From an uncultured Bacteroidales bacterium (GTDB lineage Bacteria; Bacteroidota; Bacteroidia; Bacteroidales; Paludibacteraceae): a DNA stretch of 64,000 bases. The notes below the pieces were generated by a model, which saw only the letters and a list, made by a program, of their open reading frames with translations, had not been told where the DNA came from and did no database searches. Position 1 is the first letter of the stretch, and each line of letters opens with the position of its first letter. The stretch is from contig CACZOA010000023.1 in NCBI GenBank assembly GCA_902782665.1, positions 1 to 64,000 of the forward strand, written 5' to 3'. The translations under genes and the position numbers were made by a program. Positions 1 through 64,000 of this stretch are shown piece by piece.

Positions 1-2
1 AA

Positions 3-84
3 GGGTGTGTACCAGAGTGGCCAAATGGGGCAGACTGTAAATCTGCTGGCTCTGCCTTCGGTGGTTCGAATCCATCCGCACCCA
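3..84 (+). tRNA. tRNA-Tyr (anticodon GTA)
   Basis: A class II tRNA cloverleaf is readable. The 7-bp acceptor stem pairs 3-9 with 77-83, the T arm is 60-76 with loop TTCGAAT, and the anticodon stem is 30-34/42-46 with anticodon GTA at 37-39. A long variable arm precedes the T arm, as expected for tRNA-Tyr. A84 is the discriminator and CCA is not encoded. It lies 10 bp upstream of tRNA-Gly and the two probably share one transcript. Confidence 0.96.
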
Positions 85-94
85 CAAAAAAATT

Positions 95-167
95 GCGGAA
101 GTAACTCAATTGATAGAGCGTCAGCCTTCCAAGCTGAAAGTTGCGGGTTTGAGCCCCGTCTTCCGCT
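95..167 (+). tRNA. tRNA-Gly (anticodon TCC)
   Basis: Acceptor strand 95-101 pairs with 160-166, the anticodon loop is 126-132 with TCC at 128-130, and a normal T arm precedes the 3' acceptor strand. The discriminator is T167 and a CCA follows at 168-170, so the 3' end may be genomically encoded. It reads GGA codons. A strong hairpin with a T run follows directly, closing the two-tRNA unit. Confidence 0.95.
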
Positions 168-172
168 CCAAG

Positions 173-204
173 GAGAGAGAAACTTATGTTTCTCTCTTTT
201 TTTT
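173..204 (+). terminator. Intrinsic terminator of the tRNA-Tyr/tRNA-Gly unit
   Basis: Stem GAGAGAAAC (175-183) pairs with GTTTCTCTC (188-196) around the loop TTAT, followed by an unbroken T run to 204. Confidence 0.9.
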
Positions 205-278
205 ATGTAAAAACAGGTCGCGATGAAAAAAAATGAAAAAATGTTATAAAATATAGTCGTTGGCGAATTGTTTTTTTG

Positions 279-286
279 TATTTTTG
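279..286 (+). promoter_or_regulatory. Bacteroidota-type -7 box upstream of ilvC
   Basis: TATTTTTG matches the TAnnTTTG consensus of the major Bacteroidota sigma factor. It would place transcription start about 75-80 bp before the ilvC ATG. The leader shows no obvious leucine/valine/isoleucine-rich peptide or attenuator pair, so no attenuation is claimed. Confidence 0.55.
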
Positions 287-371
287 CGTCACAATCGGTT
301 TTTGTGTAGGATTATTACTATGCTGATTGTATTTTGAACATTTGAATAATTGTAATTTTTAAAGATAGAAA

Positions 372-1415
372 ATGGCAAAAATGAATTTTGGCGGCGTTAT
401 CGAAGAAGTGATGACACGCGATGAGTTTCCATTGGAGAAAGCACGTGAGGTTCTTAAGAACGAGACAATTGCAGTAATCGGATATGGTGTACAGGGTCCA
501 GGTCAGAGCTTGAACCTACGTGACAACGGTTTCAATGTAATCGTTGGACAGCGTCCAGGTAAGACTTACGATAAGGCTGTAGCTGATGGTTGGAAGCCAG
601 GTGAGACTCTATTCGGTATCGAAGAGGCTTGTGAGAAGGCTACTATCGTAATGTGTCTTCTTTCAGATGCTGCTGTAATGTCAGTATGGCCAACAATCAA
701 GAAGTATCTTACTCCAGGTAAGACTCTTTACTTCTCACACGGATTCGCAATCACTTGGAACGATCGTACAGGTGTTGTTCCTGCTAAGGATATCGACGTT
801 ATCATGGTAGCTCCTAAGGGTTCAGGTACATCTCTACGTACAATGTTCCTAGAGGGTCGTGGTCTTAACTCTTCATACGCAGTTTATCAGGATGCAACAG
901 GTAAGGCATTGGAGAAGACATTGGCACTTGGTATCGGTATCGGTTCTGGTTACATGTTCGAGACTACATTCCAGCGTGAGGCTACTTCAGACCTTACAGG
1001 TGAGCGTGGTTCATTGATGGGTGCTATCCAGGGTCTTCTTCTTGCTCAGTACGAGGTATTGCGTGAGAACGGACACACTCCATCAGAGGCATTCAACGAG
1101 ACAGTTGAGGAGCTTACTCAGTCTTTGATGCCTTTGTTCGCAAAGAACGGTATGGACTGGATGTACGCTAACTGTTCTACTACAGCTCAGCGTGGTGCTT
1201 TGGATTGGATGACTCCATTCCACGATGCAATCAAGCCAGTTGTTGAGAAGCTTTACGCTAGCGTTAAGTCTGGTAACGAGGCTCAGATTTCTATCGACGC
1301 TAACTCAAAGCCTGACTACCGTGCAGGTCTTGAGAAGGAGCTTAAGGCACTTCGTGAGAGCGAAATGTGGCAGACTGCTGTTACAGTACGTAAGTTGCGT
1401 CCAGAGAACAACTAA
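372..1415 (+). CDS. ilvC: Ketol-acid reductoisomerase, class I
   Basis: This enzyme converts acetolactate or acetohydroxybutyrate to the dihydroxy acids in valine, leucine and isoleucine synthesis, using NAD(P)H and Mg2+. The 347-aa protein has the N-terminal Rossmann fold with IGYGVQGPGQ at about residues 36-45, then the helical KARI domain with the metal-binding acidic stretch around TSDLTGERGSLMG and the C-terminal region around CSTTAQRGALDW. Its length matches the short class I form. It stands alone with its own promoter and terminator, on the opposite strand and about 13.5 kb from ilvDBN, which supply the steps before and after it. Codon use is strongly biased (GGT, CGT, AAG), consistent with high expression. 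Confidence 0.96.
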   Translation: MAKMNFGGVIEEVMTRDEFPLEKAREVLKNETIAVIGYGVQGPGQSLNLRDNGFNVIVGQRPGKTYDKAVADGWKPGETLFGIEEACEKATIVMCLLSDAAVMSVWPTIKKYLTPGKTLYFSHGFAITWNDRTGVVPAKDIDVIMVAPKGSGTSLRTMFLEGRGLNSSYAVYQDATGKALEKTLALGIGIGSGYMFETTFQREATSDLTGERGSLMGAIQGLLLAQYEVLRENGHTPSEAFNETVEELTQSLMPLFAKNGMDWMYANCSTTAQRGALDWMTPFHDAIKPVVEKLYASVKSGNEAQISIDANSKPDYRAGLEKELKALRESEMWQTAVTVRKLRPENN

Positions 1416-1442
1416 TTTGATCCTTAAATTGGTTGATAATAT

Positions 1443-1475
1443 AAAGACCGCCTCTCAAAAAGAGGCGGTCTTTCG
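1443..1475 (+). terminator. Terminator of ilvC
   Basis: A perfect 13-bp stem, AAAGACCGCCTCT (1443-1455) with AGAGGCGGTCTTT (1461-1473), encloses the loop CAAAA. The A-rich foot and the T tail suggest it could work in both directions. Confidence 0.92.
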
Positions 1476-1548
1476 TTTGTAATGCTAAAAAAGTTTAATT
1501 TCTCTTGTTTTATATCTCTCATTATTCGCAAATGAGAAATAAGTTTTT

Positions 1549-1556
1549 TAACTTTG
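1549..1556 (+). promoter_or_regulatory. -7 box for the DUF1573 gene
   Basis: TAACTTTG fits TAnnTTTG. A TTCG at 1525-1528 sits 20 bp upstream and may serve as the -33 element. The ATG is 34 bp downstream, after an A-rich leader with no Shine-Dalgarno site. Confidence 0.6.
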
Positions 1557-1589
1557 CGGTGTAATGTTTAGAAATAAAAAAAAACAGAT

Positions 1590-2657
1590 ATGAAAAGAGT
1601 AATTTTATTTATTGCAGCATTTGTTACTGCGGTCTGCGCTTTTGCTCAGGAGCAGGGTAAGGCTGTAATTGAATTTAAGAAAACTGTTCATAACTTTGGT
1701 ACATTCCCAGAGGAGAACGGAAGAGTGTCTTGTACATTTGTCTTTGTTAACAAAGGTACTGAGGATTTGGTGTTGAGTAAGGTAAGAGCAAGTTGTGGTT
1801 GTACAACCCCAGATTGGACAAAGACTCCTGTTGCTCCTGGTGATAGCGGTGTTGTCAACGCTACATATAATGCGACTGGTCGTCCTGGTGCGTTTACTAA
1901 GACAATCACAGTTACAACTCAGAATGCTGGTGAGCACCGTCTTACTATCAAGGGAGAGGTTATCCCTAAGGCTAAGAAGATTGAGGATGAGTATCCATTC
2001 AGTGTAGGTGATCTTCGTTTGAAGAATCAGAACATTTATTTGCACAAAATCAAGAATCCTGAGTCAAAATCAGAGAAATTGATGGTTTACAATAATGGAT
2101 CTGCTGATATCACTCCAACATTCAAGAACGTTCCTTCATATATCACAGTATCTTGTGATAAGGAAGTTATCAAGCCAAAAAGTCAGGCAGAAATCACAGT
2201 CGTTTATGACTCTAAGAAGTCTGAGGAGTGGGGTACTGTAGTTTCTAACTTTGCAATCGTAGCTAACGGAGAGTCTAAGACTATTAACGTTAACGCAACA
2301 GTTGTTGAGGATTTCTCTAAGTTGACTGAGGAGCAGAAAAAGAACGCTCCAGTTATCTCAGTTGGTAGTGTTGTCCCTGTAAATGAGATTGCAAAGGGAT
2401 CTAAGAAGTCTTTCTTGTTCAAGATTGAGAACAAGGGTAAGGATCCATTGATCATCCGTAACATCACAGCTCTTGATGATAATGTAGTTATCACAAAGCC
2501 AAAGAAACCAATCAAGTCTGGTAAGTCAGGTGATGTATCTATCACTATCGACGCTAAGAACATGAAGGTTGGTGACTTCACTAAGCGTTTGACTATTATT
2601 TCTAATGACCCTAACACAAGCAGAAAAGTCGTGTCTGTTAGTGGTACAGTAAAATAA
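1590..2657 (+). CDS. Secreted DUF1573 (ASH/Ig-like) repeat protein
   Basis: The 355-aa protein begins with a signal peptide ending near CAFAQ (residues 16-20), so it is exported. The mature part is built from beta-rich Ig/ASH-like modules. The first is a clear DUF1573 domain (about residues 25-125) with an HNFGT start and the conserved ASCGCTTP motif, placing Cys69 and Cys71 as a CxC pair. Later modules (about 130-240 and 255-355) repeat the pattern without the cysteines. DUF1573 proteins are common in Bacteroidota and have no established enzymatic role. Its neighbours, a TlpA-like lipoprotein, a CcdA-like membrane protein and a second DUF1573 protein with a CxC motif, suggest extracytoplasmic thiol chemistry, which is inference. 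Confidence 0.85.
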   Translation: MKRVILFIAAFVTAVCAFAQEQGKAVIEFKKTVHNFGTFPEENGRVSCTFVFVNKGTEDLVLSKVRASCGCTTPDWTKTPVAPGDSGVVNATYNATGRPGAFTKTITVTTQNAGEHRLTIKGEVIPKAKKIEDEYPFSVGDLRLKNQNIYLHKIKNPESKSEKLMVYNNGSADITPTFKNVPSYITVSCDKEVIKPKSQAEITVVYDSKKSEEWGTVVSNFAIVANGESKTINVNATVVEDFSKLTEEQKKNAPVISVGSVVPVNEIAKGSKKSFLFKIENKGKDPLIIRNITALDDNVVITKPKKPIKSGKSGDVSITIDAKNMKVGDFTKRLTIISNDPNTSRKVVSVSGTVK

Positions 2658-2675
2658 TCTTAGATTGAATTATAT

Positions 2676-2707
2676 GGACGACATGGGTGACCTTGTCGTC
2701 CTTTTTT
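2676..2707 (+). terminator. Terminator after the DUF1573 gene
   Basis: GGACGAC (2676-2682) pairs with GTCGTCC (2695-2701), followed by TTTTTT. It lies 18 bp past the stop codon and only 14 bp before the next ATG, so read-through into the TlpA-like gene may be partial. Confidence 0.85.
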
Positions 2708-2721
2708 AGTTTTATAGATTT

Positions 2722-3822
2722 ATGGGTGGACTAATTAAAAAATTTTTCTTTTTGCTCCTTTGGATATCTTTGACTTCATGTACATATTATGATTCTTTTG
2801 TGATCAAAGGAAAGATAAGATGTCTGCCTATGCCGAGAGCATATCTTACTTATATTTCTCCTTTGACAGGAGTCAAGGATACTATTGCACAAAGTGAGAT
2901 ATATGGTGGCAACTTTGTCTTTAAAGGCAGAGTTGAAAACCCTTCTATGTGTCAGATAGAGATTGGTAAAAGAAGTATTTATCTGATGGTAGAGAATACC
3001 AATATAGAGGTAAACGGAACGTTGATGATTCCTGATCAAATTCAGATAACTGGAAGTTCTTCGAATGATGATTGGACACGTATACTAAGATTTGAAAGAG
3101 GGTATGAGGCTAAGCGTCGTAAGAATTGGCTGAAAATTGTCAATACAGATGTCTTTGATGAAATAGAAAAGATGGAGACAGAATATTATCAGACGTTTGA
3201 TTCCCTATACTACATGCTTAAATCTGAGGTCGCAAACAAACCTACTTCTTTTGGTTGCACATATTATGTCTATTATGCTTATGTGAATCAACTGTTTAGT
3301 TTGAATAAGATTGCGCAATGTCTAAACATGCTTGATGAAGAGTCTGTAGGTGCTTCTGAATATTATCAATATCTTAAGGATGAATTGATGTTGTATTCCG
3401 GTTTGGAGGTGAATAAGCCAGCTCCTCAATTCTCTGTGGTCACGATGGAAGGGGATACATTGACTCTAGACCATTATTATAATAAAAATTTGTTTTTGTT
3501 TTTCACTTCCTCTTGGTGTGATTCTTGCGAATCATATGCAAGAGATCTGGATGAGGTTCACCGTCGTTTCAAATCTCCAGGATTTGAGGTTTTGGAGATT
3601 TCATTGGATAAGACACAAGAGGATCTTAATGAGTTGGCGGAAGAATCATGTGGCTGGCCGATAGCTTGTGATTTTATGTATTGGGAGAGCCCAGTTACAA
3701 AACGATATGGTGTCCATAAAATTCCTTATGGTGTTTTGATAGATGGAAAACAAAGGATTAGTGCAATCAATCCGTCTGTTCAAGCACTTAGTTATAAGTT
3801 GAGAATTTTGCAAAATGAGTGA
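2722..3822 (+). CDS. TlpA-like thioredoxin-fold lipoprotein
   Basis: Residues 1-20 form a lipoprotein signal ending in the lipobox LTSC (lipidated Cys20). Residues about 25-130 resemble the DUF4369-type beta domain often found before Bacteroidota TlpA proteins. A helical spacer follows, then a C-terminal thioredoxin fold starting near NKPAPQFSV. The active site is WCDSC (Cys266 and Cys269), with a candidate cis-proline at KIPYG (Pro335). It is probably a membrane-anchored thiol-disulfide oxidoreductase facing the periplasm. Its stop overlaps the next gene, a CcdA-like membrane protein, by 8 bp, which implies translational coupling and a shared electron path. Confidence 0.82.
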   Translation: MGGLIKKFFFLLLWISLTSCTYYDSFVIKGKIRCLPMPRAYLTYISPLTGVKDTIAQSEIYGGNFVFKGRVENPSMCQIEIGKRSIYLMVENTNIEVNGTLMIPDQIQITGSSSNDDWTRILRFERGYEAKRRKNWLKIVNTDVFDEIEKMETEYYQTFDSLYYMLKSEVANKPTSFGCTYYVYYAYVNQLFSLNKIAQCLNMLDEESVGASEYYQYLKDELMLYSGLEVNKPAPQFSVVTMEGDTLTLDHYYNKNLFLFFTSSWCDSCESYARDLDEVHRRFKSPGFEVLEISLDKTQEDLNELAEESCGWPIACDFMYWESPVTKRYGVHKIPYGVLIDGKQRISAINPSVQALSYKLRILQNE

Positions 3823-4528
3823 TTTTATTTATGCTCTTCAGAGCAGATTTCAAGATGTGCCGCTGTTAGCAGCATTGTTGCTTGGTATACTTGTGGCGAT
3901 AAGCCCTTGTACTATCGCTGCCAATTTGGCCTCATTGTCTTTTGTGTCAGTTGGTTGTGATTCAAAAAAGTCAACGTTGTATCAGGGTGCGATCCTTGTG
4001 CTGGGAAAATCGTTGTCATATATTATTTTGGCAATGTTTTTGTCTCAATTTGCAGGTGCTATGGAAATAGGTGAGCATTTCGCTGACACTTATGTCCAGA
4101 TAATAGGAGTGCTTTTTATACTTGTGGGAGTGTTGATGCTCGATATTATCCATCTTCATGGTTTGGAAGACAAAATTGTAAGTTCTTTTAAGGGAGAGGA
4201 GAAAAAAACTGTTTTCCAGACTCTTATGGTGGGCATGTTGCTCGCTTTGGCTTTTTGTCCAGACGGAGCTGTCCTCTATTTCGGTATGATGCTGCCACTA
4301 ACGATTGCTGAAAATCATTCTGTAATGATTCCTATCTTTTTTGCTATAGGTGCAGCTATACCATTGCTTGTGGTTGTCGCATTATATGCGTATGGTGTGG
4401 AAAAAGTAGCGTCTATGCAGACGAAATTTTTCAGTGCCAATGCGTTGGTTCGCAAGTTTGTCGGTATTATGTTTATTATAGCAGGAATCTTTTTCATAAC
4501 AGAATTTTTGTTCCATCATGCGCATTAA
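3815..4528 (+). CDS. CcdA/DsbD-like transmembrane protein
   Basis: The 237-aa protein has about six hydrophobic segments. Two conserved cysteines lie in helix contexts typical of the CcdA/DsbD superfamily: SPCT (Cys32) and FCPD (Cys148). In that family the pair carries reducing equivalents from cytoplasmic thioredoxin across the inner membrane. Some Bacteroidota relatives carry an automated label as ArsG-type organoarsenical permeases, but nothing here points to arsenic. It overlaps the TlpA-like lipoprotein upstream by 8 bp and the DUF1573 gene downstream by 11 bp, so the three form a tightly coupled unit. Electron supply to the lipoprotein is the likely role. Confidence 0.75.
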   Translation: MSDFIYALQSRFQDVPLLAALLLGILVAISPCTIAANLASLSFVSVGCDSKKSTLYQGAILVLGKSLSYIILAMFLSQFAGAMEIGEHFADTYVQIIGVLFILVGVLMLDIIHLHGLEDKIVSSFKGEEKKTVFQTLMVGMLLALAFCPDGAVLYFGMMLPLTIAENHSVMIPIFFAIGAAIPLLVVVALYAYGVEKVASMQTKFFSANALVRKFVGIMFIIAGIFFITEFLFHHAH

Positions 4529-4889
4529 CCTACTATTCATAATGTTGGTTTCTTCACTGTCTGTTTCGGCAAAACCGGTCTTGGAGTTGTCGGAAGAGAT
4601 TGTGGATTTTGGGGCGGTCAGACTTGATCCTACTGTACATAGGAAGAATTTGCTTGTTAAGAATGTTGGGGATGAACCGTTGGTGATCAACCAAGTTTCG
4701 TCAACGTGTCATTGTGTGGAGACCGAGTGGTCTGTAAAACCAATCGAAGCGGGAGCATCAGACAGTATTAAAATTGAATTTAGTCCTGATGTAAGTGGTG
4801 TGGTGAGCAAAAAACTGATTATTTACAGTAATGCCCAAAATAGGAGAACATCTTTTCGTGTAAAAGCAATGGTAGAAAGAAAAAAATGA
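4518..4889 (+). CDS. Short DUF1573 protein, exported
   Basis: The 123-aa protein has a signal peptide (residues 1-18, ending VSA) and a single DUF1573 domain starting at EIVDFGAV. Cys64 and Cys66 in STCHC align with the SCGC pair of the larger DUF1573 protein encoded upstream. It overlaps the CcdA-like gene by 11 bp. The CxC pair in both DUF1573 proteins of this cluster, next to a thioredoxin-like lipoprotein and a membrane electron carrier, makes it a plausible redox partner or substrate. That role is inferred from position only. Confidence 0.78.
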   Translation: MRINLLFIMLVSSLSVSAKPVLELSEEIVDFGAVRLDPTVHRKNLLVKNVGDEPLVINQVSSTCHCVETEWSVKPIEAGASDSIKIEFSPDVSGVVSKKLIIYSNAQNRRTSFRVKAMVERKK

Positions 4890-4914
4890 TATTTATCTGT
4901 CTGAATTCCAGATT

Positions 4915-5118
4915 ATGAAAAACTACAATATCACATTTGTTTTGTCATTCTTTTTATATGTGTCCTGCTTATCCTCTGGAAATCAGCACAATATTCAATC
5001 GGGTGATGAAAATATAACTGATTCTGATACGAGTTGTAATGAAAAAAATTATTTACACGAATGGAGACGGAATCAAAATAGTTTATTTCACCTTCTCCTG
5101 AATCTTCTCTACCAGTAA
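4915..5118 (+). CDS. Small putative lipoprotein, possibly truncated
   Basis: The 67-aa frame starts 25 bp after the short DUF1573 gene. It has a hydrophobic segment followed by a lipobox-like YVSC (Cys18), then a polar tail. The last dozen residues are read antisense to the 3' end of the convergent gene ending at 5083, and they look like chance sequence. It may be a small lipoprotein of the redox operon or the stump of a longer one cut off by rearrangement. There is no recognised family. Confidence 0.35.
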   Translation: MKNYNITFVLSFFLYVSCLSSGNQHNIQSGDENITDSDTSCNEKNYLHEWRRNQNSLFHLLLNLLYQ

Positions 5119-5748
5119 ATCCAAATCTTTTGATGGCTTTTCCACCATCAGCACCTGTAATTTGCAATCGATAAGTGCAAGAATATCATCAGTTTCTCGA
5201 CGTGCGATGTCGAGAGCATTACCTTTTTTCACTCCTTTGTTTTTGTTTCTTTCCTCCAACATCTTATTACTCTCATCACATAGGTTTGTCATTTTCTTTA
5301 TCGTTTCCCCGATTCCGACAGCTGATTGAATAAAAGATGAAAAAAAATTATTGATGTTATTGCATAGAGTGGAGTAGCGCGCGATAGCTGTTTCCAATTT
5401 CAGATTTTGGGCGACGTTGCTTTCCGAATAAATACGTTGCATTGATTCTGCTTGACTTCGGATATCTGAGTCGTCAGACAGAGCTGCCACCATAATAGTT
5501 TTCTTCACTACCGTCGACAGCAGATTCAGCGAACGGTAATTTTTCCTTAATTCAGAAGTGAATGGGGCGGACCTGCCGTCGCCACTGAGAATTTTTTCCT
5601 TGGAAAGCGAATCTTTAAGCTTTGATATGTAAAAAGATAAATCTTTCCTCAATGGAGAACTCTCCATTGTAGAGGCCACTTCGCTGATGGTTTGGAAGTG
5701 TTTATCATTTGTCAGGGTGTAGACCCTAGAAATTTTAAAAAGGTTCAT
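5083..5748 (-). CDS. Helical hypothetical protein, possibly DUF6261
   Basis: The start chosen (MNLFKISRVYTLTNDKHF) gives 221 aa; a start 36 bp further upstream is possible. The protein is almost entirely predicted helix, has no signal peptide or membrane segment, and is rich in Lys, Ser and Glu. The N-terminal pattern (short strand, then NDKHF) and the size resemble DUF6261 proteins of Bacteroidota, whose function is unknown; this match is from memory and tentative. It is monocistronic, with a TACATTTG box about 100 bp upstream. Its 3' end overlaps the small lipoprotein frame on the other strand by 36 bp. Confidence 0.6.
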   Translation of the reverse strand: MNLFKISRVYTLTNDKHFQTISEVASTMESSPLRKDLSFYISKLKDSLSKEKILSGDGRSAPFTSELRKNYRSLNLLSTVVKKTIMVAALSDDSDIRSQAESMQRIYSESNVAQNLKLETAIARYSTLCNNINNFFSSFIQSAVGIGETIKKMTNLCDESNKMLEERNKNKGVKKGNALDIARRETDDILALIDCKLQVLMVEKPSKDLDLLVEKIQEKVK

Positions 5749-6155
5749 CTTATAGACATATATTTCTTGCACACAATGCAACATAAACAGTCCAAACCTT
5801 ACGTGATAAGTGATAAGTGATACAACTAATGACGAAGTCTACACCCGACAAATGTAAATCATATTCTATAAGCTCTTGTTTATGTCTACAAAATAAGTTC
5901 ATTTTTTTATTATAAACAAATTTTTATATAAAAATGTATGATTAAATGTATAAAAATCTATTAAAAAACATAAATTATTGCTTTTTTATGCTAAAATATG
6001 TCGAATTAAATATAAAAATGATAGAAAAAGTTTAACTAATTTGAGCTAAAAAATGATTTGTTGTTTTATATAAAATTTTAATTGACTTAAGATGTGTATG
6101 TTTACTTTTTGAACAATTAAAGAGAAAAAAACATCAATGATTGACGAAAAAAAGA
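5749..6155. other. AT-rich gene-free interval between divergent genes
   Basis: The interval holds the two divergent promoters, a short GTGATAA tandem repeat near 5803-5820 and long A/T tracts from 5890 to 6060. No reading frame or RNA is convincing here. Confidence 0.5.
5849..5856 (-). promoter_or_regulatory. -7 box for the gene at 5083-5748
   Basis: On the minus strand this reads TACATTTG, matching TAnnTTTG. No good -33 element is visible, so this is moderate support only. Confidence 0.4.
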
Positions 6156-6163
6156 TATATTTG
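6156..6163 (+). promoter_or_regulatory. -7 box for the activase gene
   Basis: TATATTTG lies 31 bp before the ATG at 6194, giving a short A-rich leader typical of this phylum. Confidence 0.55.
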
Positions 6164-6193
6164 CGGAGATATTGTAGAACGTAGAAAAAAGAA

Positions 6194-9100
6194 ATGTACA
6201 GAATAGGACTTGATGTGGGTTCAACCACAGCTAAAATAGTAGTGCTGGATGAGGATAAAGTTATATATTCTTCCTACCGCAGACATCAGGCTAATCCTGG
6301 TGCAGTGATAAAGGATATATTGGTGGAATTGAAAGAAAAACTTCTTGATTCTGAATTCTCATTTTCCGTTACCGGTAGCGTGGGGCTTGGACTTGCTGAG
6401 AGATGCGGCTTCAACTTTGTGCAGGAAGTTGTGGGCGCAACAGAATACACAAAAAAGATGCATCCAGATGTCCGTACTCTTATAGATATAGGTGGCGAGG
6501 ATGCAAAAATCGTATATTTGAAAGACGGCAAGGTTGATAGTCTTCGTATGAACGGTAACTGTGCCGGCGGTACGGGTGCGTTTATCGATCAAATGGCTTT
6601 GTGTCTTGGTGTCGACGTGACCGAACTTAATGGTTTGGCTGAAAACGCCAAGGGAATTTATCCTATTGCGTCACGTTGCGGTGTGTTCTCAAAAACAGAT
6701 ATACAAAACCTTATTGCAAGAAATGCCACAAAAGAGGATATTTCTGCAAGTATTTTCCGCGCTGTTGCAGTGCAGACTGCCAGCGCGTTGAGCCATGGTT
6801 GTGAGGTGCTTCCAAAGGTGTTGCTTTGTGGAGGTCCGCTGACTTTCATCCCTGCTCTTCGTAAAGCTCTGGCTGATTATTTCCATCTCGATATTAATAA
6901 AGACATTATTTCTCCAGAACTTGCTAACTTTATCCCTGCATGGGGTACGGCAATAGCAGATGCTGGAGACAAGCGTTATACCGTCGAATCTCTCACTCAG
7001 ATTCTTGATTCGCAAGAGGCAAAAGCAATCAGAAAAGAGAGTATCTACTCTGTTTCGATGCCTCCCGTCTTCAAGGGAGAGGATGATTATCAGTCTTGGC
7101 TCAAGGATAAGAGCAAAGATGATATCAAATTCAAATCTTTGGCAGACGTTGATGACAAGTGCTATCTTGGTATCGACTCTGGTTCTACGACCACTAAAAT
7201 TGTCCTGACTAATGTCGACGGTGAGATTCTCTACCGCTATTATGCGCACAACGGTGGAAATCCGGTGCAGGCTGTTGCCAAAGGATTGGGAGAGTTGAAG
7301 ACACAGGCTGATGCGGCTGGAGTAAAGTTGAACATTGCAGGCGGATGCTCCACTGGTTATGGCGAGGATTTGATCAAGGCGGCGTTCTCTCTCGACTATG
7401 GTATGATTGAGACCATGGCTCATTATGTTGCCGCAAAGAGTATCAGTCCTAATGTGTCGTTCATTTTGGATATCGGTGGCCAGGATATGAAGGCCATCTA
7501 TGTCGACGGTGGTGTCCTGACACGTATGGAGATCAATGAGGCATGTAGTTCGGGTTGTGGTTCATTTATTGAAACATTCGCCCAGACTCTTGGTTGTGAG
7601 ATCGGGCAGTTTGTCCGTGAGGCCACTAAGAGTGAGCATCCTTGTGATTTGGGAACTCGATGCACTGTGTTCATGAACTCAAAGGTGAAGCAGGTGCTAC
7701 GTGAGGGGTATTCGATAAGTGATATTTCAGCAGGTTTGGCATATTCAGTTGTGAAAAACTGCCTGTTCAAGGTGCTGAAAATCAAGAATTACGAAGAGTT
7801 AGGAAAGCATATCGTGCTTCAGGGAGGCACGATGCGCAATGATGCGGTAGTAAAAGCATTTGAGAATCTTACAGGCAAGAGAGTTTGCCGAAACAATATT
7901 CCAGAGTTGATGGGTGCGTATGGTTGCGCGCTATACGCTATTGAGCAGAGCAAAAAAGAGGCTAATGAGTCTCGTCCTCTTGAAACACTTATGAATGCGG
8001 CGGAGTTTGAAATCCGTCCATTGCAGTGTAAGGGATGTGAAAACAACTGCCGTATCACTCAATATACATTCAAGAATGGTTCAAAATACTATTCTGGCAA
8101 CAAGTGTGAGAAGATTTTCACTAATGGTGGAGATGCGGTTGAGAAGGGCGTGAATATGAGTGATATGAAGTATCACTTGACTTTCGACCTGCCTGAAAAT
8201 GAAGGAAAGGGTAATTTGCCTACAATTGGTATTCCTCGTGCTTTGAATATGTATGAGGAGTTTCCATTCTGGTACTCAATGTTCACAAACCTTGGATTCA
8301 AGGTTGTGTTGAGCTCCACTTCCACATATACTAATTATGAGAAGGGTGTACACTCGGTAATGAGTGACAATATCTGTTTCCCTGCCAAGCTTATCCATAG
8401 CCATATTTATGAGTTGGCTGACAAGGTAGACAGAATATTCTATCCTCGCGTCGTGCATGAGCGTACAGAGGATAAAAACGCGCAGAACAGTTTCAACTGT
8501 CCGATTATCATCGGTTATCCGGACGTGGTAGATTCCGCGATCACGGTGAAGGTTCCGATTGATTCACCGATTGTGGCGTTCAAGAATTCAAAACTGCTTC
8601 GTGAGCAGATGCTTGTCTACTTCACAACTTTTGGCATCAAGAGAAACGATATTTTGAAGGCTGTTGATCAGGCGGAGAAGGATTGGACAAAGTGGGGCGA
8701 GGAATTGCGTCGCAATAATGTGATCGCTCTTGAAAATGCACGCAAGAAGAAGAGAATGACGATTTTGCTTGCAGGCCGTCCATATCATACGGATCCACTT
8801 GTGCAGCATAGAATTTCAGAGATGATCGCCAAACTTGGTGTTGAGGTCATCACGGAGGAGATAGCGCGTGGCGGTGCTGTGGTGCTTAAGAGTGACACGC
8901 CTGAGGCTTTCCATATTCGCCAGTGGAGTTATGTCAACCGTATTTTGAATGCGGCTCAGTGGGCTGCAGAGCAGGATAATGATGTTCATTTTGTAGAGAT
9001 GACATCATTCGGATGCGGACCAGACGCTTTCTTGACAGACGAGATAAGAAGCATTCTATCCCGTCATGGCAAATCATTGACTCTTTTGAAGATTGACGAC

Positions 9101-10432
9101 GTGAACAATATTGGTTCACTGAAACTTCGTGTCCGCTCGTTGATCGACAGTTTGAAATATGAGTATGAGGCGAAGGGTGGCGTTTCGGAAAGAAAGAAAG
9201 CTCCATTTGTGAAGACGGGAATTTTCGCAAAGGGAGATAAGGCAACTAAGACTATTCTTGCACCGTTCTTCACGGAATATATGTCTCCATTACTTCCGTC
9301 GGCATTCAAGGCGATTGGTTATAATCTTGTGGCTTTGCCAATGGGCGACGCACAGAGTAACGAGGAAGGTTTGAGATACTCTAATAATGAGGTTTGCTAT
9401 CCAGCCACATTGGTGGTCGGCGACTTTATCAAGGCGTTGAAGAGTGGCAAATATGATCTGAACAACACAGCCGTGACTATCACACAGCTTGGTCAGTGTC
9501 GTGCCACAAACTATCCGGCTTTGATCAAGCGAGCATTGGTAGACGCTGGATTCTCTCAGGTTCCGGTGATATCGCTAGGTATTCCGAATGAGGAGGAATA
9601 TCCAGGATTCAACTTGCCTTACAAGACAGCTGGTCCGATTGTGCTTAACTCATTGCTATATGGCGACTGGATTTCTATCATGTATCATGCGATTGCGGTG
9701 CGTGAGAAGAAGAAGGGCGAGGCAAAAGCGATGAGAGACAAATATCTAGAATTGGCAAAACCACTTATTGAGATAAGAAAGAGTAAGAAACTTATCGGTT
9801 TGCTTAAGCAGGCGGCTGACGATTTCAATTCTATTGAAGTTTACGACAAGACATATCCAAAGGCCGGTATAGCTGGAGAGATATTCTTGAAGTTCAATCC
9901 ATATTCACACAAGCATATCTCAGACTGGTTGATGGCACATGGAGTGGAGGTGCTTCCACCGACGTTCCACAACTTCTTCTTGAAGATTCTTGTAAATATC
10001 GAGTTCAACAGAAAGAACAAGATCATCGATCCAAAATTGCCGTCGTGGACAATGGATTTGATTTATCGTATGGTGTACAGCCGTGTCAAGAGTTTCGAGA
10101 AAGCAGCGTCGAAATTCAGATATTGGGAGCCGGAGCCAGATATCCGAACAATCAGTAAGTGGGCGGAAGAAGTCCTATGTTTGACGGTGCAGAGTGGAGA
10201 AGGATGGTTGTTGCCAGCTGAGACAATCCAGTATATGAAGCAAGGATGCAACAATGTGGTGAGTCTGCAACCATTCGGATGTATTGCCAACCACATCTGT
10301 GCGCGTGGAATAGAGAAGAAGATGAAGACTCTTTATCCACAGCTTAATATGCTTGCCCTCGATTTCGATGGAGGAGTGAGTGAGGCCAATATTGCCAACA
10401 GATTGTTGTTGTTTATCAGCAATATGAAATAA
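6194..10432 (+). CDS. Acyl-CoA dehydratase activase-like protein with two ATPase domains
   Basis: The 1412-aa protein begins with two tandem BadF/BadG/HgdC-type ASKHA ATPase domains, at about residues 1-260 (GLDVGSTTAK) and 325-595 (GIDSGSTTTK). Each keeps both cysteines that bridge the [4Fe-4S] cluster in HgdC dimers: NGNCAGGTG with ASRCGVF, and NEACSSGCG with GTRCTVF. A cysteine-bearing linker (CKGCENNC) precedes a DUF2229 domain beginning near GIPRALNMYEEF, and a long C-terminal part resembles the dehydratase-subunit fold. HgdC-type proteins inject electrons, driven by ATP, into 2-hydroxyacyl-CoA dehydratases. No dehydratase genes lie nearby, so the fused protein may carry both activator and partner functions. 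The substrate is unknown. Confidence 0.85.
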   Translation: MYRIGLDVGSTTAKIVVLDEDKVIYSSYRRHQANPGAVIKDILVELKEKLLDSEFSFSVTGSVGLGLAERCGFNFVQEVVGATEYTKKMHPDVRTLIDIGGEDAKIVYLKDGKVDSLRMNGNCAGGTGAFIDQMALCLGVDVTELNGLAENAKGIYPIASRCGVFSKTDIQNLIARNATKEDISASIFRAVAVQTASALSHGCEVLPKVLLCGGPLTFIPALRKALADYFHLDINKDIISPELANFIPAWGTAIADAGDKRYTVESLTQILDSQEAKAIRKESIYSVSMPPVFKGEDDYQSWLKDKSKDDIKFKSLADVDDKCYLGIDSGSTTTKIVLTNVDGEILYRYYAHNGGNPVQAVAKGLGELKTQADAAGVKLNIAGGCSTGYGEDLIKAAFSLDYGMIETMAHYVAAKSISPNVSFILDIGGQDMKAIYVDGGVLTRMEINEACSSGCGSFIETFAQTLGCEIGQFVREATKSEHPCDLGTRCTVFMNSKVKQVLREGYSISDISAGLAYSVVKNCLFKVLKIKNYEELGKHIVLQGGTMRNDAVVKAFENLTGKRVCRNNIPELMGAYGCALYAIEQSKKEANESRPLETLMNAAEFEIRPLQCKGCENNCRITQYTFKNGSKYYSGNKCEKIFTNGGDAVEKGVNMSDMKYHLTFDLPENEGKGNLPTIGIPRALNMYEEFPFWYSMFTNLGFKVVLSSTSTYTNYEKGVHSVMSDNICFPAKLIHSHIYELADKVDRIFYPRVVHERTEDKNAQNSFNCPIIIGYPDVVDSAITVKVPIDSPIVAFKNSKLLREQMLVYFTTFGIKRNDILKAVDQAEKDWTKWGEELRRNNVIALENARKKKRMTILLAGRPYHTDPLVQHRISEMIAKLGVEVITEEIARGGAVVLKSDTPEAFHIRQWSYVNRILNAAQWAAEQDNDVHFVEMTSFGCGPDAFLTDEIRSILSRHGKSLTLLKIDDVNNIGSLKLRVRSLIDSLKYEYEAKGGVSERKKAPFVKTGIFAKGDKATKTILAPFFTEYMSPLLPSAFKAIGYNLVALPMGDAQSNEEGLRYSNNEVCYPATLVVGDFIKALKSGKYDLNNTAVTITQLGQCRATNYPALIKRALVDAGFSQVPVISLGIPNEEEYPGFNLPYKTAGPIVLNSLLYGDWISIMYHAIAVREKKKGEAKAMRDKYLELAKPLIEIRKSKKLIGLLKQAADDFNSIEVYDKTYPKAGIAGEIFLKFNPYSHKHISDWLMAHGVEVLPPTFHNFFLKILVNIEFNRKNKIIDPKLPSWTMDLIYRMVYSRVKSFEKAASKFRYWEPEPDIRTISKWAEEVLCLTVQSGEGWLLPAETIQYMKQGCNNVVSLQPFGCIANHICARGIEKKMKTLYPQLNMLALDFDGGVSEANIANRLLLFISNMK

Positions 10433-10453
10433 AAACATTGCCTATTGGCTAAT

Positions 10454-10753
10454 ACCGACCGTTTCCACACGACCGTGGAAACGGTCGGTTTATATATATA
10501 ATAGCCTCCGGTATGTAATTGTCGCAAGACAATCACATTACCGGAGGAAATAGGATGTTAATGCCAATTTCACACGACCGTGGAAACGGTCGGTTTATAT
10601 ATAATAGCCTCCGGTAATGTAATTGTCGCAAGACAATTACATTACCGGAGGGAGGGGAATCATCCATTGTTTTCCAATGGTAATGGATTTGTCTTTTGAC
10701 AAATCCAAACCATAGGCTATTGTTTTTTAATACCGACCGTGGCCACGGTCGGT
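10454..10753. repeat. Array of palindromic repeats beside the REP-type transposase
   Basis: At least five inverted repeats lie in 300 bp. P1 (10454-10489) has a 15-bp stem around ACGACC. P2 (10505-10547) has two arms of about 20 bp around GCAA, with one base missing in the left arm. P1' (about 10570-10596) keeps the loop and right arm of P1 but has lost the left arm. P2' (10608-10651) is a perfect 20-bp stem around GCAA. P3 (10685-10706) has a 9-bp stem around TTTT. P4 (10732-10753) is a perfect 22-bp palindrome sharing ACCGACCG with P1. P1-P2 is therefore a repeat unit of about 100 bp present twice, like BIME clusters of REP elements. Confidence 0.85.
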
Positions 10754-10773
10754 TATGAATCCCAGCTATTGGT

Positions 10774-11214
10774 TTATTCCAACAAATCATAAGGCAGTTT
10801 TTCTCCTGCTAATTGGGCAAATTTGTTAAGTTCACCCAATGCATCAACTTCATTATGGTGATGTTGTTGATTATTGATATATCTAATCACAGATTGTACG
10901 CCTGTAGCAGAAACACTAAATGCGGCATAATGACGTTGCCATTGAAAATGTTGTCCTGTCATCTTTCGTATTAAGGAGGAACTTGATCTTTTTATATCTC
11001 TTACAACATCGGATAATATATGTTTTTGGTCCATACGCAATAAAATATGGACATGATCAGACACTCCATTTATAGCAACTACAGACAATCCTGTTTGTTT
11101 GACAATTGTTTTGATTGCTTCAAATATAACATTTCGCAAATCTTTTGTTAATACCGGTTCCCTCCTTTTAGTGGCAAACACGATATGATCATATCTGCAA
11201 ATCAATGATCCCAT
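10774..11214 (-). CDS. REP-associated tyrosine transposase (IS200-like Y1 family)
   Basis: The 146-aa protein is a single-domain HUH transposase. The metal-binding HUH motif is DHVHILL (His54, His56), and the catalytic Tyr112 lies in IRYINNQQHHH. Lengths of 140-180 aa are normal for this family. It is solitary, with no tnpB partner and no clear terminal inverted repeats of its own. Its 3' end abuts the palindrome array at 10454-10753, the arrangement typical of RAYT genes, which are domesticated transposases thought to spread REP palindromes as single strands. The frame is intact, so it is probably active or recently active. Confidence 0.85.
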   Translation of the reverse strand: MGSLICRYDHIVFATKRREPVLTKDLRNVIFEAIKTIVKQTGLSVVAINGVSDHVHILLRMDQKHILSDVVRDIKRSSSSLIRKMTGQHFQWQRHYAAFSVSATGVQSVIRYINNQQHHHNEVDALGELNKFAQLAGEKLPYDLLE

Positions 11215-11475
11215 AGCAATAACATTTATAAGTTGTTAATATTGTACCTTGTGATTTATTGAGAAAGTAGAAGTACTGTTTTTATCCATATTATTTTGTT
11301 TTTTGATTTCTATCCATCTGCAAAATTAATAAAAGAAGTTAGATTTTCGTATGATTGACAGAATATATTGATTAAATGGGTTTCTTGAAATCACCATTTT
11401 AGTTTCAGATTGTAATTTGATAATTAAAAAAAATAAATATAGTCTGACATTATTCTCGTGAAAAAAGTCATTGCA

Positions 11476-11483
11476 TAAATTTG
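11476..11483 (+). promoter_or_regulatory. -7 box for the amidotransferase gene
   Basis: TAAATTTG lies 20 bp before the ATG at 11504, inside a longer open frame. That supports the downstream start. The rest of 11215-11475 is AT-rich and shows nothing else recognisable. Confidence 0.4.
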
Positions 11484-11503
11484 TAAAAAAATTCATGAGG
11501 AAT

Positions 11504-12202
11504 ATGGGAAAGAAGATAATAGGAGTGGTCCCATTATGGGACGATGAAAAAGATAGTTTGTGGATGCTTCCAAATTATTTGGATGCTATCATATCAGAAG
11601 GAGCGTTGCCTATTGTTTTCCCGTTGTCGACAGACGAAAATGATCTAAGGCAGTTGGCGTCGATATGCGACGGAATTCTTTTCACTGGTGGTCATGATGT
11701 CTCTCCGTCTTTATATAATGAATGTAAATGTGATGTTTGTGGTGAACCTTGCGTAGAGCGGGATGCTATGGAAGGAATATTATTGGATATATGTATCAAT
11801 ACGAAGAAGCCAGCGTTGGGAATATGTAGAGGCATTCAATTTTTCAATGCATATTTAGGAGGTACATTGTATCAGGATTTGCCGACTGATCATTCTTCAT
11901 CGGTAGAGCATCACATGTCGGCACCATATAACAAATATGTTCACAATGTTTTTTTGATCAAGGATACCCCTTTATATAATCTATTACAAACTGAAATCCT
12001 TCCAGTGAATAGTTACCATCATCAGGCAATAGCGATCCTATCTCCTAAGTTGGCACCGATGGCAATTTCTGAAGACGGAATTGTTGAGGCTGTTTATTGC
12101 CCGGAACATTCGTTTCTCTGGGCAGTACAGTGGCATCCAGAATTTCTGTATGAATGTGATGAACCGTCGAAGAAGATTTTCAGAGCATTTTTGAAGGTAT
12201 AA
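11504..12202 (+). CDS. Class I glutamine amidotransferase-like hydrolase (peptidase C26)
   Basis: The start at MGKKIIGVVP gives 232 aa. The C26 / gamma-glutamyl hydrolase family (PuuD-like) is indicated by FTGGHDVSP, the nucleophile elbow GICRGIQ (Cys108) and the catalytic WHPE (His211, Glu213). PuuD releases GABA from gamma-glutamyl-GABA; the substrate here is unknown. The segment between FTGGHD and the nucleophile contains an unusual CKCDVCGEPC cluster (Cys74, 76, 79, 83) just before the conserved RD, which could bind a metal or be fortuitous. The gene is monocistronic and lies in the repeat-rich accessory stretch. Confidence 0.82.
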   Translation: MGKKIIGVVPLWDDEKDSLWMLPNYLDAIISEGALPIVFPLSTDENDLRQLASICDGILFTGGHDVSPSLYNECKCDVCGEPCVERDAMEGILLDICINTKKPALGICRGIQFFNAYLGGTLYQDLPTDHSSSVEHHMSAPYNKYVHNVFLIKDTPLYNLLQTEILPVNSYHHQAIAILSPKLAPMAISEDGIVEAVYCPEHSFLWAVQWHPEFLYECDEPSKKIFRAFLKV

Positions 12203-12263
12203 GGAAGTCTTCATTGATAGAAGAAACGGTTATGGATTTAACGCCAACGACGAGAATCCATTA

Positions 12264-12355
12264 GCATAGGGTTTCAACCCTATGCCATGGGGAATTGTCG
12301 ATTTCCGTCAGCCCGGAACGGGCGATATCGTTTGCCGTAGGGTTGCACCCTGTGG
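12264..12355. repeat. Three consecutive hairpins
   Basis: Hairpin A (12264-12285) is a 22-bp near-perfect palindrome with core AGGGTT/AACCCT. Hairpin B (12311-12323) pairs GCCCG with CGGGC around GAA. Hairpin C (12335-12355) repeats the AGGGT...ACCCT core of A with G-U pairs at the foot. They fill the gap between two convergent genes. They could terminate both, but the multi-hairpin layout looks more like a dispersed Bacteroidota intergenic repeat. Confidence 0.6.
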
Positions 12356-12362
12356 TAGCAGA

Positions 12363-13139
12363 TTATGCGCCGTTAGTACGATTACGCAAATATTCTCTAT
12401 AATGATTCATGACTCCCTCGTAGAAATGTTCATCACCATATCGATCGCTAGGGTGATACGAACAGAAAATCAATGTATCTGGTTTATTGCCGTTTTGTAT
12501 GATTCGTATACTATTATGCCCCTCCAATGTTTGTATTGATTCTTTGGAATATGATTTTACAACAAAATCGTAGATATGCTGACTTGTGCATATTATCATA
12601 TTGGGGTTTAATATGTCAATCTCTTTTTTCAATAAATCTCCGTAATCATGTAGGTGTTTTTTCAGCAACTTATCATCGAGACATCCGTTGCCTGGAGTTT
12701 TTTTACACTCTACCAATGCGAACGGTTGTTTGTTGATGAATTCTTTCACTTCATCAAAATGCATTGCAACATCATTACACTGCCAGTCACTATTTTTGTC
12801 CGCTTTTGATAATCCCCAAAGAAGAAAGGCTATTCTTTTTATGAATTGAATATCGAGATTACGATTTTTCTGTTTCTGTTGTAATGATTTACAACAGTCA
12901 CTGGATGTGTCTTTAAACCAATCTCGAATATCCTCATCCCATTTTTGTGAGCCGTCTTGATTCTGATCTTTCAACAGAATCAAGATTCTCTTTTCTGAAG
13001 AAAACCACTCTTGTTCAATTTGTTCATCCGATTTGTTGTTTTGACGAAGAAGGCCATCTTTTGTGAAAAAATCACCGTCTCCATTTTCCTTGAGTCTGTT
13101 TTTCCACTCATCAAACAATTTTTCTAATTCTTCATTCAT
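12363..13139 (-). CDS. Hypothetical protein, possibly uracil-DNA-glycosylase-like fold
   Basis: The 258-aa protein starts at ATG (MNEELEKL); the frame also opens with a TTG two codons earlier. The order of motifs recalls UDG-superfamily proteins: a hydrophobic strand followed by a polar turn (RILILLKDQN, about residue 52), a conserved Asn/Lys region, a strand LNPNMIICTSQ near residue 180, and SYHPSDR near residue 230, where UDGs carry an HPS motif. This is pattern resemblance only. Base composition is visibly more AT-rich than the ilv genes. It follows the membrane-protein gene at 13162-14163 with a 22-bp gap and is probably co-transcribed. Confidence 0.6.
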   Translation of the reverse strand: MNEELEKLFDEWKNRLKENGDGDFFTKDGLLRQNNKSDEQIEQEWFSSEKRILILLKDQNQDGSQKWDEDIRDWFKDTSSDCCKSLQQKQKNRNLDIQFIKRIAFLLWGLSKADKNSDWQCNDVAMHFDEVKEFINKQPFALVECKKTPGNGCLDDKLLKKHLHDYGDLLKKEIDILNPNMIICTSQHIYDFVVKSYSKESIQTLEGHNSIRIIQNGNKPDTLIFCSYHPSDRYGDEHFYEGVMNHYREYLRNRTNGA

Positions 13140-13161
13140 AATCAATCTTTTTATTTTTACA

Positions 13162-14163
13162 TTAATTGGATTTTGCTAAAAAATCATAGACATCGCTAAG
13201 GCATTCATCGTCACTGTAAGAGACCTCCAATAAACACCATTTGTCGTTTTTCTTGTATTCTCTCCAAATGGAAGACATTTCATCTTCACCATTTTTTGAA
13301 ACATATAGTTCATTTGCACTACCTGTATAGTCAGCTTTGCAAGCATTGGGATTCAAATCCCATGGACCTTTGGGGATGGAAAGTATTTCATAACTAAAGT
13401 ACATAGAATCGCCACCTATATTATCAAACAAAACATACGTGTTTACCATCCTATTGTGGAGAACAAAATTTTTAGGAACGTAAATATTAAAACCTTCAAT
13501 ACTAATGAAATTTGTTTCATTGACGTTGGGATTAACAGAGATATTTGTGGAATCATTGACTGTAATTATATCAATACCTTCGCCACCTCTCTGTATTTTC
13601 GTGAGATACCATTCTTTATTTTCATATGTAAACTCAAATAGTTTTACTAATGATTCATCGGAAACTTTTTTTAATTGATAGACATATTTATTATTCGAGA
13701 CTTTCGAAAATTTACCATAACATAATTCGTTTTCAACATCATCACCTGTATAGTTTTGAGGCATACTATCTATGATTGATGACATGATTTTTTTTGCAGA
13801 AAGTTCAATGTTTTTGTAAGATCCTTTTTTATATCCTTCTGCAACGACAATTTGGCCTATATGTTGTTTACAATAGTTCTCATCTTGAGAAAAATTACTT
13901 GCGAAATCTTCAAATTTTTCGATTTGAGATTCTCTAAAAGAGTCTTTATTAGCAAAATAAAAATAACAACCTATACATACTGCTAAAATGACAACAAAAG
14001 ATGCCTTTGGATATTTTGAAATTAATGGAGCTAAAATATTCGAGAATATAAAAGTCAAAATTATTCCAATAACGGATAATATAAATCCTATAATTGCACG
14101 ATTTGTTTCGTCATCCCTTTTTCTTCGTTCATACTCTTCCTTTTCTTTCCAATATGATCCCAT
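13162..14163 (-). CDS. Hypothetical membrane protein with two N-terminal helices
   Basis: The 333-aa protein starts at MGSYWKEKEEYERRKRDDE, a highly charged cytoplasmic segment. Two hydrophobic helices follow (about residues 23-45 and 53-70). The remaining 260 residues are soluble, AT-rich-coded and without a recognised domain. A late segment (FISIEGFNIYVPKNF onward) looks like a beta domain. Its start context, ATTGATTATG, is nearly identical to that of the next gene (12363-13139), so both may use the same kind of translation signal. The pair is a cargo-like unit near a transposase and repeats. Function unknown. Confidence 0.6.
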   Translation of the reverse strand: MGSYWKEKEEYERRKRDDETNRAIIGFILSVIGIILTFIFSNILAPLISKYPKASFVVILAVCIGCYFYFANKDSFRESQIEKFEDFASNFSQDENYCKQHIGQIVVAEGYKKGSYKNIELSAKKIMSSIIDSMPQNYTGDDVENELCYGKFSKVSNNKYVYQLKKVSDESLVKLFEFTYENKEWYLTKIQRGGEGIDIITVNDSTNISVNPNVNETNFISIEGFNIYVPKNFVLHNRMVNTYVLFDNIGGDSMYFSYEILSIPKGPWDLNPNACKADYTGSANELYVSKNGEDEMSSIWREYKKNDKWCLLEVSYSDDECLSDVYDFLAKSN

Positions 14164-14311
14164 AATCAATCCTTTTAGTTGATAAATATAGTTATGTGTT
14201 TATAAAGAACACCTGTGGTGGACCAACTAAGTTTAGTCCTTTTTCGCAAATGTAACATTCCGAATTATTTTTATTTCAGTTTATGTGTCAAGTCTATCTT
14301 TACATGTAAAG

Positions 14312-14542
14312 CTATTCTTTACATTGTATATGCTGGCTACTTATGTCCAAAAAGAAATCGTGATTGAGGATTTTGCAGATATGTTGTAGTGTTTGGGTAT
14401 TTATATTTGGACTGTTTAGAATATTGTAGACTGTTACACGAGAACATGGGATCATTTGGGCAAATTTAACTTTAGAGACACCATTTTCTTTCAAATATGC
14501 CTCTATCATTTTTCCAACATGTAGACTTTCTTTTTTCTCCAT
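14312..14542 (-). CDS. Small XRE-type HTH DNA-binding protein
   Basis: The start at MEKKESLHVGKMIEAY gives 76 aa; upstream frame extensions run through an inverted repeat and look non-coding. The protein is essentially one helix-turn-helix: helix 2-3 are KVKFAQMIPCSRVTVYNIL (about residues 23-41), followed by a helical pair ending in DFFLDIS. This is the lambda-Cro/XRE fold. It probably regulates a nearby promoter or its own. It lies between the AT-rich gene pair and the ilv operon, and the large inverted repeat at 14561-14694 covers its promoter region, making that repeat a candidate operator or an insertion that altered control. Confidence 0.65.
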   Translation of the reverse strand: MEKKESLHVGKMIEAYLKENGVSKVKFAQMIPCSRVTVYNILNSPNINTQTLQHICKILNHDFFLDISSQHIQCKE

Positions 14543-14560
14543 AAAAAAACTTGGACGCTG

Positions 14561-14695
14561 TTGGTCGCACCAGGTATCGCCAAACACCTCCAACCCGACA
14601 ACAACGCCCAAGCGTATGCGAAACACACACCTGAGCGTTTGCTTTTGTCGGTGGATTGAAATTGGCGATTTCGGTGCAACCTAAAAGCAAACGCT
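14561..14695. repeat. Compound inverted repeat upstream of the HTH gene
   Basis: An inner element, 14634-14694, is bounded by perfect 13-bp inverted repeats (AGCGTTTGCTTTT and its complement). The interior of that element is itself imperfectly complementary to 14561-14612: both carry GCACC, ATCGCCAA, TCCA and CCGACA in matching order once one is reverse-complemented. The whole could fold as a long interrupted hairpin or represent nested MITE-like copies. Confidence 0.6.
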
Positions 14696-14790
14696 TATAT
14701 TTTATTTATATGTGATCGAATCTTTATTTTTACTCGATTCTAATTATTGTGGCTTTTATACATACGAGTTGTCGAATGCGCTATTTTTAT

Positions 14791-14848
14791 ACGCTCGTCC
14801 TACGGACTCGCGTGGGGAGGGTAAGGACGTTCCGTCCTTTGCAATCCT
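14791..14848. repeat. Two-hairpin element downstream of ilvN (copy 1)
   Basis: This element contains CGCTCGTCC-TAC-GGACTCGCG, then AAGGACG-TTC-CGTCCTT, then GCAATCCT. A related copy lies at 17414-17474 between ilvD and ilvB. The two differ at paired positions in a way that keeps the stems. This copy may also end ilv operon transcription, as it lies 65 bp past the ilvN stop. Confidence 0.65.
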
Positions 14849-14912
14849 CGGTTTTGACAACTGCTATATAATCACCAATTGTTAACTATTAATTATTAAC
14901 CATTAATTTTTT

Positions 14913-15530
14913 TTACTCGTACATCATCTTGTGAGCCTCTATATTGGCCAACATGTCGCTCAGACGCTCGATTTTCGACTTTGTGATTGCCACACGACCT
15001 GAACGGATGAACTGAAGCACCTGCAGCTTCTGGCTCAATTCGTTGAACAATCCTTGTGTCTCGTCTGTATGACCTGTCTTCTCGAATATCACGCATGTCT
15101 CGTTGATCTCAAGAATACGGATGTTGTACTTTCTGATCAACTCCTCTGTGCCCTCAAGGTTGATGAAATCCTGAGTGGCTACTTTGTACATCGCAATTTC
15201 CTGATATACAAGGTCGGAATCATCGTTGTAGAAACTTTTGATGATGTCGATTCTCTTGTCAATCTGCTTCACTACTTTTTCGATGGTGTCTTCATCTGTG
15301 ATTGTAGTGATAGTAAACTTATGTATTCCTGGTAGAGCCGACTGTGATACACTCAGACTCTCTATGTTTAGGCGACGGCGTGTGAAGATTATGGAAATCT
15401 GGTTTAGCAAGCCTACCTGATTCTCTGAGAAAACTGTCACAGTGAACAACTTCTTTCCATCATTGCATTCTGCAGGATTGCATTTCTGACACTCCTTGCC
15501 GCACTGCTTTGCCTTAAAATTATCTGCCAT
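14913..15530 (-). CDS. ilvN: Acetolactate synthase small (regulatory) subunit
   Basis: The 205-aa protein is the regulatory partner of IlvB, which it activates and makes sensitive to branched-chain amino acids. An ACT domain begins near KLFTVTVFSENQVGLLNQIS (about residues 27-46) and includes RRLNIESLSV. The C-terminal half matches the IlvN/IlvH second domain. An unusual N-terminal extension of about 25 residues carries four cysteines in a C-x3-C-x2-C-x4-C pattern (Cys10, 14, 17, 22), which is absent from the classical enzyme and could bind zinc or an Fe-S cluster. It is the last gene of ilvD-ilvB-ilvN, 55 bp after ilvB. Confidence 0.93.
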   Translation of the reverse strand: MADNFKAKQCGKECQKCNPAECNDGKKLFTVTVFSENQVGLLNQISIIFTRRRLNIESLSVSQSALPGIHKFTITTITDEDTIEKVVKQIDKRIDIIKSFYNDDSDLVYQEIAMYKVATQDFINLEGTEELIRKYNIRILEINETCVIFEKTGHTDETQGLFNELSQKLQVLQFIRSGRVAITKSKIERLSDMLANIEAHKMMYE

Positions 15531-15546
15531 AATTATTTCTAATTAT

Positions 15547-15574
15547 GTAGAGACGGGGAGCTCCCAGTCTCTAC
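15547..15574. repeat. Palindrome between ilvB and ilvN
   Basis: GTAGAGAC (15547-15554) pairs with GTCTCTAC (15567-15574), and the centre contains the palindrome GGGAGCTCCC. It fills the short ilvB-ilvN gap. It resembles other GAGAC-armed hairpins in this window (27099, 43599, 45801) and may be a dispersed repeat or a processing/attenuation hairpin. Confidence 0.7.
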
Positions 15575-15585
15575 GGTAATTATTC

Positions 15586-17277
15586 TTATCCCAAAAGAAT
15601 GTTTGTTACAGTCTCACCTGCTGGAACCATCGGATAAACCATTCCCATCTCCTCGCAATTGGCTATCAATAGGTATGGTTTGTCGTCCGCAAACATCTCT
15701 TTGATTGCTGCGTCAAGTTCCTCTCGTGTGTTGACCTCTTTGTTCTTGATTCCATAAGCGTCAGCAATGGTGTTGAAATGAGGATTCATCATTGGAGTGG
15801 ACGAATATCTTTTCTTGAAGAACAATTCCTGCCACTGGCGTACCATTCCAAGGTAGTTGTTGTTCAGAATAATCATCTTCACACCAATCTGTTTTTCCAT
15901 GATTGTTCCCAACTCTTGGATTGTCATCTGGAATCCACCGTCGCCAGCAAACATACAGACTGTACGTTTTGGAGCTCCTATCTTGGCTCCGATTGCCGCT
16001 GGAATACCGAATCCCATTGTTCCAAGTCCACCACTTGTCACAACACTGCGTGATTTTGTAAATTTGAAGTAGCGGGCAGCCATGATCTGGTTCTGACCTA
16101 CGTCTGTCACAAGCACAGCATCATTGTTTGTCGCCTCTGATATCTTGCGGACAACTTCACCCATTTTCAATGGACCTTCTGTCGCATATACTTCAGGACG
16201 GATTACTTTCTCATCCTCTTTTACTTCATACTCGTGGAAACTTTCGATCCACTGGGTATGTTTGGCCTCTTTGATCTTGAGTGTAAGTTCAGGAAGGGAT
16301 GCCTTCACGTCGCCAAGCACTTTGGCTGTCGCTTTCACATTCTTGTCCAACTCCGCGTTGTCGATATCAAGATGGACAATCTTTGCCTGTTTTGCGTATG
16401 TCTTCAAATCTCCGGTCACACGGTCGTCGAAACGCATACCGATGGCTATGATCACGTCGGCTTCGTTAGTCTTGATGTTTGGTCCGACGTTGCCGTGCAT
16501 GCCGAGCATTCCCTTGTTGAGACGGTGGTCTGAAGGCAGTGCCGACAAACCAAGGAGTGTGCTTCCTGCAGGGATGTCCGCTTTTTCCAAGAAAGCTTTC
16601 AGCTCAGCTTCCGCATTGCCAAGGATTACACCTTGTCCGACCAATGCTAGAGGTTTCTTGGCGTTGTTGATGATCTCAGCTGCCGCGTCGATTTGCGTCG
16701 GCTTGATAGCTGTGAAAGGAATATAACCGCGAGTGAAATGGCATTTCTCGTAGTTGAATTCAGCCATCTCCACCTGTGCGTTTTTTGCAAAATCCAGCAC
16801 CACAGGGCCTTTTCTTCCCGAATTTGCTATATGGAAAGCTTTTGCTACTGCTGGAGCAATGTCTGCGGCCGAACGAATTTGGTAAGACCATTTTGTGATA
16901 GGAAGTGTGCAACCAATCAAGTCGACTTCCTGGAATGCGTCTGTTCCAAGGAATGCGGCTCCAGCCTGACCTGCGATCACAACAAGTGGAGTCGAGTCCA
17001 TCATTGCGTCTGCGATACCTGTGATTGCGTTTGTTGCACCTGGTCCTGAAGTCACTAAGCAAACACCAGTCTTTCCGCTGACTCGTGCGTATCCCTGTGC
17101 CGCGTGTGTTGCACCTTGCTCATGACGGGTCAGGACGTAATTGAATTTGTCCATGTAGTCGTACAGAGCATCGAACGTAGGCATGATGCTGCCTCCGGGA
17201 TAGCCAAAAATAGTGTCGACATTCTCTTTCAGAAGACTTTCCATAAGAATGTACGCACCTTTCATCTGATTACTCAT
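15586..17277 (-). CDS. ilvB: Acetolactate synthase large (catalytic) subunit
   Basis: This is the TPP- and FAD-dependent carboligase that condenses two pyruvates, or pyruvate with 2-oxobutyrate, in the first step of branched-chain amino acid synthesis. At 563 aa it is normal in length. The N-terminal TPP domain contains the catalytic glutamate in TRHEQGATHAAQGYAR and GYPGGSIMP. The central FAD-binding domain spans about residues 190-330. The C-terminal TPP motif GDGGFQMTIQEL ends in NNNYLGMVRQWQ. It lies second in the ilvDBN operon, 246 bp after ilvD and 55 bp before ilvN. Both gaps hold palindromic elements. Confidence 0.96.
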   Translation of the reverse strand: MSNQMKGAYILMESLLKENVDTIFGYPGGSIMPTFDALYDYMDKFNYVLTRHEQGATHAAQGYARVSGKTGVCLVTSGPGATNAITGIADAMMDSTPLVVIAGQAGAAFLGTDAFQEVDLIGCTLPITKWSYQIRSAADIAPAVAKAFHIANSGRKGPVVLDFAKNAQVEMAEFNYEKCHFTRGYIPFTAIKPTQIDAAAEIINNAKKPLALVGQGVILGNAEAELKAFLEKADIPAGSTLLGLSALPSDHRLNKGMLGMHGNVGPNIKTNEADVIIAIGMRFDDRVTGDLKTYAKQAKIVHLDIDNAELDKNVKATAKVLGDVKASLPELTLKIKEAKHTQWIESFHEYEVKEDEKVIRPEVYATEGPLKMGEVVRKISEATNNDAVLVTDVGQNQIMAARYFKFTKSRSVVTSGGLGTMGFGIPAAIGAKIGAPKRTVCMFAGDGGFQMTIQELGTIMEKQIGVKMIILNNNYLGMVRQWQELFFKKRYSSTPMMNPHFNTIADAYGIKNKEVNTREELDAAIKEMFADDKPYLLIANCEEMGMVYPMVPAGETVTNILLG

Positions 17278-17413
17278 AACTGACTTTTTATGGTAATACT
17301 AATGTGTTGTCTTTATTTTGTGGGCAAGTTTGGAACCTGCTTTATGCATCTTGGCAACGCCTCAATAATTACCTTTTTATTTACTTAGTTTATTAAATCT
17401 ATTTTGTTATGAT

Positions 17414-17474
17414 CGCTCGCCCTTTCGGGCTCGCGATGATTGGTGGGGCAAGAGCGTTCCGCCCTTTGCAATCC
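17414..17474. repeat. Two-hairpin element between ilvD and ilvB (copy 2)
   Basis: This copy contains CGCTCGCCC-TTT-CGGGCTCGCG, then AAGAGCG-TTC-CGCCCTTT, then GCAATCCT, in the same order as copy 1 at 14791-14848. Relative to copy 1 a T-A pair became C-G in the first stem and an A-T pair became G-C in the second. One A-C mismatch is also present. Confidence 0.65.
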
Positions 17475-17523
17475 TTAATTATGACTTTAATGATTATTTG
17501 TCATAAACAAGGATGCCACCTTG

Positions 17524-19356
17524 TTAATCAACGATACGGACACCGCCCTTGTCGGCAGATGCCACCATTGAAGCGTATGCTCTCAATGCTTTTGAAACGA
17601 CGCGGTCACGCTTTGGCTTCCATGCGTCCTTGCCCTTAGCCTCTTCTGCTTTGCGGCGCTCTGCCAACTCTGCGTCAGACAAACGGACTGAAATCTTACG
17701 TGCTGGAATATCAATCTCGATGATGTCTCCATCACGTACAAGACCGATGTTACCGCCGCTTGCTGCCTCTGGTGAGATGTGGCCGATAGACAATCCTGAT
17801 GTTCCTCCTGAGAAACGACCGTCTGTGATCAAAGCACACTCTTTTCCAAGGTGACGTGATTTGATATATGAAGTAGGGTAGAGCATCTCCTGCATTCCTG
17901 GTCCTCCCTTAGGCCCTTCATGTGTGATGACAACTACGTCTCCAGAAACGACGCTGCCGTTCAAGATTCCCTTACATGCGTCATCCTGAGAGTTGAACAC
18001 TTTTGCTGGTCCGGCGAATTTCCAGATGCTCTCGTCCACACCTGCTGTCTTGACAACACATCCGTCAAGAGCAATGTTACCCTTCAAGATTGCCATACCG
18101 CCATCTTTTGAGTATGCGTGCTCAAGATCACGAATACAACCATTAGCACGGTCTGTGTCGAATGAGTCCCAGTATGTCTCCTGTGAACCCATCTTGATAG
18201 AGAACTTGTTGGCTGCTGTACTCTTGTAGATCTTCTCTGCCTTCTCACAGTGAGTAGGTTTTGTGATCGCGTATTTGTCGATAGCTTCGCCGATAGTCAT
18301 TCCGTCTACACGCTTAACGCTTCTGTCTACCAATCCGGCTTTGTCAAGCTCATTCATGATAGAAAGGATTCCTCCTGCACGGTTCAAATCCTGGATGTGG
18401 TATTTCTGTGTGTTAGGAGCGACTTTGCACAAGCATGGAGTGACTTTTGAAAGAGAGTCGATGTCGTCCATCTTGAAATCAACGCCGCCTTCCTGAGCGA
18501 TTGCAAGAAGGTGAAGCACTGTGTTTGTCGAACCACCCATAGCGATATCAAGAGTCATGGCGTTCAAGAATGCCTGGCGAGTGGCGATGCTTCTTGGAAG
18601 TACGCTTTCATCACCGTCTCTATAATATTTATATGCATTCTCTACAATCATCTTTGCTGCGTCCATGAATAGCTGCTCACGGTTCTTGTGAGTCGCAACG
18701 ATTGTACCGTTTCCTGGCAATGCGAAACCAAGCACCTCGTTAAGACAGTTCATCGAGTTAGCTGTGAAGATACCTGAACAGCATCCGCATCCTGGGCACG
18801 CTGCGTTCTCAATCTTAGCGACCTGCTCGTCAGAAACCGACTCGTCAGCACTCTGAATCATGGCGTCGATAAGGTCAAGGTCGTGGCTTCCCTCTAGTTT
18901 GCCAGCCTCCATCGCACCTCCTGAAACAAAGATTGTAGGGATGTTGAGACGCATAGTGGCGATCAACATACCTGGAGTGATCTTATCACAGTTTGAGATA
19001 CAAACCAATGCGTCTGCCTTGTGGGCGTTCACCATATACTCCACAGAGTCTGCAATCAAGTCACGGCTAGGAAGAGAGTATAGCATACCATCGTGGCCCA
19101 TAGCGATACCATCGTCGATAGCGATTGTGTTGAACTCTGCTGCGAAGCATCCAAGTTTTTCAATCTCAGCCTTAACTTTCTGTCCGATTTCATGAAGATG
19201 TGTATGTCCTGGCACGAACTGAGTGAAGCTGTTGGCGATAGCGATGATTGGTTTGCCCATCTGCTCGCGTTTCATACCGTTTGCCACCCATAGAGCTCTT
19301 GCTCCTGCCATTCTGCGTCCCTCTGTGCTGAATGCACTGCGAAGTTGATGTTTCAT
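17524..19356 (-). CDS. ilvD: Dihydroxy-acid dehydratase
   Basis: This Fe-S enzyme dehydrates 2,3-dihydroxy acids to the 2-oxo acids, the step after IlvC. The 610-aa protein has the conserved cluster cysteines in [11 protein letters not shown] (about residue 122) and [18 protein letters not shown] (about residues 194-211), plus the C-terminal catalytic region around [16 protein letters not shown]. Its length is that of the oxygen-sensitive E. coli-type enzyme. It is the first gene of ilvDBN, with a TATTTTTG promoter box 40 bp upstream. ilvC, which usually sits in the same operon in Bacteroides, is instead at 372-1415. Confidence 0.96.
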
Positions 19357-19395
19357 TATCTGTATCTATTAAACGAATTCTAAATAATTATCCTG

Positions 19396-19403
19396 CAAAA
19401 ATA
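19396..19403 (-). promoter_or_regulatory. -7 box of the ilvDBN operon
   Basis: On the minus strand this reads TATTTTTG. It is divergent from the promoter at 19497-19504, so about 95 bp separates the two -7 boxes, enough room for a shared control site. None is recognisable. Confidence 0.55.
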
Positions 19404-19496
19404 ATAAATTTGTAATTAGCAACCTTAAAAAAGTGATGAATTATTAGATTTTTGGCTGATTTTGGGTCTGGATTTTCACATTTCATATTGATTTCT

Positions 19497-19504
19497 TATC
19501 TTTG
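19497..19504 (+). promoter_or_regulatory. -7 box of the TonB-C protein gene
   Basis: TATCTTTG, with TTTC at 19474-19477 exactly 19 bp upstream. The motif overlaps the first codon of the longest frame (a TTG at 19502), showing that translation starts at the ATG at 19529. Confidence 0.65.
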
Positions 19505-19528
19505 TCGAAACAATTAAAGATTAGGGCT

Positions 19529-19933
19529 ATGAAAAACATAATTACTGTAATAATATCGTTGTTTATGTTGATGCTTTCATCTTCCGTTTTTGCGGAAGGG
19601 GAGGAACTGACTGTGAAAGCTAATCAACATGCGTATTTCCCTGGGGGGCAGTCTGCTTTGGCGACGTGGCTGTCGGAGAATGTGAAATATCCTCAGGAGT
19701 GTATCGACAAGAAGGTGGATGGAGAGGTGATTGTCTCCTTCATTGTTGAGAGAGACGGTTCGATCACTGGAATCCGTATGGAGCAGTCGGTTGATCCAAA
19801 GCTTGATGCTGAGGCTAAAAGAGTGGTGGGGGTTATGCCAAACTGGGTGGCTGCTGAGATGAACGGTGTAAAGACACGCAGCCGTCTGATGCTGCCTATT
19901 CGATTCACATTGCCTCAAACAAATAAAAAATGA
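19529..19933 (+). CDS. Secreted TonB C-terminal domain protein
   Basis: The 134-aa protein has a signal peptide ending at VFA (about residue 22) followed by a single TonB C-terminal domain (about residues 40-130). The family pattern is visible in AYFPGGQSALATWLSENVKYPQ, split by the usual turn, then DGEVIVSFIVERDGSI and the late PIRFTLP. It lacks the N-terminal membrane anchor and proline-rich linker of true TonB, so it is a free periplasmic domain of the sort common in Bacteroidota. Its role is unknown; envelope protein binding is plausible. It has its own promoter and terminator. Confidence 0.85.
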   Translation: MKNIITVIISLFMLMLSSSVFAEGEELTVKANQHAYFPGGQSALATWLSENVKYPQECIDKKVDGEVIVSFIVERDGSITGIRMEQSVDPKLDAEAKRVVGVMPNWVAAEMNGVKTRSRLMLPIRFTLPQTNKK

Positions 19934-19957
19934 TTTGAATTTGGAACTGATATCATG

Positions 19958-19983
19958 AAGACGGGGGAAACCTCGTCTTTTTT
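19958..19983 (+). terminator. Terminator after the TonB-C gene
   Basis: AAGACG (19958-19963) pairs with CGTCTT (19974-19979), the inner GG/CC extends the stem, and a six-T tail follows. Confidence 0.85.
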
Positions 19984-20002
19984 ACAATAAATTTATGAAT
20001 TT

Positions 20003-21025
20003 ATGATTAGCGGAAAAATTAGTAAACTTTTCTCTGTTTTGTTGTTGTCTGCATTGACGACACCTGTTTTCTCGTCAGAATCAGAAGAATTCAATGATGA
20101 TATGCTCTTGGCACAGAGGAGCAGTAGTGACAATGAAAACAAAAGTGAAAACGAAAATAAAAAGACGTCGCGTAATGAAAGGTCTGCCAGACCAGTCGAG
20201 ACGAGACCTGCCAGACCAAGTGACACTCGTCCTGAACGTCCACAAGCGAAACCTCATACACCATCATCTGGTCATGCTCATCATCATTCTCAGCCACCTC
20301 ACCACCATCACCATCATGGAGGTGATGTCGTTGTTGTGGTGGAAGACGATGCTAATTATACGACAAGTACAAGTGACTATTCAAGTACATATGTATCTAA
20401 AGATTGTGATCTTGATAGGTTTATGCTTTTCGTTAATCTTGGGTTTGGAGTGTCATACAGAGGTTTTTCTGGTGCATTGGATTATGAAGAAGAAGAAGAG
20501 GATGGCCTTTTTGAGAATTTAGGATACAATATAGAGGTCCGTTGTGACGTAGGATTGACTAAGCATCTTTTTATTAGTTCGGGTGTTGGTTTTGCGAAAC
20601 AATCCATATATAATGAGTTTTTGCCGGGCAATTATATGCGTAACACAAAACGTTTTTTGGATATTCCTTTGCTTTTTGGCTACCGAAAGGCTGATGATGA
20701 GGATTTTTGGGGATCCTTATCGATAGGTCCACGATTTGCTTATGGAGTGAATGGTGAATGCCGAGAGTATTATGATTTTTATCCTAGTCCGGAGCACGGT
20801 GTTTTTAAGCACAACAGTTATGGTGGCAAGTATGGGTCTGATAGATTTAGTGTAGGTGTTGGCCTTGAAGCTAATATGGTTATTAATAAATTCTTGCTTG
20901 GCTTCGATGTTAGTTTTTATCCGAAAAACGATTGCTTGCCGGAAGAAATCTATGAAGGCCTTTACAGAAGGTTTTACACTATACGCACAAACTTTTCAAT
21001 TAAAGCAGGTTGGAGAATCTTTTAA
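20003..21025 (+). CDS. Outer-membrane beta-barrel protein with Arg-Pro and His-rich linker
   Basis: The 340-aa protein has a signal peptide ending near VFSSES. Residues about 30-135 are a disordered linker with repeated TRPxRP units (about residues 63-80) and a histidine cluster, HAHHHSQPPHHHHHHGG (residues 90-106). The remaining 200 residues are alternating amphipathic strands starting DLDRFMLFVNLGFGVSY and ending in a terminal aromatic, SIKAGWRIF, typical of small porin-like barrels (OMP_b-brl). The His cluster could bind Ni, Zn or Cu at the cell surface or in the periplasm; this is inference. No metal transporter is adjacent. Confidence 0.8.
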   Translation: MISGKISKLFSVLLLSALTTPVFSSESEEFNDDMLLAQRSSSDNENKSENENKKTSRNERSARPVETRPARPSDTRPERPQAKPHTPSSGHAHHHSQPPHHHHHHGGDVVVVVEDDANYTTSTSDYSSTYVSKDCDLDRFMLFVNLGFGVSYRGFSGALDYEEEEEDGLFENLGYNIEVRCDVGLTKHLFISSGVGFAKQSIYNEFLPGNYMRNTKRFLDIPLLFGYRKADDEDFWGSLSIGPRFAYGVNGECREYYDFYPSPEHGVFKHNSYGGKYGSDRFSVGVGLEANMVINKFLLGFDVSFYPKNDCLPEEIYEGLYRRFYTIRTNFSIKAGWRIF

Positions 21026-21038
21026 TTAGAGACAAAAA

Positions 21039-21066
21039 AAATACCGTTAACTCACGCTGACGGTAT
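21039..21066 (+). terminator. Hairpin after the barrel gene
   Basis: AATACCGT (21039-21046) pairs with ACGGTATT (21059-21066). The T tail is poor on the plus strand and better on the minus strand, so it is a weak or processed terminator. Confidence 0.45.
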
Positions 21067-21277
21067 TCTAAACTTAAAACTCTAATAACATAAACACATG
21101 ATTCTTTCGAATCTAAAAAAATTACTTTTTACAACTTGTTGATGCAAAATTAGCATTTATATATGACTTTGCAAATAGTTCGTTTGAATAGTGAAAAAAA
21201 ATACACGTTTTTTAACAAAAATGTGCTTTCTGACCCTGATTGTCTGTGTTTTTTGCTGATTTATCTAAAAGTTAGAC

Positions 21278-21285
21278 TACTTTTG
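21278..21285 (+). promoter_or_regulatory. -7 box of rlmD
   Basis: TACTTTTG, with TTTG at 21252-21255 22 bp upstream. It lies just before a TTG-started extension of the frame and supports the ATG at 21335 as the start. Confidence 0.6.
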
Positions 21286-21334
21286 CAAGCGTTTGCCGAA
21301 CGAATCGGCATTAATAAATTGGATTAATTGGAAT

Positions 21335-22744
21335 ATGTCAAGAAAGAGAAAAGAACTTCCGATACTGGAGAACGTCACTATCGCCGACATTGCAGGAGAG
21401 GGCAAAGCGATCGCTAGAATTGATGACATGGTGATTTTTGTGCCATACGTAATTCCTGGCGACGTGGTTGATATCCAAGTGACAAAGAAGAAGCATAGTT
21501 ATATGGAGGGCCGTGCGTTGAGAATAGTCACTCCTTCGCCAGACCGTATTGCTCCTATGTGTTCACACTATGGTGTTTGTGGTGGGTGCAAGTGGCAGGT
21601 GTTGCCATACGAGTTGCAGATCAAACATAAACAGAATCAGGTGGAGAATGTGCTTCGTCGCATCGGAAAGGTTGAGCTTCCTGAAATAACTCCTATTCTT
21701 GGATCGAAGGAGACTACATATTATAGAAACAAACTTGAATTCACCTTCAGCAACAAACGTTGGCTTACTGATGACGAGGTGAAGGCTGGTGTGCAATATG
21801 ACGATATGAATGCTCTTGGTTTCCACATTCCAAGTATGTTCGACAAGGTGCTGGATATTGAGAAGTGTTACCTTCAGCCGGAGATATCTAACCGTATCCG
21901 TACGGAAATCAAGCAGTATGCCAAGGCTCATGATTTGGCATTCTTCGACCTTCGCAACCGTGACGGATTCTTGCGTAACATCATCATCCGTACTGCAGGT
22001 ACGGGAGAGGTGATGCTTATTGTGGTGTTCTTTAAGGAGGATGAGGAGAAACGAGTGGCTTTGCTTGATCATTTGGTCGCCACATTCCCTGAAATCACAA
22101 GTTTGATTTATGTGATCAACGGTAAGGCGAACGACACTATTACAGATCAGCAGACTATCCTGTATAAAGGACGTGACTTTATCGAGGAAGAGATGGAAGG
22201 ACTCCGATTCAAGGTCGGCCCTAAGAGTTTCTACCAGACAAATACACTCCAGGCATACGAATTATATAAGGTGGCTCGTGAGTTTGCGGATTTGAAACCA
22301 GAACAGACTCTTTATGATTTGTATACCGGAACGGGAACGATAGCATGTTTCTGTGCCAATCGAGTGAAGAAAGTGGTTGGTATCGAGTATGTGCCAGAGG
22401 CTATTGAAGATGCAAAAATCAATGCTGCCAACAATAATATAGACAATGCGACATTCTTCGCTGGCGACATGAAGGATATCCTGACAGATGAATTCATTGC
22501 TCAGCATGGCCGTCCGGATGTTGTGATCACAGACCCTCCACGTGATGGTATGCATCAGGATGTGATCAAGGTGTTGCTGAATACCGCTCCTGAGAAGATC
22601 GTTTATGTCAGCTGCAATCCGGCCACTCAGGCTCGAGATTTGACTCTTCTTGATGAAAAGTACAAGGTTGTGAAGGTGCGTCCGGTAGATATGTTCCCTC
22701 ACACTCATCATGTGGAGAATGTTATACTTTTGGTAAAGAAGTAA
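21335..22744 (+). CDS. rlmD: 23S rRNA (uracil-C5)-methyltransferase, RlmD/TrmA family
   Basis: The start at MSRKRKELPIL gives 469 aa. An N-terminal TRAM RNA-binding domain (about residues 5-65, with IAGEGKAIARID) is followed by the [4Fe-4S] ligands in CSHYGVCGGCKWQ. The C-terminal Rossmann methyltransferase has DLYTGTGTIA for S-adenosylmethionine, TDPPRDGM, and the catalytic cysteine in YVSCNPATQARDL. It methylates a uridine C5 in 23S rRNA (U1939 for RlmD), though paralogues with other targets exist. It is monocistronic with its own terminator. Confidence 0.88.
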   Translation: MSRKRKELPILENVTIADIAGEGKAIARIDDMVIFVPYVIPGDVVDIQVTKKKHSYMEGRALRIVTPSPDRIAPMCSHYGVCGGCKWQVLPYELQIKHKQNQVENVLRRIGKVELPEITPILGSKETTYYRNKLEFTFSNKRWLTDDEVKAGVQYDDMNALGFHIPSMFDKVLDIEKCYLQPEISNRIRTEIKQYAKAHDLAFFDLRNRDGFLRNIIIRTAGTGEVMLIVVFFKEDEEKRVALLDHLVATFPEITSLIYVINGKANDTITDQQTILYKGRDFIEEEMEGLRFKVGPKSFYQTNTLQAYELYKVAREFADLKPEQTLYDLYTGTGTIACFCANRVKKVVGIEYVPEAIEDAKINAANNNIDNATFFAGDMKDILTDEFIAQHGRPDVVITDPPRDGMHQDVIKVLLNTAPEKIVYVSCNPATQARDLTLLDEKYKVVKVRPVDMFPHTHHVENVILLVKK

Positions 22745-22757
22745 TATAAATATGTAT

Positions 22758-22781
22758 GGGCGGGTTCTGAATCCGCCCTTT
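22758..22781 (+). terminator. Terminator of rlmD
   Basis: GGGCGG (22758-22763) pairs with CCGCCC (22773-22778), followed by TTT. Confidence 0.75.
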
Positions 22782-22801
22782 GCTATTTAGAATAGTTTTT
22801 T

Positions 22802-23947
22802 ATGTTGTTTGTTATTTTTTTGTTTGCCTTTGTAGCCGACCTTTATATTTTCTTTAGATATGTCTGGAGAAAATGTCAATGGCGTACAAGAATACAATAT
22901 GCTGCGTTCTCGTCACTCTCTTATATGTTAGCGGCGTTGATATTCAGAAAATATTTCCTGACAGATTCAGTGTCCGTATTATATGAGATAGGTGTTGTGA
23001 TGGGTGTATTCCTGTCATTGTTTGTCAGCAAATCTGTGTTTTTTATAGTCGATGTCTGGACTCTTATATTCAAGACAAAAGTTTTGAAATGGATCGCAGT
23101 AGGATTGACCGCTTGGGGTTTCTTATCGTGTATGTATGGTATGATGTTTGGAAGATTTAATATTTCCGCCAAACGAGTAGATGTTGAAAATAAGAGTTTG
23201 CCTCGTAATTTCGATGGTTATAAAATCCTGCAAATCTCAGATCTTCATTTGTCAAGTTTTTATGGTGATGAGAAGATTGTGTCGGAGTGGGTGGATATGA
23301 TGAATGCAGAGAATCCGGATATCATTTGTTTCACAGGAGATATGGTATCTGTATTTGCGGATGAAATGCTTCCGTTTATGGATGCCTTGAAACGGTTGAA
23401 AGCAAAGGAAGGTAAATTCGCCATCCTTGGCAATCATGATTATGGCGATTATCACAGCTGGAAATCAGCTGAGGAAAAAGAGTCTCACAATGAGAGGTTG
23501 AAATCATTGATCAGATCTGCGGGTTTTGATCTTTTGCTGGATGAACACAGATTGTTGACAAAAGGAGGTGATACACTGGCTGTTGTTGGTTTGGAAGACA
23601 TGGGAAGATTGCGGAATTGCCAGAAAAAAAATCTGGAGAAAGCGGAATTAGGGTTGACTGCCAAAACGAGAATACTTCTTTCTCATAAACCTGATTTTTG
23701 GGAGACATATCTTGATGGCAACACCGACTATTTCTTGACATTGGCTGGTCATACACATGCTATGCAGGCGGGGATAGAAATAGGAGATTGGGAATTCTCT
23801 TTGTCTTTTTTGAGATATCCATATTGGCATGGCCTTTATGAAAGAAACGGCAATCAGATTTTTGTCAGCAGAGGAATAGGGTGTAACGTTATACCTATAA
23901 GGTTTGGCATGACTCCTGAATATGTGGTCATCACATTGAAGAAATGA
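22802..23947 (+). CDS. Membrane-anchored metallophosphoesterase (copy 1)
   Basis: The 381-aa protein has about four N-terminal membrane helices within residues 1-125, then a calcineurin-like phosphoesterase domain. Metal ligands are all present: SDLHLSS, FTGDMVS, GNHDYGDYH, LSHKPDFW and GHTHAMQ. This is the YkuE/UDP-2,3-diacylglucosamine-hydrolase-like arrangement, and a lipid or nucleotide phosphoester substrate is likely but not determinable. It is followed after 117 bp by a closely similar gene at 24065-25219, clearly a tandem duplicate. The gap shows no strong terminator. Confidence 0.87.
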   Translation: MLFVIFLFAFVADLYIFFRYVWRKCQWRTRIQYAAFSSLSYMLAALIFRKYFLTDSVSVLYEIGVVMGVFLSLFVSKSVFFIVDVWTLIFKTKVLKWIAVGLTAWGFLSCMYGMMFGRFNISAKRVDVENKSLPRNFDGYKILQISDLHLSSFYGDEKIVSEWVDMMNAENPDIICFTGDMVSVFADEMLPFMDALKRLKAKEGKFAILGNHDYGDYHSWKSAEEKESHNERLKSLIRSAGFDLLLDEHRLLTKGGDTLAVVGLEDMGRLRNCQKKNLEKAELGLTAKTRILLSHKPDFWETYLDGNTDYFLTLAGHTHAMQAGIEIGDWEFSLSFLRYPYWHGLYERNGNQIFVSRGIGCNVIPIRFGMTPEYVVITLKK

Positions 23948-24064
23948 TGGATTTTCTCGAATTATTGGAATTTGACTGTGTCTTTTTTCTTGCCATTATC
24001 CGTAGATATTCAAAGATGGATAGTAAACACATAATTATATAAACGAATTAAAATTACAAAATTT

Positions 24065-25219
24065 ATGTTAAGTCGATTTTTCTTCTTTTTTCTGATAGGT
24101 CTTTTCCCTGATGTATATATTTTCTTCCGTCATGTATGGAAGAAATGTCAGTGGCGGACGCAGGTGCTTTACACTGTGTTCTCGCTGTTGTGCTTTGTCT
24201 TGTTGGTGCTGATGTTTGGAGTTTACTCGTCATCTGAATCAGTTGCGACGCTGTATGAAACAAGTATGGTGATGAATGCGTTGATTGCCGTGTTTGTTGC
24301 GAAATTGTTTTTCAGTATTGTCGATGTCTGGACATTGGCATTTAAGTCGAGAATATTGCGACGTGTGGCAATTGGGGTGGCAGCGTTCGGATTTTTCACA
24401 TACGCATACGGAATAATGTTGGGACGATTCAATATGTCAGCCAAATATCTCACTGTGGAGAATAAATCATTGCCACAGAATTTTGACGGCTATAAAATTC
24501 TCCATATTTCGGATTTCCATCTTGGTAGCCTTTACGGAGATGAGGAAATCGTGTCGAAATGGGTGGATATGATGAATGCGGAAAATCCGGATGTCATCTG
24601 TTTCACGGGAGATATGGTCTCTATTCTGGCCGACGAGATGGCGTCACACATGGATGCGTTGAAAAGATTGAAAGCCAAAGATGGAAAGTTTGCTATCATA
24701 GGCAACCATGATTATGGAGATTACCACAAGTGGTCGAGCATGGAGGCACGTGATGCCAATTTGGCAAAGACGGAGGAAAACATACGCCAGGCAGGATTTG
24801 ATTTGTTGCTGAATGAAAACAGGACGATCTGCAGAAATGGAGATACAATATCTGTAGTGGGAATTGAGAATTGGGGACGTCCTCCTTTCCCTCAGAATAG
24901 CGATTTGAAAAAGGCGGAGACAGGAGTAGCTTCGTCTACACGCATCCTTCTTTCGCATGATCCGGATTTTTGGGAGTACAAGCTAGAAGACAACACCGAC
25001 TATTTCTTGACATTGTCCGGACATACCCACGCGATGCAGCTTGGAATAGAAATAGGGGATTGGGAAATATCTCCGTCTTCATTGAAATATACATACTGGC
25101 ATGGATTGTATGAAAGAAATGGCATTCAAATTGTTGTGAGTCGTGGAATCGGATGCACAGCAATTCCTTTTAGAATAGGAATGTCGCCTGAATATGTGGT
25201 CATTACATTGAAAAAATAA
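24065..25219 (+). CDS. Membrane-anchored metallophosphoesterase (copy 2)
   Basis: The 384-aa paralogue of the preceding gene has the same N-terminal helices and the same metal-binding set: SDFHLGS (His kept, Leu to Phe), FTGDMVS, GNHDYGDYH, LSHDPDFW and GHTHAMQ. Divergence is greatest in the membrane segments and in the loop between GNHD and LSHD, which suggests different substrates or partners. It ends 2 bp before the Nif3-family gene, so it is translationally coupled to it. The first copy lacks such coupling. Confidence 0.87.
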   Translation: MLSRFFFFFLIGLFPDVYIFFRHVWKKCQWRTQVLYTVFSLLCFVLLVLMFGVYSSSESVATLYETSMVMNALIAVFVAKLFFSIVDVWTLAFKSRILRRVAIGVAAFGFFTYAYGIMLGRFNMSAKYLTVENKSLPQNFDGYKILHISDFHLGSLYGDEEIVSKWVDMMNAENPDVICFTGDMVSILADEMASHMDALKRLKAKDGKFAIIGNHDYGDYHKWSSMEARDANLAKTEENIRQAGFDLLLNENRTICRNGDTISVVGIENWGRPPFPQNSDLKKAETGVASSTRILLSHDPDFWEYKLEDNTDYFLTLSGHTHAMQLGIEIGDWEISPSSLKYTYWHGLYERNGIQIVVSRGIGCTAIPFRIGMSPEYVVITLKK

Positions 25220-25221
25220 AA

Positions 25222-26319
25222 ATGAGAGTATCGGAATTAGTCAAATATCTTGACAATGAGTTTCCATTGTCGCTTCAAGAGAGTTACGACAATTGTGGTT
25301 TGCAGGTAGGCGACGGGAATGTGGAAGTTTCTGGAGTGCTTCTGGCAATCGACGTTGTGGAAGCCACTTTGGATGAGGCTGTGGAGAAGGGGTGCAATTT
25401 CATATTGTGCCATCATCCGTTGATATTCAAAGGGGTAAAACGAATAGCAGGAAAAAATTACATTGAGCGGATCCTGCACAAGGCGATTAAATGTGATATC
25501 GCTATTTATGCCGCCCACACCAATGCGGATAAGATTATCGGTGGAGTGAGCTATAAGATGGCGGAAAAGCTATCATTGGTGAATGTTACACCGTTAGAGG
25601 CTGAAAATGAGCAGGTTTACAAGGTTGTTGTATATGTTCCGGTGGCCGATAAACAGAAAGTTTCGGATGCTGTTTATGCAAATGGTGGCGGCACAATCGG
25701 AGCGTATGACTGTTGCAGTTTTTCGGTAGACGGTGCCGGCACATTCAAAGCCAATGACGGATGTCATCCATACGTAGGCAATATCGGGGAGATACATGAG
25801 GAGAAAGAGAGCAGGGTGGAGTATGTTGTCAGCCGACACCATTTGTCGAAGGTGTTGAATGCGATAGGTGAGGCTCATCCGTATGAGGAGCCAGCTATAG
25901 ATGTGATTAAACTTGAGAACACCATCGTTGCAGCCGGAATGGGAGTTGTGGGAGATTTGGAAACTCCCGTCGCACCGATGGAATTTTTGAAACGGGTGAA
26001 AGAGACGTTCCGATGTGAAATGTTGAAATATACAGACATAGACAAGACAGATGCAATACGACGAGTGGCACTGTGTGGTGGCTCAGGTTCGGATATGGTA
26101 GGTTTGGCAAAACGAAGTGGAGCGGATATTTTGGTGACCGGAGACGTGAAGTATCATCAATTTTTTGACAGCTATGACGGGCCAATTATTGCAGATATTG
26201 GACATTATGAGAGCGAACAATACACAAAAGAGATTTTTTTTAATGTATTATCAAAAAATAATATTAAATTTGCGGTTCAGAATTCAACTATAAAGTCGAA
26301 TCCTATAAATTATTTATAG
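25222..26319 (+). CDS. Nif3-like dinuclear metal centre protein
   Basis: The 365-aa protein is the long Nif3/DUF34 form, with a central PII-like insert (about residues 130-235). The metal-binding motifs are CHHPLIFKG, HTNADKIIGG and the C-terminal DIGHYESEQ. These proteins form hexameric toroids, and their biochemical role is unsettled; a GTP cyclohydrolase-I-related function has been proposed. In Bacteroidota, Nif3 is commonly followed, as here, by a zinc-ribbon coiled-coil gene (3-bp gap). The conserved pair suggests a joint role. Confidence 0.9.
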   Translation: MRVSELVKYLDNEFPLSLQESYDNCGLQVGDGNVEVSGVLLAIDVVEATLDEAVEKGCNFILCHHPLIFKGVKRIAGKNYIERILHKAIKCDIAIYAAHTNADKIIGGVSYKMAEKLSLVNVTPLEAENEQVYKVVVYVPVADKQKVSDAVYANGGGTIGAYDCCSFSVDGAGTFKANDGCHPYVGNIGEIHEEKESRVEYVVSRHHLSKVLNAIGEAHPYEEPAIDVIKLENTIVAAGMGVVGDLETPVAPMEFLKRVKETFRCEMLKYTDIDKTDAIRRVALCGGSGSDMVGLAKRSGADILVTGDVKYHQFFDSYDGPIIADIGHYESEQYTKEIFFNVLSKNNIKFAVQNSTIKSNPINYL

Positions 26320-26322
26320 ATT

Positions 26323-27087
26323 ATGGCAGAGGCTAAAGAGATTACAGTAGAAGAGAAACTAAAGAAATTGTATGATTTGCAGAAGGTAATGTCGCAGATC
26401 GACAATCTACGTGCTGTGCGTGGTGAGCTACCACTAGAGGTAAAGGACCTAGAGGATGAAGTAGCTGGTTTGGAGACACGTATTGCTAATTTGGATAACG
26501 ATATCAAAGATCTAAACTTCAAGATCAATCGTCACAAGAGCGATATCGATTTGGCCAAAGGTCAGATGAAAAAGTACCAGGATCAGCAGAACACTGTTCG
26601 CAACAACAGAGAATACGATAATCTTGCAAAAGAAATTGAATATCAAGGTCTTGAAATTCAGCTTTCTGAGAAGAGAATCAAGGAAGGAGAGAGAGACATT
26701 GAGAATAAGACTCAGGAATTGAAGTCGACAGAGGAGTATTTGCAGGGAAGAAAGCAGGATTTGGATCAGAAGAGAGAAGAGCTTACGTCAATCATCGCTG
26801 ACACTCGTGCAGAGGAGGAGAAGTTGATGGAGAAGGCAGAGAAGCTTGAGAATAAGATCGACGAGAGACTTCTTTCAGCATTCAAGAGAATCAGAAAGAA
26901 TGCGCGCAACGGATTGTCTGTTGTTACTGTTCAGAGAGACGCTTGTGGTGGTTGCTTCAACCGTATCCCACCTCAGAGAATCGCTGATATCCGCACTCGC
27001 AAGAGAGTTATCGTTTGTGAGTATTGTGGTAGAATCTTGGTTGACCCAGAAATCAACGAGAAAAAGAAAACTGCAGCTGCAGAATAA
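26323..27087 (+). CDS. Coiled-coil protein with C-terminal zinc ribbon (DUF164/CdsZ type)
   Basis: The 254-aa protein has a long antiparallel coiled coil (about residues 5-200, heptad-rich Glu/Lys/Leu), then a C4 zinc ribbon with CGGCFNRIPPQ and CEYCGRIL, giving two CxxC pairs about 22 residues apart. Family members bind nucleic acid or transcription components in some bacteria (the chlamydial homologue is CdsZ), but function is unsettled here. It starts 3 bp after the Nif3 gene and ends the operon at a strong terminator. Confidence 0.88.
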   Translation: MAEAKEITVEEKLKKLYDLQKVMSQIDNLRAVRGELPLEVKDLEDEVAGLETRIANLDNDIKDLNFKINRHKSDIDLAKGQMKKYQDQQNTVRNNREYDNLAKEIEYQGLEIQLSEKRIKEGERDIENKTQELKSTEEYLQGRKQDLDQKREELTSIIADTRAEEEKLMEKAEKLENKIDERLLSAFKRIRKNARNGLSVVTVQRDACGGCFNRIPPQRIADIRTRKRVIVCEYCGRILVDPEINEKKKTAAAE

Positions 27088-27097
27088 TTAGATATAT

Positions 27098-27128
27098 AGA
27101 GACGCACTGATATGCGTCTCTTTTTTTT
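27098..27128 (+). terminator. Terminator of the Nif3 operon
   Basis: GAGACGCA (27099-27106) pairs with TGCGTCTC (27113-27120), followed by eight Ts. The arms match the GAGACG hairpin family seen at 15547, 43599 and 45801. Confidence 0.92.
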
Positions 27129-27232
27129 CATCCCTTTATTTAATAAAGGGATTTTTATTTCCAAATTCCTGTTTCTTCTATTTATGTTGTGATTTCTGTC
27201 TGTTGTTTTTGCGATATTTATGTTAAGATTAG

Positions 27233-27240
27233 TATCTTTG
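27233..27240 (+). promoter_or_regulatory. -7 box of the gene at 27282
   Basis: TATCTTTG, with TTTG at 27208-27211 21 bp upstream, matching the Bacteroidota spacing. Confidence 0.65.
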
Positions 27241-27281
27241 TTCAAGTTAGACTATCTTGTTAGGGTATAAAAGGATATAAT

Positions 27282-27947
27282 ATGAGAATAAATATACTTT
27301 TTTTGTTTTTGTTTTTCACTGTTCCATTGTTTTCCCAGGAGAAAGTGCGTATTAAAGGATTCTATGAAGAGTCTTATAATCGTTTGGAGGTAGAGGACAG
27401 TTATAAAGATACTACGATATATCGCAAACTTGGGTTCAAGGAGGCATGGAAGAAGAAAAAGGTGTGGACTCCGTGGAGTAAGGTGGAGGTGAAGCGTAAC
27501 AAAATCAACAATTATGATCAGTTGAGCCACAGATATATGCTCAACGTCTCGTACGACGACATTATTGCGGATAGTGTGTGGTGTACGAATCAAGCAGTAG
27601 TGACAACTGCATTCCCTCTTGATATACAGGTGTTGTTGGATCAGATGGGGGAGAAATTCACGTTTGATGGCATACGTAAAAAAGCGAAATTCTACACAAA
27701 GGAACATACAGATTTCTATCTCTACCGTCTTTATCAGTTTGACGGTTTTGCGTTGAAATATTCCTACACTTGGGAAGAGATCAAATCGAGCAAACGTTTT
27801 GAAAACGAACAATCCAAAATCCTTTCTAATATTTGCGACGAGAATGAACCAATCGACGTCTACTACTTTTATAAAGCAGTGAATTTCGAACCGATAGATG
27901 TGCCGACAGATTATGTGATTCCTACAAAGAAGAAGAGGAAAAAATAG
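27282..27947 (+). CDS. Secreted hypothetical protein
   Basis: The 221-aa protein has a clear signal peptide ending LFSQ (about residue 19). The mature part mixes strands and helices, is rich in Tyr, Lys and aromatic residues, and ends in a basic tail (PTKKKRKK). No known family was recognised. It is a single-gene unit with its own promoter and a shared bidirectional terminator, and is probably a periplasmic or surface protein. Confidence 0.65.
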   Translation: MRINILFLFLFFTVPLFSQEKVRIKGFYEESYNRLEVEDSYKDTTIYRKLGFKEAWKKKKVWTPWSKVEVKRNKINNYDQLSHRYMLNVSYDDIIADSVWCTNQAVVTTAFPLDIQVLLDQMGEKFTFDGIRKKAKFYTKEHTDFYLYRLYQFDGFALKYSYTWEEIKSSKRFENEQSKILSNICDENEPIDVYYFYKAVNFEPIDVPTDYVIPTKKKRKK

Positions 27948-27966
27948 GTCAATCATAGTATACATC

Positions 27967-28002
27967 AAAAAAAGCCAACCGCTTCACTGCAGTTGGCTTT
28001 TT
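27967..28002. terminator. Bidirectional terminator between convergent genes
   Basis: AAAAGCCAAC (27970-27979) pairs with GTTGGCTTTT (27992-28001). An A run on the left and T run on the right serve both strands. Confidence 0.9.
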
Positions 28003-28048
28003 ACTTACGTTGATAATCACAACTAATTATCTCTATGTCCTTCTGTTG

Positions 28049-29155
28049 TTATTTTATTGCTTGATCTGGCACTTTCAACGGAGCTTTCACTGCCGACCAT
28101 GCTGCAATCATTCCTGCTCCATTCTCCACGTTACAGTAGAGAATATGTGGTGAAAGTGTACCATTGTAATCGTTGTCCTTTACCAATTGGTATGTGCGAT
28201 AGTACATATACATCTCTTTGTTTATATGACGCAATTCAAAGTCGAGAGTGCTGAGGTCGATTCTGTTTACCCCTAAATAGCCTTTTGTGTATATGTTCAT
28301 ACTAAACCTGATCCTGGATGTTTGTCCATTGAACAGTTGGTCATTGAAGATATTCTTTTCGTTCCATTCGTAATCATCAAATAAATTTCCTTCGGATTGG
28401 TTTTTATTCCAATTCATCACAGGATCATCTGTACGAAGAACTTCATGTGTAGATATTTCTTTGTATACCTTGGCCGAATCGATAACTTTATAAGTATAAT
28501 TTTCGTATGGCTCTATCCATTCGTCTTCATACCAATGTCCGGGTACTGTATCTATTATAGTCTCATATTCGTACTCCATGACCATTGCGTAAAAGACTAA
28601 TTGATAGTAATCTTCCGTATCTGGATCATCCTGCACGTTGAGTTCATAAGTCACTTTTGTATATGTCTCTGGCTCTAAATCGGTGACGTCTATTATTTCG
28701 TATGGTCCATAATAGCCGTTGTGAGTTTCTGTGATCTCTTCCACGCTGATCACTCTGAAATCAGCTTTGGGCTTGTCCGGTATGGTGACTGTGGAGTATA
28801 CGTCTTCCAAACCGTTGGCTTTGGCTTTTATTGTATAAGTCTCTCCTGCTTTGGCTATCAAACCTTTGGCTTCCATCATCGCACTGTCTGAAATGACTAC
28901 ATATTTGTAATCCGCATCTCCGTCGGTTGCTGTCACATTCGCGTCGGGAAGAAATACAATTGGAGTGATTTTGCCTTTGATTTGGTCGAAAATTATGTCG
29001 CTTCTCGACACCTGACACCATGGAGTCTCTCCATCGATAAACCTACCGTTTACGACAATGATGTTTTTCACTCCCATGTCTTCATAATCCACCTCATCAT
29101 AGCAAGAGGTAAATATGGAAATGAAAATATATAATAAAGCCGCTATCTTTTTCAT
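28049..29155 (-). CDS. DUF4249 lipoprotein, partner of TonB receptor
   Basis: The start at MKKIAALLYIF gives 368 aa with a lipobox FTSC (Cys18); a TTG-started extension overlapping the receptor gene was rejected. The mature part begins IIVVNGRFIDGETPWCQVSRS and continues as an Ig-like beta domain and then mixed strands, characteristic of DUF4249, a Bacteroidota family almost always encoded next to a TonB-dependent receptor. It starts 11 bp after the receptor stop. It is likely an outer-membrane-anchored partner that caps or feeds the receptor. The cargo is unknown. Confidence 0.85.
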   Translation of the reverse strand: MKKIAALLYIFISIFTSCYDEVDYEDMGVKNIIVVNGRFIDGETPWCQVSRSDIIFDQIKGKITPIVFLPDANVTATDGDADYKYVVISDSAMMEAKGLIAKAGETYTIKAKANGLEDVYSTVTIPDKPKADFRVISVEEITETHNGYYGPYEIIDVTDLEPETYTKVTYELNVQDDPDTEDYYQLVFYAMVMEYEYETIIDTVPGHWYEDEWIEPYENYTYKVIDSAKVYKEISTHEVLRTDDPVMNWNKNQSEGNLFDDYEWNEKNIFNDQLFNGQTSRIRFSMNIYTKGYLGVNRIDLSTLDFELRHINKEMYMYYRTYQLVKDNDYNGTLSPHILYCNVENGAGMIAAWSAVKAPLKVPDQAIK

Positions 29156-29166
29156 CGTAATATATT

Positions 29167-31536
29167 TTAGAATTTTATAGAATATGAAACTGACGGAATT
29201 GTTGGGAAAATTGATGTTTTCATCAATTTTCTTGTTCCATCCCAATAATCTGTGTCTATATTATAAAAGAATGGATTATGTCTGTTGTAGACGTTGAAAA
29301 TACTTACAGAAAGTTGACGCTTGATCTTGCTTCCTTCACTCTGACGGTGGAAGTTGACACCAAGGTCAAGTCTGTGATAATTCTCCATTCGGTAATTGTT
29401 TCGGCTCGCTGCATAATCGATTCTGTTATCACCACCATAATGATTGATGTCATTTTGTTGCAAACTAGGGTCAACAAGGATCTGATGAGTCTGCATTGTG
29501 ACAGGATATCCAGTTCCGAACACCCACGTCGCTCCAAGATCTACTTTTTCAGAGAACTTATGATTGATCACGATGCTTATGTCGTGTGGTCTGTCGTAGT
29601 TGGATGGAAACCATTCGCCTTTGTTGATTTCGTTGAATTGACGCTCTGCTTTCGACAGTGTATAGGCTATCCAACCGGTAGTTTTGCCTATCTCTTTTTT
29701 CAACATCAGCTCTATACCTTTCGCTCTTCCTTTTCCCATATCGACTTTCCCTTCCCAATTTGAGCTGGAAAACATAGATGCACCTTCTTTATACTCAATG
29801 ACGTTGTCCATTGTCTTGTAGTATCCTTCTATTGAGAGGAGTAGATCATTAGGTAATCCGAATACGAATCCTATCGCTGTCTGGTGAGAATTCAGTGGCT
29901 TGATATTTTCTGTCACTGGCACCCAAAGGTCTGTTGGCAGTCCGATTGTTGAGTTGGACAATAGATGCAGATACTGTTGCATTTTGCTGTAAGCTGCCTT
30001 TATTGTGAATTTTTCTGTAGGATGGGCTGCGAAAGAAACACGTGGTTCTAAAGATGTGTATGTCTTATCGTTTACATTGAATAGCGACGCATGTAGACCC
30101 ACATTCAGGTTTATTCTTTTTGTGATTTTGAACTCGTCCTCTACGAAAAGGTTGCATTCCGTCGGTGTCGTTGTTTTCGAGTGGATTGTTGTATCAATTC
30201 CATAGTCATCGTAGGAATCGTCTTCATCATAGTATTTCTCGTATACTCCTTGTTCTTCTGGTTTGAAGGTATGGAGTGTTACGGCTTCTCCAAATTTTAT
30301 CTCATGTCTGTTGTTGGGTGTATACGTGAATGTGTTCTTTAAACTCCAGTCTCTGATCATAGACTCATAGCTCATTTCATACTCATAATCTTTCTTCTTG
30401 GAGTTTTTTTCATACCCTACATTATTTATTTCCGTAAAGAATTTGTATCTTGACAAAGCTACTGTCGTGTTCATAAACAGTTTGTTATGAATCAGAAAGT
30501 TCCATCTGATTGCTGATGAGATGTTTCCCCAACCCAATCCGAAATTCTGGTCACCGTACGCATCTTCATCTTCGAATCCAAGTTTGTCTCGTCCGGAGTA
30601 TATGCTGAAATACAGACGGTGTCTGTCGTTGAATTTATGGTTCACTTTCGCATTCAAATCCCAGAAAAAGTAGCCGAATTGTTCATCTTTTTCCATGAAT
30701 GGTTTGGCTAGGACATCAAAATATGTTCTTCTTGCTGATATGAAGAATGTTGTGCGTTCCTTTACAATCGGTCCTTCAAGACTGAATTTTGATGATAGCA
30801 GACCGATTTGGAAAGCTCCGTGAACCTCTTTGTCGTTTCCGTCTTTGGTGTGGATATCCAACACAGATGAAAGTCTTCCACCGAATCTTGCTGGGAAGCC
30901 TCCTTTATGCAGGTTGACGTTCTTGATCGCATCCGCATTGAATACGGAGAAGAATCCAAACAAGTGTGTCACATTGTATAGTGGCACGTCGTCGAGCAGG
31001 ATAAGGTTCTCGTCGGGTGATCCTCCACGCACATATAGTCCGGATGATCCTTCCATACCACTTTGCACACCAGGCAAAGTCTGCACCGTCTTCACAAGAT
31101 CTGGCTCGCCAAGAATAGCGGGAAGCACATTAAGCAATTCCGGAGAGATGACCTCTTTGCTTATTACGGTCTCTTCCAGACGCTTGTCTCTTTTTATCTC
31201 TTTGGCAGTCACCACAAGCTCTTCCAACTGGTTGTCTGGTTCCAATTTTATTCTTACAGTAGTGTCTTTCTTTAGATTGAAGGATAATGTTTTTTCAGTA
31301 TAGCTTACGTATGAAGCTATAATCTGGTTCTCACCTTCTGGCAATGTTAGGACAAAATAACCATACTGGTTGGTTTCGGTTCCTTTCTTTCCGTCTGGAG
31401 TCATAATATATGCTCCGATCAGAGTCTCTCCTGATGATGCGTCTGTCACGTATCCGGCGATTGTTTTGGTTTGAGCTGCGGTAGTGACAACTGTACCCAT
31501 TGCTAATGAACACAGTAGGGATTTAACAAAATTCAT
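29167..31536 (-). CDS. TonB-dependent outer-membrane receptor with carboxypeptidase-D-like N-domain
   Basis: The start at MNFVKSLLCSLA, downstream of the promoter box, gives 789 aa. The order is a signal peptide, a carboxypeptidase-regulatory-like domain (about residues 25-105, IAGYVTDASSGETLIGAYI), a plug domain with GVQSGMEGSSGLYVRGGSP and LLDDVPLYN, then a 22-strand-type barrel ending in SYSIKF. It imports a ligand across the outer membrane using TonB energy. It lacks a SusD partner and is instead paired with a DUF4249 lipoprotein, so it belongs to the non-SusCD branch. No glycan enzymes or iron genes are nearby to identify the cargo. Confidence 0.92.
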   Translation of the reverse strand: MNFVKSLLCSLAMGTVVTTAAQTKTIAGYVTDASSGETLIGAYIMTPDGKKGTETNQYGYFVLTLPEGENQIIASYVSYTEKTLSFNLKKDTTVRIKLEPDNQLEELVVTAKEIKRDKRLEETVISKEVISPELLNVLPAILGEPDLVKTVQTLPGVQSGMEGSSGLYVRGGSPDENLILLDDVPLYNVTHLFGFFSVFNADAIKNVNLHKGGFPARFGGRLSSVLDIHTKDGNDKEVHGAFQIGLLSSKFSLEGPIVKERTTFFISARRTYFDVLAKPFMEKDEQFGYFFWDLNAKVNHKFNDRHRLYFSIYSGRDKLGFEDEDAYGDQNFGLGWGNISSAIRWNFLIHNKLFMNTTVALSRYKFFTEINNVGYEKNSKKKDYEYEMSYESMIRDWSLKNTFTYTPNNRHEIKFGEAVTLHTFKPEEQGVYEKYYDEDDSYDDYGIDTTIHSKTTTPTECNLFVEDEFKITKRINLNVGLHASLFNVNDKTYTSLEPRVSFAAHPTEKFTIKAAYSKMQQYLHLLSNSTIGLPTDLWVPVTENIKPLNSHQTAIGFVFGLPNDLLLSIEGYYKTMDNVIEYKEGASMFSSSNWEGKVDMGKGRAKGIELMLKKEIGKTTGWIAYTLSKAERQFNEINKGEWFPSNYDRPHDISIVINHKFSEKVDLGATWVFGTGYPVTMQTHQILVDPSLQQNDINHYGGDNRIDYAASRNNYRMENYHRLDLGVNFHRQSEGSKIKRQLSVSIFNVYNRHNPFFYNIDTDYWDGTRKLMKTSIFPTIPSVSYSIKF

Positions 31537-31571
31537 GATGTTTTTATCTCGCGTATTATTTTTTACGTTTG

Positions 31572-31579
31572 CAAAGTTA
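31572..31579 (-). promoter_or_regulatory. -7 box of the TonB receptor/DUF4249 operon
   Basis: On the minus strand this reads TAACTTTG, 36 bp before the chosen ATG. It lies inside the longer frame that starts at 31593, which argues against that upstream start. Confidence 0.6.
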
Positions 31580-31899
31580 AGAAAACGATGCATTAATTAA
31601 TGATTTTTTAATAAAATATAAGACTATTAATTGAAAAATCATTGATGTTTTCATTCGGTCGCTAATAAAGAGGAATGTTAATGACGGAATGCCCATAACC
31701 CATTTATCGCCAATCCGAATGTGTGAGCGGAACTAATAGGTTCACTTGCTTATATCAAAAGCACTTAATAATTGATCAATCCATAATATAAAACGGTTAA
31801 TTTAAGAATTTTCCTTAATTCATTTATAAAACGGATTTGTTGCTTTTTTATTGTTTAGGAAACTATTTTTTTATGTAGAATGAACGAATTATGTGTGTT

Positions 31900-31992
31900 G
31901 CATTGTTTTAGTGCAGGTTTAAGTTAAAATCGCATTATTTTAGTGCAGTTTTTGACAAAAATCGCATTATTTTAGTGCAGTTTTGTTATTTT
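31900..31992 (+). repeat. Three direct repeats with exact 32-bp period
   Basis: GCATT(A/G)TTTTAGTGCAG starts at 31900, 31932 and 31964. Copies 2 and 3 are identical over ATCGCATTATTTTAGTGCAG and diverge after TTTT; copy 1 is degenerate. Each unit has GCA...TGC symmetry. The last copy ends about 20 bp before the ATPase ATG. Three helical turns between copies would place them on one DNA face. Confidence 0.8.
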
Positions 31993-32012
31993 AGCAAAAA
32001 AATAGATGGATT

Positions 32013-33185
32013 ATGGAACGTTTATATGAATTTTTCAATCGTAAATTAAGTGAAACTCCTAATAGTTTTGTTCGGTATAAGTATTCAGATATAAATTGGG
32101 AGGGAAGGGCATTTGGTCTTGTTGGTCCACGAGGTGTAGGCAAGTCGACATTATTACTTCAATACATTAAGCGTAATTTGAATACTACTGATACACTTTA
32201 TGTCTCTGCTGATAATTTATATTTTTCTTCAAATTCATTGGTTGATTTAGCAGATAGGTTTGTTAAATTGGGAGGTAAACATCTTTTTGTTGATGAAATC
32301 CATAAATATGAAGGATGGTCTCGTGAATTGAAACAGATTTATGATAGTTATAATGATCTTCAAATTGTTATTTCCGGATCTTCTATACTTGATATTTATC
32401 AGGGACTCTCTGATTTAAGTAGAAGAGTGCCAATATATGAGATGCAGGGACTTTCGTTTAGGGAATATCTAAAGTTATTTCATGACATAGATGTGCCTGT
32501 ATTTTCTTTGTCGGATATTATAAACAATAAGGCGACAATTCCAAATGTAAAGCATCCCCTTGTTTACTTTCAGGATTATTTAAGACGGGGATATTATCCA
32601 TTCGGAAAAGATGAAAAGGAATATCAAATGGAGTTGTACCAGGTCATAAACCAAACAATAGAAGTGGATATTCCTCAATATGCTAAAATGAATGTCTCTG
32701 TATGTCGAAAACTGAAACATCTTCTGATGATCATATCCGAGAGTGTGCCGTTTAAGCCTGTGATGCAAAAATTGGCTGATTTGGTAGGCACAAGCAGAAA
32801 TAATATCCCTGACTATCTTATTTATATGGAGAAAGCTGGATTAATTTCTCGGTTGCGTGATGAAACAGGTGGCATTAGAGGTTTGGGAAAAGTAGAGAAA
32901 ATCTATTTAGATAATACAAATCTTATTTATACACTTACCCCAAACACAGCTAATATAGGAAATGTTAGAGAGACTTTTTTTATGAATCAAATGAGAGTCC
33001 GTCAGTCTGTGATTAGTTCGTCTGTTACAGATTTTTGTATAGATGATATGTCTTTTGAAATTGGTGGTAAAAAGAAAGGACAAAAGCAGATTGAAACGGT
33101 TGCTAAGGGATTTGTAGTTAAGGATGATATTGAGTACGGATATGCCAATGTCGTCCCTTTGTGGGCTTTGGGTCTGAACTATTAA
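32013..33185 (+). CDS. AAA+ ATPase with DUF4143-like C-terminus
   Basis: The 390-aa protein has Walker A GPRGVGKST (about residues 38-46), Walker B HLFVDEIHKY (about residues 90-99), and a sensor-like ISGSSILD. A winged-helix-like C-terminal half follows (LADLVGTSRNNIPDYLIYMEKAGLI is split across its helices), ending in a part resembling DUF4143. The family (AAA_14/DUF4143) is abundant in Bacteroidota, often in variable copy number, and its function is unknown. Composition is more AT-rich than its neighbours and it is monocistronic, consistent with horizontal spread. Three 32-bp repeats sit at its promoter. Confidence 0.85.
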   Translation: MERLYEFFNRKLSETPNSFVRYKYSDINWEGRAFGLVGPRGVGKSTLLLQYIKRNLNTTDTLYVSADNLYFSSNSLVDLADRFVKLGGKHLFVDEIHKYEGWSRELKQIYDSYNDLQIVISGSSILDIYQGLSDLSRRVPIYEMQGLSFREYLKLFHDIDVPVFSLSDIINNKATIPNVKHPLVYFQDYLRRGYYPFGKDEKEYQMELYQVINQTIEVDIPQYAKMNVSVCRKLKHLLMIISESVPFKPVMQKLADLVGTSRNNIPDYLIYMEKAGLISRLRDETGGIRGLGKVEKIYLDNTNLIYTLTPNTANIGNVRETFFMNQMRVRQSVISSSVTDFCIDDMSFEIGGKKKGQKQIETVAKGFVVKDDIEYGYANVVPLWALGLNY

Positions 33186-33227
33186 AATGTAATTTGTATT
33201 AACTAGAATTCCCAATTTCTAATATAT

Positions 33228-33249
33228 GGGCGACCACAAGGGTTCGCCC
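33228..33249. repeat. Palindromic intergenic repeat
   Basis: GGGCGACC pairs with GGTTCGCCC with one bulged T around ACAAG. This sequence resembles a widely dispersed bacterial intergenic palindrome. An AT-rich quasi-palindrome (33275-33300, AATTACGAATT-type words) follows. Confidence 0.55.
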
Positions 33250-33291
33250 CTACTGTCAAAATTCAATGCTCAAGCAATTACGAATTATGCA

Positions 33292-33771
33292 TTATGAATT
33301 AAATTTGATTTCCTCTATTTTGATATTGATGTCATCACTAGGATTTTTTATGTTTTCGACGGCAATATTCAGTATGTCGACGGCAATCGGCTGCAGTTTA
33401 ATGCCATCCCATGTCGTTGGTTTGTTTTCGTCGGAATGGATGAATTCCACGATTGGTTGATACTTGTCGTAGATGAAATGAAAACTGAATTGAAGCGTGT
33501 AGCATCTGATATACAGACATTTGTTTGCAATGTCGTATGACGCTTCATCTGCCAAAGTATGGTCTGCAACCCAAAGTGAAAAGAGATATGTGGCGTATCG
33601 TTTGATATCTTTGTATTTGGCTATCTCTTTGAATTCTTTCTTTTTTGCGGCCGCATTGAGAAGATTTACAGCCGCAAGATCCAATAAAAACTCATCTTTT
33701 TTTTGTGGATCTTTGCCGTGGATGATATCTAACGATTGTTCGACAATTTCAAGTGTGATTTCAGACGGCAT
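33292..33771 (-). CDS. Hypothetical protein downstream of pepT
   Basis: The 159-aa protein has no signal peptide or membrane helix. The N-terminal 65 residues are helical (MPSEITLEIVEQSLD onward), and the C-terminal half alternates strands and helices and is acidic. No family was recognised. It starts 10 bp after pepT and is probably co-transcribed with it. It ends inside an AT-rich quasi-palindromic stretch. Confidence 0.6.
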   Translation of the reverse strand: MPSEITLEIVEQSLDIIHGKDPQKKDEFLLDLAAVNLLNAAAKKKEFKEIAKYKDIKRYATYLFSLWVADHTLADEASYDIANKCLYIRCYTLQFSFHFIYDKYQPIVEFIHSDENKPTTWDGIKLQPIAVDILNIAVENIKNPSDDINIKIEEIKFNS

Positions 33772-33781
33772 AATGGTCAGA

Positions 33782-35008
33782 TCATTTGCATTTAGCTATC
33801 TCTATAATCACATCCATAGCTGCTTTCATCGACAACACTGGCACATATTCTGTGTTGGAGTGGAAATTGTGGCCGCCGGCAAACAGGTTGGGGCAGGGTA
33901 GTCCCATGAATGATAGTCTAGCACCGTCAGTGCCTCCACGAATTGGCACGACAACAGGTGTGATGTCCAACGTCTTCATGGCATTGATCGCTCTATCCAC
34001 AACGTGTGGTACTTTCTCGATTTCCTGTTTCATATTGGCATACTGGTCTTTGATCTCAAGCTCCACCTTGCCATTTTTATAATGTTTGTTCAGAGCATCA
34101 ACAACTCGTTGCAAATACTCTTTTCTGTCTGTGAAACTTTTTTCGTCGAAGTCTCGTATGATAAGGTTGATCTCTCCCGATGTCACAGTCGATTTCATTT
34201 CTGTCACGTGGAAGAAACCTTTATATCCGTCTGTCATTTCAGGACACTCGTCTTCAGGAAGCATGTTGAGGAAGTCGGAGATGAGGCGGCTAGCGTTCAC
34301 CATTTTGCCCAAAGCGTATCCTGGATGGATATTATGTCCTGTGAATCTGACTGTTGCGGCCGCAGCGTTGAAGTTCTCGAACTCGATTTCTCCAAGTCCT
34401 CCTCCGTCTACTGTGTATGCGAAATCAGCTCCGAATTTCTCTACGTTGAAATGGTCGGCTCCTTCTCCGATCTCTTCGTCAGGAGTGAAGGCGACGCGGA
34501 TCTTTCCATGCTTTATTTCTGGATGTTGTATTAAATACTCTGCTGCTGTCACGATTTCTGCGATTCCGGCTTTGTCGTCTGCACCGAGTAGGGTAGTTCC
34601 GTCAGAAGTGATTATCTCCTCTCCGACATAATGGGTAAGCTCTTTGTATTCTTTTGCATCAATTTTGATTCCAAGTTCATTGTTGATGACGAGAGTGTCT
34701 CCATCAAATTTCACCACATGAGGCTTGACATTTGCTCCGGATGTTTCTGGACTTGTATCCATGTGAGCGATGAATCCGATTGTTGGAGCGTCGCATTCAC
34801 AGTTTGCTGGTATTGTGGCAGTGACATAAGAGTGTCGGCTGATATGGACATCCTTAAGTCCGATCTCTTCCAATTCGTTGGCAAGCATCTCTGCGAAATA
34901 TCCTTGTGATGCTGTCGACGGTGTTGTATGCGTGTTCTCGTCGGACTGTGTGTTGATTTTGACGTAGTTGAAGAAGCGTTCAACTAATTTATTTAGATTG
35001 TTGTGCAT
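33782..35008 (-). CDS. pepT: Peptidase T (tripeptide aminopeptidase)
   Basis: The start at MHNNLNKLVERFF gives 408 aa, the family length; an 18-codon upstream extension runs into a hairpin. This M20B zinc metallopeptidase removes N-terminal residues from tripeptides in the cytoplasm. Metal and catalytic residues are visible in GFIAHMDTSPE, LLGADDKAG, TPDEEIGEGADHF and the late GGHNFHSNTEY. It lies downstream of the bat operon, separated from batE by an 18-bp perfect hairpin, and may be read from its own weak promoter or by read-through. Confidence 0.94.
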   Translation of the reverse strand: MHNNLNKLVERFFNYVKINTQSDENTHTTPSTASQGYFAEMLANELEEIGLKDVHISRHSYVTATIPANCECDAPTIGFIAHMDTSPETSGANVKPHVVKFDGDTLVINNELGIKIDAKEYKELTHYVGEEIITSDGTTLLGADDKAGIAEIVTAAEYLIQHPEIKHGKIRVAFTPDEEIGEGADHFNVEKFGADFAYTVDGGGLGEIEFENFNAAAATVRFTGHNIHPGYALGKMVNASRLISDFLNMLPEDECPEMTDGYKGFFHVTEMKSTVTSGEINLIIRDFDEKSFTDRKEYLQRVVDALNKHYKNGKVELEIKDQYANMKQEIEKVPHVVDRAINAMKTLDITPVVVPIRGGTDGARLSFMGLPCPNLFAGGHNFHSNTEYVPVLSMKAAMDVIIEIAKCK

Positions 35009-35029
35009 AGTATCAAATTCAAAATTAGA

Positions 35030-35077
35030 AATGCGAAATGCTAAATGGAGAGAGTCCCACATTTAGCATTTCGCATT
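35030..35077 (-). terminator. Perfect 18-bp hairpin between batE and pepT
   Basis: Positions 35030-35047 and 35060-35077 are exact reverse complements around GAGAGAGTCCCA. The stem is AT-rich and lacks a clean T run on the minus strand, so it may be an attenuating hairpin or a repeat rather than a classic terminator. Confidence 0.55.
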
Positions 35078-35096
35078 ATTTACCATTTAATTGTAA

Positions 35097-35858
35097 TTAA
35101 ATTTTTTCTGCGTCGCTGGTCTTGATCCAAGCACGGTGTCCACCGCTTGTTTCGATCTCATACCAGTCTTTCACCTGCTGCTTTACCAACACTTTTGTTC
35201 CTTCATGTAGAACTAATGCATCTGTTGCAGTGTCCTTAGGTGAACTCTTCGCTGTCACAGAAGGTGTGAACACGATTGCATATTCGTGAGTTGTGATTTT
35301 CTCCTTGGCACTTTTTGCACAGAAGAAACTGACGATGCAGATCAGGGAAGCTAGGATAGCTCCGACAAATCCGATTTTGCGTACAGCCATCACTTTGACG
35401 TATAGATAAAGTGACGCTCCTGCCAAAGTAAGAAGGAAAAAGATGATTGACATTTTTGCCCAAGTGTTTGAACTGTAAAGGTTAACAAAACTTTGGGTCC
35501 ATTCTGAGATGGCAAGCTGGTCTACAGCAGACTCGTCTTTGTCAACAGTCTGTAGTTTAGCCAACTCAAGATTGCTTTTGATATCATCATCGTTTGGATC
35601 CAACAGAATCGCTCTTTCGTAATTCAGGATTGCAGGTGCAAGTTTGCCAGATTTATAGTAGGCATTTCCTAAATTATAATAAAGAGCTGCACTCTCCTGC
35701 GTCTTCAATAAATCCTCATATTGGGAGATCGCTTCATCAAACTTGTTGTTTGAGTATGCTGCGTTTCCGTTTATGATTCTGCTATCTGCTGCAGCCCATG
35801 CACTGAAAACAGATAGTGACAATATGATGGATAGAACTATATTTTTCATTGTCTTCAT
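35097..35858 (-). CDS. batE: BatE: TPR and SH3-like membrane protein of the aerotolerance operon
   Basis: The 253-aa protein has a signal peptide ending at AWA, then two or three TPR units (about residues 25-100, with ALYYNLGNAYYKSGKLAPAI). Two membrane helices follow (about residues 133-155 and 163-180), and the protein ends in an SH3-like domain ending HRAWIKTSDAEKI. Bat proteins are linked to aerotolerance in Bacteroides fragilis and to envelope integrity elsewhere, and their biochemistry is unknown. The start overlaps the batD stop by 4 bp. It is the last bat gene. Confidence 0.88.
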   Translation of the reverse strand: MKTMKNIVLSIILSLSVFSAWAAADSRIINGNAAYSNNKFDEAISQYEDLLKTQESAALYYNLGNAYYKSGKLAPAILNYERAILLDPNDDDIKSNLELAKLQTVDKDESAVDQLAISEWTQSFVNLYSSNTWAKMSIIFFLLTLAGASLYLYVKVMAVRKIGFVGAILASLICIVSFFCAKSAKEKITTHEYAIVFTPSVTAKSSPKDTATDALVLHEGTKVLVKQQVKDWYEIETSGGHRAWIKTSDAEKI

Positions 35859-37696
35859 TTCTTTACCTCCTCTTCAATGCTGTTGATTAGTGCAATTGCG
35901 TTGTTGTAGATATCAGAAGGAGAATCCTTCACTGCTGTTGGTGCGAATCTTGCAAACTGACAAGTGTCTAGCATTGCAGAGAAGTTTGCGATAGTATCTT
36001 CCTTCAATCCCTTTTCCTTCAAAATCTCTTCCATAGCCTCTTTGTTTTGTTGAGCTAGTGGAATATTGAATTTGTCTCCAACGAATCCTGTGATGGCTTT
36101 GCTTGTCTCATCGTAGAATGACTTCAAGTCTTCCTGATCAAGGAATGATTTTGCTTTAGCCAATCTCTTCAATGCCTGTTTGTTAGCTTTCTTCTTTCTC
36201 ACCAATACCATGTTGCTGTTTTCCTCTGCCAGTTTTCTTAGGAATAGGTAGGCGATGACGAATAGCACCAATGGAATGATAAACCATAGATAGAATGCCA
36301 ACGAGCCGAACAAGTAGTCGTCCTTAGGATATGTTGTAAGATCCTTTGTGTTGATGAAACGGATGTCGTTTGTTCCGATATACTTGATGCTCTCTTTGTT
36401 GGTGAAGTTTGAAACGACAGTCTGGTTGTCTGCAGTCTCAGCTCCTTTCTCTACATTGATCTTGTATTCTGGAGTTTTTAGAGTCTTATATGTCTTGCTC
36501 TTTATGTCAAAGTAGCTGAATTCAGCAGATGGAATGACATATTCTCCAGGATAACGTGCGATTGCAAGATATTCAATCTCCTTGGTTCCGTTCAAACCAG
36601 CATCAGATGCTTTGATTTTTGATGTGACCTTAGGATCGTAGAGCTCGAAGTCAGTAGGGAAGGTGATGTTAGGATCCTTCGCATACTTAAGGTTTCCATT
36701 ACCGTTGATCTTCACCTTGATAGTAATGGCATCGTTTGTCTTGTATCCATCTTCTGGAGTGATTGATGTGTTCATTGTGAATGAACCAACAGCACCGCTA
36801 AAATCAGCTGGCTTGCCATTCTTTGGCAATTCCTGTACGTTGATCTTTATTCCAGGGATAGTAAGGTTTTTCTTTAACTCTCTATAAGAAGCGAACATGT
36901 CACCGAAGAATCCGCCGCCGCCACCTTGTACGCGCACTTGGACAACTGCAGTGATATTTCCTTTCTCCAACTCTTGATTTCCACTCTTCTGTGGAATCAA
37001 AACACATTGTTTTAGAATGTATGTGTTGTAAACCTTTCCGTTTACATTCTCTTTGCTCTGACGTTTTGCTTCTGGCACTTCGATCTCCTGAGAGATGAAC
37101 CCTTTGTATTCTGGCAATTTGTAATCGTCAAAGCCACGTAGAGCGACTCTGTAGTATACCTTTGTTGTGGCGATAAACTGCTCTTGCTCGTACATCTTTG
37201 TCTTTGACAATTCTGTGCGAATGAACAGGTCATCGTCGTTTATTTTCATGCCATTGCTTGAACTTTGTGCTTGTTGCGCATTCTGGTTAGCGTTGGCTTC
37301 TCCTTTGATTACCTTGATTACCAGAGCGTTGGAACGAATGATTTTGTCTCCGACAGTCGCCTTGGCAGAAGATATTGTGTATGAGCCCTCTTTCTTTGGC
37401 ATCAAAACGTATGTGTACGTTGTAGCACTGTTTCTGGTCACCTGACCGTTGATGCTTTGGAAACTCTGGCTAGTTGACTGCTGAGGTCCATACAGAATTG
37501 TGAAGTCAGATAATGATTCAAGCGGTAACTGGACATTGTCTGATTCTGCATTGTTAAGTGTGAATGTCAAATTGAACCTTTGTCCTACAGCCACAACATT
37601 ATCTGCTTTCGCTACGAACGAAACATCTCCTGCTGCGAAAACTGACATTACACTAAAATAAGTTAAAGTCAGTAGTATGGCTAATATCTTTTTCAT
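35855..37696 (-). CDS. batD: BatD: large periplasmic oxygen-tolerance protein
   Basis: The 613-aa protein has a signal peptide (residues 1-22), a long beta-rich periplasmic part (BatD/DUF7507-like, several Ig-type modules with VAVGQRFNLTFTLNN near the start), one membrane helix (about residues 465-490) and a basic-helical cytoplasmic tail. Residues about 140-150 are low-complexity (NQNAQQAQSSS), and a glycine run VQGGGGGFFGD lies near residue 260. It is in the canonical batC-batD-batE order and overlaps batE by 4 bp. It probably forms the periplasmic scaffold for the VWA proteins BatA and BatB. Confidence 0.9.
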   Translation of the reverse strand: MKKILAILLTLTYFSVMSVFAAGDVSFVAKADNVVAVGQRFNLTFTLNNAESDNVQLPLESLSDFTILYGPQQSTSQSFQSINGQVTRNSATTYTYVLMPKKEGSYTISSAKATVGDKIIRSNALVIKVIKGEANANQNAQQAQSSSNGMKINDDDLFIRTELSKTKMYEQEQFIATTKVYYRVALRGFDDYKLPEYKGFISQEIEVPEAKRQSKENVNGKVYNTYILKQCVLIPQKSGNQELEKGNITAVVQVRVQGGGGGFFGDMFASYRELKKNLTIPGIKINVQELPKNGKPADFSGAVGSFTMNTSITPEDGYKTNDAITIKVKINGNGNLKYAKDPNITFPTDFELYDPKVTSKIKASDAGLNGTKEIEYLAIARYPGEYVIPSAEFSYFDIKSKTYKTLKTPEYKINVEKGAETADNQTVVSNFTNKESIKYIGTNDIRFINTKDLTTYPKDDYLFGSLAFYLWFIIPLVLFVIAYLFLRKLAEENSNMVLVRKKKANKQALKRLAKAKSFLDQEDLKSFYDETSKAITGFVGDKFNIPLAQQNKEAMEEILKEKGLKEDTIANFSAMLDTCQFARFAPTAVKDSPSDIYNNAIALINSIEEEVKK

Positions 37697-37745
37697 TTTT
37701 CCTTTTTCTTATTAATGCAAAAATAATCAAATTTCTGGTATTTTA

Positions 37746-38447
37746 TTACCAGTCTTTCTCTATTCTTTTCTTTTTTGCATTCTTTATTTGTTCCTTCATT
37801 CTCTCGTCCTGCTTGTCCTTTTCATCTCTTTCAAGGGCTTCTAGCAGTTGACGGGCAGAATTTTCGTCCATGTGGTGTTCTCCCTCACGAGCATCGTCTT
37901 TCTGATCGTGATTCTCTTGCTCTTTTCCATCTTTAGGAGGCTCCTGCTGTTGGTCTTGCTGTTGTTGCTGCTGTTGTTGTTGCTGATTCTGCTGCTGTTG
38001 TTGAATCTGCAACATTCTCTTGGCATACGCAAGGTTGTAGCGAGTCTCTTCGTCGTCTGGATTGAGCTTAAGGCTTTTCTTGTAGGCATCGATACTCTCC
38101 TCATACTTTTTGTTTTTGAGGTATGTGTTGCCTATGTTGTGCATGATGGCAGCGTTTTCTTTGTCGCTGTTCTTCTCACTTATCGCCTGCTTGTAGTTCT
38201 CTAATGCGGAATCATATTCGTCTCTACGGTAATAGGTGTTGCCCATATTGTAGTTTGCGATTTTTGATCCTACATTCTTGTCCAATGCTTTTCTATATTC
38301 GTCTTCAGCTCCTTTGTAGTCTTTGGCTTCATATTTGTCGTTTCCCTTACGGATGAACTCATCCTCTGGGTTTGATGCAAATGAAGGAAGACTGAAAAGG
38401 GTAACTATTGTAGTCGCTAACAATTTATTTGTCATAGTCTTGTTCAT
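37746..38447 (-). CDS. batC: BatC: TPR protein with polyglutamine tract
   Basis: The start at MNKTMTNKLLA gives 233 aa. A signal peptide is followed by three TPR motifs (about residues 28-135, with ANYNMGNTYYRRDEYDSAL and IMHNIGNTYLKNKKYEES). A glutamine tract of about 22 residues (with one Asn and one Asp interrupting) follows at about 145-168, then a charged acidic/basic tail. The tract is encoded by mixed CAG/CAA codons in a repetitive stretch. BatC is proposed to act as a periplasmic scaffold. The polyQ run is unusual and may vary in length. Confidence 0.88.
   Translation of the reverse strand: MNKTMTNKLLATTIVTLFSLPSFASNPEDEFIRKGNDKYEAKDYKGAEDEYRKALDKNVGSKIANYNMGNTYYRRDEYDSALENYKQAISEKNSDKENAAIMHNIGNTYLKNKKYEESIDAYKKSLKLNPDDEETRYNLAYAKRMLQIQQQQQNQQQQQQQQQQDQQQEPPKDGKEQENHDQKDDAREGEHHMDENSARQLLEALERDEKDKQDERMKEQIKNAKKKRIEKDW
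37947..38010. repeat. Trinucleotide-rich stretch encoding the BatC polyQ tract
   Basis: On the plus strand this is a CTG/TTG repeat with few interruptions, i.e. CAG/CAA on the coding strand. Such tracts can change length by slippage without shifting frame. Confidence 0.7.
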
Positions 38448-38469
38448 GGTCAATGTTAATTAGACTGTC

Positions 38470-39483
38470 CTAAAATAGTTTGAATTTAGAAAGGAACTTG
38501 TTCTTTCTCTCTCTGATGAATATTTCAAGAATAAGAATCACAAGCACTATCCATGCGATTGTTTGGAACTGCTCGTCGAAATCTGTGTAGACTTTGCTTT
38601 CCACGTCTCCTTTTGCAGACTTGTCTAGCTCCGACTGAATGTATTTCAACGCATTGTTCGTGTTGTCCGCTCTGACGTACAAACCTCCACCTGCAGCGGC
38701 AATTTCTGCGGCCATCTGTTCGTTGAGCTTAGTGATGACAGTCTGTCCGTCTATATCTTTTCTGAAGCTTCCGTGTCCGTCTGGTATTGGAGCTCCTTCG
38801 GGTTTACCGATACCTATCACATGCACCTGTATGCCGCTTTCGTATGCTGCTTTAGCCTGCTCGACAGCGTCGTCTTCATGGTTCTCACCATCTGTGATCA
38901 CTATGATGGCTTTTCCTATGTTAGTCTTGCTGCTGAATCCATTGACAGCCATTTTGATAGCGGCTCCGATTGCTGTACCCTGTGTCGGAATCACACCAGT
39001 GCTTATATTGGATGCATACATTTTAGCTGCACTGTAGTCGCTTGTCATCGGCAACTGTGTGAATGCCTGGCCTGCAAAGACAATGAGTCCGAGTTTGTCG
39101 TTCTCCATTCCGTCTACAAACTTATAGATCATCTGTTTTGATTTCTGCAGACGGCTTGGTTTGATATCCTCACAAAGCATTGAGTTGGATACGTCCATCG
39201 CAATCATTACCTCAACACCTTTTCTCTTCACCATCTCAAGTTTGGATCCGAACTGTGGGCGTGCTGCAACGAATATGGCTCCTGCAAGCGCAATCATAAA
39301 CAGTGCACACTTGAAGTAGTATCTCCAAGTTGTGTAGCCTGGCATAAATTGCTTTAGAATCTGATAGTTTCCGTATTTCTTCAGATTTCTGCTTCTGCGA
39401 TACATTGCATAACCGAAAATCGCGGCCATCGGTATCAATGCGAAAAGCAGATAAAGATATTCTGAATTTGCAAATCTAAACAT
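38470..39483 (-). CDS. batB: BatB: membrane VWA-domain protein
   Basis: The 337-aa protein has N-terminal membrane helices (about residues 8-25 and 55-78), a von Willebrand A domain with the intact MIDAS motif MDVSNS (about residue 95), TQGTAIG and ITDGENHEDD, and a C-terminal membrane helix (IAWIVLVILILEIFI). It is the standard paralogue of BatA. The VWA domain faces the periplasm and is expected to bind protein partners in a Mg2+-dependent way. It starts 10 bp after batA and ends 16 to 23 bp before batC. Confidence 0.92.
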   Translation of the reverse strand: MFRFANSEYLYLLFALIPMAAIFGYAMYRRSRNLKKYGNYQILKQFMPGYTTWRYYFKCALFMIALAGAIFVAARPQFGSKLEMVKRKGVEVMIAMDVSNSMLCEDIKPSRLQKSKQMIYKFVDGMENDKLGLIVFAGQAFTQLPMTSDYSAAKMYASNISTGVIPTQGTAIGAAIKMAVNGFSSKTNIGKAIIVITDGENHEDDAVEQAKAAYESGIQVHVIGIGKPEGAPIPDGHGSFRKDIDGQTVITKLNEQMAAEIAAAGGGLYVRADNTNNALKYIQSELDKSAKGDVESKVYTDFDEQFQTIAWIVLVILILEIFIRERKNKFLSKFKLF

Positions 39484-39493
39484 ACTCTTACTC

Positions 39494-40483
39494 TTATGGG
39501 TTGTGGCGCACTACTAAATAGCGCACTAAAAATTCAAGAAGCATGATACCAAGCAACGCAATTGCGAATGGCAGATACTCCTCGTTCTTTTTGCTGTATT
39601 CTTGAACACTGATTTTTGTCTTTTCAAGTTGGTCAATCTCTTCGTAGATTGCTTTCAAAGATTTGTTGTCAGTAGCACGGAAATATTTTCCATCAGTGTT
39701 GCCGGAAATCGATTTAAGTGTGCTTTCATCAATATCAACTGGCACCATCTGGCGCTGGATTCCGAATGCAGTCTGGAAAGGGTAGGGCGCCATACCTTTT
39801 GTTCCCACTCCAATAGTGTAGACGCGGATTCCGAATGTCTTGGCTAGATCACTCGCCATCATCGGGTCGATTTCACCTGTGTTGTTCGAACCATCGGTTA
39901 GCAGGATGATGACTTTTGATTTTGCCTGGCTGTCTTTCAGTCTGTTTACAGCTGATGCCAAACCAAGTCCGATTGCAGTACCGTTTGCCTGGATCATCTG
40001 TTCGTTGATCACGCCAAAAAGTTGTGAAAGGGCAGCTTTGTCTGTTGTAAGCGGACACTGAGTGAAACTCTCTCCTGAGAATACTACAAGTCCGATATTG
40101 TCGTTTGGACGGCTGTTGACGAATTCAGAACTGATGGTTTTGGCTGCCTCAAGTCTGTTTGGCTTCAAGTCTTCCGCCAACATTGATCCTGAGATATCTA
40201 TTGCCATCATGATGTCTATACCCTCAACATTCTGGTCGGACCATGTCTCTGAACTCTGAGGTCGAGCAAGGATGACGCATAATAATGCTAATGATATCAT
40301 TCTCAACGCGAAAGGCAAATGGAGAATGTAGTATCTCAAACTTTTAGGCGCTCCTTTGAATGGACTGATTGTCGAAACCTGCAGATTTGCGGTCTGTTTG
40401 TTTCGTCTCCATATATACCATGCCGTAATAGGGATGATAAGCAGTGCCAGATATAAATATTGTGGTGATTCAAATGTAAACAT
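39494..40483 (-). CDS. batA: BatA: membrane VWA-domain protein
   Basis: The 329-aa protein has N-terminal hydrophobic segments (about residues 8-25 and 55-73), a VWA domain with MIDAS residues in AIDISGS (about residue 95), NGTAIG and LTDGSNNTGEID, and a C-terminal membrane helix. In Bacteroides fragilis batA belongs to the operon needed for surviving oxygen exposure. It lies 6 bp after the 342-aa membrane protein gene. Confidence 0.92.
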   Translation of the reverse strand: MFTFESPQYLYLALLIIPITAWYIWRRNKQTANLQVSTISPFKGAPKSLRYYILHLPFALRMISLALLCVILARPQSSETWSDQNVEGIDIMMAIDISGSMLAEDLKPNRLEAAKTISSEFVNSRPNDNIGLVVFSGESFTQCPLTTDKAALSQLFGVINEQMIQANGTAIGLGLASAVNRLKDSQAKSKVIILLTDGSNNTGEIDPMMASDLAKTFGIRVYTIGVGTKGMAPYPFQTAFGIQRQMVPVDIDESTLKSISGNTDGKYFRATDNKSLKAIYEEIDQLEKTKISVQEYSKKNEEYLPFAIALLGIMLLEFLVRYLVVRHNP

Positions 40484-40489
40484 AAGTCG

Positions 40490-41518
40490 TTATGCTAAAT
40501 TATTTGAATTGCTGTTTATTGCCAATGGGGCCTCTTCCTTTTTTGATTTCTTGTCTTTTGCAGGCTCTGTATATACAGGCTTTGTTCTGCTTACGATAAG
40601 GTAAGCGTTGGCAAGACTCATTTCGCAATCCTCTTCTGTAGGAATTGCTTTTGCGAATTTGGCCATATCGGCTTTGCTGAGGATACTCTTCAATTCTGGG
40701 ATAATCGGCATTGCGTCGGTGTTGTATCTTAGCTCGTCAAGAATCTCATCTGATGTCATCTCCATCGCACTGATGTTGAATCTGCTGCAGAAATACTCTC
40801 TAAGAGTTTCTGTGACGTCAGTATAATATTCTTTGATTCGAGTTGAATCCTTCCAAATGCGTTTTGCTTTTATCTCATCAAGCTTGTTTATTGCCACTAC
40901 ATCGATTGGCAAAACAATCTCAGGTTCATCAGAAACAATGCCTTCTCCCTGTTTCTTTGCTAACTTCTTCTGGATATATGGCCATCCATATTTCCAACCT
41001 AAGAATCCGAGCACTGCTATAAGCAGAATGATAAGAAGGATTGTGAAGAATTTTCCCCAATCGAAACCAAGTGTCATGATGTCTTTGATGTCCTTGACAC
41101 TTGTTGAGTCAGGTTGTCCAGCTTCATCAAGTTTGATTTCAATGTCGTTGTTTACTTCCAATGCCAATGGCTCGGATGTAAGAGTCTCTCCAGTTTTGAT
41201 ATTGATATATTTGAATGGAGGAACGACGCAACTTCCTGAATCAAACGATGTTATGATCACATCCTGCTTGATTTCAAGCGAGCCTCCCATTTCCGTAGTG
41301 TCGGCCTGTTTTAGCTTTACCACATCAATCTTACCAGTGGTGTCTTTTTCCACCTGTAACTCGAAGTCCTGATCCTTTGGTTGGGTCAAAGTCAAGTGGA
41401 CAGCTGTCTGACGGCCTATTCCGATATGGGCTGAATCCATCTTTGCAGTAAGACCTGCGGCACTAGCTACAAGACTATTGCATAAGAAAAAAACTATGGC
41501 TATACTGTGAAATTTCAT
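40490..41518 (-). CDS. Membrane protein of the bat operon (DUF4381-like)
   Basis: The 342-aa protein has a signal peptide ending near ASAAG (about residue 21), a periplasmic beta domain (residues 25-150), one membrane helix (about residues 157-176), and a cytoplasmic part with a conserved helical region around YYTDVTETLREYFCSRF and a disordered Lys/Glu tail. The position between the DUF58 gene and batA is conserved in Bacteroidota bat loci. It resembles DUF4381-type components of MoxR-VWA systems, but the match is by layout rather than a diagnostic motif. Confidence 0.78.
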   Translation of the reverse strand: MKFHSIAIVFFLCNSLVASAAGLTAKMDSAHIGIGRQTAVHLTLTQPKDQDFELQVEKDTTGKIDVVKLKQADTTEMGGSLEIKQDVIITSFDSGSCVVPPFKYINIKTGETLTSEPLALEVNNDIEIKLDEAGQPDSTSVKDIKDIMTLGFDWGKFFTILLIILLIAVLGFLGWKYGWPYIQKKLAKKQGEGIVSDEPEIVLPIDVVAINKLDEIKAKRIWKDSTRIKEYYTDVTETLREYFCSRFNISAMEMTSDEILDELRYNTDAMPIIPELKSILSKADMAKFAKAIPTEEDCEMSLANAYLIVSRTKPVYTEPAKDKKSKKEEAPLAINSNSNNLA

Positions 41519-41531
41519 GAATTACAATGTT

Positions 41532-42419
41532 TTATGCTCTTTTCTTGAAGAGTTTCATCAGCGACTTCACATAGTCGTCTGTTGTGGCGATAGAGATATA
41601 ATCCACACCACTTTTTGCAAACCCTTGTGCGAGCAATTCGTCTCTCTCCTTTACATACTGTTCGTACACTCTTCGCGTAGAGGCACTGGATGTGTCGACC
41701 CACATGTCTTCATTGGTCTCCGCATCCTTCATTTTGATTAGTCCGGCATCAGGCAACTCTTTTTCTCTAGGGTCAAAGATCTGCAATGCAGCCAAATCAT
41801 GTTTCTTGCTTGCGATAAGAAGTGAATCAGAATAGTTGCTATCATCTATAAAGTCTGAAATCAAGAATGCCGAACAACGCTTCTTTACCATGTTGGTGAA
41901 GTATTTGAGCGCAAAATCGATATTTGTCTTCCTACTTGTAGGTTGGAAACTTAGTAATTCTCTGATAATATAGAGGATATGTTTCTTTCCTTTCTGAGGC
42001 GGAATATATTTTTCGATTTTGTCAGAAAAGAAGATGACGCCGATTTTATCGTTGTTTGTCGCTGCGGAGAAGGCGATTGTTGCCGCCACCTCAGTCAGAT
42101 ACTCTCTCTTTGTCTGCTCGGCTGTTCCGAAGTCATCACTGCCTGATACGTCGACAAGGAGCATCAGTGTCATTTCTCGTTCCTCTTCAAACACTTTGAT
42201 AAATGGCTTTGAATAGCGTGCGGTGACATTCCAGTCGATGCTTCTCACATCGTCTCCAGGCATGTATTCGCGAACTTCCGCGAACTGCATACCACGACCT
42301 TTGAACGCAGTGTGGTACTCTCCAGCAAAGATGTTGTTGGAGAGTCCTCGCGTCTTTATCTCTATTTTGCAGACTTTCTTTAAAAGTTCGCTAGTGTCTA
42401 CCTTTTTGTTGTCTTCCAT
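41532..42419 (-). CDS. DUF58 protein with VWA-like MIDAS
   Basis: The start at MEDNKKVDTSEL gives 295 aa; a TTG two codons upstream was not preferred. The DUF58 core motif YMPGDDVRSIDWNVTAR is present (about residue 50), followed by a VWA-like fold with LLVDVSGSDDFG as MIDAS (about residue 90). It is cytoplasmic and is the usual partner of MoxR ATPases. It starts 32 bp after moxR, and together they probably act as a chaperone pair acting on BatA and BatB. Confidence 0.92.
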   Translation of the reverse strand: MEDNKKVDTSELLKKVCKIEIKTRGLSNNIFAGEYHTAFKGRGMQFAEVREYMPGDDVRSIDWNVTARYSKPFIKVFEEEREMTLMLLVDVSGSDDFGTAEQTKREYLTEVAATIAFSAATNNDKIGVIFFSDKIEKYIPPQKGKKHILYIIRELLSFQPTSRKTNIDFALKYFTNMVKKRCSAFLISDFIDDSNYSDSLLIASKKHDLAALQIFDPREKELPDAGLIKMKDAETNEDMWVDTSSASTRRVYEQYVKERDELLAQGFAKSGVDYISIATTDDYVKSLMKLFKKRA

Positions 42420-42451
42420 CACCAAATATCTTTAATCGGTAAATTGGTAAA

Positions 42452-43462
42452 TTAAGGCACCTCTACTGCATTGATGATCTCGTTGATGATGTCATCAGTG
42501 TTCATGTTGTTTGCCTCTGCCTCGTAAGTCAAACCGATACGGTGGCGAAGAATGTCGTGGGCAACTGCTCTCACGTCTTCTGGCAAAACATATCCTCTGC
42601 GCTTTACGAATGCGTAAGCTCTTGATGCCTTTGCAAGTGAGATTGATGCACGTGGAGAACCTCCGAATGCGATCATGTCCTTCAAATTGTTAAGTCCATA
42701 TTCTTCTGGGAATCGAGTAGCAAACACAATCTCGGTGATATATTTCTGGATCTTCTCATCCATATATACGTCATGCACAACTTTTCTTGCCTCGATGATA
42801 TCCTCTGGCTTAAGAAGTGCAGTGACAGTCTTTGGCTCACGCTTTAGCTGTGCCTGGATGATACGCATTTCCTCTTCTCTCTTTGGATATGTGATGATAA
42901 CCTTGAACATGAAACGGTCCATCTGCGCTTCTGGCAATGGGTATGTACCTTCCTGCTCAACTGGGTTTTGTGTAGCCATAACCAAGAATGGAGATGGCAA
43001 CTTGAATGTTGTCTCACCGATTGTCACCTGACGCTCCTGCATTCCCTCAAGCAATGCACTCTGTACTTTAGCTGGAGCACGGTTGATCTCATCCGCCAAT
43101 ACGAAGTTTGCAAAGATAGGTCCTTTCTTGATTGTGAATTCCTCGTTCTTCTGGCTATAGATCTGTGTACCCAACACGTCGGCTGGCAACAAGTCTGGTG
43201 TGAACTGGATTCTGCTGTATTTAGCTGAAATTAATTGGGCTAGAGTAGTGATTGATGCTGTCTTAGCCAATCCTGGAACACCTTCAAGCAACACATGTCC
43301 GTCTGCCAAAAGGGCTATGATCAAAATTTCCTTTAGATGCTTCTGTCCTTCAATGATTGTGTCCATTCCAGAAAGAAGGTTGTCAACGAAAGCACTCTGT
43401 CTTTCAATTCTTTCATTCAAACGGCTGAAATCTGGATTACCGCTTCCTATTACTTCACTCAT
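42452..43462 (-). CDS. moxR: MoxR-family AAA+ ATPase
   Basis: The 336-aa protein has Walker A GVPGLAKT (about residue 59), Walker B FVLADEINRAPAKVQSALLE (about residues 121-140), the sensor region MATQNPVEQEGTYPLPEAQ, and a C-terminal lid domain. MoxR ATPases help assemble or activate VWA-domain complexes. It is the first gene of the bat operon, with a TATACTTG promoter-like box 37 bp upstream. Confidence 0.94.
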   Translation of the reverse strand: MSEVIGSGNPDFSRLNERIERQSAFVDNLLSGMDTIIEGQKHLKEILIIALLADGHVLLEGVPGLAKTASITTLAQLISAKYSRIQFTPDLLPADVLGTQIYSQKNEEFTIKKGPIFANFVLADEINRAPAKVQSALLEGMQERQVTIGETTFKLPSPFLVMATQNPVEQEGTYPLPEAQMDRFMFKVIITYPKREEEMRIIQAQLKREPKTVTALLKPEDIIEARKVVHDVYMDEKIQKYITEIVFATRFPEEYGLNNLKDMIAFGGSPRASISLAKASRAYAFVKRRGYVLPEDVRAVAHDILRHRIGLTYEAEANNMNTDDIINEIINAVEVP

Positions 43463-43498
43463 TGTATCTTTTGTTTTTTGTTTTCTTTAATTCCGTTG

Positions 43499-43506
43499 CA
43501 AGTATA
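43499..43506 (-). promoter_or_regulatory. -7-like box of the moxR-bat operon
   Basis: On the minus strand this reads TATACTTG, one mismatch from TAnnTTTG. No convincing -33 motif was found. Confidence 0.4.
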
Positions 43507-43590
43507 TACCATATAACGATAGAATGTCAAAATTATTGTGCTCCTTTTGTTAAAAATGTTAAAATACCTGCACTGTTGTCTATGTTAATA

Positions 43591-43622
43591 TTCCAAAAGG
43601 AGACGCTTATTATTGCGTCTCC
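43591..43622 (-). terminator. Terminator of the HU/HU-LysM operon
   Basis: GGAGACGC (43599-43606) pairs with GCGTCTCC (43615-43622). On the minus strand the stem is followed by TTTTGGAATATT. Confidence 0.85.
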
Positions 43623-43628
43623 AATGGT

Positions 43629-45281
43629 TTATTTTACGAATTCGTGCTGTATCTCTTTGGCTGTTAGGATACTATGCTCTGAATCTGGATTCACAAGTTT
43701 CGTGTTGTCTAGCATTGGCACTTTGATCTTCGTTCCGGCCTTGATGTGGTTTGGATTTTTGATCACATCTTTGTTGTAAAGATAAATGTAAACCCAAAAG
43801 TCTTTTGCACCGTAGTGTCGAAGAGATACGAGTGTCAGACGACTATTATTACCTAACTTTTCTTCTATCGGATCTCCCTGGTCTGTGATGTCCATTTCTG
43901 GATGTTTTTTCTTCATATAGTTGATGAAGTCATCCTTGAAGTTTGTGTATTTCTGGACATTTTGTTTGACTGCAGGTTTTTCTTCCGTCTTCTCTGCTGT
44001 GTCTTGAGTTGTAGCTTCAGCAATCGAGTCAATCGCTTCTGCATTCTCTTCTGTCTTTTCAGCAATGATCTGTTCCTCAAAGTCCTTGGTCTCCTCATAT
44101 TCAGAAGAATCAACCATGGCTTCTGTCTTCGCAGGTTCGTTTCCTGTTAGTTTATAACGTATTTTGCTGACAATGTTAGGGTCAGACATCCAAGCTACTA
44201 AACCGACAACGAACAGAATACAAAGGAACAATATGATTGCGATTCCTAGTTTCTTTCCGTGTGAGTTTTTGTCATTATTCTCATCATCATCTTCTTTTTC
44301 TTTTGGCAAATCATGACGTTTGAATGTAGACGCGTAAGTGATTGTCTCTTCTGTTTTTGCATCAGATTTTTTATCATCATCTGCTTTAGAATCTTCCTTA
44401 GTCTCCTCCTCAGGCTTTTCTGCTTCAATCTTATCAGTAGAAGATGTATTGGAGTTTTCTGTTGTTGTCTCCTCTGTATGTGTATCTTCGTTGATTGTGA
44501 CAGTTGCAGTTGCTTCTGTTGTTGACTCTTCTGTATTTTCCTCTTCGCTGATAGTAGACGATGAGTTGGAAGTTCCTATATTTTCATTTGTTGTAGAAGA
44601 CACTGTTGTATTAACCTCTTCGTTGACGATAGAAGAAGTTGTTGTGTTTTCTGCCTCTGCAATATTTTCAACCTCAACACTCTGCTCTTCACTAATGATG
44701 TTAGGAATTTGCTGAGTTTCAGTGCTTTGACTTTCAGTGGTGTTTTCTGTAATTGGAGTCTCTACAGTTACCGTCTCCTCTGTTTTTTCATTTGTCTCTT
44801 GGTTGACAACCTCTGTATTTAGATTGCTTATTGTTGCGACAACAGGTTCAACGATAGTGCTTTCAACTGTTTGTACAGGTTCCTCTGTTTCAGTCTTTGC
44901 ATTATTTACTTCTATATCATCATCTTCTGGCTCTGGAGCGTCCACCTCTCCTTCTGGAGCAAGCACGTAGCTTGGTTCGAAGTGAGCATAAGGCTTGTTT
45001 AAGGTTTCCGCCAAAGAAGAATCTGGTGTGAAAGAAATCTTATTGTGAGCTGGAATAATTGTGTTGGCTCCTGTATTTACATCTTTACTCTTTCTCGCAT
45101 CAACTTTGACAACTTTGAATGTGCCAAGACCTTTGATCTTGACATTTCCTTCTGTTTGGAGGCCTTCGCTTATTTGAGCAAAGAATAAACGTAGAAAGTC
45201 TTCCCAACCTTTTTTGTTGATCAGGCTTACGTTTGTGCTCAATAGCTGGGATAGTTCAGAAATAGTGATTTTTTTATTCAT
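43629..45281 (-). CDS. HU-domain / transmembrane / LysM-like fusion protein
   Basis: The 550-aa protein has three parts. Residues 1-98 are an HU/IHF-type DNA-binding domain (MNKKITISELSQLLST onward, with the core GNVKIKGLGTFKVVK and the arm/RKSKDVNTG region). Residues about 110-340 are a long acidic Ser/Thr/Glu-rich disordered linker. Residues 345-366 are a single hydrophobic helix. A second acidic spacer leads to a C-terminal LysM-like domain (about residues 475-525) with LTLVSLRHYGAKDFWVYIY and KAGTKIKVP. No signal peptide precedes the HU domain, so the expected topology is HU in the cytoplasm and LysM in the periplasm, where LysM binds peptidoglycan. The gene overlaps an HU gene by 8 bp and lies beside ftsK. 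Confidence 0.88.
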   Translation of the reverse strand: MNKKITISELSQLLSTNVSLINKKGWEDFLRLFFAQISEGLQTEGNVKIKGLGTFKVVKVDARKSKDVNTGANTIIPAHNKISFTPDSSLAETLNKPYAHFEPSYVLAPEGEVDAPEPEDDDIEVNNAKTETEEPVQTVESTIVEPVVATISNLNTEVVNQETNEKTEETVTVETPITENTTESQSTETQQIPNIISEEQSVEVENIAEAENTTTSSIVNEEVNTTVSSTTNENIGTSNSSSTISEEENTEESTTEATATVTINEDTHTEETTTENSNTSSTDKIEAEKPEEETKEDSKADDDKKSDAKTEETITYASTFKRHDLPKEKEDDDENNDKNSHGKKLGIAIILFLCILFVVGLVAWMSDPNIVSKIRYKLTGNEPAKTEAMVDSSEYEETKDFEEQIIAEKTEENAEAIDSIAEATTQDTAEKTEEKPAVKQNVQKYTNFKDDFINYMKKKHPEMDITDQGDPIEEKLGNNSRLTLVSLRHYGAKDFWVYIYLYNKDVIKNPNHIKAGTKIKVPMLDNTKLVNPDSEHSILTAKEIQHEFVK

Positions 45282-45561
45282 TGTAGTCCTTCTGTATTGA
45301 ATCCTTCAAAATATCACTTGGCTTGAATCCGCAGACCAATTTTGGTGCTGTCATGATTCGCTGTTTAGTAGTGGGGTTGTAGGAAATTCTTCCATCTTTT
45401 TTGCGTAGGTCGAATGAGCCGAAACCAGAAATCATGATTGTGTCGTTGCTCTCCAATACTTTTGCCATAGTGGCAACAGTATCGTCAATCATACTTTCAA
45501 TCTGTTGTGCCTTCATTCCGGTTTTTTCAGATAGAGCGGCTACCAAATCTTTGTGTTTCAT
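45274..45561 (-). CDS. HU-family DNA-binding protein
   Basis: The 95-aa protein has the HU fold: helical N-terminus (MKHKDLVAALSEKTGMKAQQ), the turn MISGFGSFDLRKKDGR, the DNA-binding arm with YNPTTKQRIMTAPKLV, and a C-terminal helix. The arm keeps the NP intercalating proline region. It is co-translated with the HU-TM-LysM gene (8-bp overlap), so the two may form a heterodimer in which this partner completes the HU fold. It has its own TATATTTG promoter box. Confidence 0.93.
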   Translation of the reverse strand: MKHKDLVAALSEKTGMKAQQIESMIDDTVATMAKVLESNDTIMISGFGSFDLRKKDGRISYNPTTKQRIMTAPKLVCGFKPSDILKDSIQKDYNE

Positions 45562-45595
45562 AGTTGTCTTGCATAAGTGGCTTTATTACCATTTG

Positions 45596-45603
45596 CAAAT
45601 ATA
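45596..45603 (-). promoter_or_regulatory. -7 box of the HU operon
   Basis: On the minus strand this reads TATATTTG, 35 bp before the HU start codon. Confidence 0.6.
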
Positions 45604-45790
45604 TCAAAATAATTTGTAATGAAAAACTACAAATATTAAAATATTGATTTTGATTGAAGATTGATTTTTTTCGATGGAATGGGGGCGTTTCAAGTTTCTT
45701 TTTTCATGTCATAAAGATGTGGAATGCAGAGCCCCCCAATTTATATGTGATATGGAATATCATTATAAGAGTACAATCCTTGAGCATATT

Positions 45791-45824
45791 GAAAAAAATA
45801 GAGACGCGGCATCTCCACGTCTCC
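45791..45824 (-). terminator. Terminator of ftsK, GAGACG repeat family
   Basis: GAGACG (45801-45806) pairs with CGTCTC (45818-45823), followed on the minus strand by TATTTTTTT. The arms match the hairpins at 27099, 43599 and, more loosely, 15547. Confidence 0.8.
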
Positions 45825-45865
45825 AATCTTTTCTCTCTAACTTTTAATCTCTAACCTTTTCTCTC

Positions 45866-48448
45866 TTATCTCGGATTATTGTTGTTTATATTCTGCAAAA
45901 TCATTTCAAGAGTGTCAAGGTCGTTGATATATACTTCTCTTGGTTTGCTTCCTACTTGTGGGCCTACGATTCCAGCAACTTCCAACTGGTCCATCAATCG
46001 TCCAGAACGGTTGTAACCCAAACTGAATTTTCGTTGCAACATTGATGTTGATCCTTGTCCGGAACCGACAATCAAACGTGCTGCCTCTTCAAAGAACGGA
46101 TCTCTGTTGCGTAAGTCGATGCCTTTATCTTCTGCTGATTCAACATTTGGATCCACATATTCTGGCAATTCATATGGCTCGAGATATCCTTCCTGTGCTT
46201 GGATAAAGTCGTTGATGGCCTCTACCTCTGGAGTGTCTACAAATGCACATTGCACACGTTCAAGGTTTCCGTTAGACAGGATAAGCATGTCACCTCGTCC
46301 GATAAGTGTTTCTGCTCCTGTGCAGTCGAGGATGGTTTTTGAGTCGATGGCCTGTGCTGTCTTACATGCGAAACGTACAGGGAAGTTTGATTTGATCAAA
46401 CCTGTGATGACGTTGACTGACGGACGTTGTGTCGCAAGTATGACATGGATTCCAATCGCACGTGCTTTTTGTGCCAGTCGTGCCACAGGTGTCTCGATGT
46501 CTTTTCCTACTTGCATGATAAGGTCGGCAAACTCATCAATGATCACTACGATATATGGCAAGAAGTGATGTCCGTTTTCTGGGTTCAGACGGCGTTCTTT
46601 ATATTTATCGTTGTATTCTATAATGTTTCTGACCTTTGCTTTCTTCAACAGTTCGTAGCGGTTTTCCATCTCTACACAAAGACTGTTCATTGCGGCTACC
46701 ACCTTGGTTACGTCGGTGATGATCGCTTCGTCTTCTCCTGGCATTTTTGCAAGATAGTGCTTTAGCAGTGGAGCGTACATTGAAAACTCTACTGTCTTTG
46801 GATCGACTAGCACGAGCTTTAGTTCCGACGGGTGTTTCTTATACAATAGTGACATCAGCACTGCGTTCAACGCTACAGACTTTCCTTGTCCTGTGGCTCC
46901 GGCACAGATGACATGCGGACATTTCGCAAGGTCGATCATGTAGTTGTTGTTGGTGATGGTTTTTCCAAGGATGATTGGCAACTCCATCGTGTTGGTCTGG
47001 TACTTTTTGCTTGCCACCATATCATGCATCGGCACGATAAGTTTCTTCTGGTTGGGCACTTCTATACCTATAGTTCCTTTGCCTGGGATAGGGGCGATGA
47101 TTCGCACACCTTCGGCTTTAAGGCTCATAGCGATATCCTTGTTCAGACTCTGCACTTTGGAAATACGGATTCCTGGAGCCAACGTGATTTCATATAGTGT
47201 GACTGTAGGTCCAAGTTGGGCTTCGATGCTTGTCACCTGTACTCCGTATGTTTCGAGTGCTGAAATGATTCGTTGCTGATTGTCTTTGAGCTCCTCCTCG
47301 TTTGCTTCAATCTTATTGTTAGGATATTCCTTCAAAAGTTCAATTGGAGGGAACTGGTAGTGAGGTAAATCCTCTCTTGGATTTATTGGCTCAAGCTGTA
47401 CGGAATTTTCTTCTTCAAATACCGAAACTGGCATCTCTTGTTCTGCAGGAGTAAGAGTTTGCTCGTTTGCTGACGCTGCGTCTTTAACTGCATTTGGTTC
47501 GTGGTCGAATGGAAGATCATCGTCGTCGTCATTTATTTTGACTTTGAATCCTCCATCTATATTCTCCGCTGGCTTCTCTACTGTTTTTTCAGTTGGCTCT
47601 TCTTTAACCTCAGTCTCGACTACGGTTTTTTCTTCTTGTTTTTCTTCTTTTATGTCGTTATTATTCTCTTCAATTTCTTCTTCATCCTCTTCTACAGTCG
47701 ATTTAGTATCAGGCGTAGTTGTTTCCTCGTTCGAAGATGTGGTAGTCGACTCTCTGTTTTGCTCATTCGCAGTGTTGTTGTCGATCTTTTCCTCTCCCTC
47801 TGTAGAAGACTCAATTTCTTTTTTTGCAAAGTAGTTTTTGACTTTTTCTACGACGTTAGGATACATAAGAATCATGAATATCATAAGTGTAGTGAGAAGC
47901 ACGAGTGAGGTTCCGAACTCTCCAATATATGTGTTCAGTGTAGTGGCTGTGTCCTGTCCGTGAAGTCCACCCCAATATATTGAACTGTTGTCTGAGAATG
48001 GAGTGCAGATAAGTCCGAGCAAAAGAGATATCCATAGCATCCAAAACAGACAATTGCCAATTATTCGACCGATTTGCAGTTTGAAAGATGTCAATATCTT
48101 CATTCCGATACACCAAAGAATTATGATGATGCAGAACGATGAAACTCCGAATGTTTTGTTGACCATGAAGTCGGCGATTACAGCACCGGAAAAACCAGAT
48201 GCGTTAAGTGCACCGTCTTCCGCAATTTGTGTAGGAGATACTCCTGTCTCGATCAGACTTGCATCGGTAGAACTTGTGAAAAAGAAATTGATATAAGCCA
48301 CTGTTACGTATAGGCATACCACTAGCAGTAAAATACCAACACAAATCTTTGTGTTGCTATTGGTCACACTGTTCTTGATGCGTGTCTTTAGTTTGGAGAA
48401 GAAGTTTTCTTTCTTTTCTCCTTCTACAGGTTCATTCTTGCTCGTCAT
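45866..48448 (-). CDS. ftsK: FtsK/SpoIIIE DNA translocase
   Basis: The 860-aa protein has a membrane domain with about four helices (residues 36-215), a long acidic linker (about 220-385), and the motor domains with Walker A GATGQGKS (residues 517-524) and Walker B IVVIIDEFADL (about 633-643). A C-terminal gamma winged helix (about 784-840, with QRKFSLGYNRSGRLMDQLE) recognises polar KOPS-like sequences. It pumps chromosomal DNA through the division septum and activates XerCD at dif. The HU and HU-LysM genes follow downstream in the same orientation, but promoter and terminator signals separate them. It is monocistronic, with TAATTTTG upstream. Confidence 0.96.
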   Translation of the reverse strand: MTSKNEPVEGEKKENFFSKLKTRIKNSVTNSNTKICVGILLLVVCLYVTVAYINFFFTSSTDASLIETGVSPTQIAEDGALNASGFSGAVIADFMVNKTFGVSSFCIIIILWCIGMKILTSFKLQIGRIIGNCLFWMLWISLLLGLICTPFSDNSSIYWGGLHGQDTATTLNTYIGEFGTSLVLLTTLMIFMILMYPNVVEKVKNYFAKKEIESSTEGEEKIDNNTANEQNRESTTTSSNEETTTPDTKSTVEEDEEEIEENNNDIKEEKQEEKTVVETEVKEEPTEKTVEKPAENIDGGFKVKINDDDDDLPFDHEPNAVKDAASANEQTLTPAEQEMPVSVFEEENSVQLEPINPREDLPHYQFPPIELLKEYPNNKIEANEEELKDNQQRIISALETYGVQVTSIEAQLGPTVTLYEITLAPGIRISKVQSLNKDIAMSLKAEGVRIIAPIPGKGTIGIEVPNQKKLIVPMHDMVASKKYQTNTMELPIILGKTITNNNYMIDLAKCPHVICAGATGQGKSVALNAVLMSLLYKKHPSELKLVLVDPKTVEFSMYAPLLKHYLAKMPGEDEAIITDVTKVVAAMNSLCVEMENRYELLKKAKVRNIIEYNDKYKERRLNPENGHHFLPYIVVIIDEFADLIMQVGKDIETPVARLAQKARAIGIHVILATQRPSVNVITGLIKSNFPVRFACKTAQAIDSKTILDCTGAETLIGRGDMLILSNGNLERVQCAFVDTPEVEAINDFIQAQEGYLEPYELPEYVDPNVESAEDKGIDLRNRDPFFEEAARLIVGSGQGSTSMLQRKFSLGYNRSGRLMDQLEVAGIVGPQVGSKPREVYINDLDTLEMILQNINNNNPR

Positions 48449-48477
48449 GTTAAAATAAGTCTCTTTGATAAGTTCTA

Positions 48478-48485
48478 CAAAATTA
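48478..48485 (-). promoter_or_regulatory. -7 box of ftsK
   Basis: On the minus strand this reads TAATTTTG, 30 bp before the ATG, with GTTG 19 bp further upstream as a possible -33 element. Confidence 0.6.
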
Positions 48486-48613
48486 GAAAAAAATCAACAA
48501 CAAACAACGTCATTGATTTTATTTCGGCTCAGATTTTTCCCTTTTCGATTTTGCTTGGGTACAAAGAAGACGTAATGGATTGTAACTGCGTCAGTTAAAG
48601 GTTGTGTGTGCTT

Positions 48614-49240
48614 TTAATCCTTGAAATTTGGAGATTTAATTTCTGGGTTTTTGAATGTTATATTCAGATGTTGTTTGAATCCTGCGTTTACAAGAATAGG
48701 TTGGAGCACATTTTCGGTGTTGCTTTTGGCTATGTTGTTGATTTCTATGTATGAAGTGCTTTTTTTGACATCTTCAATGCCATGCTTGATGACATACTCA
48801 CGCTCTTGCTCTGTAAAGTTTGATCTGAACCAAGATACATACTCACGTGATTTGTCGTGGTCGATTTTTGTACTTGTGATTTCAAGTGTAGGAGAGGGGA
48901 GGGTTATGTCTATTGTAGAGTCGTTTACTGATATGTCATTGGTAGTGACGAAGTTAAGGTCTACAATGATTTTCATTTTGACCTCAATTGGGACCATCAG
49001 TCTTTTTTCTCCTGGCAGAGGTGTGCTGTATCCAAATATTTTTAGTTGGCTGTCGTCGTCAAACGATACGGTCTTGAGCACTGTATATTCAGCAACCTCC
49101 AATTTAGAACAATGGTGTACTCTTTCCCAGAGTACACCAATTGTATCAATTTTATTTGTCTGACTGTCGACGCTTGGATTTTCATTGCCACTGCATGCGA
49201 ATAGCAGAAGTGCGAGCAACGTCGACAGAAATAATCTCAT
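48614..49240 (-). CDS. DUF4230 lipoprotein
   Basis: The 208-aa protein has a lipoprotein signal with FACS (Cys16). The mature domain shows the DUF4230 layout: an early strand KLEVAEYTVLKTV, then IEVKMKIIVDLNFVT, a repeated strand-turn with DSTIDITLPSPTLE, and a C-terminal helix plus strand ending KQHLNITFKNPEI. Family function is unknown. It starts 4 bp after dapA and shares its promoter. Confidence 0.82.
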   Translation of the reverse strand: MRLFLSTLLALLLFACSGNENPSVDSQTNKIDTIGVLWERVHHCSKLEVAEYTVLKTVSFDDDSQLKIFGYSTPLPGEKRLMVPIEVKMKIIVDLNFVTTNDISVNDSTIDITLPSPTLEITSTKIDHDKSREYVSWFRSNFTEQEREYVIKHGIEDVKKSTSYIEINNIAKSNTENVLQPILVNAGFKQHLNITFKNPEIKSPNFKD

Positions 49241-49244
49241 ATTA

Positions 49245-50138
49245 TTATTTGATTAGATCCAATTTCTTCATTTCTGCAAGAAGCAATGCTTTGTTCTCGT
49301 CAGTCATCTTGCAAAGAGGAAGACGGTACTCTTCCTTCATCATACCCATTGCTGCCAAAGCTGCTTTCACTGGGATTGGATTGCTCTCAACGAACAGAAG
49401 GTCCATCAAATGACGGTATTTATAGTGGATCTCACGTGCCTCTGCAGCCTTACCTGCGATAGACAACTCCATCATTTTTGCAAATTCTTTAGGGAATATG
49501 TTGCAGGCCACTGAAATACATCCGTCTGCACCTAACAGGTTGGAAACCATAGATGTACCGTCGTCGCCAGAATAAATCTTGAATCCTTTCTTTCTTCCCT
49601 CTACAAGAGTCTCGATGATACCGATGTTTCCACTTGCTTCCTTGATTCCGACGATGTTCTCGAAATCGTTGGCAAGACGGAATACAGTCGCAGGTTTGAT
49701 TGCTGAACCTGTACGTCCTGGCACATTATATAGGATGATAGGAAGATTCACATTGTTCGCTAGTTCCGCAAAGTGAAGGTACATTCCCTCTGCTGTAGGT
49801 TTGTTGTAGTATGGCCCAACCACTAGGACGGCATCAACACCTGATGAAGCTGCGTTCTTTGTGTAGCTGATGCATGAGGCTGTGCTGTTGCTGCCTGTTC
49901 CGGCGATCACAGTCATCTTGCCACCGATACGTTTCATTGTGTGCTCGAACATCTGAGCGTCTTCTTTCTCGCTCAAAGTAGGAGTTTCTCCTGTTGTTCC
50001 ACACACTACGACACCTGATGTGCCATTCTCCAAATGAAAGTCCAAAAGTGCGTCATACGATGCGTAATCGATTGATCCGTCGCTATTAAACGGTGTGACC
50101 AATGCTGCAATTGAACCCTGTAACGTAAATGTATCCAT
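49245..50138 (-). CDS. dapA: 4-Hydroxy-tetrahydrodipicolinate synthase
   Basis: The 297-aa TIM-barrel enzyme condenses pyruvate with aspartate semialdehyde, the first committed step to meso-diaminopimelate and lysine. The Schiff-base lysine is in NIVGIKEASGN (about residue 163). The substrate-binding GTTGE, the catalytic tyrosine in LYNVPGRTG and the C-terminal helical domain are all present. In a Gram-negative anaerobe it feeds peptidoglycan synthesis as well as lysine. The DUF4230 lipoprotein gene follows 4 bp after. Confidence 0.95.
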   Translation of the reverse strand: MDTFTLQGSIAALVTPFNSDGSIDYASYDALLDFHLENGTSGVVVCGTTGETPTLSEKEDAQMFEHTMKRIGGKMTVIAGTGSNSTASCISYTKNAASSGVDAVLVVGPYYNKPTAEGMYLHFAELANNVNLPIILYNVPGRTGSAIKPATVFRLANDFENIVGIKEASGNIGIIETLVEGRKKGFKIYSGDDGTSMVSNLLGADGCISVACNIFPKEFAKMMELSIAGKAAEAREIHYKYRHLMDLLFVESNPIPVKAALAAMGMMKEEYRLPLCKMTDENKALLLAEMKKLDLIK

Positions 50139-50170
50139 TGTATCTTATTTTCTTCAAAGTAGTAATGATG

Positions 50171-50178
50171 CAAAATTA
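50171..50178 (-). promoter_or_regulatory. -7 box of dapA
   Basis: On the minus strand this reads TAATTTTG, 33 bp before the dapA ATG. Confidence 0.55.
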
Positions 50179-50204
50179 ATAAACTTTTAGGAATGATTTT
50201 GCAT

Positions 50205-50735
50205 TTAATAATAGAAATATCCGAAGATTCCGCTCATTATAATCAGATATATCGGATTGACCTTGAAAAAGAATGTGGCTATGAAAACTATCGCGCATAT
50301 TATCACGCTTTCAAAACCGATGAAATTCTCTTTGTTCATCATGAGCACTCCGGCTGAAAAAATCAATCCGACGACGATTGGTTTGAGCGACGCCAGCAAT
50401 GCCTTGACATAGTGGTTCTCTTCGTTCTTGAATAGCCAGGTGATCACCGCTACCATCAGGAGCACAGTAGGCAAACATAATGCGAATGTTGTGAATATGG
50501 CTCCAATAACGCCTCCTTGATTATAGCCGATATATGTGGCACAGTTTATGGAGATTGGTCCGGGAGTCATTTGGGATAATGCGAGAATGTCGGCAAACTC
50601 GCTGTTGGTCATCCATCCGTTTTTGTCCACGACGTCGAATTGGATCATTGAGATCATTCCGTATCCACCACCAAAACCGAACAATCCGATTTTGAAGAAA
50701 CTCCAGAATAGTTTCAAATACATTATTATATCCAT
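50205..50735 (-). CDS. Chromate transporter family protein, second half-size subunit
   Basis: The 176-aa protein is one ChrA-type domain with about five or six membrane helices. Family motifs are FGFGGGYGMI near the N-terminus and ALSQMTPGPISINCATYIGY. Half-size (SCHR) transporters are encoded in pairs that act together. It is 18 bp after its partner gene and ends the trk operon. Chromate export is the family label; the physiological anion is uncertain. Confidence 0.85.
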   Translation of the reverse strand: MDIIMYLKLFWSFFKIGLFGFGGGYGMISMIQFDVVDKNGWMTNSEFADILALSQMTPGPISINCATYIGYNQGGVIGAIFTTFALCLPTVLLMVAVITWLFKNEENHYVKALLASLKPIVVGLIFSAGVLMMNKENFIGFESVIICAIVFIATFFFKVNPIYLIIMSGIFGYFYY

Positions 50736-50753
50736 TTCTTCAGTTTCTTGGTT

Positions 50754-51395
50754 TTAGTCGTTTTCTTTTTTTGTTGAAATGAACTCCACGTTTTTCTCAT
50801 CATCTTCTTCTGAATCATCATGATTGTCTGTGTCGTTGTCGGATTTTTTCTTGTCTATATCCTTGATTTTCCGATATTCCCAGCATAATGTGCAGATGAT
50901 CGCTGCCATTATGATGTAGACGGGAGATATTTTCAGAAATACTACCACTGCCGCCACCAAAATAGGGATTGGCAGGAATTTCCATGATAATTCTGATTTG
51001 ATGAACATTTTGACTGACGGAGCTAGAATAAGAGCCACTACGCATGGACGTATGCCGTCAAATATTTTCATCACAGTTTCGTTTTCTCTAAACTCTTGGA
51101 AACATGTGCTTATGGCTCCTATGATCAACAATGATGGAAGAACAGCTCCAAGGAATGAAACTGCAGCTCCACATTTTCCAGCGATCCTGTAGCCTACATA
51201 AAGGGCTGTGTTGACGGCAAACACTCCGGGCAATGACTGCACAATGGTGATCATTTTCCAGAACTCTTTTTCGTCAATCCATTTTTTTTGTCTGACAACA
51301 GCCTGCTCGACGAGGGCTAGCATTGCGTATCCGCCACCGAGAGTGAAACTTCCAATTTTCAGGAATGTGGTGAGTAGGTCGAAATATAGTCTCAA
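50754..51395 (-). CDS. Chromate transporter family protein, first half-size subunit
   Basis: The 213-aa protein is a ChrA half domain with GSFTLGGGYAMLALVEQ and the matching VQSLPGVFAVNTALYVGYR. After the last helix comes an acidic cytoplasmic tail (about residues 180-213) rich in Asp, Glu and Lys, absent from its partner. The apparent start codon is TTG, 20 bp after the thioesterase gene, and no better start is visible. Together with the next gene it makes a complete two-chain transporter. Confidence 0.83.
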   Translation of the reverse strand: MRLYFDLLTTFLKIGSFTLGGGYAMLALVEQAVVRQKKWIDEKEFWKMITIVQSLPGVFAVNTALYVGYRIAGKCGAAVSFLGAVLPSLLIIGAISTCFQEFRENETVMKIFDGIRPCVVALILAPSVKMFIKSELSWKFLPIPILVAAVVVFLKISPVYIIMAAIICTLCWEYRKIKDIDKKKSDNDTDNHDDSEEDDEKNVEFISTKKEND

Positions 51396-51415
51396 TGTTA
51401 AATGATTTCTATGAT

Positions 51416-51826
51416 TTATTTTTCCAAAAGCACATCAAGTTCTGGACATGATGCTGCCAATTTGCCATTGACTACGCATGCTGATTCAACTTTTGCCCTT
51501 GCACATAATGCTTCGTCAGACAAGCGGTAGATGTCTTGAAAAAATACGTATCTGATTCCCTCTTTTTCCACGTACAGACGGCATGCAAATTCATCTCCGC
51601 TCTTTAGGGATTTCTTGTATTCAATTGTGATTTTTGTCACCACTGCGTCTATTCCTCTGTTGTGCAGGTCGGCAAAACTGATGCCTCGTGATAGAAGAAA
51701 CTCGTGACGTGCATGTTCTGTATAGTGCTGGTAATTAGCGTTGTTGACGATGCCCTGTAGGTCACACTCGTAATCACGCACTTTGAACTTTTCCTCAAAT
51801 ATGTAATCTTTTTTTACAATTGCCAT
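51416..51826 (-). CDS. Acyl-CoA thioesterase, 4HBT/YbgC type (copy B)
   Basis: The 136-aa hotdog-fold protein has the catalytic motif DLQGIVNNANYQHYTEHAR near the N-terminus, corresponding to the YbgC Asp-x-x-Gly-hVV-x-HANY loop, then the central strands KITIEYKKSLKSGD. It hydrolyses acyl-CoA thioesters, with the substrate not predictable. It is very similar to the preceding gene at 51889-52296; the two are recent tandem duplicates. It lies between trkH and the chromate transporter genes. Confidence 0.88.
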   Translation of the reverse strand: MAIVKKDYIFEEKFKVRDYECDLQGIVNNANYQHYTEHARHEFLLSRGISFADLHNRGIDAVVTKITIEYKKSLKSGDEFACRLYVEKEGIRYVFFQDIYRLSDEALCARAKVESACVVNGKLAASCPELDVLLEK

Positions 51827-51888
51827 GTCTGTATGTTTTTAATTTAATAATAATCTTTTTAGGAGTGTTGGTGTAAATCCATTCCGTC

Positions 51889-52296
51889 TTATTTTAATAG
51901 CTCGTCTAATTCTGGGCAAGAGGCTGCCAGTTTGCCATCGACAACGCATACTGTTTCTGTTTTTGTTTTTGCACACAAAGCGTTGTCTGCCAATCGGTAG
52001 ATATCCTGATAGTACACGTATCTGATGCCCTCTTTTTCCATATATAGACGGCAAACGAAATCATCCCCACTTTTCAGCGATTTCTTGTATTCAATGGTGA
52101 TCTTAGATACAACGAGATCAATTCCCTTGTCGTGTAGATCGGCGAAACTGACACCGCGTGAAAGGAAAAACTCATGGCATGCATGTTCTGTATAATGCTG
52201 GTAATTAGCATTGTTGACGATGCCCTGCAGGTCGCATTCGTAGTCGCGTACCTTGAACTTCTCTTCAAATATGTATTCTTTTTTTGCTATTGCCAT
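51889..52296 (-). CDS. Acyl-CoA thioesterase, 4HBT/YbgC type (copy A)
   Basis: The start at MAIAKKEYIFEE aligns exactly with copy B; a TTG-started extension overlapping the trkH stop was rejected. The 135-aa hotdog protein has the same motif DLQGIVNNANYQHYTEHAC, then KSLKSGDDFVCRLYMEKEG. Differences from copy B are scattered and conservative, so both are likely functional. It begins 20 bp after trkH and 62 bp before copy B. Confidence 0.88.
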   Translation of the reverse strand: MAIAKKEYIFEEKFKVRDYECDLQGIVNNANYQHYTEHACHEFFLSRGVSFADLHDKGIDLVVSKITIEYKKSLKSGDDFVCRLYMEKEGIRYVYYQDIYRLADNALCAKTKTETVCVVDGKLAASCPELDELLK

Positions 52297-52316
52297 GATT
52301 GTGTGTTTATTGTTAA

Positions 52317-53798
52317 TCAACTCTTTTTCCAGAACACTGGAGTAAGGATGAACAACACGGTGAATATTTCAAGTCGGCCGATGAGCATAAGTAGGCCCAT
52401 AAACCATTTTATGACGTCGTCCTGTAGGGCGAATATTCCATTTGTCTGTGAAGCCAATCCCGGTCCGACGTTGCTCAAACATGAGATTGCCATACCTGCG
52501 GATTCAGTGAACTCGTTGCCAAACAGCATGAATATGATGATGCTTATCATACATATTCCGGCAAAAATCACCACGTATGCAAGAATGTTGGTGATGATTT
52601 TTTCTGTCACTACTCTTTTGTTCAGCTTCACTGGTATGATGGCCTGTGGATGCAGCAGACGTTTGAATTCCAAGTAACTGTTTTTCACTAACAGTAGGAC
52701 TCTCATTATCTTTATACCTCCACTGGCACTACCTGCGCTACCTCCGATAATCATACAGATGAACAGGATTCCCCAGATGAATGGGTGCCATTGGCTGATA
52801 TCCGTGTAGACGAAACCTGTTCCTGAGACCAATGCCGTCGACTCAAAAAGGGCAGTTCGGAATGTGTCCTCCGTATCTATCATTGTGTTTCGGTTTGTGT
52901 AGAGTAGACCTCCGAACACCAATAATGTCATCACGATGTTGAGAATCATATAGATGTTGAACTCTTCACTGTTTCTGGCTCTTGAGAAATCTCCTTTCAA
53001 AAGTGTGAATGTCACCATGAAGTTAACACCTGCCAGCACCATATAGAAGCATACGAAATATTCCAAAAGCGGAGAGTGCCAAAATAGTATTCCGTCGTTT
53101 TTGGTGGAGAATCCTCCTGTTGAAATAGTGGTCATGGCATGGCAGACTGAATCGAAAAATCCCATGCCTCCTATACAGAATAGTATGACTTCCGACACTG
53201 TGATGGCGATATATGCTCCATACAGCATTTGCGCTGTCTGCATCACTCGTGGAGTCAGTTTGTCTTTGGTCGGACCTGTCACTTCCGCTATGTAAAGCTG
53301 CATGCCTCCGACTCCTAAGAAAGGAAGGATGGCTAGAGACAATACGATGATTCCCATTCCACCTACCCACTGAGTGGAAGAACGCCACAGTGCTATTCCG
53401 TGTGGTAGGTTTTCCACATTGGTGAAAATAGTGGCTCCTGTGGTTGAGAATCCTGAGATTGTCTCAAAATATGCGTCGGTGAACGACTCTGTATAGTCAC
53501 CGATGTAGTATGGCAGAGCTCCGAACAAAGAGAATACTACCCATACGAGAGAAACGATAAGGTAACCCTCGCGTCTTCCCAATTTGACATCTGACTCTCC
53601 TCTTTTTTTGCGTGTGACGGAGATGCTGTAGATACCGATCGCAGCGGTGATTGCCGTTGTGATAGCAAGAGGAAAGATGTCACTTTCACCGTAGCATATA
53701 GACACTATCAGACATATTAGCAGGAAGAAAGCTTCGAATGCCAATAATGAACCGAGAGTCAGTGCTACCGCTTTTTTGTCGATCAGTGATTTCTTCAT
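52317..53798 (-). CDS. trkH: Potassium uptake protein TrkH
   Basis: The 493-aa protein has at least ten membrane helices with the four pore-loop repeats of the Trk/Ktr channel family. Recognisable segments include TISGFSTTGATIFTNVE (first filter region), MTTISTGGFSTKNDG (second), the third around GTGFVYTDISQW and the fourth around CLSNVGPGLASQT. It forms the K+ pore driven by TrkA. It starts 1 bp after trkA, showing tight coupling. Confidence 0.94.
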   Translation of the reverse strand: MKKSLIDKKAVALTLGSLLAFEAFFLLICLIVSICYGESDIFPLAITTAITAAIGIYSISVTRKKRGESDVKLGRREGYLIVSLVWVVFSLFGALPYYIGDYTESFTDAYFETISGFSTTGATIFTNVENLPHGIALWRSSTQWVGGMGIIVLSLAILPFLGVGGMQLYIAEVTGPTKDKLTPRVMQTAQMLYGAYIAITVSEVILFCIGGMGFFDSVCHAMTTISTGGFSTKNDGILFWHSPLLEYFVCFYMVLAGVNFMVTFTLLKGDFSRARNSEEFNIYMILNIVMTLLVFGGLLYTNRNTMIDTEDTFRTALFESTALVSGTGFVYTDISQWHPFIWGILFICMIIGGSAGSASGGIKIMRVLLLVKNSYLEFKRLLHPQAIIPVKLNKRVVTEKIITNILAYVVIFAGICMISIIIFMLFGNEFTESAGMAISCLSNVGPGLASQTNGIFALQDDVIKWFMGLLMLIGRLEIFTVLFILTPVFWKKS

Positions 53799-53799
53799 T

Positions 53800-55131
53800 T
53801 TAGTTGAATAGTTCGCTCAAACGTTTGATGCTTGATTTCAAACAGAATACCACCACTTTGTCGCCGGCGAAAATCTCAGACATACCATTCACGATGAAAC
53901 TTTCTCCGTTTCTGATCACTCCACCGATGAACATGTTCAGTGGCAGATTAAGGTCTTTCACGAATCCTTTGGTGATCTTTGATCCCTCTTTTGCCGTCAA
54001 TTCCACAATTTCTGCGTCGGCGTAACTCATTCGTTTTACCTTACGTATATCTGAACTTAGAGAAAGACGGTAGATGTATGTGGCGGCGATTTCCATTTTG
54101 TTGATGATCACGCCGATATCCATTCGTTCCGCCAATGGAATATAGTCCACATTCTCCACTTCCGCCACAATTTTCTGCACTCCATGACGGCGTGCGGCAA
54201 GGCAGGCAAGAATATTGGCTTCTGAATTATCTGTCAAAGCTACGAAAGCATCAGCGTCATCGATATTCTCTTCTTTAAGTAGCTCGATATCAGTAGCGTC
54301 TCCCTGCAAAACAAGGGCATTTCCAATCTCTTGCTCCACAAGTTTTCTGACTTTCTTTTCGTCTTTTTCAAACATTTTTATGTTGACGCCGCTAAGTTCC
54401 TTAACTGTCTTGACTGCGATTTTGCCTCCACCCATGACGATCATATCTTTCACAGTGTAAAGTTTTTTTCCTGCTTGTTTGCGGACGTCGTCGATATAGT
54501 CTGGTGTTGTGATGAAATAGACAACGTCGCCGGCGAGTATTTCAGTATGACCACCTGGGATGATTGTCTCCTCTTCACGTTTGATTGTTACAATACGGTA
54601 GTTTTGGCTGCCTTTCAGATCCATCAATCGTTTGTTGACGATTGGTGCGTTGTCTCTCACTTTTACGGCAAGCACAAGAAGTTTGCCTCCGTTGAAGTCG
54701 ATCCACTGTCTCACCCAACTTTGTCGGATAGACTGTGCGATTTCTTCTGCGGCCAACAGTTCTGGATAGATTAGTTTTTCAACTCCGAGTTTTGCGAGCA
54801 GAGCTCTGTTTTCGTGCTCCATCAAGTCCTCGCTGTCTACACGGGCTACTGTCTTTTTGGCTCCAAGTTCGTGGGCTAGGATGCAGGCGTTTATATTTTG
54901 GCTTTCATTTTTTGTGACTCCGACAAATAGGTCGGCTTCACTCACACCTGCATTGCGAAGGATTGTAAGAGAGGTCGCTGAACCTTCAAGTACACTCAAA
55001 TCGTAGGAGTTCTCCAAACTCCTTAATCTTGTTGAATCGTCATCGATAAGTGTGATGTCGTGGTTTTCTCTTGACAACAGTTTTGCCAAATGACCTCCCA
55101 CTGCACCTGCACCTGCAATTACAATTTTCAT
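53800..55131 (-). CDS. trkA: Potassium uptake regulatory protein TrkA
   Basis: The 443-aa cytoplasmic protein has two RCK modules. The first Rossmann fold is MKIVIAGAGAVGGHLAKLLS with a following TrkA-C domain. The second begins near residue 228 with MIVMGGGKIAVKTVKELS and has its own TrkA-C domain. It gates TrkH in response to nucleotides (NAD(H), ATP). It is the first gene of the trkA-trkH-tes-tes-chr-chr operon, with a TAACTTTG promoter box 26 bp upstream. Confidence 0.95.
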   Translation of the reverse strand: MKIVIAGAGAVGGHLAKLLSRENHDITLIDDDSTRLRSLENSYDLSVLEGSATSLTILRNAGVSEADLFVGVTKNESQNINACILAHELGAKKTVARVDSEDLMEHENRALLAKLGVEKLIYPELLAAEEIAQSIRQSWVRQWIDFNGGKLLVLAVKVRDNAPIVNKRLMDLKGSQNYRIVTIKREEETIIPGGHTEILAGDVVYFITTPDYIDDVRKQAGKKLYTVKDMIVMGGGKIAVKTVKELSGVNIKMFEKDEKKVRKLVEQEIGNALVLQGDATDIELLKEENIDDADAFVALTDNSEANILACLAARRHGVQKIVAEVENVDYIPLAERMDIGVIINKMEIAATYIYRLSLSSDIRKVKRMSYADAEIVELTAKEGSKITKGFVKDLNLPLNMFIGGVIRNGESFIVNGMSEIFAGDKVVVFCLKSSIKRLSELFN

Positions 55132-55156
55132 TTCCGTTTGTTAAGTTAACTGTCTG

Positions 55157-55164
55157 CAAAGTTA
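55157..55164 (-). promoter_or_regulatory. -7 box of the trk operon
   Basis: On the minus strand this reads TAACTTTG, 26 bp before the trkA ATG. Confidence 0.6.
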
Positions 55165-55187
55165 ATACTTTTTATGATTAAAAGCAG

Positions 55188-55225
55188 AAAAAAAGAGCAA
55201 AGACGTATGGATTTGCGCCTTTGCT
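55188..55225 (-). terminator. Terminator of the GT2-DUF2007-mazG-DUF4403 operon
   Basis: On the minus strand AGCAAAG and CTTTGCT form the outer stem with CG/CG inside, followed by TTTTTTT. It lies 29 bp past the DUF4403 stop. Confidence 0.85.
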
Positions 55226-55253
55226 ATAAGTTTCTATAATGTATAAGAATGTT

Positions 55254-56705
55254 TTAATCAATTGATAATCTTAGTTTTCCATTTATGTCAAGACTTACTT
55301 TCAGTCCGACTGGAGTGATTTGGATCCTGTCAACATCAATGTCGTCAAGTCTTCCGTTGATTTTGATGTCTGGGAATATTTCTGTGTCGAAGATGGAGTT
55401 TCGTCCAAATTCTTTGATCATCTCAAATTCTGTTCGAAGAGGCAGTTCGAATTCGGATTCTAGCTTCTCTTTCAGTTTCTTTTTATAGAACAGATTGACG
55501 ATTTTTGCCAAAACATTCCTTGTATCTAGTTTATAGTCAACGTCTTTGATTTTTATAGAAACATTTTCTTTGTCGAAGTAAGGCACGCTTTCAAGATATA
55601 TCTTTCCGTTGATGAATCCGGAAACGCCGAGGCCTATGACAAGTTTGTCTTTATTTCCGTAGAAGAAGATCGTATCCACCGAAATAGAGTGGCGTCCTTC
55701 TCCGAATGTTGTTCCTTTTAGCAGATCCATTGCCACAGAGTCCATTAGCTCATATGGTAGGTCTGTCAGCACACCTATATCAATGGTATCAATACAGTTG
55801 GAATACATTTTTAATGGCGGAAGTCCAGTTTTTCGTCTTGATCCGGGATTTTGGTTTCCGACGAACAGATCAAGTTTTGTTTTGATTCCAAGAGTGGTTG
55901 TCAGTTTGCCGAGGTCTCCGAGTAGAGGAGTGCAGTATATGTTTTCTGGCGACGCTACAATCCAAATTTGGTAGCCGGATGCATTAGTTGAGATCGGCTC
56001 TTGTAATGACATCCATATTTCCGCCATATAGTCGGCAAGAGGAATCTGTTCGTTGAGAGCTTTGTCTATCTCTTTGTTGAAGTCGTTTCTGTAACTGGCT
56101 ATCAGTTGGTCGGCAAGGAAAGAAATAGACATGTTCATTCCAAGGATCTTGATTGTTGGTTTCGACAGCCATCTGTAGTCAAGAATTGTGGTGTGAGTCA
56201 AAAGTTTCCAGTCTTTTGAAAAATTGATCGTGGTCTGGAAATCAATCTCTATTTCTGCGTTGAGCTCTTTGTCTGTAGTTGTTATTCCGAGATCGAAACG
56301 CTTTTCCGCCCAAATCTTTACGGGGATAGTATAGAATAATGTATCAGCCTGGTATTTTAATTTTATGTTTCTGTTTTTCCATGCTTTTAGTCTTAACCCG
56401 TCGTCTTCAATTATAGAGTCGTTATATATGAGTCCATTGAAAGTCTCATTTAAGCGGCGTTCAATCAATGGAATGTTGATTGACATGGGGATGTGGATTG
56501 TTGAAGTACGAGGAATGTAGTAGAATTTGTCGTAGACCTCCTCAGGAGCCTCAATTGTAGTAGAGTCAATTTCAAGACTATCCACTTTTACCGAAAGGAG
56601 TGTGTCAAGGGGAAGGTCGTTTATGTCATCAACAACCTCTTTCCTCGCATACGTGGATTGCAGTATGCAGAATGATAGAATGATAATCGATAAAAGTTTT
56701 TGCAT
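55254..56705 (-). CDS. DUF4403 envelope protein
   Basis: The 483-aa protein has a signal peptide ending near STYA (about residue 20). The start of the mature domain, with IPMSINIPLIERRLNETFNG (about residues 72-91), DSIIEDDG and LKAWKNRNIKLKY, fits DUF4403, a Bacteroidota family of elongated beta-helical, lipid-transfer-like proteins of unknown role. Three internal segments repeat a strand-helix pattern, each ending in a hydrophobic face. It is the last gene of the GT2 operon, 2 bp after mazG, and is possibly involved in envelope lipid handling, which is inference. Confidence 0.8.
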   Translation of the reverse strand: MQKLLSIIILSFCILQSTYARKEVVDDINDLPLDTLLSVKVDSLEIDSTTIEAPEEVYDKFYYIPRTSTIHIPMSINIPLIERRLNETFNGLIYNDSIIEDDGLRLKAWKNRNIKLKYQADTLFYTIPVKIWAEKRFDLGITTTDKELNAEIEIDFQTTINFSKDWKLLTHTTILDYRWLSKPTIKILGMNMSISFLADQLIASYRNDFNKEIDKALNEQIPLADYMAEIWMSLQEPISTNASGYQIWIVASPENIYCTPLLGDLGKLTTTLGIKTKLDLFVGNQNPGSRRKTGLPPLKMYSNCIDTIDIGVLTDLPYELMDSVAMDLLKGTTFGEGRHSISVDTIFFYGNKDKLVIGLGVSGFINGKIYLESVPYFDKENVSIKIKDVDYKLDTRNVLAKIVNLFYKKKLKEKLESEFELPLRTEFEMIKEFGRNSIFDTEIFPDIKINGRLDDIDVDRIQITPVGLKVSLDINGKLRLSID

Positions 56706-56707
56706 GT

Positions 56708-57508
56708 CTACTTTAATTTTCCTTCTTTTTCAAGTTGTTTCGCCTCATTCCAGATGGCACTCATATCGTCGAGTGACATAGACTTTAGATCAATGCCTTT
56801 TTTGATTGTTTTTTCTTCCAGATAGTTGAATCGACGTATGAATTTTGCATTTGTGCTTTCCAATGCATTGTCTGGGTTGATTTTATAGAGGCGTGCGGCG
56901 TTGATCAGAGAGAAGAGAAGGTCTCCGAATTCCTCCTCCTGTTTTTGGGGATCCATATTTTTGATTTCAACCATCAGCTCCTCAAACTCCTCTTTGACTT
57001 TTTCCCACACCTGCTCGCGTTCTTCCCAGTCGAAGCCTACGTTTCTTGCTTTGTCTTGGATTCTGTAAGCTTTTATTAGCGACGGTAGGGCAGACGGCAC
57101 ACCTGACAATACACTTTTGTTGCCATCTTTCTCCTTCATTTTGATCCTTTCCCAGTTTGTCTCAACTTGACCTGCGTTTTCTGCATTCACGTCGCCAAAC
57201 ACATGGGGATGACGGAATATCAGTTTGTCGCACAATGTGTTGCACACATCTGCGATGTCAAAATCATTGGTTTCAGATCCGATTTTTGAATAGAAAACGA
57301 TGTGAAGCAACACGTCTCCAAGCTCTTTCTTGATATTTGGAAGATCGTTTTTTGCAAGAGCGTCACACAATTCGTATGTCTCCTCGATCGTGTTGGGACG
57401 GATGCTTTGGAATGTCTGTTTGCTATCCCACGGACATTTTGCTCTCAGTTCATCCATGACGTCAAGCAGACGCTCAAATGCTGCAAGTTGTGCTTTTCTA
57501 TCGTTCAT
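56708..57508 (-). CDS. mazG: Nucleoside triphosphate pyrophosphohydrolase MazG
   Basis: The 266-aa protein has two MazG repeats, each with the EExxE/ExxD metal-binding pattern: EETYELCDALAKNDLPNIKKE with LGDVLLHIVFYSKIG (N-terminal) and EEFEELMVEIKN with EEEFGDLLFSLIN (C-terminal). The sequence CPWDSKQTFQSIRPNTIEE near the start is diagnostic. It hydrolyses NTPs to NMP and PPi, cleaning damaged nucleotides. It sits between the DUF2007 and DUF4403 genes. Confidence 0.94.
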   Translation of the reverse strand: MNDRKAQLAAFERLLDVMDELRAKCPWDSKQTFQSIRPNTIEETYELCDALAKNDLPNIKKELGDVLLHIVFYSKIGSETNDFDIADVCNTLCDKLIFRHPHVFGDVNAENAGQVETNWERIKMKEKDGNKSVLSGVPSALPSLIKAYRIQDKARNVGFDWEEREQVWEKVKEEFEELMVEIKNMDPQKQEEEFGDLLFSLINAARLYKINPDNALESTNAKFIRRFNYLEEKTIKKGIDLKSMSLDDMSAIWNEAKQLEKEGKLK

Positions 57509-57523
57509 GTTATCAAATCGTTA

Positions 57524-57778
57524 TCATTCAGTTAAACTGTTGTCGTTGACGTTTGTTGCGTCGACAATTTCTTGTGCTTTGGCTAAGTCTTTTTCCAAAA
57601 CCATCAAAGCGACTCCGCTCATAGAATTGAACATAGGCAACAGTACGGTCGTATGTTCATTTTTTATCATAGACGGGATATCGTTCGACGCAAGTAGTTC
57701 CTTCACTACATTAGCCTCGAAAACAGAGTCGTAGGTGCGGAACACCACAACCTTTTCGTTATTGTTTACACTTTCCAT
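57524..57778 (-). CDS. DUF2007 small protein
   Basis: The 84-aa protein has the ferredoxin-like DUF2007 pattern: VVVFRTYDSVFEANVVKELL (about residues 10-29), IPSMIKNEH, then VALMVLEKDLAKAQEIV. Family members are proposed signal-transducing proteins without a proven ligand. Its start overlaps the GT2 stop by 13 bp and it ends 15 bp before mazG. Confidence 0.85.
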   Translation of the reverse strand: MESVNNNEKVVVFRTYDSVFEANVVKELLASNDIPSMIKNEHTTVLLPMFNSMSGVALMVLEKDLAKAQEIVDATNVNDNSLTE

Positions 57779-58995
57779 AATTCCAATTTCCTTTTACCTA
57801 TTTGTCCCACCGTCGACACATACATTGTCGTCAGCGGAATTATTAATTCAAAGATAGTGAAGAGGAATGCTGAGCCTTTCATTCCAAGAGCGTGTGCTCC
57901 TTTTATAAATGTGTAGCATTGTACACCATAACGGATAAGACCCATTATTCCGCATACGCTGGTCACGAAGTATTCCTCCGATACTATTCCGTAGATAATT
58001 CCTGTGATGAAGATTAGGAAGAACAGATATCTTGTTGTGACTTCAGTATTGATCCTTAATTTGACATTGTTTGGATAGTATTCACTGTTTTCCAAATCAG
58101 TTTCTTTCTTTTCGATGAAGCTCTTGAGTGTCACCTCTTTATTAATGGAAGTGCTAGAGTTTGGACTTGTCTCTACCGCGATGTTAGTTCCGTTTGAAAC
58201 CTCTGTTATGAAGATATCGTCTTCACCACCTTCTATGTTAAGGTTGGATGCGAAACCTCTGTTTTCAAAGAATTTCTCTTTACGGTATGCCATATTTTTA
58301 ATAGTTCCGCTATAAGCCAATCCCCTCATCGCATAAGACATATACTTTATTGTAGAGAATACGTTGTCGAAGTTGACAAATTTCTGCCATAATGTGTCGC
58401 AATTGTCAGTGGCCTTGTTGTGGTTGAATCCAAGGACAAGGTCAGTCTCTTCGTTGAAATTACGCATGATTTCAGTCAGCCAATCTTTAGTGTCGGCCAC
58501 GCAGTCGGAATCAGTGAATACCAAGTAGTCGTAGAAAGCGGCTTTGATACCTACTGTCATACACATCTTTTTACGGCTCATGTATTTAGCGTCTTCAGGA
58601 AGATATGTAGTGCGAAGATTAGAGTACTTCTTTTTTAGGTTGTCGAGTAGGATAGTGGTGTCATTTGTCGTTCCGTCGTTCACTACTACTACTTCGTAAT
58701 TAGGATAACTTTGTTCTAGTATGGACGGAAGACATTTAGCCAGATTTTCACTATCATACCTTGAAACAACAATGATACTTACTGGAGGACGTTTTATGAC
58801 ATGTTTGACGTTTCCATTCTTCAAAGCGTTGCCGTTGCGGGCGACAGAAGCGTAGTAGTAAAGATAGAAAAATAGCTGTATTGATAAGCAGATTCCAAGT
58901 GTCACCAATATTCCGATTGCTATCTCTGATAGTTCAAGGTTTGCAAAATAATTTGCCACCAAGTCCCCAAAATCTATAAAATCCTGTATGCTCAT
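57766..58995 (-). CDS. Membrane-associated family 2 glycosyltransferase
   Basis: The 409-aa protein has an N-terminal membrane helix (about residues 25-47), a GT-A domain with VSIIVVSRYDSENLAKCL (about residue 72), VVNDGT and the metal-binding FTDSDC, and three C-terminal membrane helices. The architecture is that of glycosyltransferases using an inner-membrane lipid acceptor. The acceptor is unknown, and no polysaccharide cluster is adjacent. It is the first gene of the operon, with a TATATTTG box upstream. Confidence 0.88.
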   Translation of the reverse strand: MSIQDFIDFGDLVANYFANLELSEIAIGILVTLGICLSIQLFFYLYYYASVARNGNALKNGNVKHVIKRPPVSIIVVSRYDSENLAKCLPSILEQSYPNYEVVVVNDGTTNDTTILLDNLKKKYSNLRTTYLPEDAKYMSRKKMCMTVGIKAAFYDYLVFTDSDCVADTKDWLTEIMRNFNEETDLVLGFNHNKATDNCDTLWQKFVNFDNVFSTIKYMSYAMRGLAYSGTIKNMAYRKEKFFENRGFASNLNIEGGEDDIFITEVSNGTNIAVETSPNSSTSINKEVTLKSFIEKKETDLENSEYYPNNVKLRINTEVTTRYLFFLIFITGIIYGIVSEEYFVTSVCGIMGLIRYGVQCYTFIKGAHALGMKGSAFLFTIFELIIPLTTMYVSTVGQIGKRKLELWKV

Positions 58996-59014
58996 AAAAA
59001 TTCCGTTTGTACCG

Positions 59015-59022
59015 CAAATATA
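59015..59022 (-). promoter_or_regulatory. -7 box of the GT2 operon
   Basis: On the minus strand this reads TATATTTG, 20 bp before the start codon. Confidence 0.55.
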
Positions 59023-59105
59023 CGGTTTTCTTAAATAATATTTCGAATTTATTCAGTTTTTGTGGAAAATAATAGAATATATTTTGTATGTAAGATTTTT
59101 ATGAT

Positions 59106-59113
59106 TATTTTTG
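59106..59113 (+). promoter_or_regulatory. -7 box of the gene at 59202
   Basis: TATTTTTG, with TTTG at 59083-59086 exactly 19 bp upstream. It precedes the longest frame, but the later ATG is the one followed by a signal peptide. Confidence 0.6.
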
Positions 59114-59201
59114 TGGTTGATAAGTGCTGATGCGAATATGGCGTTTTTTCAGTGTTCGTAAGGTATTGAAAAATAATTTAAGGATTTTTATATATTTAAA
59201 A

Positions 59202-59864
59202 ATGAGAAAAATTTTAGTAGCCATTGTGGCTTTAATGACAAGTCTATCTGCCTTCGCTGCGGACATCGATCTTTTTCTTAAGGGTGGTGTAAGCATTAGT
59301 AAATTTAATGTAGATGAGTCTGAAAACAGAATGGGCGTAGCTGCTGGACTCGGAGGTAAGTTCTATATCAGCAATAGCCGTTTCTTTATTATGCCTGAAC
59401 TTATGTATGCACAAAAAGGACAGGAAAATGAAGTAGTGATTGTTGAAAAAAATAAGGCTTTGTCTCCAGTAATGTTTCACATGATAGAGATGCCTGTTTT
59501 GTTCGGTGGAAAGATTGATTTACCTGTTGGTGATATGCATTTGAATGTAGGTGCTGGTCCATATATTGGATATGATTTCAGATTCCATGAGTATGCTGAA
59601 AATATGAAGTATTTAAGAAATACAAAGGATTCTAGAAATGTAATGAAAACAATCAGCCATGGAGATCTAGGTGTAGCTTTCACTTTGGAGTTCCACTACA
59701 AGAGATTGTTTGTTTTCTATGATTACGATCTTGGTTTGAGAGATTTGACTCAAAATACTTCTGTTATTGGTCAGACACTTAATCATAGAAGTATGAGAAT
59801 TGGTGCAGGTTATACGTTCCCTACTTTGAGCGTCACTAAGCAGAGAAAGAAACCTCAAATGTAA
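59202..59864 (+). CDS. Porin-like outer-membrane beta-barrel protein
   Basis: The start at MRKILVAIVALM gives 220 aa with a signal peptide ending FAA (about residue 20). The mature part is a small barrel of the PorT/OMP_b-brl_2 type: GVAAGLGGKFYI, FFIMPELMYAQKG, a periodic aromatic girdle, and the late strand SMRIGAGYTF. It continues past that strand into a short basic tail, which is unusual for a barrel. It is monocistronic with a strong terminator. Confidence 0.82.
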   Translation: MRKILVAIVALMTSLSAFAADIDLFLKGGVSISKFNVDESENRMGVAAGLGGKFYISNSRFFIMPELMYAQKGQENEVVIVEKNKALSPVMFHMIEMPVLFGGKIDLPVGDMHLNVGAGPYIGYDFRFHEYAENMKYLRNTKDSRNVMKTISHGDLGVAFTLEFHYKRLFVFYDYDLGLRDLTQNTSVIGQTLNHRSMRIGAGYTFPTLSVTKQRKKPQM

Positions 59865-59887
59865 TTTGATTTGAGTTATATATAATT

Positions 59888-59915
59888 AAAAGCGAGTTGA
59901 AAAACTCGCTTTTTT
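59888..59915 (+). terminator. Terminator of the barrel gene at 59202
   Basis: AAGCGAGTT (59890-59898) pairs with AACTCGCTT (59903-59911), followed by TTTTT. The next gene starts 24 bp later. Confidence 0.9.
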
Positions 59916-59938
59916 GTTTTCATTTTAGCACTTTTGAT

Positions 59939-60748
59939 ATGAAGAATTTTTTTAGATTTCTTTTGGTGTTAGTGGGTGTGATTTTACTTTATATCTACAA
60001 CAATCCAGATGTTATTGATAAGTATAAAACTACTGATGGTTCGACAGAAAAGGATTCGACTCAGTGTCCTAACACTTCAACTCCAGATTCACAAAATGTA
60101 AATGTTCGTGCTGTTGATTCAACAAATGTTAACGCTATAGTCTCAGATTCTATAGTGGCAGATACAGTGAAACCGCGTGTCAACTTGGATACTTTTGTTT
60201 ATTCATCTAAATTGGCAAAAACATGTGTAGGTCGTGTTGATTCGTCTGTAAAGAAAACATTGACACCTTATTTTAAGATTGAGAACAACAATGGTATTGA
60301 TTGGTATTATGCTAAGACAGCTCCGATTTGTTGTAGTACAAAAATGGTCCGTTGTGATCATGATGCTTTCTTTACAAAGTTTGGAGTGGAAAACGGAAAT
60401 GTTTGTTCCTCTTTATATCTTCATGTAAGCATTACAAGAAAAGAGGGCCCTTTTGTTATAAGTAAAATCTTTGTTGTGGTGGATGATCATAAGTTTGATA
60501 TTACTTCAGAACTTTCGCGTCAAGAAAAAAATATGTTTTTTCATTATGTAAATTATAATATAGCGTTGGATTCTGATAAATATAATTCTTTGGCTTGGGC
60601 TTTGTATAATGCAAAAGAGGCGAAGATACTTTATGTAGATAATGGCAATCCAGAAGAGATGAAAATTTCCAAAGAAGAGTTGGACTATGTTCGCCACGGT
60701 ATTAATATGTATATAGCATGTGGTCAGTGTTGTGGTTCTAAATTATGA
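59939..60748 (+). CDS. Membrane-anchored hypothetical protein with cysteine clusters
   Basis: The start at MKNFFRFLLVLVGV, downstream of the terminator, gives 269 aa; a longer frame begins within that hairpin region and was rejected. Residues 1-20 are an N-terminal hydrophobic anchor, and residues 25-90 are a Ser/Thr/Asp-rich spacer. A folded C-terminal domain carries ICCSTKMVRC (three Cys), a lone Cys in NVCSS, and the terminal CGQCCGSKL. No family was recognised. The cysteines may form disulfides or a metal site in the periplasm. Confidence 0.65.
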   Translation: MKNFFRFLLVLVGVILLYIYNNPDVIDKYKTTDGSTEKDSTQCPNTSTPDSQNVNVRAVDSTNVNAIVSDSIVADTVKPRVNLDTFVYSSKLAKTCVGRVDSSVKKTLTPYFKIENNNGIDWYYAKTAPICCSTKMVRCDHDAFFTKFGVENGNVCSSLYLHVSITRKEGPFVISKIFVVVDDHKFDITSELSRQEKNMFFHYVNYNIALDSDKYNSLAWALYNAKEAKILYVDNGNPEEMKISKEELDYVRHGINMYIACGQCCGSKL

Positions 60749-60760
60749 CATTACGATCGC

Positions 60761-60804
60761 AAAAAAAAGCCGCAATCTTTTGATGAAGATTGCGGCTTTT
60801 TTTT
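60761..60804. terminator. Bidirectional terminator between convergent genes
   Basis: A stem of about 17 bp, GCCGCAATCTT with AAGATTGCGGC plus A/T extensions, encloses TTGATG, with an A run on one side and a T run on the other. Confidence 0.95.
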
Positions 60805-60814
60805 GCTTGTCTTT

Positions 60815-61654
60815 TTATTTCTTTCTACTTGCTCTGTATTCCCACGGAGCTATGCTGGTTGGATCGCTCCATAATCCAATTTTTGCTTTTTTTGCATCTT
60901 CTTCAGCTTGGATATATTTACCGGATTGGTCAAAACGAGGTTCACGCCAAGCAAGTCCATTTTTTACCATTTCAAGATTGACATCAATTCCGTCAACAAA
61001 AACTTCCATTGCTATTCTTTTATGGTTGCCAGAACCTGTTCGTAGCATTGTGATCTTACCAGATCTGAGCAGTAATGATAGCTTCTCTTTGGCTTTGTTG
61101 GCAAACGGTTGCCCTTTTTCCGGTGTGTCGATTCCTGCCATGCGTACTGTATGAATTACTCCATTGCAATCAATGTAATCGAAGGTGTCTCCATCTTTCA
61201 CTTTAAGAATTTTCTGCACACATGTCACATCCTTATTCTGAGGAAGGTTTGCAAAAGAGTTTGAAGACGGTAGTATTTTGCATTCTTTTTTGCCTTTAAC
61301 ATCTCTTGCTATTCTGCTTTGTCCTTTCTTTACAATCAGATATAGGCCGACGGTGATGTTGTTCTTGTTTGCGTCACCAACATAGGTGTAGTCGCTTTTG
61401 CTAATATATGCTTTCTTTGGTATATTTTTGTCTATAATTCCGTTTTTAAGTTCTGCATAGTATTTTTGTTTCAAATCACCTTTCTTGCTGATATAATCTT
61501 CTGTCAGCAACTGAAGTATGTCATGATTGGTGATGCAGAATGTATCTGCAATTGCTTTAGTGTTTGTTCTTGTGTCGTTAGCTGCGGTAATGTTGATTGA
61601 TGAGAGTAATACGGTCATCAATAATATGAAAATTCTCTTTATTATTTTATCCAT
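60815..61654 (-). CDS. Secreted thermonuclease-family (SNase) protein
   Basis: The 279-aa protein has a signal peptide ending near ITA (about residue 24), a mixed domain of about 115 residues of unknown type, then an SNase domain (about residues 145-275). Catalytic and calcium-binding residues are visible: KVKDGDT (Asp), RMAGIDTPEKG (Arg, Asp, Glu) and HKRIAMEV (Arg). The ending GLWSDPTSIAPWEYR is typical. It should degrade DNA or RNA in the periplasm or outside the cell, perhaps for nutrient recovery. It is monocistronic. Confidence 0.88.
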   Translation of the reverse strand: MDKIIKRIFILLMTVLLSSINITAANDTRTNTKAIADTFCITNHDILQLLTEDYISKKGDLKQKYYAELKNGIIDKNIPKKAYISKSDYTYVGDANKNNITVGLYLIVKKGQSRIARDVKGKKECKILPSSNSFANLPQNKDVTCVQKILKVKDGDTFDYIDCNGVIHTVRMAGIDTPEKGQPFANKAKEKLSLLLRSGKITMLRTGSGNHKRIAMEVFVDGIDVNLEMVKNGLAWREPRFDQSGKYIQAEEDAKKAKIGLWSDPTSIAPWEYRASRKK

Positions 61655-61740
61655 TTGTTGATTTATTAGTTTGGGGTTAAATCTGAATTTAGTGTGATTA
61701 TTGAGGAGTGTGGAAAAAGTGTTGTAGTTTGTCCAGATAA

Positions 61741-61772
61741 AAATAAAGGGAGCGTTGTTGGCGCTCCCTTTT
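61741..61772 (-). terminator. Terminator of the recQ-nucleotidyltransferase operon
   Basis: AAAGGGAGCG (61745-61754) pairs with CGCTCCCTTT (61762-61771), followed on the minus strand by ATTT. Confidence 0.85.
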
Positions 61773-61789
61773 GATCAGATATTGTTTGA

Positions 61790-62695
61790 TCAGAACAATT
61801 TCTTTGGATAAACGCCTGCTGCTACAAGCGATTCGATTTTTGATACTACCATTGGACGGTCTTCTTTGTAAGTTACACCGAACCATTTGCATGGAGTGTC
61901 AAGAACTTTGATTGTAGCAGTTTTTGTCTGGATAAGTTTGTTTACCATTGTAGGGATTCCATACTCAGCCTTCAAATTACCATTGCATCCATCAAGGAAT
62001 ACCTTGAAGTCAGACTCTGAATGAACGAAATAGTCAGGAGTGAATCCCCACATGTTCATTGATACTGGCAAGTTCTCGTCAATAGAGTTGAACTCTCCTG
62101 TTGTCTGGTTCTTAAAGATGACCTGGCCATCTTTTCTGTGGATCTCATAGTGCTCTTCAACTGTTGAAAGGCATCCATTGTTGTCTGTGTGGCAAACACC
62201 TCTAGATACAGTACCGCTCTCAGAAAGAGTGTTGCCAAGACGGTAACCTACCATACAGTAGTCATTCTTCTTGCCTTCAAGAGAAATCAAAGCTTTTGCA
62301 AGGATCTCAAAACTTTCCTTGCCGTAGAAGTCATCTGCGTTGATCACTGCGAATGGAGTGTTGACAGCATCCTTGGCAACCAAGATTGCGTGGTTTGTAC
62401 CCCATGGCTTTTCACGTCCTTCAGGAACGCTGTAGCCTGCTGGAAGACAATCCAAAGACTGGAATACAGTCGCTACATCTACTACACCTTTGTATTTAGA
62501 TAGAATCTTCTCGTTGAAGTTTTTCTCAAAATCACGACGGATCACAAATACAACTTTGCCAAATCCTGCTCTAACTGCGTCATAGATTGAATAATCCATG
62601 ATTGTTTCTCCGCTTGGACCAACTCCGTCGAGCTGTTTCAATGTGCCGTAACGACTACCCATTCCGGCTGCCAAAACTAATAATGTTGGTTTCAT
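61790..62695 (-). CDS. Sugar-phosphate nucleotidyltransferase-like protein
   Basis: The 301-aa protein has the nucleotidyltransferase signature LVLAAGMGSRYGTLKQLDG at the N-terminus, then FAVINADDFYGKESF with the metal-binding Asp pair, and a C-terminal part rich in lysine. The family transfers NMP to sugar-1-phosphates. It resembles the GlmU/ManC superfamily, but the typical sugar-binding motifs are not distinctive enough to name the substrate. It starts 9 bp after recQ. Confidence 0.85.
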   Translation of the reverse strand: MKPTLLVLAAGMGSRYGTLKQLDGVGPSGETIMDYSIYDAVRAGFGKVVFVIRRDFEKNFNEKILSKYKGVVDVATVFQSLDCLPAGYSVPEGREKPWGTNHAILVAKDAVNTPFAVINADDFYGKESFEILAKALISLEGKKNDYCMVGYRLGNTLSESGTVSRGVCHTDNNGCLSTVEEHYEIHRKDGQVIFKNQTTGEFNSIDENLPVSMNMWGFTPDYFVHSESDFKVFLDGCNGNLKAEYGIPTMVNKLIQTKTATIKVLDTPCKWFGVTYKEDRPMVVSKIESLVAAGVYPKKLF

Positions 62696-62704
62696 TTTTC
62701 TTAA

Positions 62705-64000
62705 TTAACTACCTAATTCTGTCAAAAATTTTATTCTTACAAGGCGTACTTCCTCTTCAGTATAGTCGCCTCCTAAGTTCTCAATTGCTGAGTCTATATC
62801 GTCTGATTCTGCTTCGTCTTTGAAGTAATCATAGATTTCTTCCACTCTGTCTTCATCCATCACCTGCTCAATAAAGTAGCTGATGTCAGGAGGTGTGTCA
62901 GGACCAGAGTTCACAATAGATTCGATTTCTGTAAGCAAATCGTCAAATTCAATGCCTCTTCCTGCAGCCCACTCGTCAAGTGGCTTCTTTAGGTCGATAG
63001 CATTAAGAATCTCCACTTTTATCTTTGACTTGCTTGGTGCTGTACGGATTCGGAAGTCTTCTGGACGTTGAATCTCATTCTCCTCCACATGTCGGCGGAT
63101 AACGTCGACGAATTCTTTACCGAACTTTTTAGCTTTTCCTTGTCCTACACCAGGGATGTTTGCCAACTCATCCAAGTTGATTGGATAAGTAGTAGCCATA
63201 GCTTCCAACGCTGGATCCTGGAAGATTACAAATGGAGGAATCTCCATTTGGTTTGCCATCTTCTTTCTCAAATCCTTAAGCATTGAGAATAACTCAGGGT
63301 CTACAGCACATGAGTCTGCATCTCCTGTCTGAGGAATGTTTTCTAGGTCGATGTCGTCTACATCATCCTCGTCTATGATGTTGACTTTAAAGCTCTTTGG
63401 CTTCGACAAGAACTTCTTTCCTTCTGGAGTTATTTTCAAGTTGCCATAGCTTTCAACATCTTTTTTTAGATATCCAACGACGATGGCTTCCTGAATTACA
63501 GCCTGCCATGTTGATTCTGGCTCGGATTTTCCCTCGCCAAAAGTGTCAATCTCCTCATGTTGATTCAATTCAACAATCATAGGAGTCTCTCTACCCAAGA
63601 TGATGTCAATGACATAATCAATTTTCTCCTGCTCTCCTAAAGCTACAACGGTTTCCAATACCGTGCTTAGTAACTCTTTTGCCTCCACTGTTTTCTTTGG
63701 ATTTAAACAATTATCGCAATTTCCACAATTATCTTCTACATACTCTTCACCGAAATAGTGAAGTAATACTTTTCTTCGACACATTGTTGTTGTGGCGTAC
63801 ATCTGTGTCTCTGCCAGCAACTGTTTGCCGATTTCTTTTTCTGAACCATTCTTACTTTGAGTGAATTTCTCAAGCTTCTTAAGGTCTTCCTCGCAGTAGT
63901 AAGCTATACATTTGCCTTCACCTCCGTCTCTGCCCGCACGTCCGGTTTCTTGATAGTAACCTTCCAGACTCTTTGGAATGTCGTAATGTATTACGTATCT
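62705..64000 (-). CDS. recQ: ATP-dependent DNA helicase RecQ (C-terminal part; 5' end beyond the window)
   Basis: The frame is open through the right edge (432 codons seen), so this is the C-terminal portion only. It begins in helicase motif VI (RYVIHYDIPKSLEGYYQETG, then RAGRDG), then the RecQ zinc-binding cysteines (CIAYYC, MCRRKVLLHYFGE, CGNCDNC), an RQC winged helix, an HRDC domain (about 245-320 of the visible part, with IPPFVIFQDPALEAMA and IPGVGQGKAKKFG) and a C-terminal helix-turn-helix-like end. RecQ unwinds DNA 3'-to-5' in recombination and repair. A nucleotidyltransferase gene follows in the same operon. Confidence 0.95.
   Translation of the reverse strand, partial: RYVIHYDIPKSLEGYYQETGRAGRDGGEGKCIAYYCEEDLKKLEKFTQSKNGSEKEIGKQLLAETQMYATTTMCRRKVLLHYFGEEYVEDNCGNCDNCLNPKKTVEAKELLSTVLETVVALGEQEKIDYVIDIILGRETPMIVELNQHEEIDTFGEGKSEPESTWQAVIQEAIVVGYLKKDVESYGNLKITPEGKKFLSKPKSFKVNIIDEDDVDDIDLENIPQTGDADSCAVDPELFSMLKDLRKKMANQMEIPPFVIFQDPALEAMATTYPINLDELANIPGVGQGKAKKFGKEFVDVIRRHVEENEIQRPEDFRIRTAPSKSKIKVEILNAIDLKKPLDEWAAGRGIEFDDLLTEIESIVNSGPDTPPDISYFIEQVMDEDRVEEIYDYFKDEAESDDIDSAIENLGGDYTEEEVRLVRIKFLTELGS

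Follow-up and report, generated by a model that had tools for sequence, protein, structure and literature searches.

A two-gene HU unit with a membrane-spanning, LysM-like subunit as a candidate chromosome-to-cell-wall tether in Bacteroidales and Balneolaceae

In a stretch of 64,000 nucleotides from an uncultured Bacteroidales bacterium (the whole stretch is called the window here), we found a small HU gene directly followed by a gene encoding a second HU domain that is fused to an acidic linker, one predicted membrane helix and a LysM-like C-terminal domain. We give about even chances to the reading that the two proteins form a heterodimer that tethers the chromosome to the cell wall; the parts and their pairing are supported by the sequence, and the DNA- and wall-binding steps are predicted. 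HU is the best-known bacterial histone-like family, and to our knowledge nucleoid positioning and envelope attachment have been little studied in the Bacteroidales, which are dominant gut bacteria. A two-gene unit that Balneolaceae and Bacteroides have in common, and that is open to deletion, tagging and ChIP-seq, makes direct attachment of DNA to peptidoglycan a testable question, and a split of roles between the two HU subunits would, if true, add a new stage to the evolutionary history of the HU family. The features of the locus are as follows:

35855-43462, minus strand: bat-like gene row downstream of the HU pair (Pfam)
43599..43622, minus strand: hairpin after the fusion gene and before moxR (RNA fold of the minus strand, z -5.1; the hairpin scan itself flagged only the plus strand)
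43629..45281, minus strand: HU-linker-TM-LysM-like protein, 550 aa (ORF; PF00216, 61.8 bits; full-length relatives)
43710..43868, minus strand: LysM-like domain, residues 472-524 (AF2 models; structural and profile comparison)
43869..44183, minus strand: predicted periplasmic stalk, residues 367-471 (AF2; low confidence in mid-stalk)
44184..44249, minus strand: predicted membrane helix, residues 345-366 (hydrophobic at 345-363; AlphaFold2 helix at 344-365)
44250..44987, minus strand: acidic linker, predicted to be disordered and cytoplasmic, residues 99-344 (66 D/E, 16 K/R)
44988..45281, minus strand: HU domain, residues 1-98 (Pfam, AF2 model, PDB matches)
45274..45281, minus strand: 8-bp overlap of the partner HU stop with the fusion gene start (ORF calls)
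45274..45561, minus strand: partner HU, 95 aa (PF00216, 80.1 bits; R53, K55, R58, N62, P63, K80, K86 in HU numbering)
45596..45603, minus strand: TATATTTG, candidate match to a promoter -7 element (fits TAnnTTTG; 35-42 bp before the partner ATG)
45799..45825, minus strand: terminator-like hairpin with a T-run after ftsK (hairpin scan; RNA fold z -5.4)
45866-48448, minus strand: ftsK, upstream of the HU pair

The ORF coordinates agree with an earlier, sequence-only reading of this DNA in that a canonical HU gene overlaps the start of the fusion gene by 8 bp. That reading had also placed ftsK just downstream; since the genes in question run on the minus strand, ftsK is in fact located upstream, behind the terminator-like hairpin. 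With hairpins 3' of ftsK and 3' of the fusion gene, the HU pair looks like a separate bicistronic unit. Taking TAnnTTTG to be the Bacteroides -7 consensus, we read TATATTTG as a candidate -7 element, which is weak evidence for a promoter since the window contains 78 such matches, with 57 expected. In the row downstream of the pair, Pfam finds a MoxR-type AAA protein (AAA_3), DUF58, an unnamed protein, a VWA protein with BatA, a further VWA protein, a TPR protein and BatD; the row resembles the Bacteroides aerotolerance (bat) operon. On the other side of the pair, FtsK contains, by our reading, an E/T-rich acidic linker joining the membrane part to the motor, which resembles the HU-fusion linker in its make-up, and a DUF4230 protein with what we read as a lipoprotein-like start is encoded at 48614-49240 (minus strand), between ftsK and a dihydrodipicolinate synthase gene.

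The domain anatomy claimed earlier for the fused chain, with an HU domain (residues 1-98), an acidic linker, one predicted membrane helix and an end with a LysM fold, is borne out by sequence analysis and the models. The fused chain belongs to the PF00216 family (61.8 bits against a cut-off of 22.4), and the AF2 model of its HU fold gave 38 PDB matches at E <= 0.001 with HU/IHF or HU-like titles. In the AlphaFold2 model of the single chain, built from 46 sequences, the HU part and the domain from about residue 450 are confident, the linker is mostly unstructured (residues 99-344 mostly with a pLDDT under 50), and the stalk contains helices at 368-378 and 450-459.

GTDB species genomes were scanned and the best 80 of at least 551 confirmed relatives were kept; these named loci come from Bacteroides, Prevotella, Parabacteroides, Dysgonomonas, Paludibacteraceae and similar groups. 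Counts for the C-terminus and the topology refer to the 74 of these 80 loci in which the C-terminal profile finds the LysM-like domain, the six others being located at contig ends (L019, L078), having a split frame (L063) or giving a weak or no match (L042, L061, L095). The domain order HU, membrane helix, LysM-like domain is the same in all 74 relatives. None of them has a hydrophobic stretch of >=1.6 in the first 100 residues, in line with the earlier statement that a signal peptide is absent; a helix of >=1.6 is found in 73, with a second such helix in one. In 57 relatives the helix is flanked by more K/R residues N-terminally than C-terminally, with the opposite bias in 6 and no difference in 11; the linker is acidic in 72 and has a median length of 156 aa. 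In L063, the fusion gene is split between an ORF at 2436-3350 and the next ORF, owing to a frameshift or an assembly error.

Modelled alone, residues 440-550 reached a mean pLDDT of 92.7 with a strand-helix-helix-strand arrangement; the modelled elements are a strand at 472-475, helices at 482-490 and 493-502, and a strand at 518-521, as in the beta-alpha-alpha-beta fold of LysM. Structural comparison placed mainly LysM proteins in the best ranks, with middling scores, those at the top being Kbp, LysMs of contractile-tail baseplates and glycan-binding LysMs, and Foldseek with this model gave no match at E <= 0.001 (best 6.3e-3). When the family profile was compared with solved LysMs, the best sequence match was E. 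coli Kbp (8e-11). PF01476 (LysM) is absent among the Pfam matches of the window protein at E <= 1, and the Pfam LysM cut-off was passed by one of the 20 relatives scanned (P0106, 22.9 against 20.9); since the window protein falls below this cut-off, the term LysM-like is used here for its domain. A fold of this kind may bind the GlcNAc glycan of peptidoglycan. Kbp-like binding of K+ is not favoured (the K+ site sits in BON).

A small HU gene is located directly upstream of the fusion gene in all 80 named loci, again the best 80 of at least 551. The spacing ranges from -86 to +116 bp and 36 of the 80 pairs overlap, figures that are approximate because the ORF starts were set mechanically by script. 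When 198 genomes were drawn evenly over the order, 36 of them and 21 of the 120 families matched at E <= 1e-19, a cut of our own, so the HU unit is not universal in the order. All matching families but f82 contributed one genome each, giving a set of 20 out of 21 families; some genomes in these wider samples may share species with the named loci. A separate partner gene is present in 18 of the 20 families, found by phmmer in 15 and by the partner profile in L139, L141 and L144; the spacing to the start of the fusion ORF is between -11 and +11 bp, and 16 of the 18 overlap (again with mechanical starts).

In the remaining two families (L143, L145) the partner-type HU is fused ahead of the fusion-type HU, followed by the membrane helix and the LysM-like end. 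The L145 chain contains the partner-type HU at residues 2-79 (5e-13) and the fusion-type HU at 88-188 (1.4e-14); the L143 chain is weaker, with 3e-5 for the first HU and an assignment of the second to the fusion type by 21.8 against 7.5 bits. Such a natural fusion of both HUs in one chain is the best evidence that they pair, and together with the strict adjacency it lends support to the earlier suggestion that the adjoining HU is the dimer partner of the membrane-bound one, a pairing that we consider probable. The two HU types are distinct and inherited together. Profiles for them, built from the 80 pairs, correctly sort 40 of 40 HU domains in the 20-family set. The single-chain proteins of L143 and L145 occupy the slot between rimO and moxR. 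Two genomes that already carry the HU pair (G336:C27:7581-7871 and G486:C121:6324-6527) contain second ORFs of 558 and 633 aa that match the C-terminal domain and are possible paralogues.

The two HU proteins differ in their DNA-contact positions, which are numbered here by alignment on a plain HU from the window genome; the contact roles of positions 53, 55, 58, 80 and 86 and of the arm proline are those that we take from HU/IHF structures. The partner in the window (PF00216, 80.1 bits against a cut-off of 22.4) has the features of a canonical DNA-bending subunit (P63, R53, K55, R58, K80 and K86), whereas the fused chain is without the arm proline and much of the basic saddle: V68 is found at the arm tip, where HU has the intercalating proline, and V, V and T at positions 53, 55 and 80. 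This holds across the 80 loci, where the arm-tip position is V in 73, I in 6 and a gap in one of the fused chains, and P in 78, L in one and E in one of the partners. K or R is present at position 53 in 1 fused chain against 79 partners, at position 55 in none against 79, at position 80 in none against 79 and at position 86 in 67 against 79, while position 58 is K/R in 79 of 80 on either side. Among the 20 families the proline is found in one fused chain (L142) and in 18 partners, and the arm of the fused chain is lost in three (L139, L141, L144).

In the Bacteroidales, the membrane-bound HU thus appears ill suited to binding DNA and its partner well suited, so that the hold on DNA would fall mainly to the partner. 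The sequence-only reading had assigned DNA binding to residues 1-98 of the fused chain; for the Bacteroidales this is not supported, as the proline of the arm and the majority of the basic residues, all kept by the partner, are missing there. The window genome also encodes another small HU (L002, C79, 1501-1800) with the arm GRNITQ, which is without the proline.

The unit is also found outside the Bacteroidales. In a phylum-wide draw, 33 of 296 genomes matched at E <= 1e-19 (our own count), namely the window genome, two genomes related closely to Bacteroides and, from the 35 of family f24, another 30; the other five of this family (G069, G077, G175, G227, G286) match more weakly, and 27 of the 30 gave loci. 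For one protein of f24 (L101), the best match is a Rhodohalobacter protein at 100% identity, with Balneolaceae names among the next ones. In all 27 of these Balneolaceae-type loci the partner lies directly upstream of the HU-TM-LysM-like gene, with a spacing of -20 to +2 bp, and the type profiles from the 80 pairs assign 54 of 54 HU domains correctly. The arm proline is kept in both chains in 27 of 27 loci each; K/R is found at position 53 in 20 fused chains and 10 partners, and at position 80 in 16 and 1, respectively. Since both chains keep the proline here, the fused chain probably lost its proline and basic residues later on, in the Bacteroidales, and DNA bending by the HU pair was likely the older state. 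The flanks of 1.2-1.5 kb in these 27 loci yielded no moxR, ftsK, rimO or ftsY; in a wider Rhodohalobacter-type locus (L151) the neighbours are an aconitase and a CHAD protein.

A functional link to ftsK is not supported, and a conserved association was rejected: the gene is linked in 1 of the 68 named loci with enough upstream sequence, this one (L016) being the closest relative, and is absent from all 20 loci of the order-wide set, in which the flanks extend to at most about 7 kb. From the synteny proposed earlier, HU beside HU-TM-LysM-like (80/80 named, 27/27 Balneolaceae-type loci) is thus retained and ftsK (1/68) falls away. Of the 75 named loci with sufficient downstream sequence, 63 have a MoxR-type gene within 1 kb downstream; two VWA genes are present in 59 of 68, and rimO and ftsY, for which Pfam-checked sequences from L093 served as queries, are each found upstream in 55 of 68. 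In the 20-family loci, MoxR is near in 14, rimO in 8, ftsY in 7 and ftsK in none. We considered MoxR-Bat and rimO-ftsY as parts of the unit and rejected them: they are common in the Bacteroidales and missing from the flanks of all 27 Balneolaceae-type loci (1.2-1.5 kb). Because of this absence the HU pair alone is treated as the unit.

The neighbourhood of moxR and the bat genes nevertheless allows for a membrane-spanning regulator, for which ToxR-type one-component regulators are the model: the LysM-like end would sense the wall or the periplasm and the HU pair would alter the DNA architecture of promoters, with moxR-bat as targets or partners. Such a regulator would fit with the high linkage to MoxR (63/75 loci, 14/20 families) and to two VWA genes (59/68), with the AAA_3/MoxR, DUF58, BatA and BatD domains named by Pfam in the window and with the oxidative defence in which Bat proteins are proposed to act, according to the sections of PMC3557215 used here. 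However, Pfam finds no sequence-specific DNA-binding domain, a hairpin parts the fusion gene from moxR in the window, and MoxR is missing within 1 kb in 12 of the 75 named loci as well as from 27 of 27 Balneolaceae-type flanks (1.2-1.5 kb). Moreover, the linkage is nearly as frequent for rimO and ftsY (55/68), so that the neighbourhood may merely reflect slow rearrangement; we regard a regulator as unlikely.

It might also be that the HU folds are protein adaptors that recruit another protein to the membrane instead of binding DNA, a role that has been proposed for the HU domains of eukaryotic CCDC81. The fused chain without its DNA-contact positions, and with the arm deleted in 3 of 20 families, would suit an adaptor, but K/R is kept at each of positions 53, 55, 58, 80 and 86 by 79 of the 80 partners and the proline by 78, and the Balneolaceae-type chains both keep the proline in 27 of 27, though K/R at 53 and 80 is found in 10 and 1 of their 27 partners. 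We thus consider an adaptor function improbable. An equally small probability is given to the LysM-like end being a structural module like the Kbp LysM, or a clamp for an envelope protein, in which case DNA would be tied to a membrane complex and not to peptidoglycan; Kbp as the best match among solved LysMs (8e-11), Kbp and baseplate LysMs in the top structural rows, and the single relative of 20 above the Pfam LysM cut-off all speak for this.

The reading that we prefer is that of a tether. The small HU and the membrane-bound HU would form a heterodimer, as adjacency and fusion suggest, which would hold DNA on the cytoplasmic side independently of sequence; in the Bacteroidales, the small partner would supply most of the DNA contact and a single kink. 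The anchor chain would cross the inner membrane with its N-terminus inside and its C-terminus outside, the acidic linker might serve as a flexible spacer, and the LysM-like end would take hold of peptidoglycan on the periplasmic side. The outcome would be a loose strap between nucleoid and wall that could position the nucleoid or couple the chromosome to the growth of the envelope.

The best reading by analogy is an anchored HU heterodimer that would work like the HubP/FimV hubs. These hubs are a precedent in that a LysM-TM-acidic protein can bind peptidoglycan and position oriC: in the parts of PMC12918733 drawn on here, HubP localises oriC to the pole, and the LysM of P. putida FimV binds peptidoglycan, with no role of this FimV in chromosome segregation. 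As far as these parts describe the hubs, their periplasmic LysM, single membrane-spanning region and long acidic cytoplasmic part have predicted counterparts in the fusion, whereas in the fusion the chain order is reversed, no signal peptide is seen, an HU head replaces the TPR FimV domain and the complex itself would touch DNA. The analogy is functional and homology is not claimed; membership of the fusion in the HubP/FimV family was rejected, as Pfam finds no FimV/TPR domain and the LysM-like end is not N-terminal.

With HU and IHF heterodimers, for which we take the PDB matches 2o97 and 1ihf as examples, the pair shares the PF00216 fold and two unlike subunits, but one subunit is predicted to be membrane-anchored and is, in the Bacteroidales, devoid of the intercalating proline and of the larger part of the basic saddle. 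The Bacteroidetes clade HU_bacL, with charged, acidic-rich C-termini averaging 238 residues (PMC5683647, in the sections used here), shares the HU core and the long acidic-rich C-terminus with the fusion and possibly comprises the same proteins. A term search of the main text of PMC5683647 gave no 'LysM' and no 'transmembrane', and the sections used contain no mention of a partner gene. Relatives of the fusion carry JGI names including 'nucleoid DNA-binding protein/nucleoid-associated protein YgaU', so the fusion is visible to annotation pipelines; a study of an HU-TM-LysM protein was not found among the matches listed in a search of the open literature, subscription papers lying outside its scope.

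A related design exists in CCDC81-like HU-HU-TM-SPOR proteins, for which Burroughs et al. reportedly predicted a role in chromosome partition in 2017; this prediction for an analogue limits the novelty of the HU pair. Both have two HU domains, a predicted membrane helix and a C-terminus of a wall-binding type, but they differ in the HU clade, in SPOR versus a LysM-like domain and in one chain versus two genes, and the HU pair, through its LysM-like end, would realise the CCDC81-like design a second time and by a separate route. The full proposal goes further: the HU heterodimer would be obligate, one of its subunits would serve as a wall-gripping membrane anchor that has ceded DNA binding to the other in the Bacteroidales, and together with the HU-HU-TM-SPOR proteins the pair would in these bacteria represent a general means of fastening the chromosome directly to peptidoglycan. 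This proposal is tentative and in our view falls somewhat short of an even chance.

The window fusion itself is not a CCDC81-like protein (PF18175 12.4 bits against a cut-off of 35, PF18174 absent). The same genome, however, also encodes one, a protein of 286 aa on contig C24 with PF18174 and PF18175 both over the cut-off. PF18174 is present in 174 of the 198 order genomes, and among the 20 genomes behind the family loci, 17 have both a CCDC81-like protein and the HU pair. A C-terminal SPOR domain (PF05036, 33.7 bits) was found in one CCDC81-like relative (L146), and Pfam did not detect SPOR in another (L147) or in the C24 copy. The C24 ORF (L013, 1324-2184) encodes two tandem HU domains followed, by our reading, with a probable membrane helix in the same chain; its gene adjoins genes for indole-3-glycerol phosphate synthase and a glycosyl transferase of family 3 (trpD-like).
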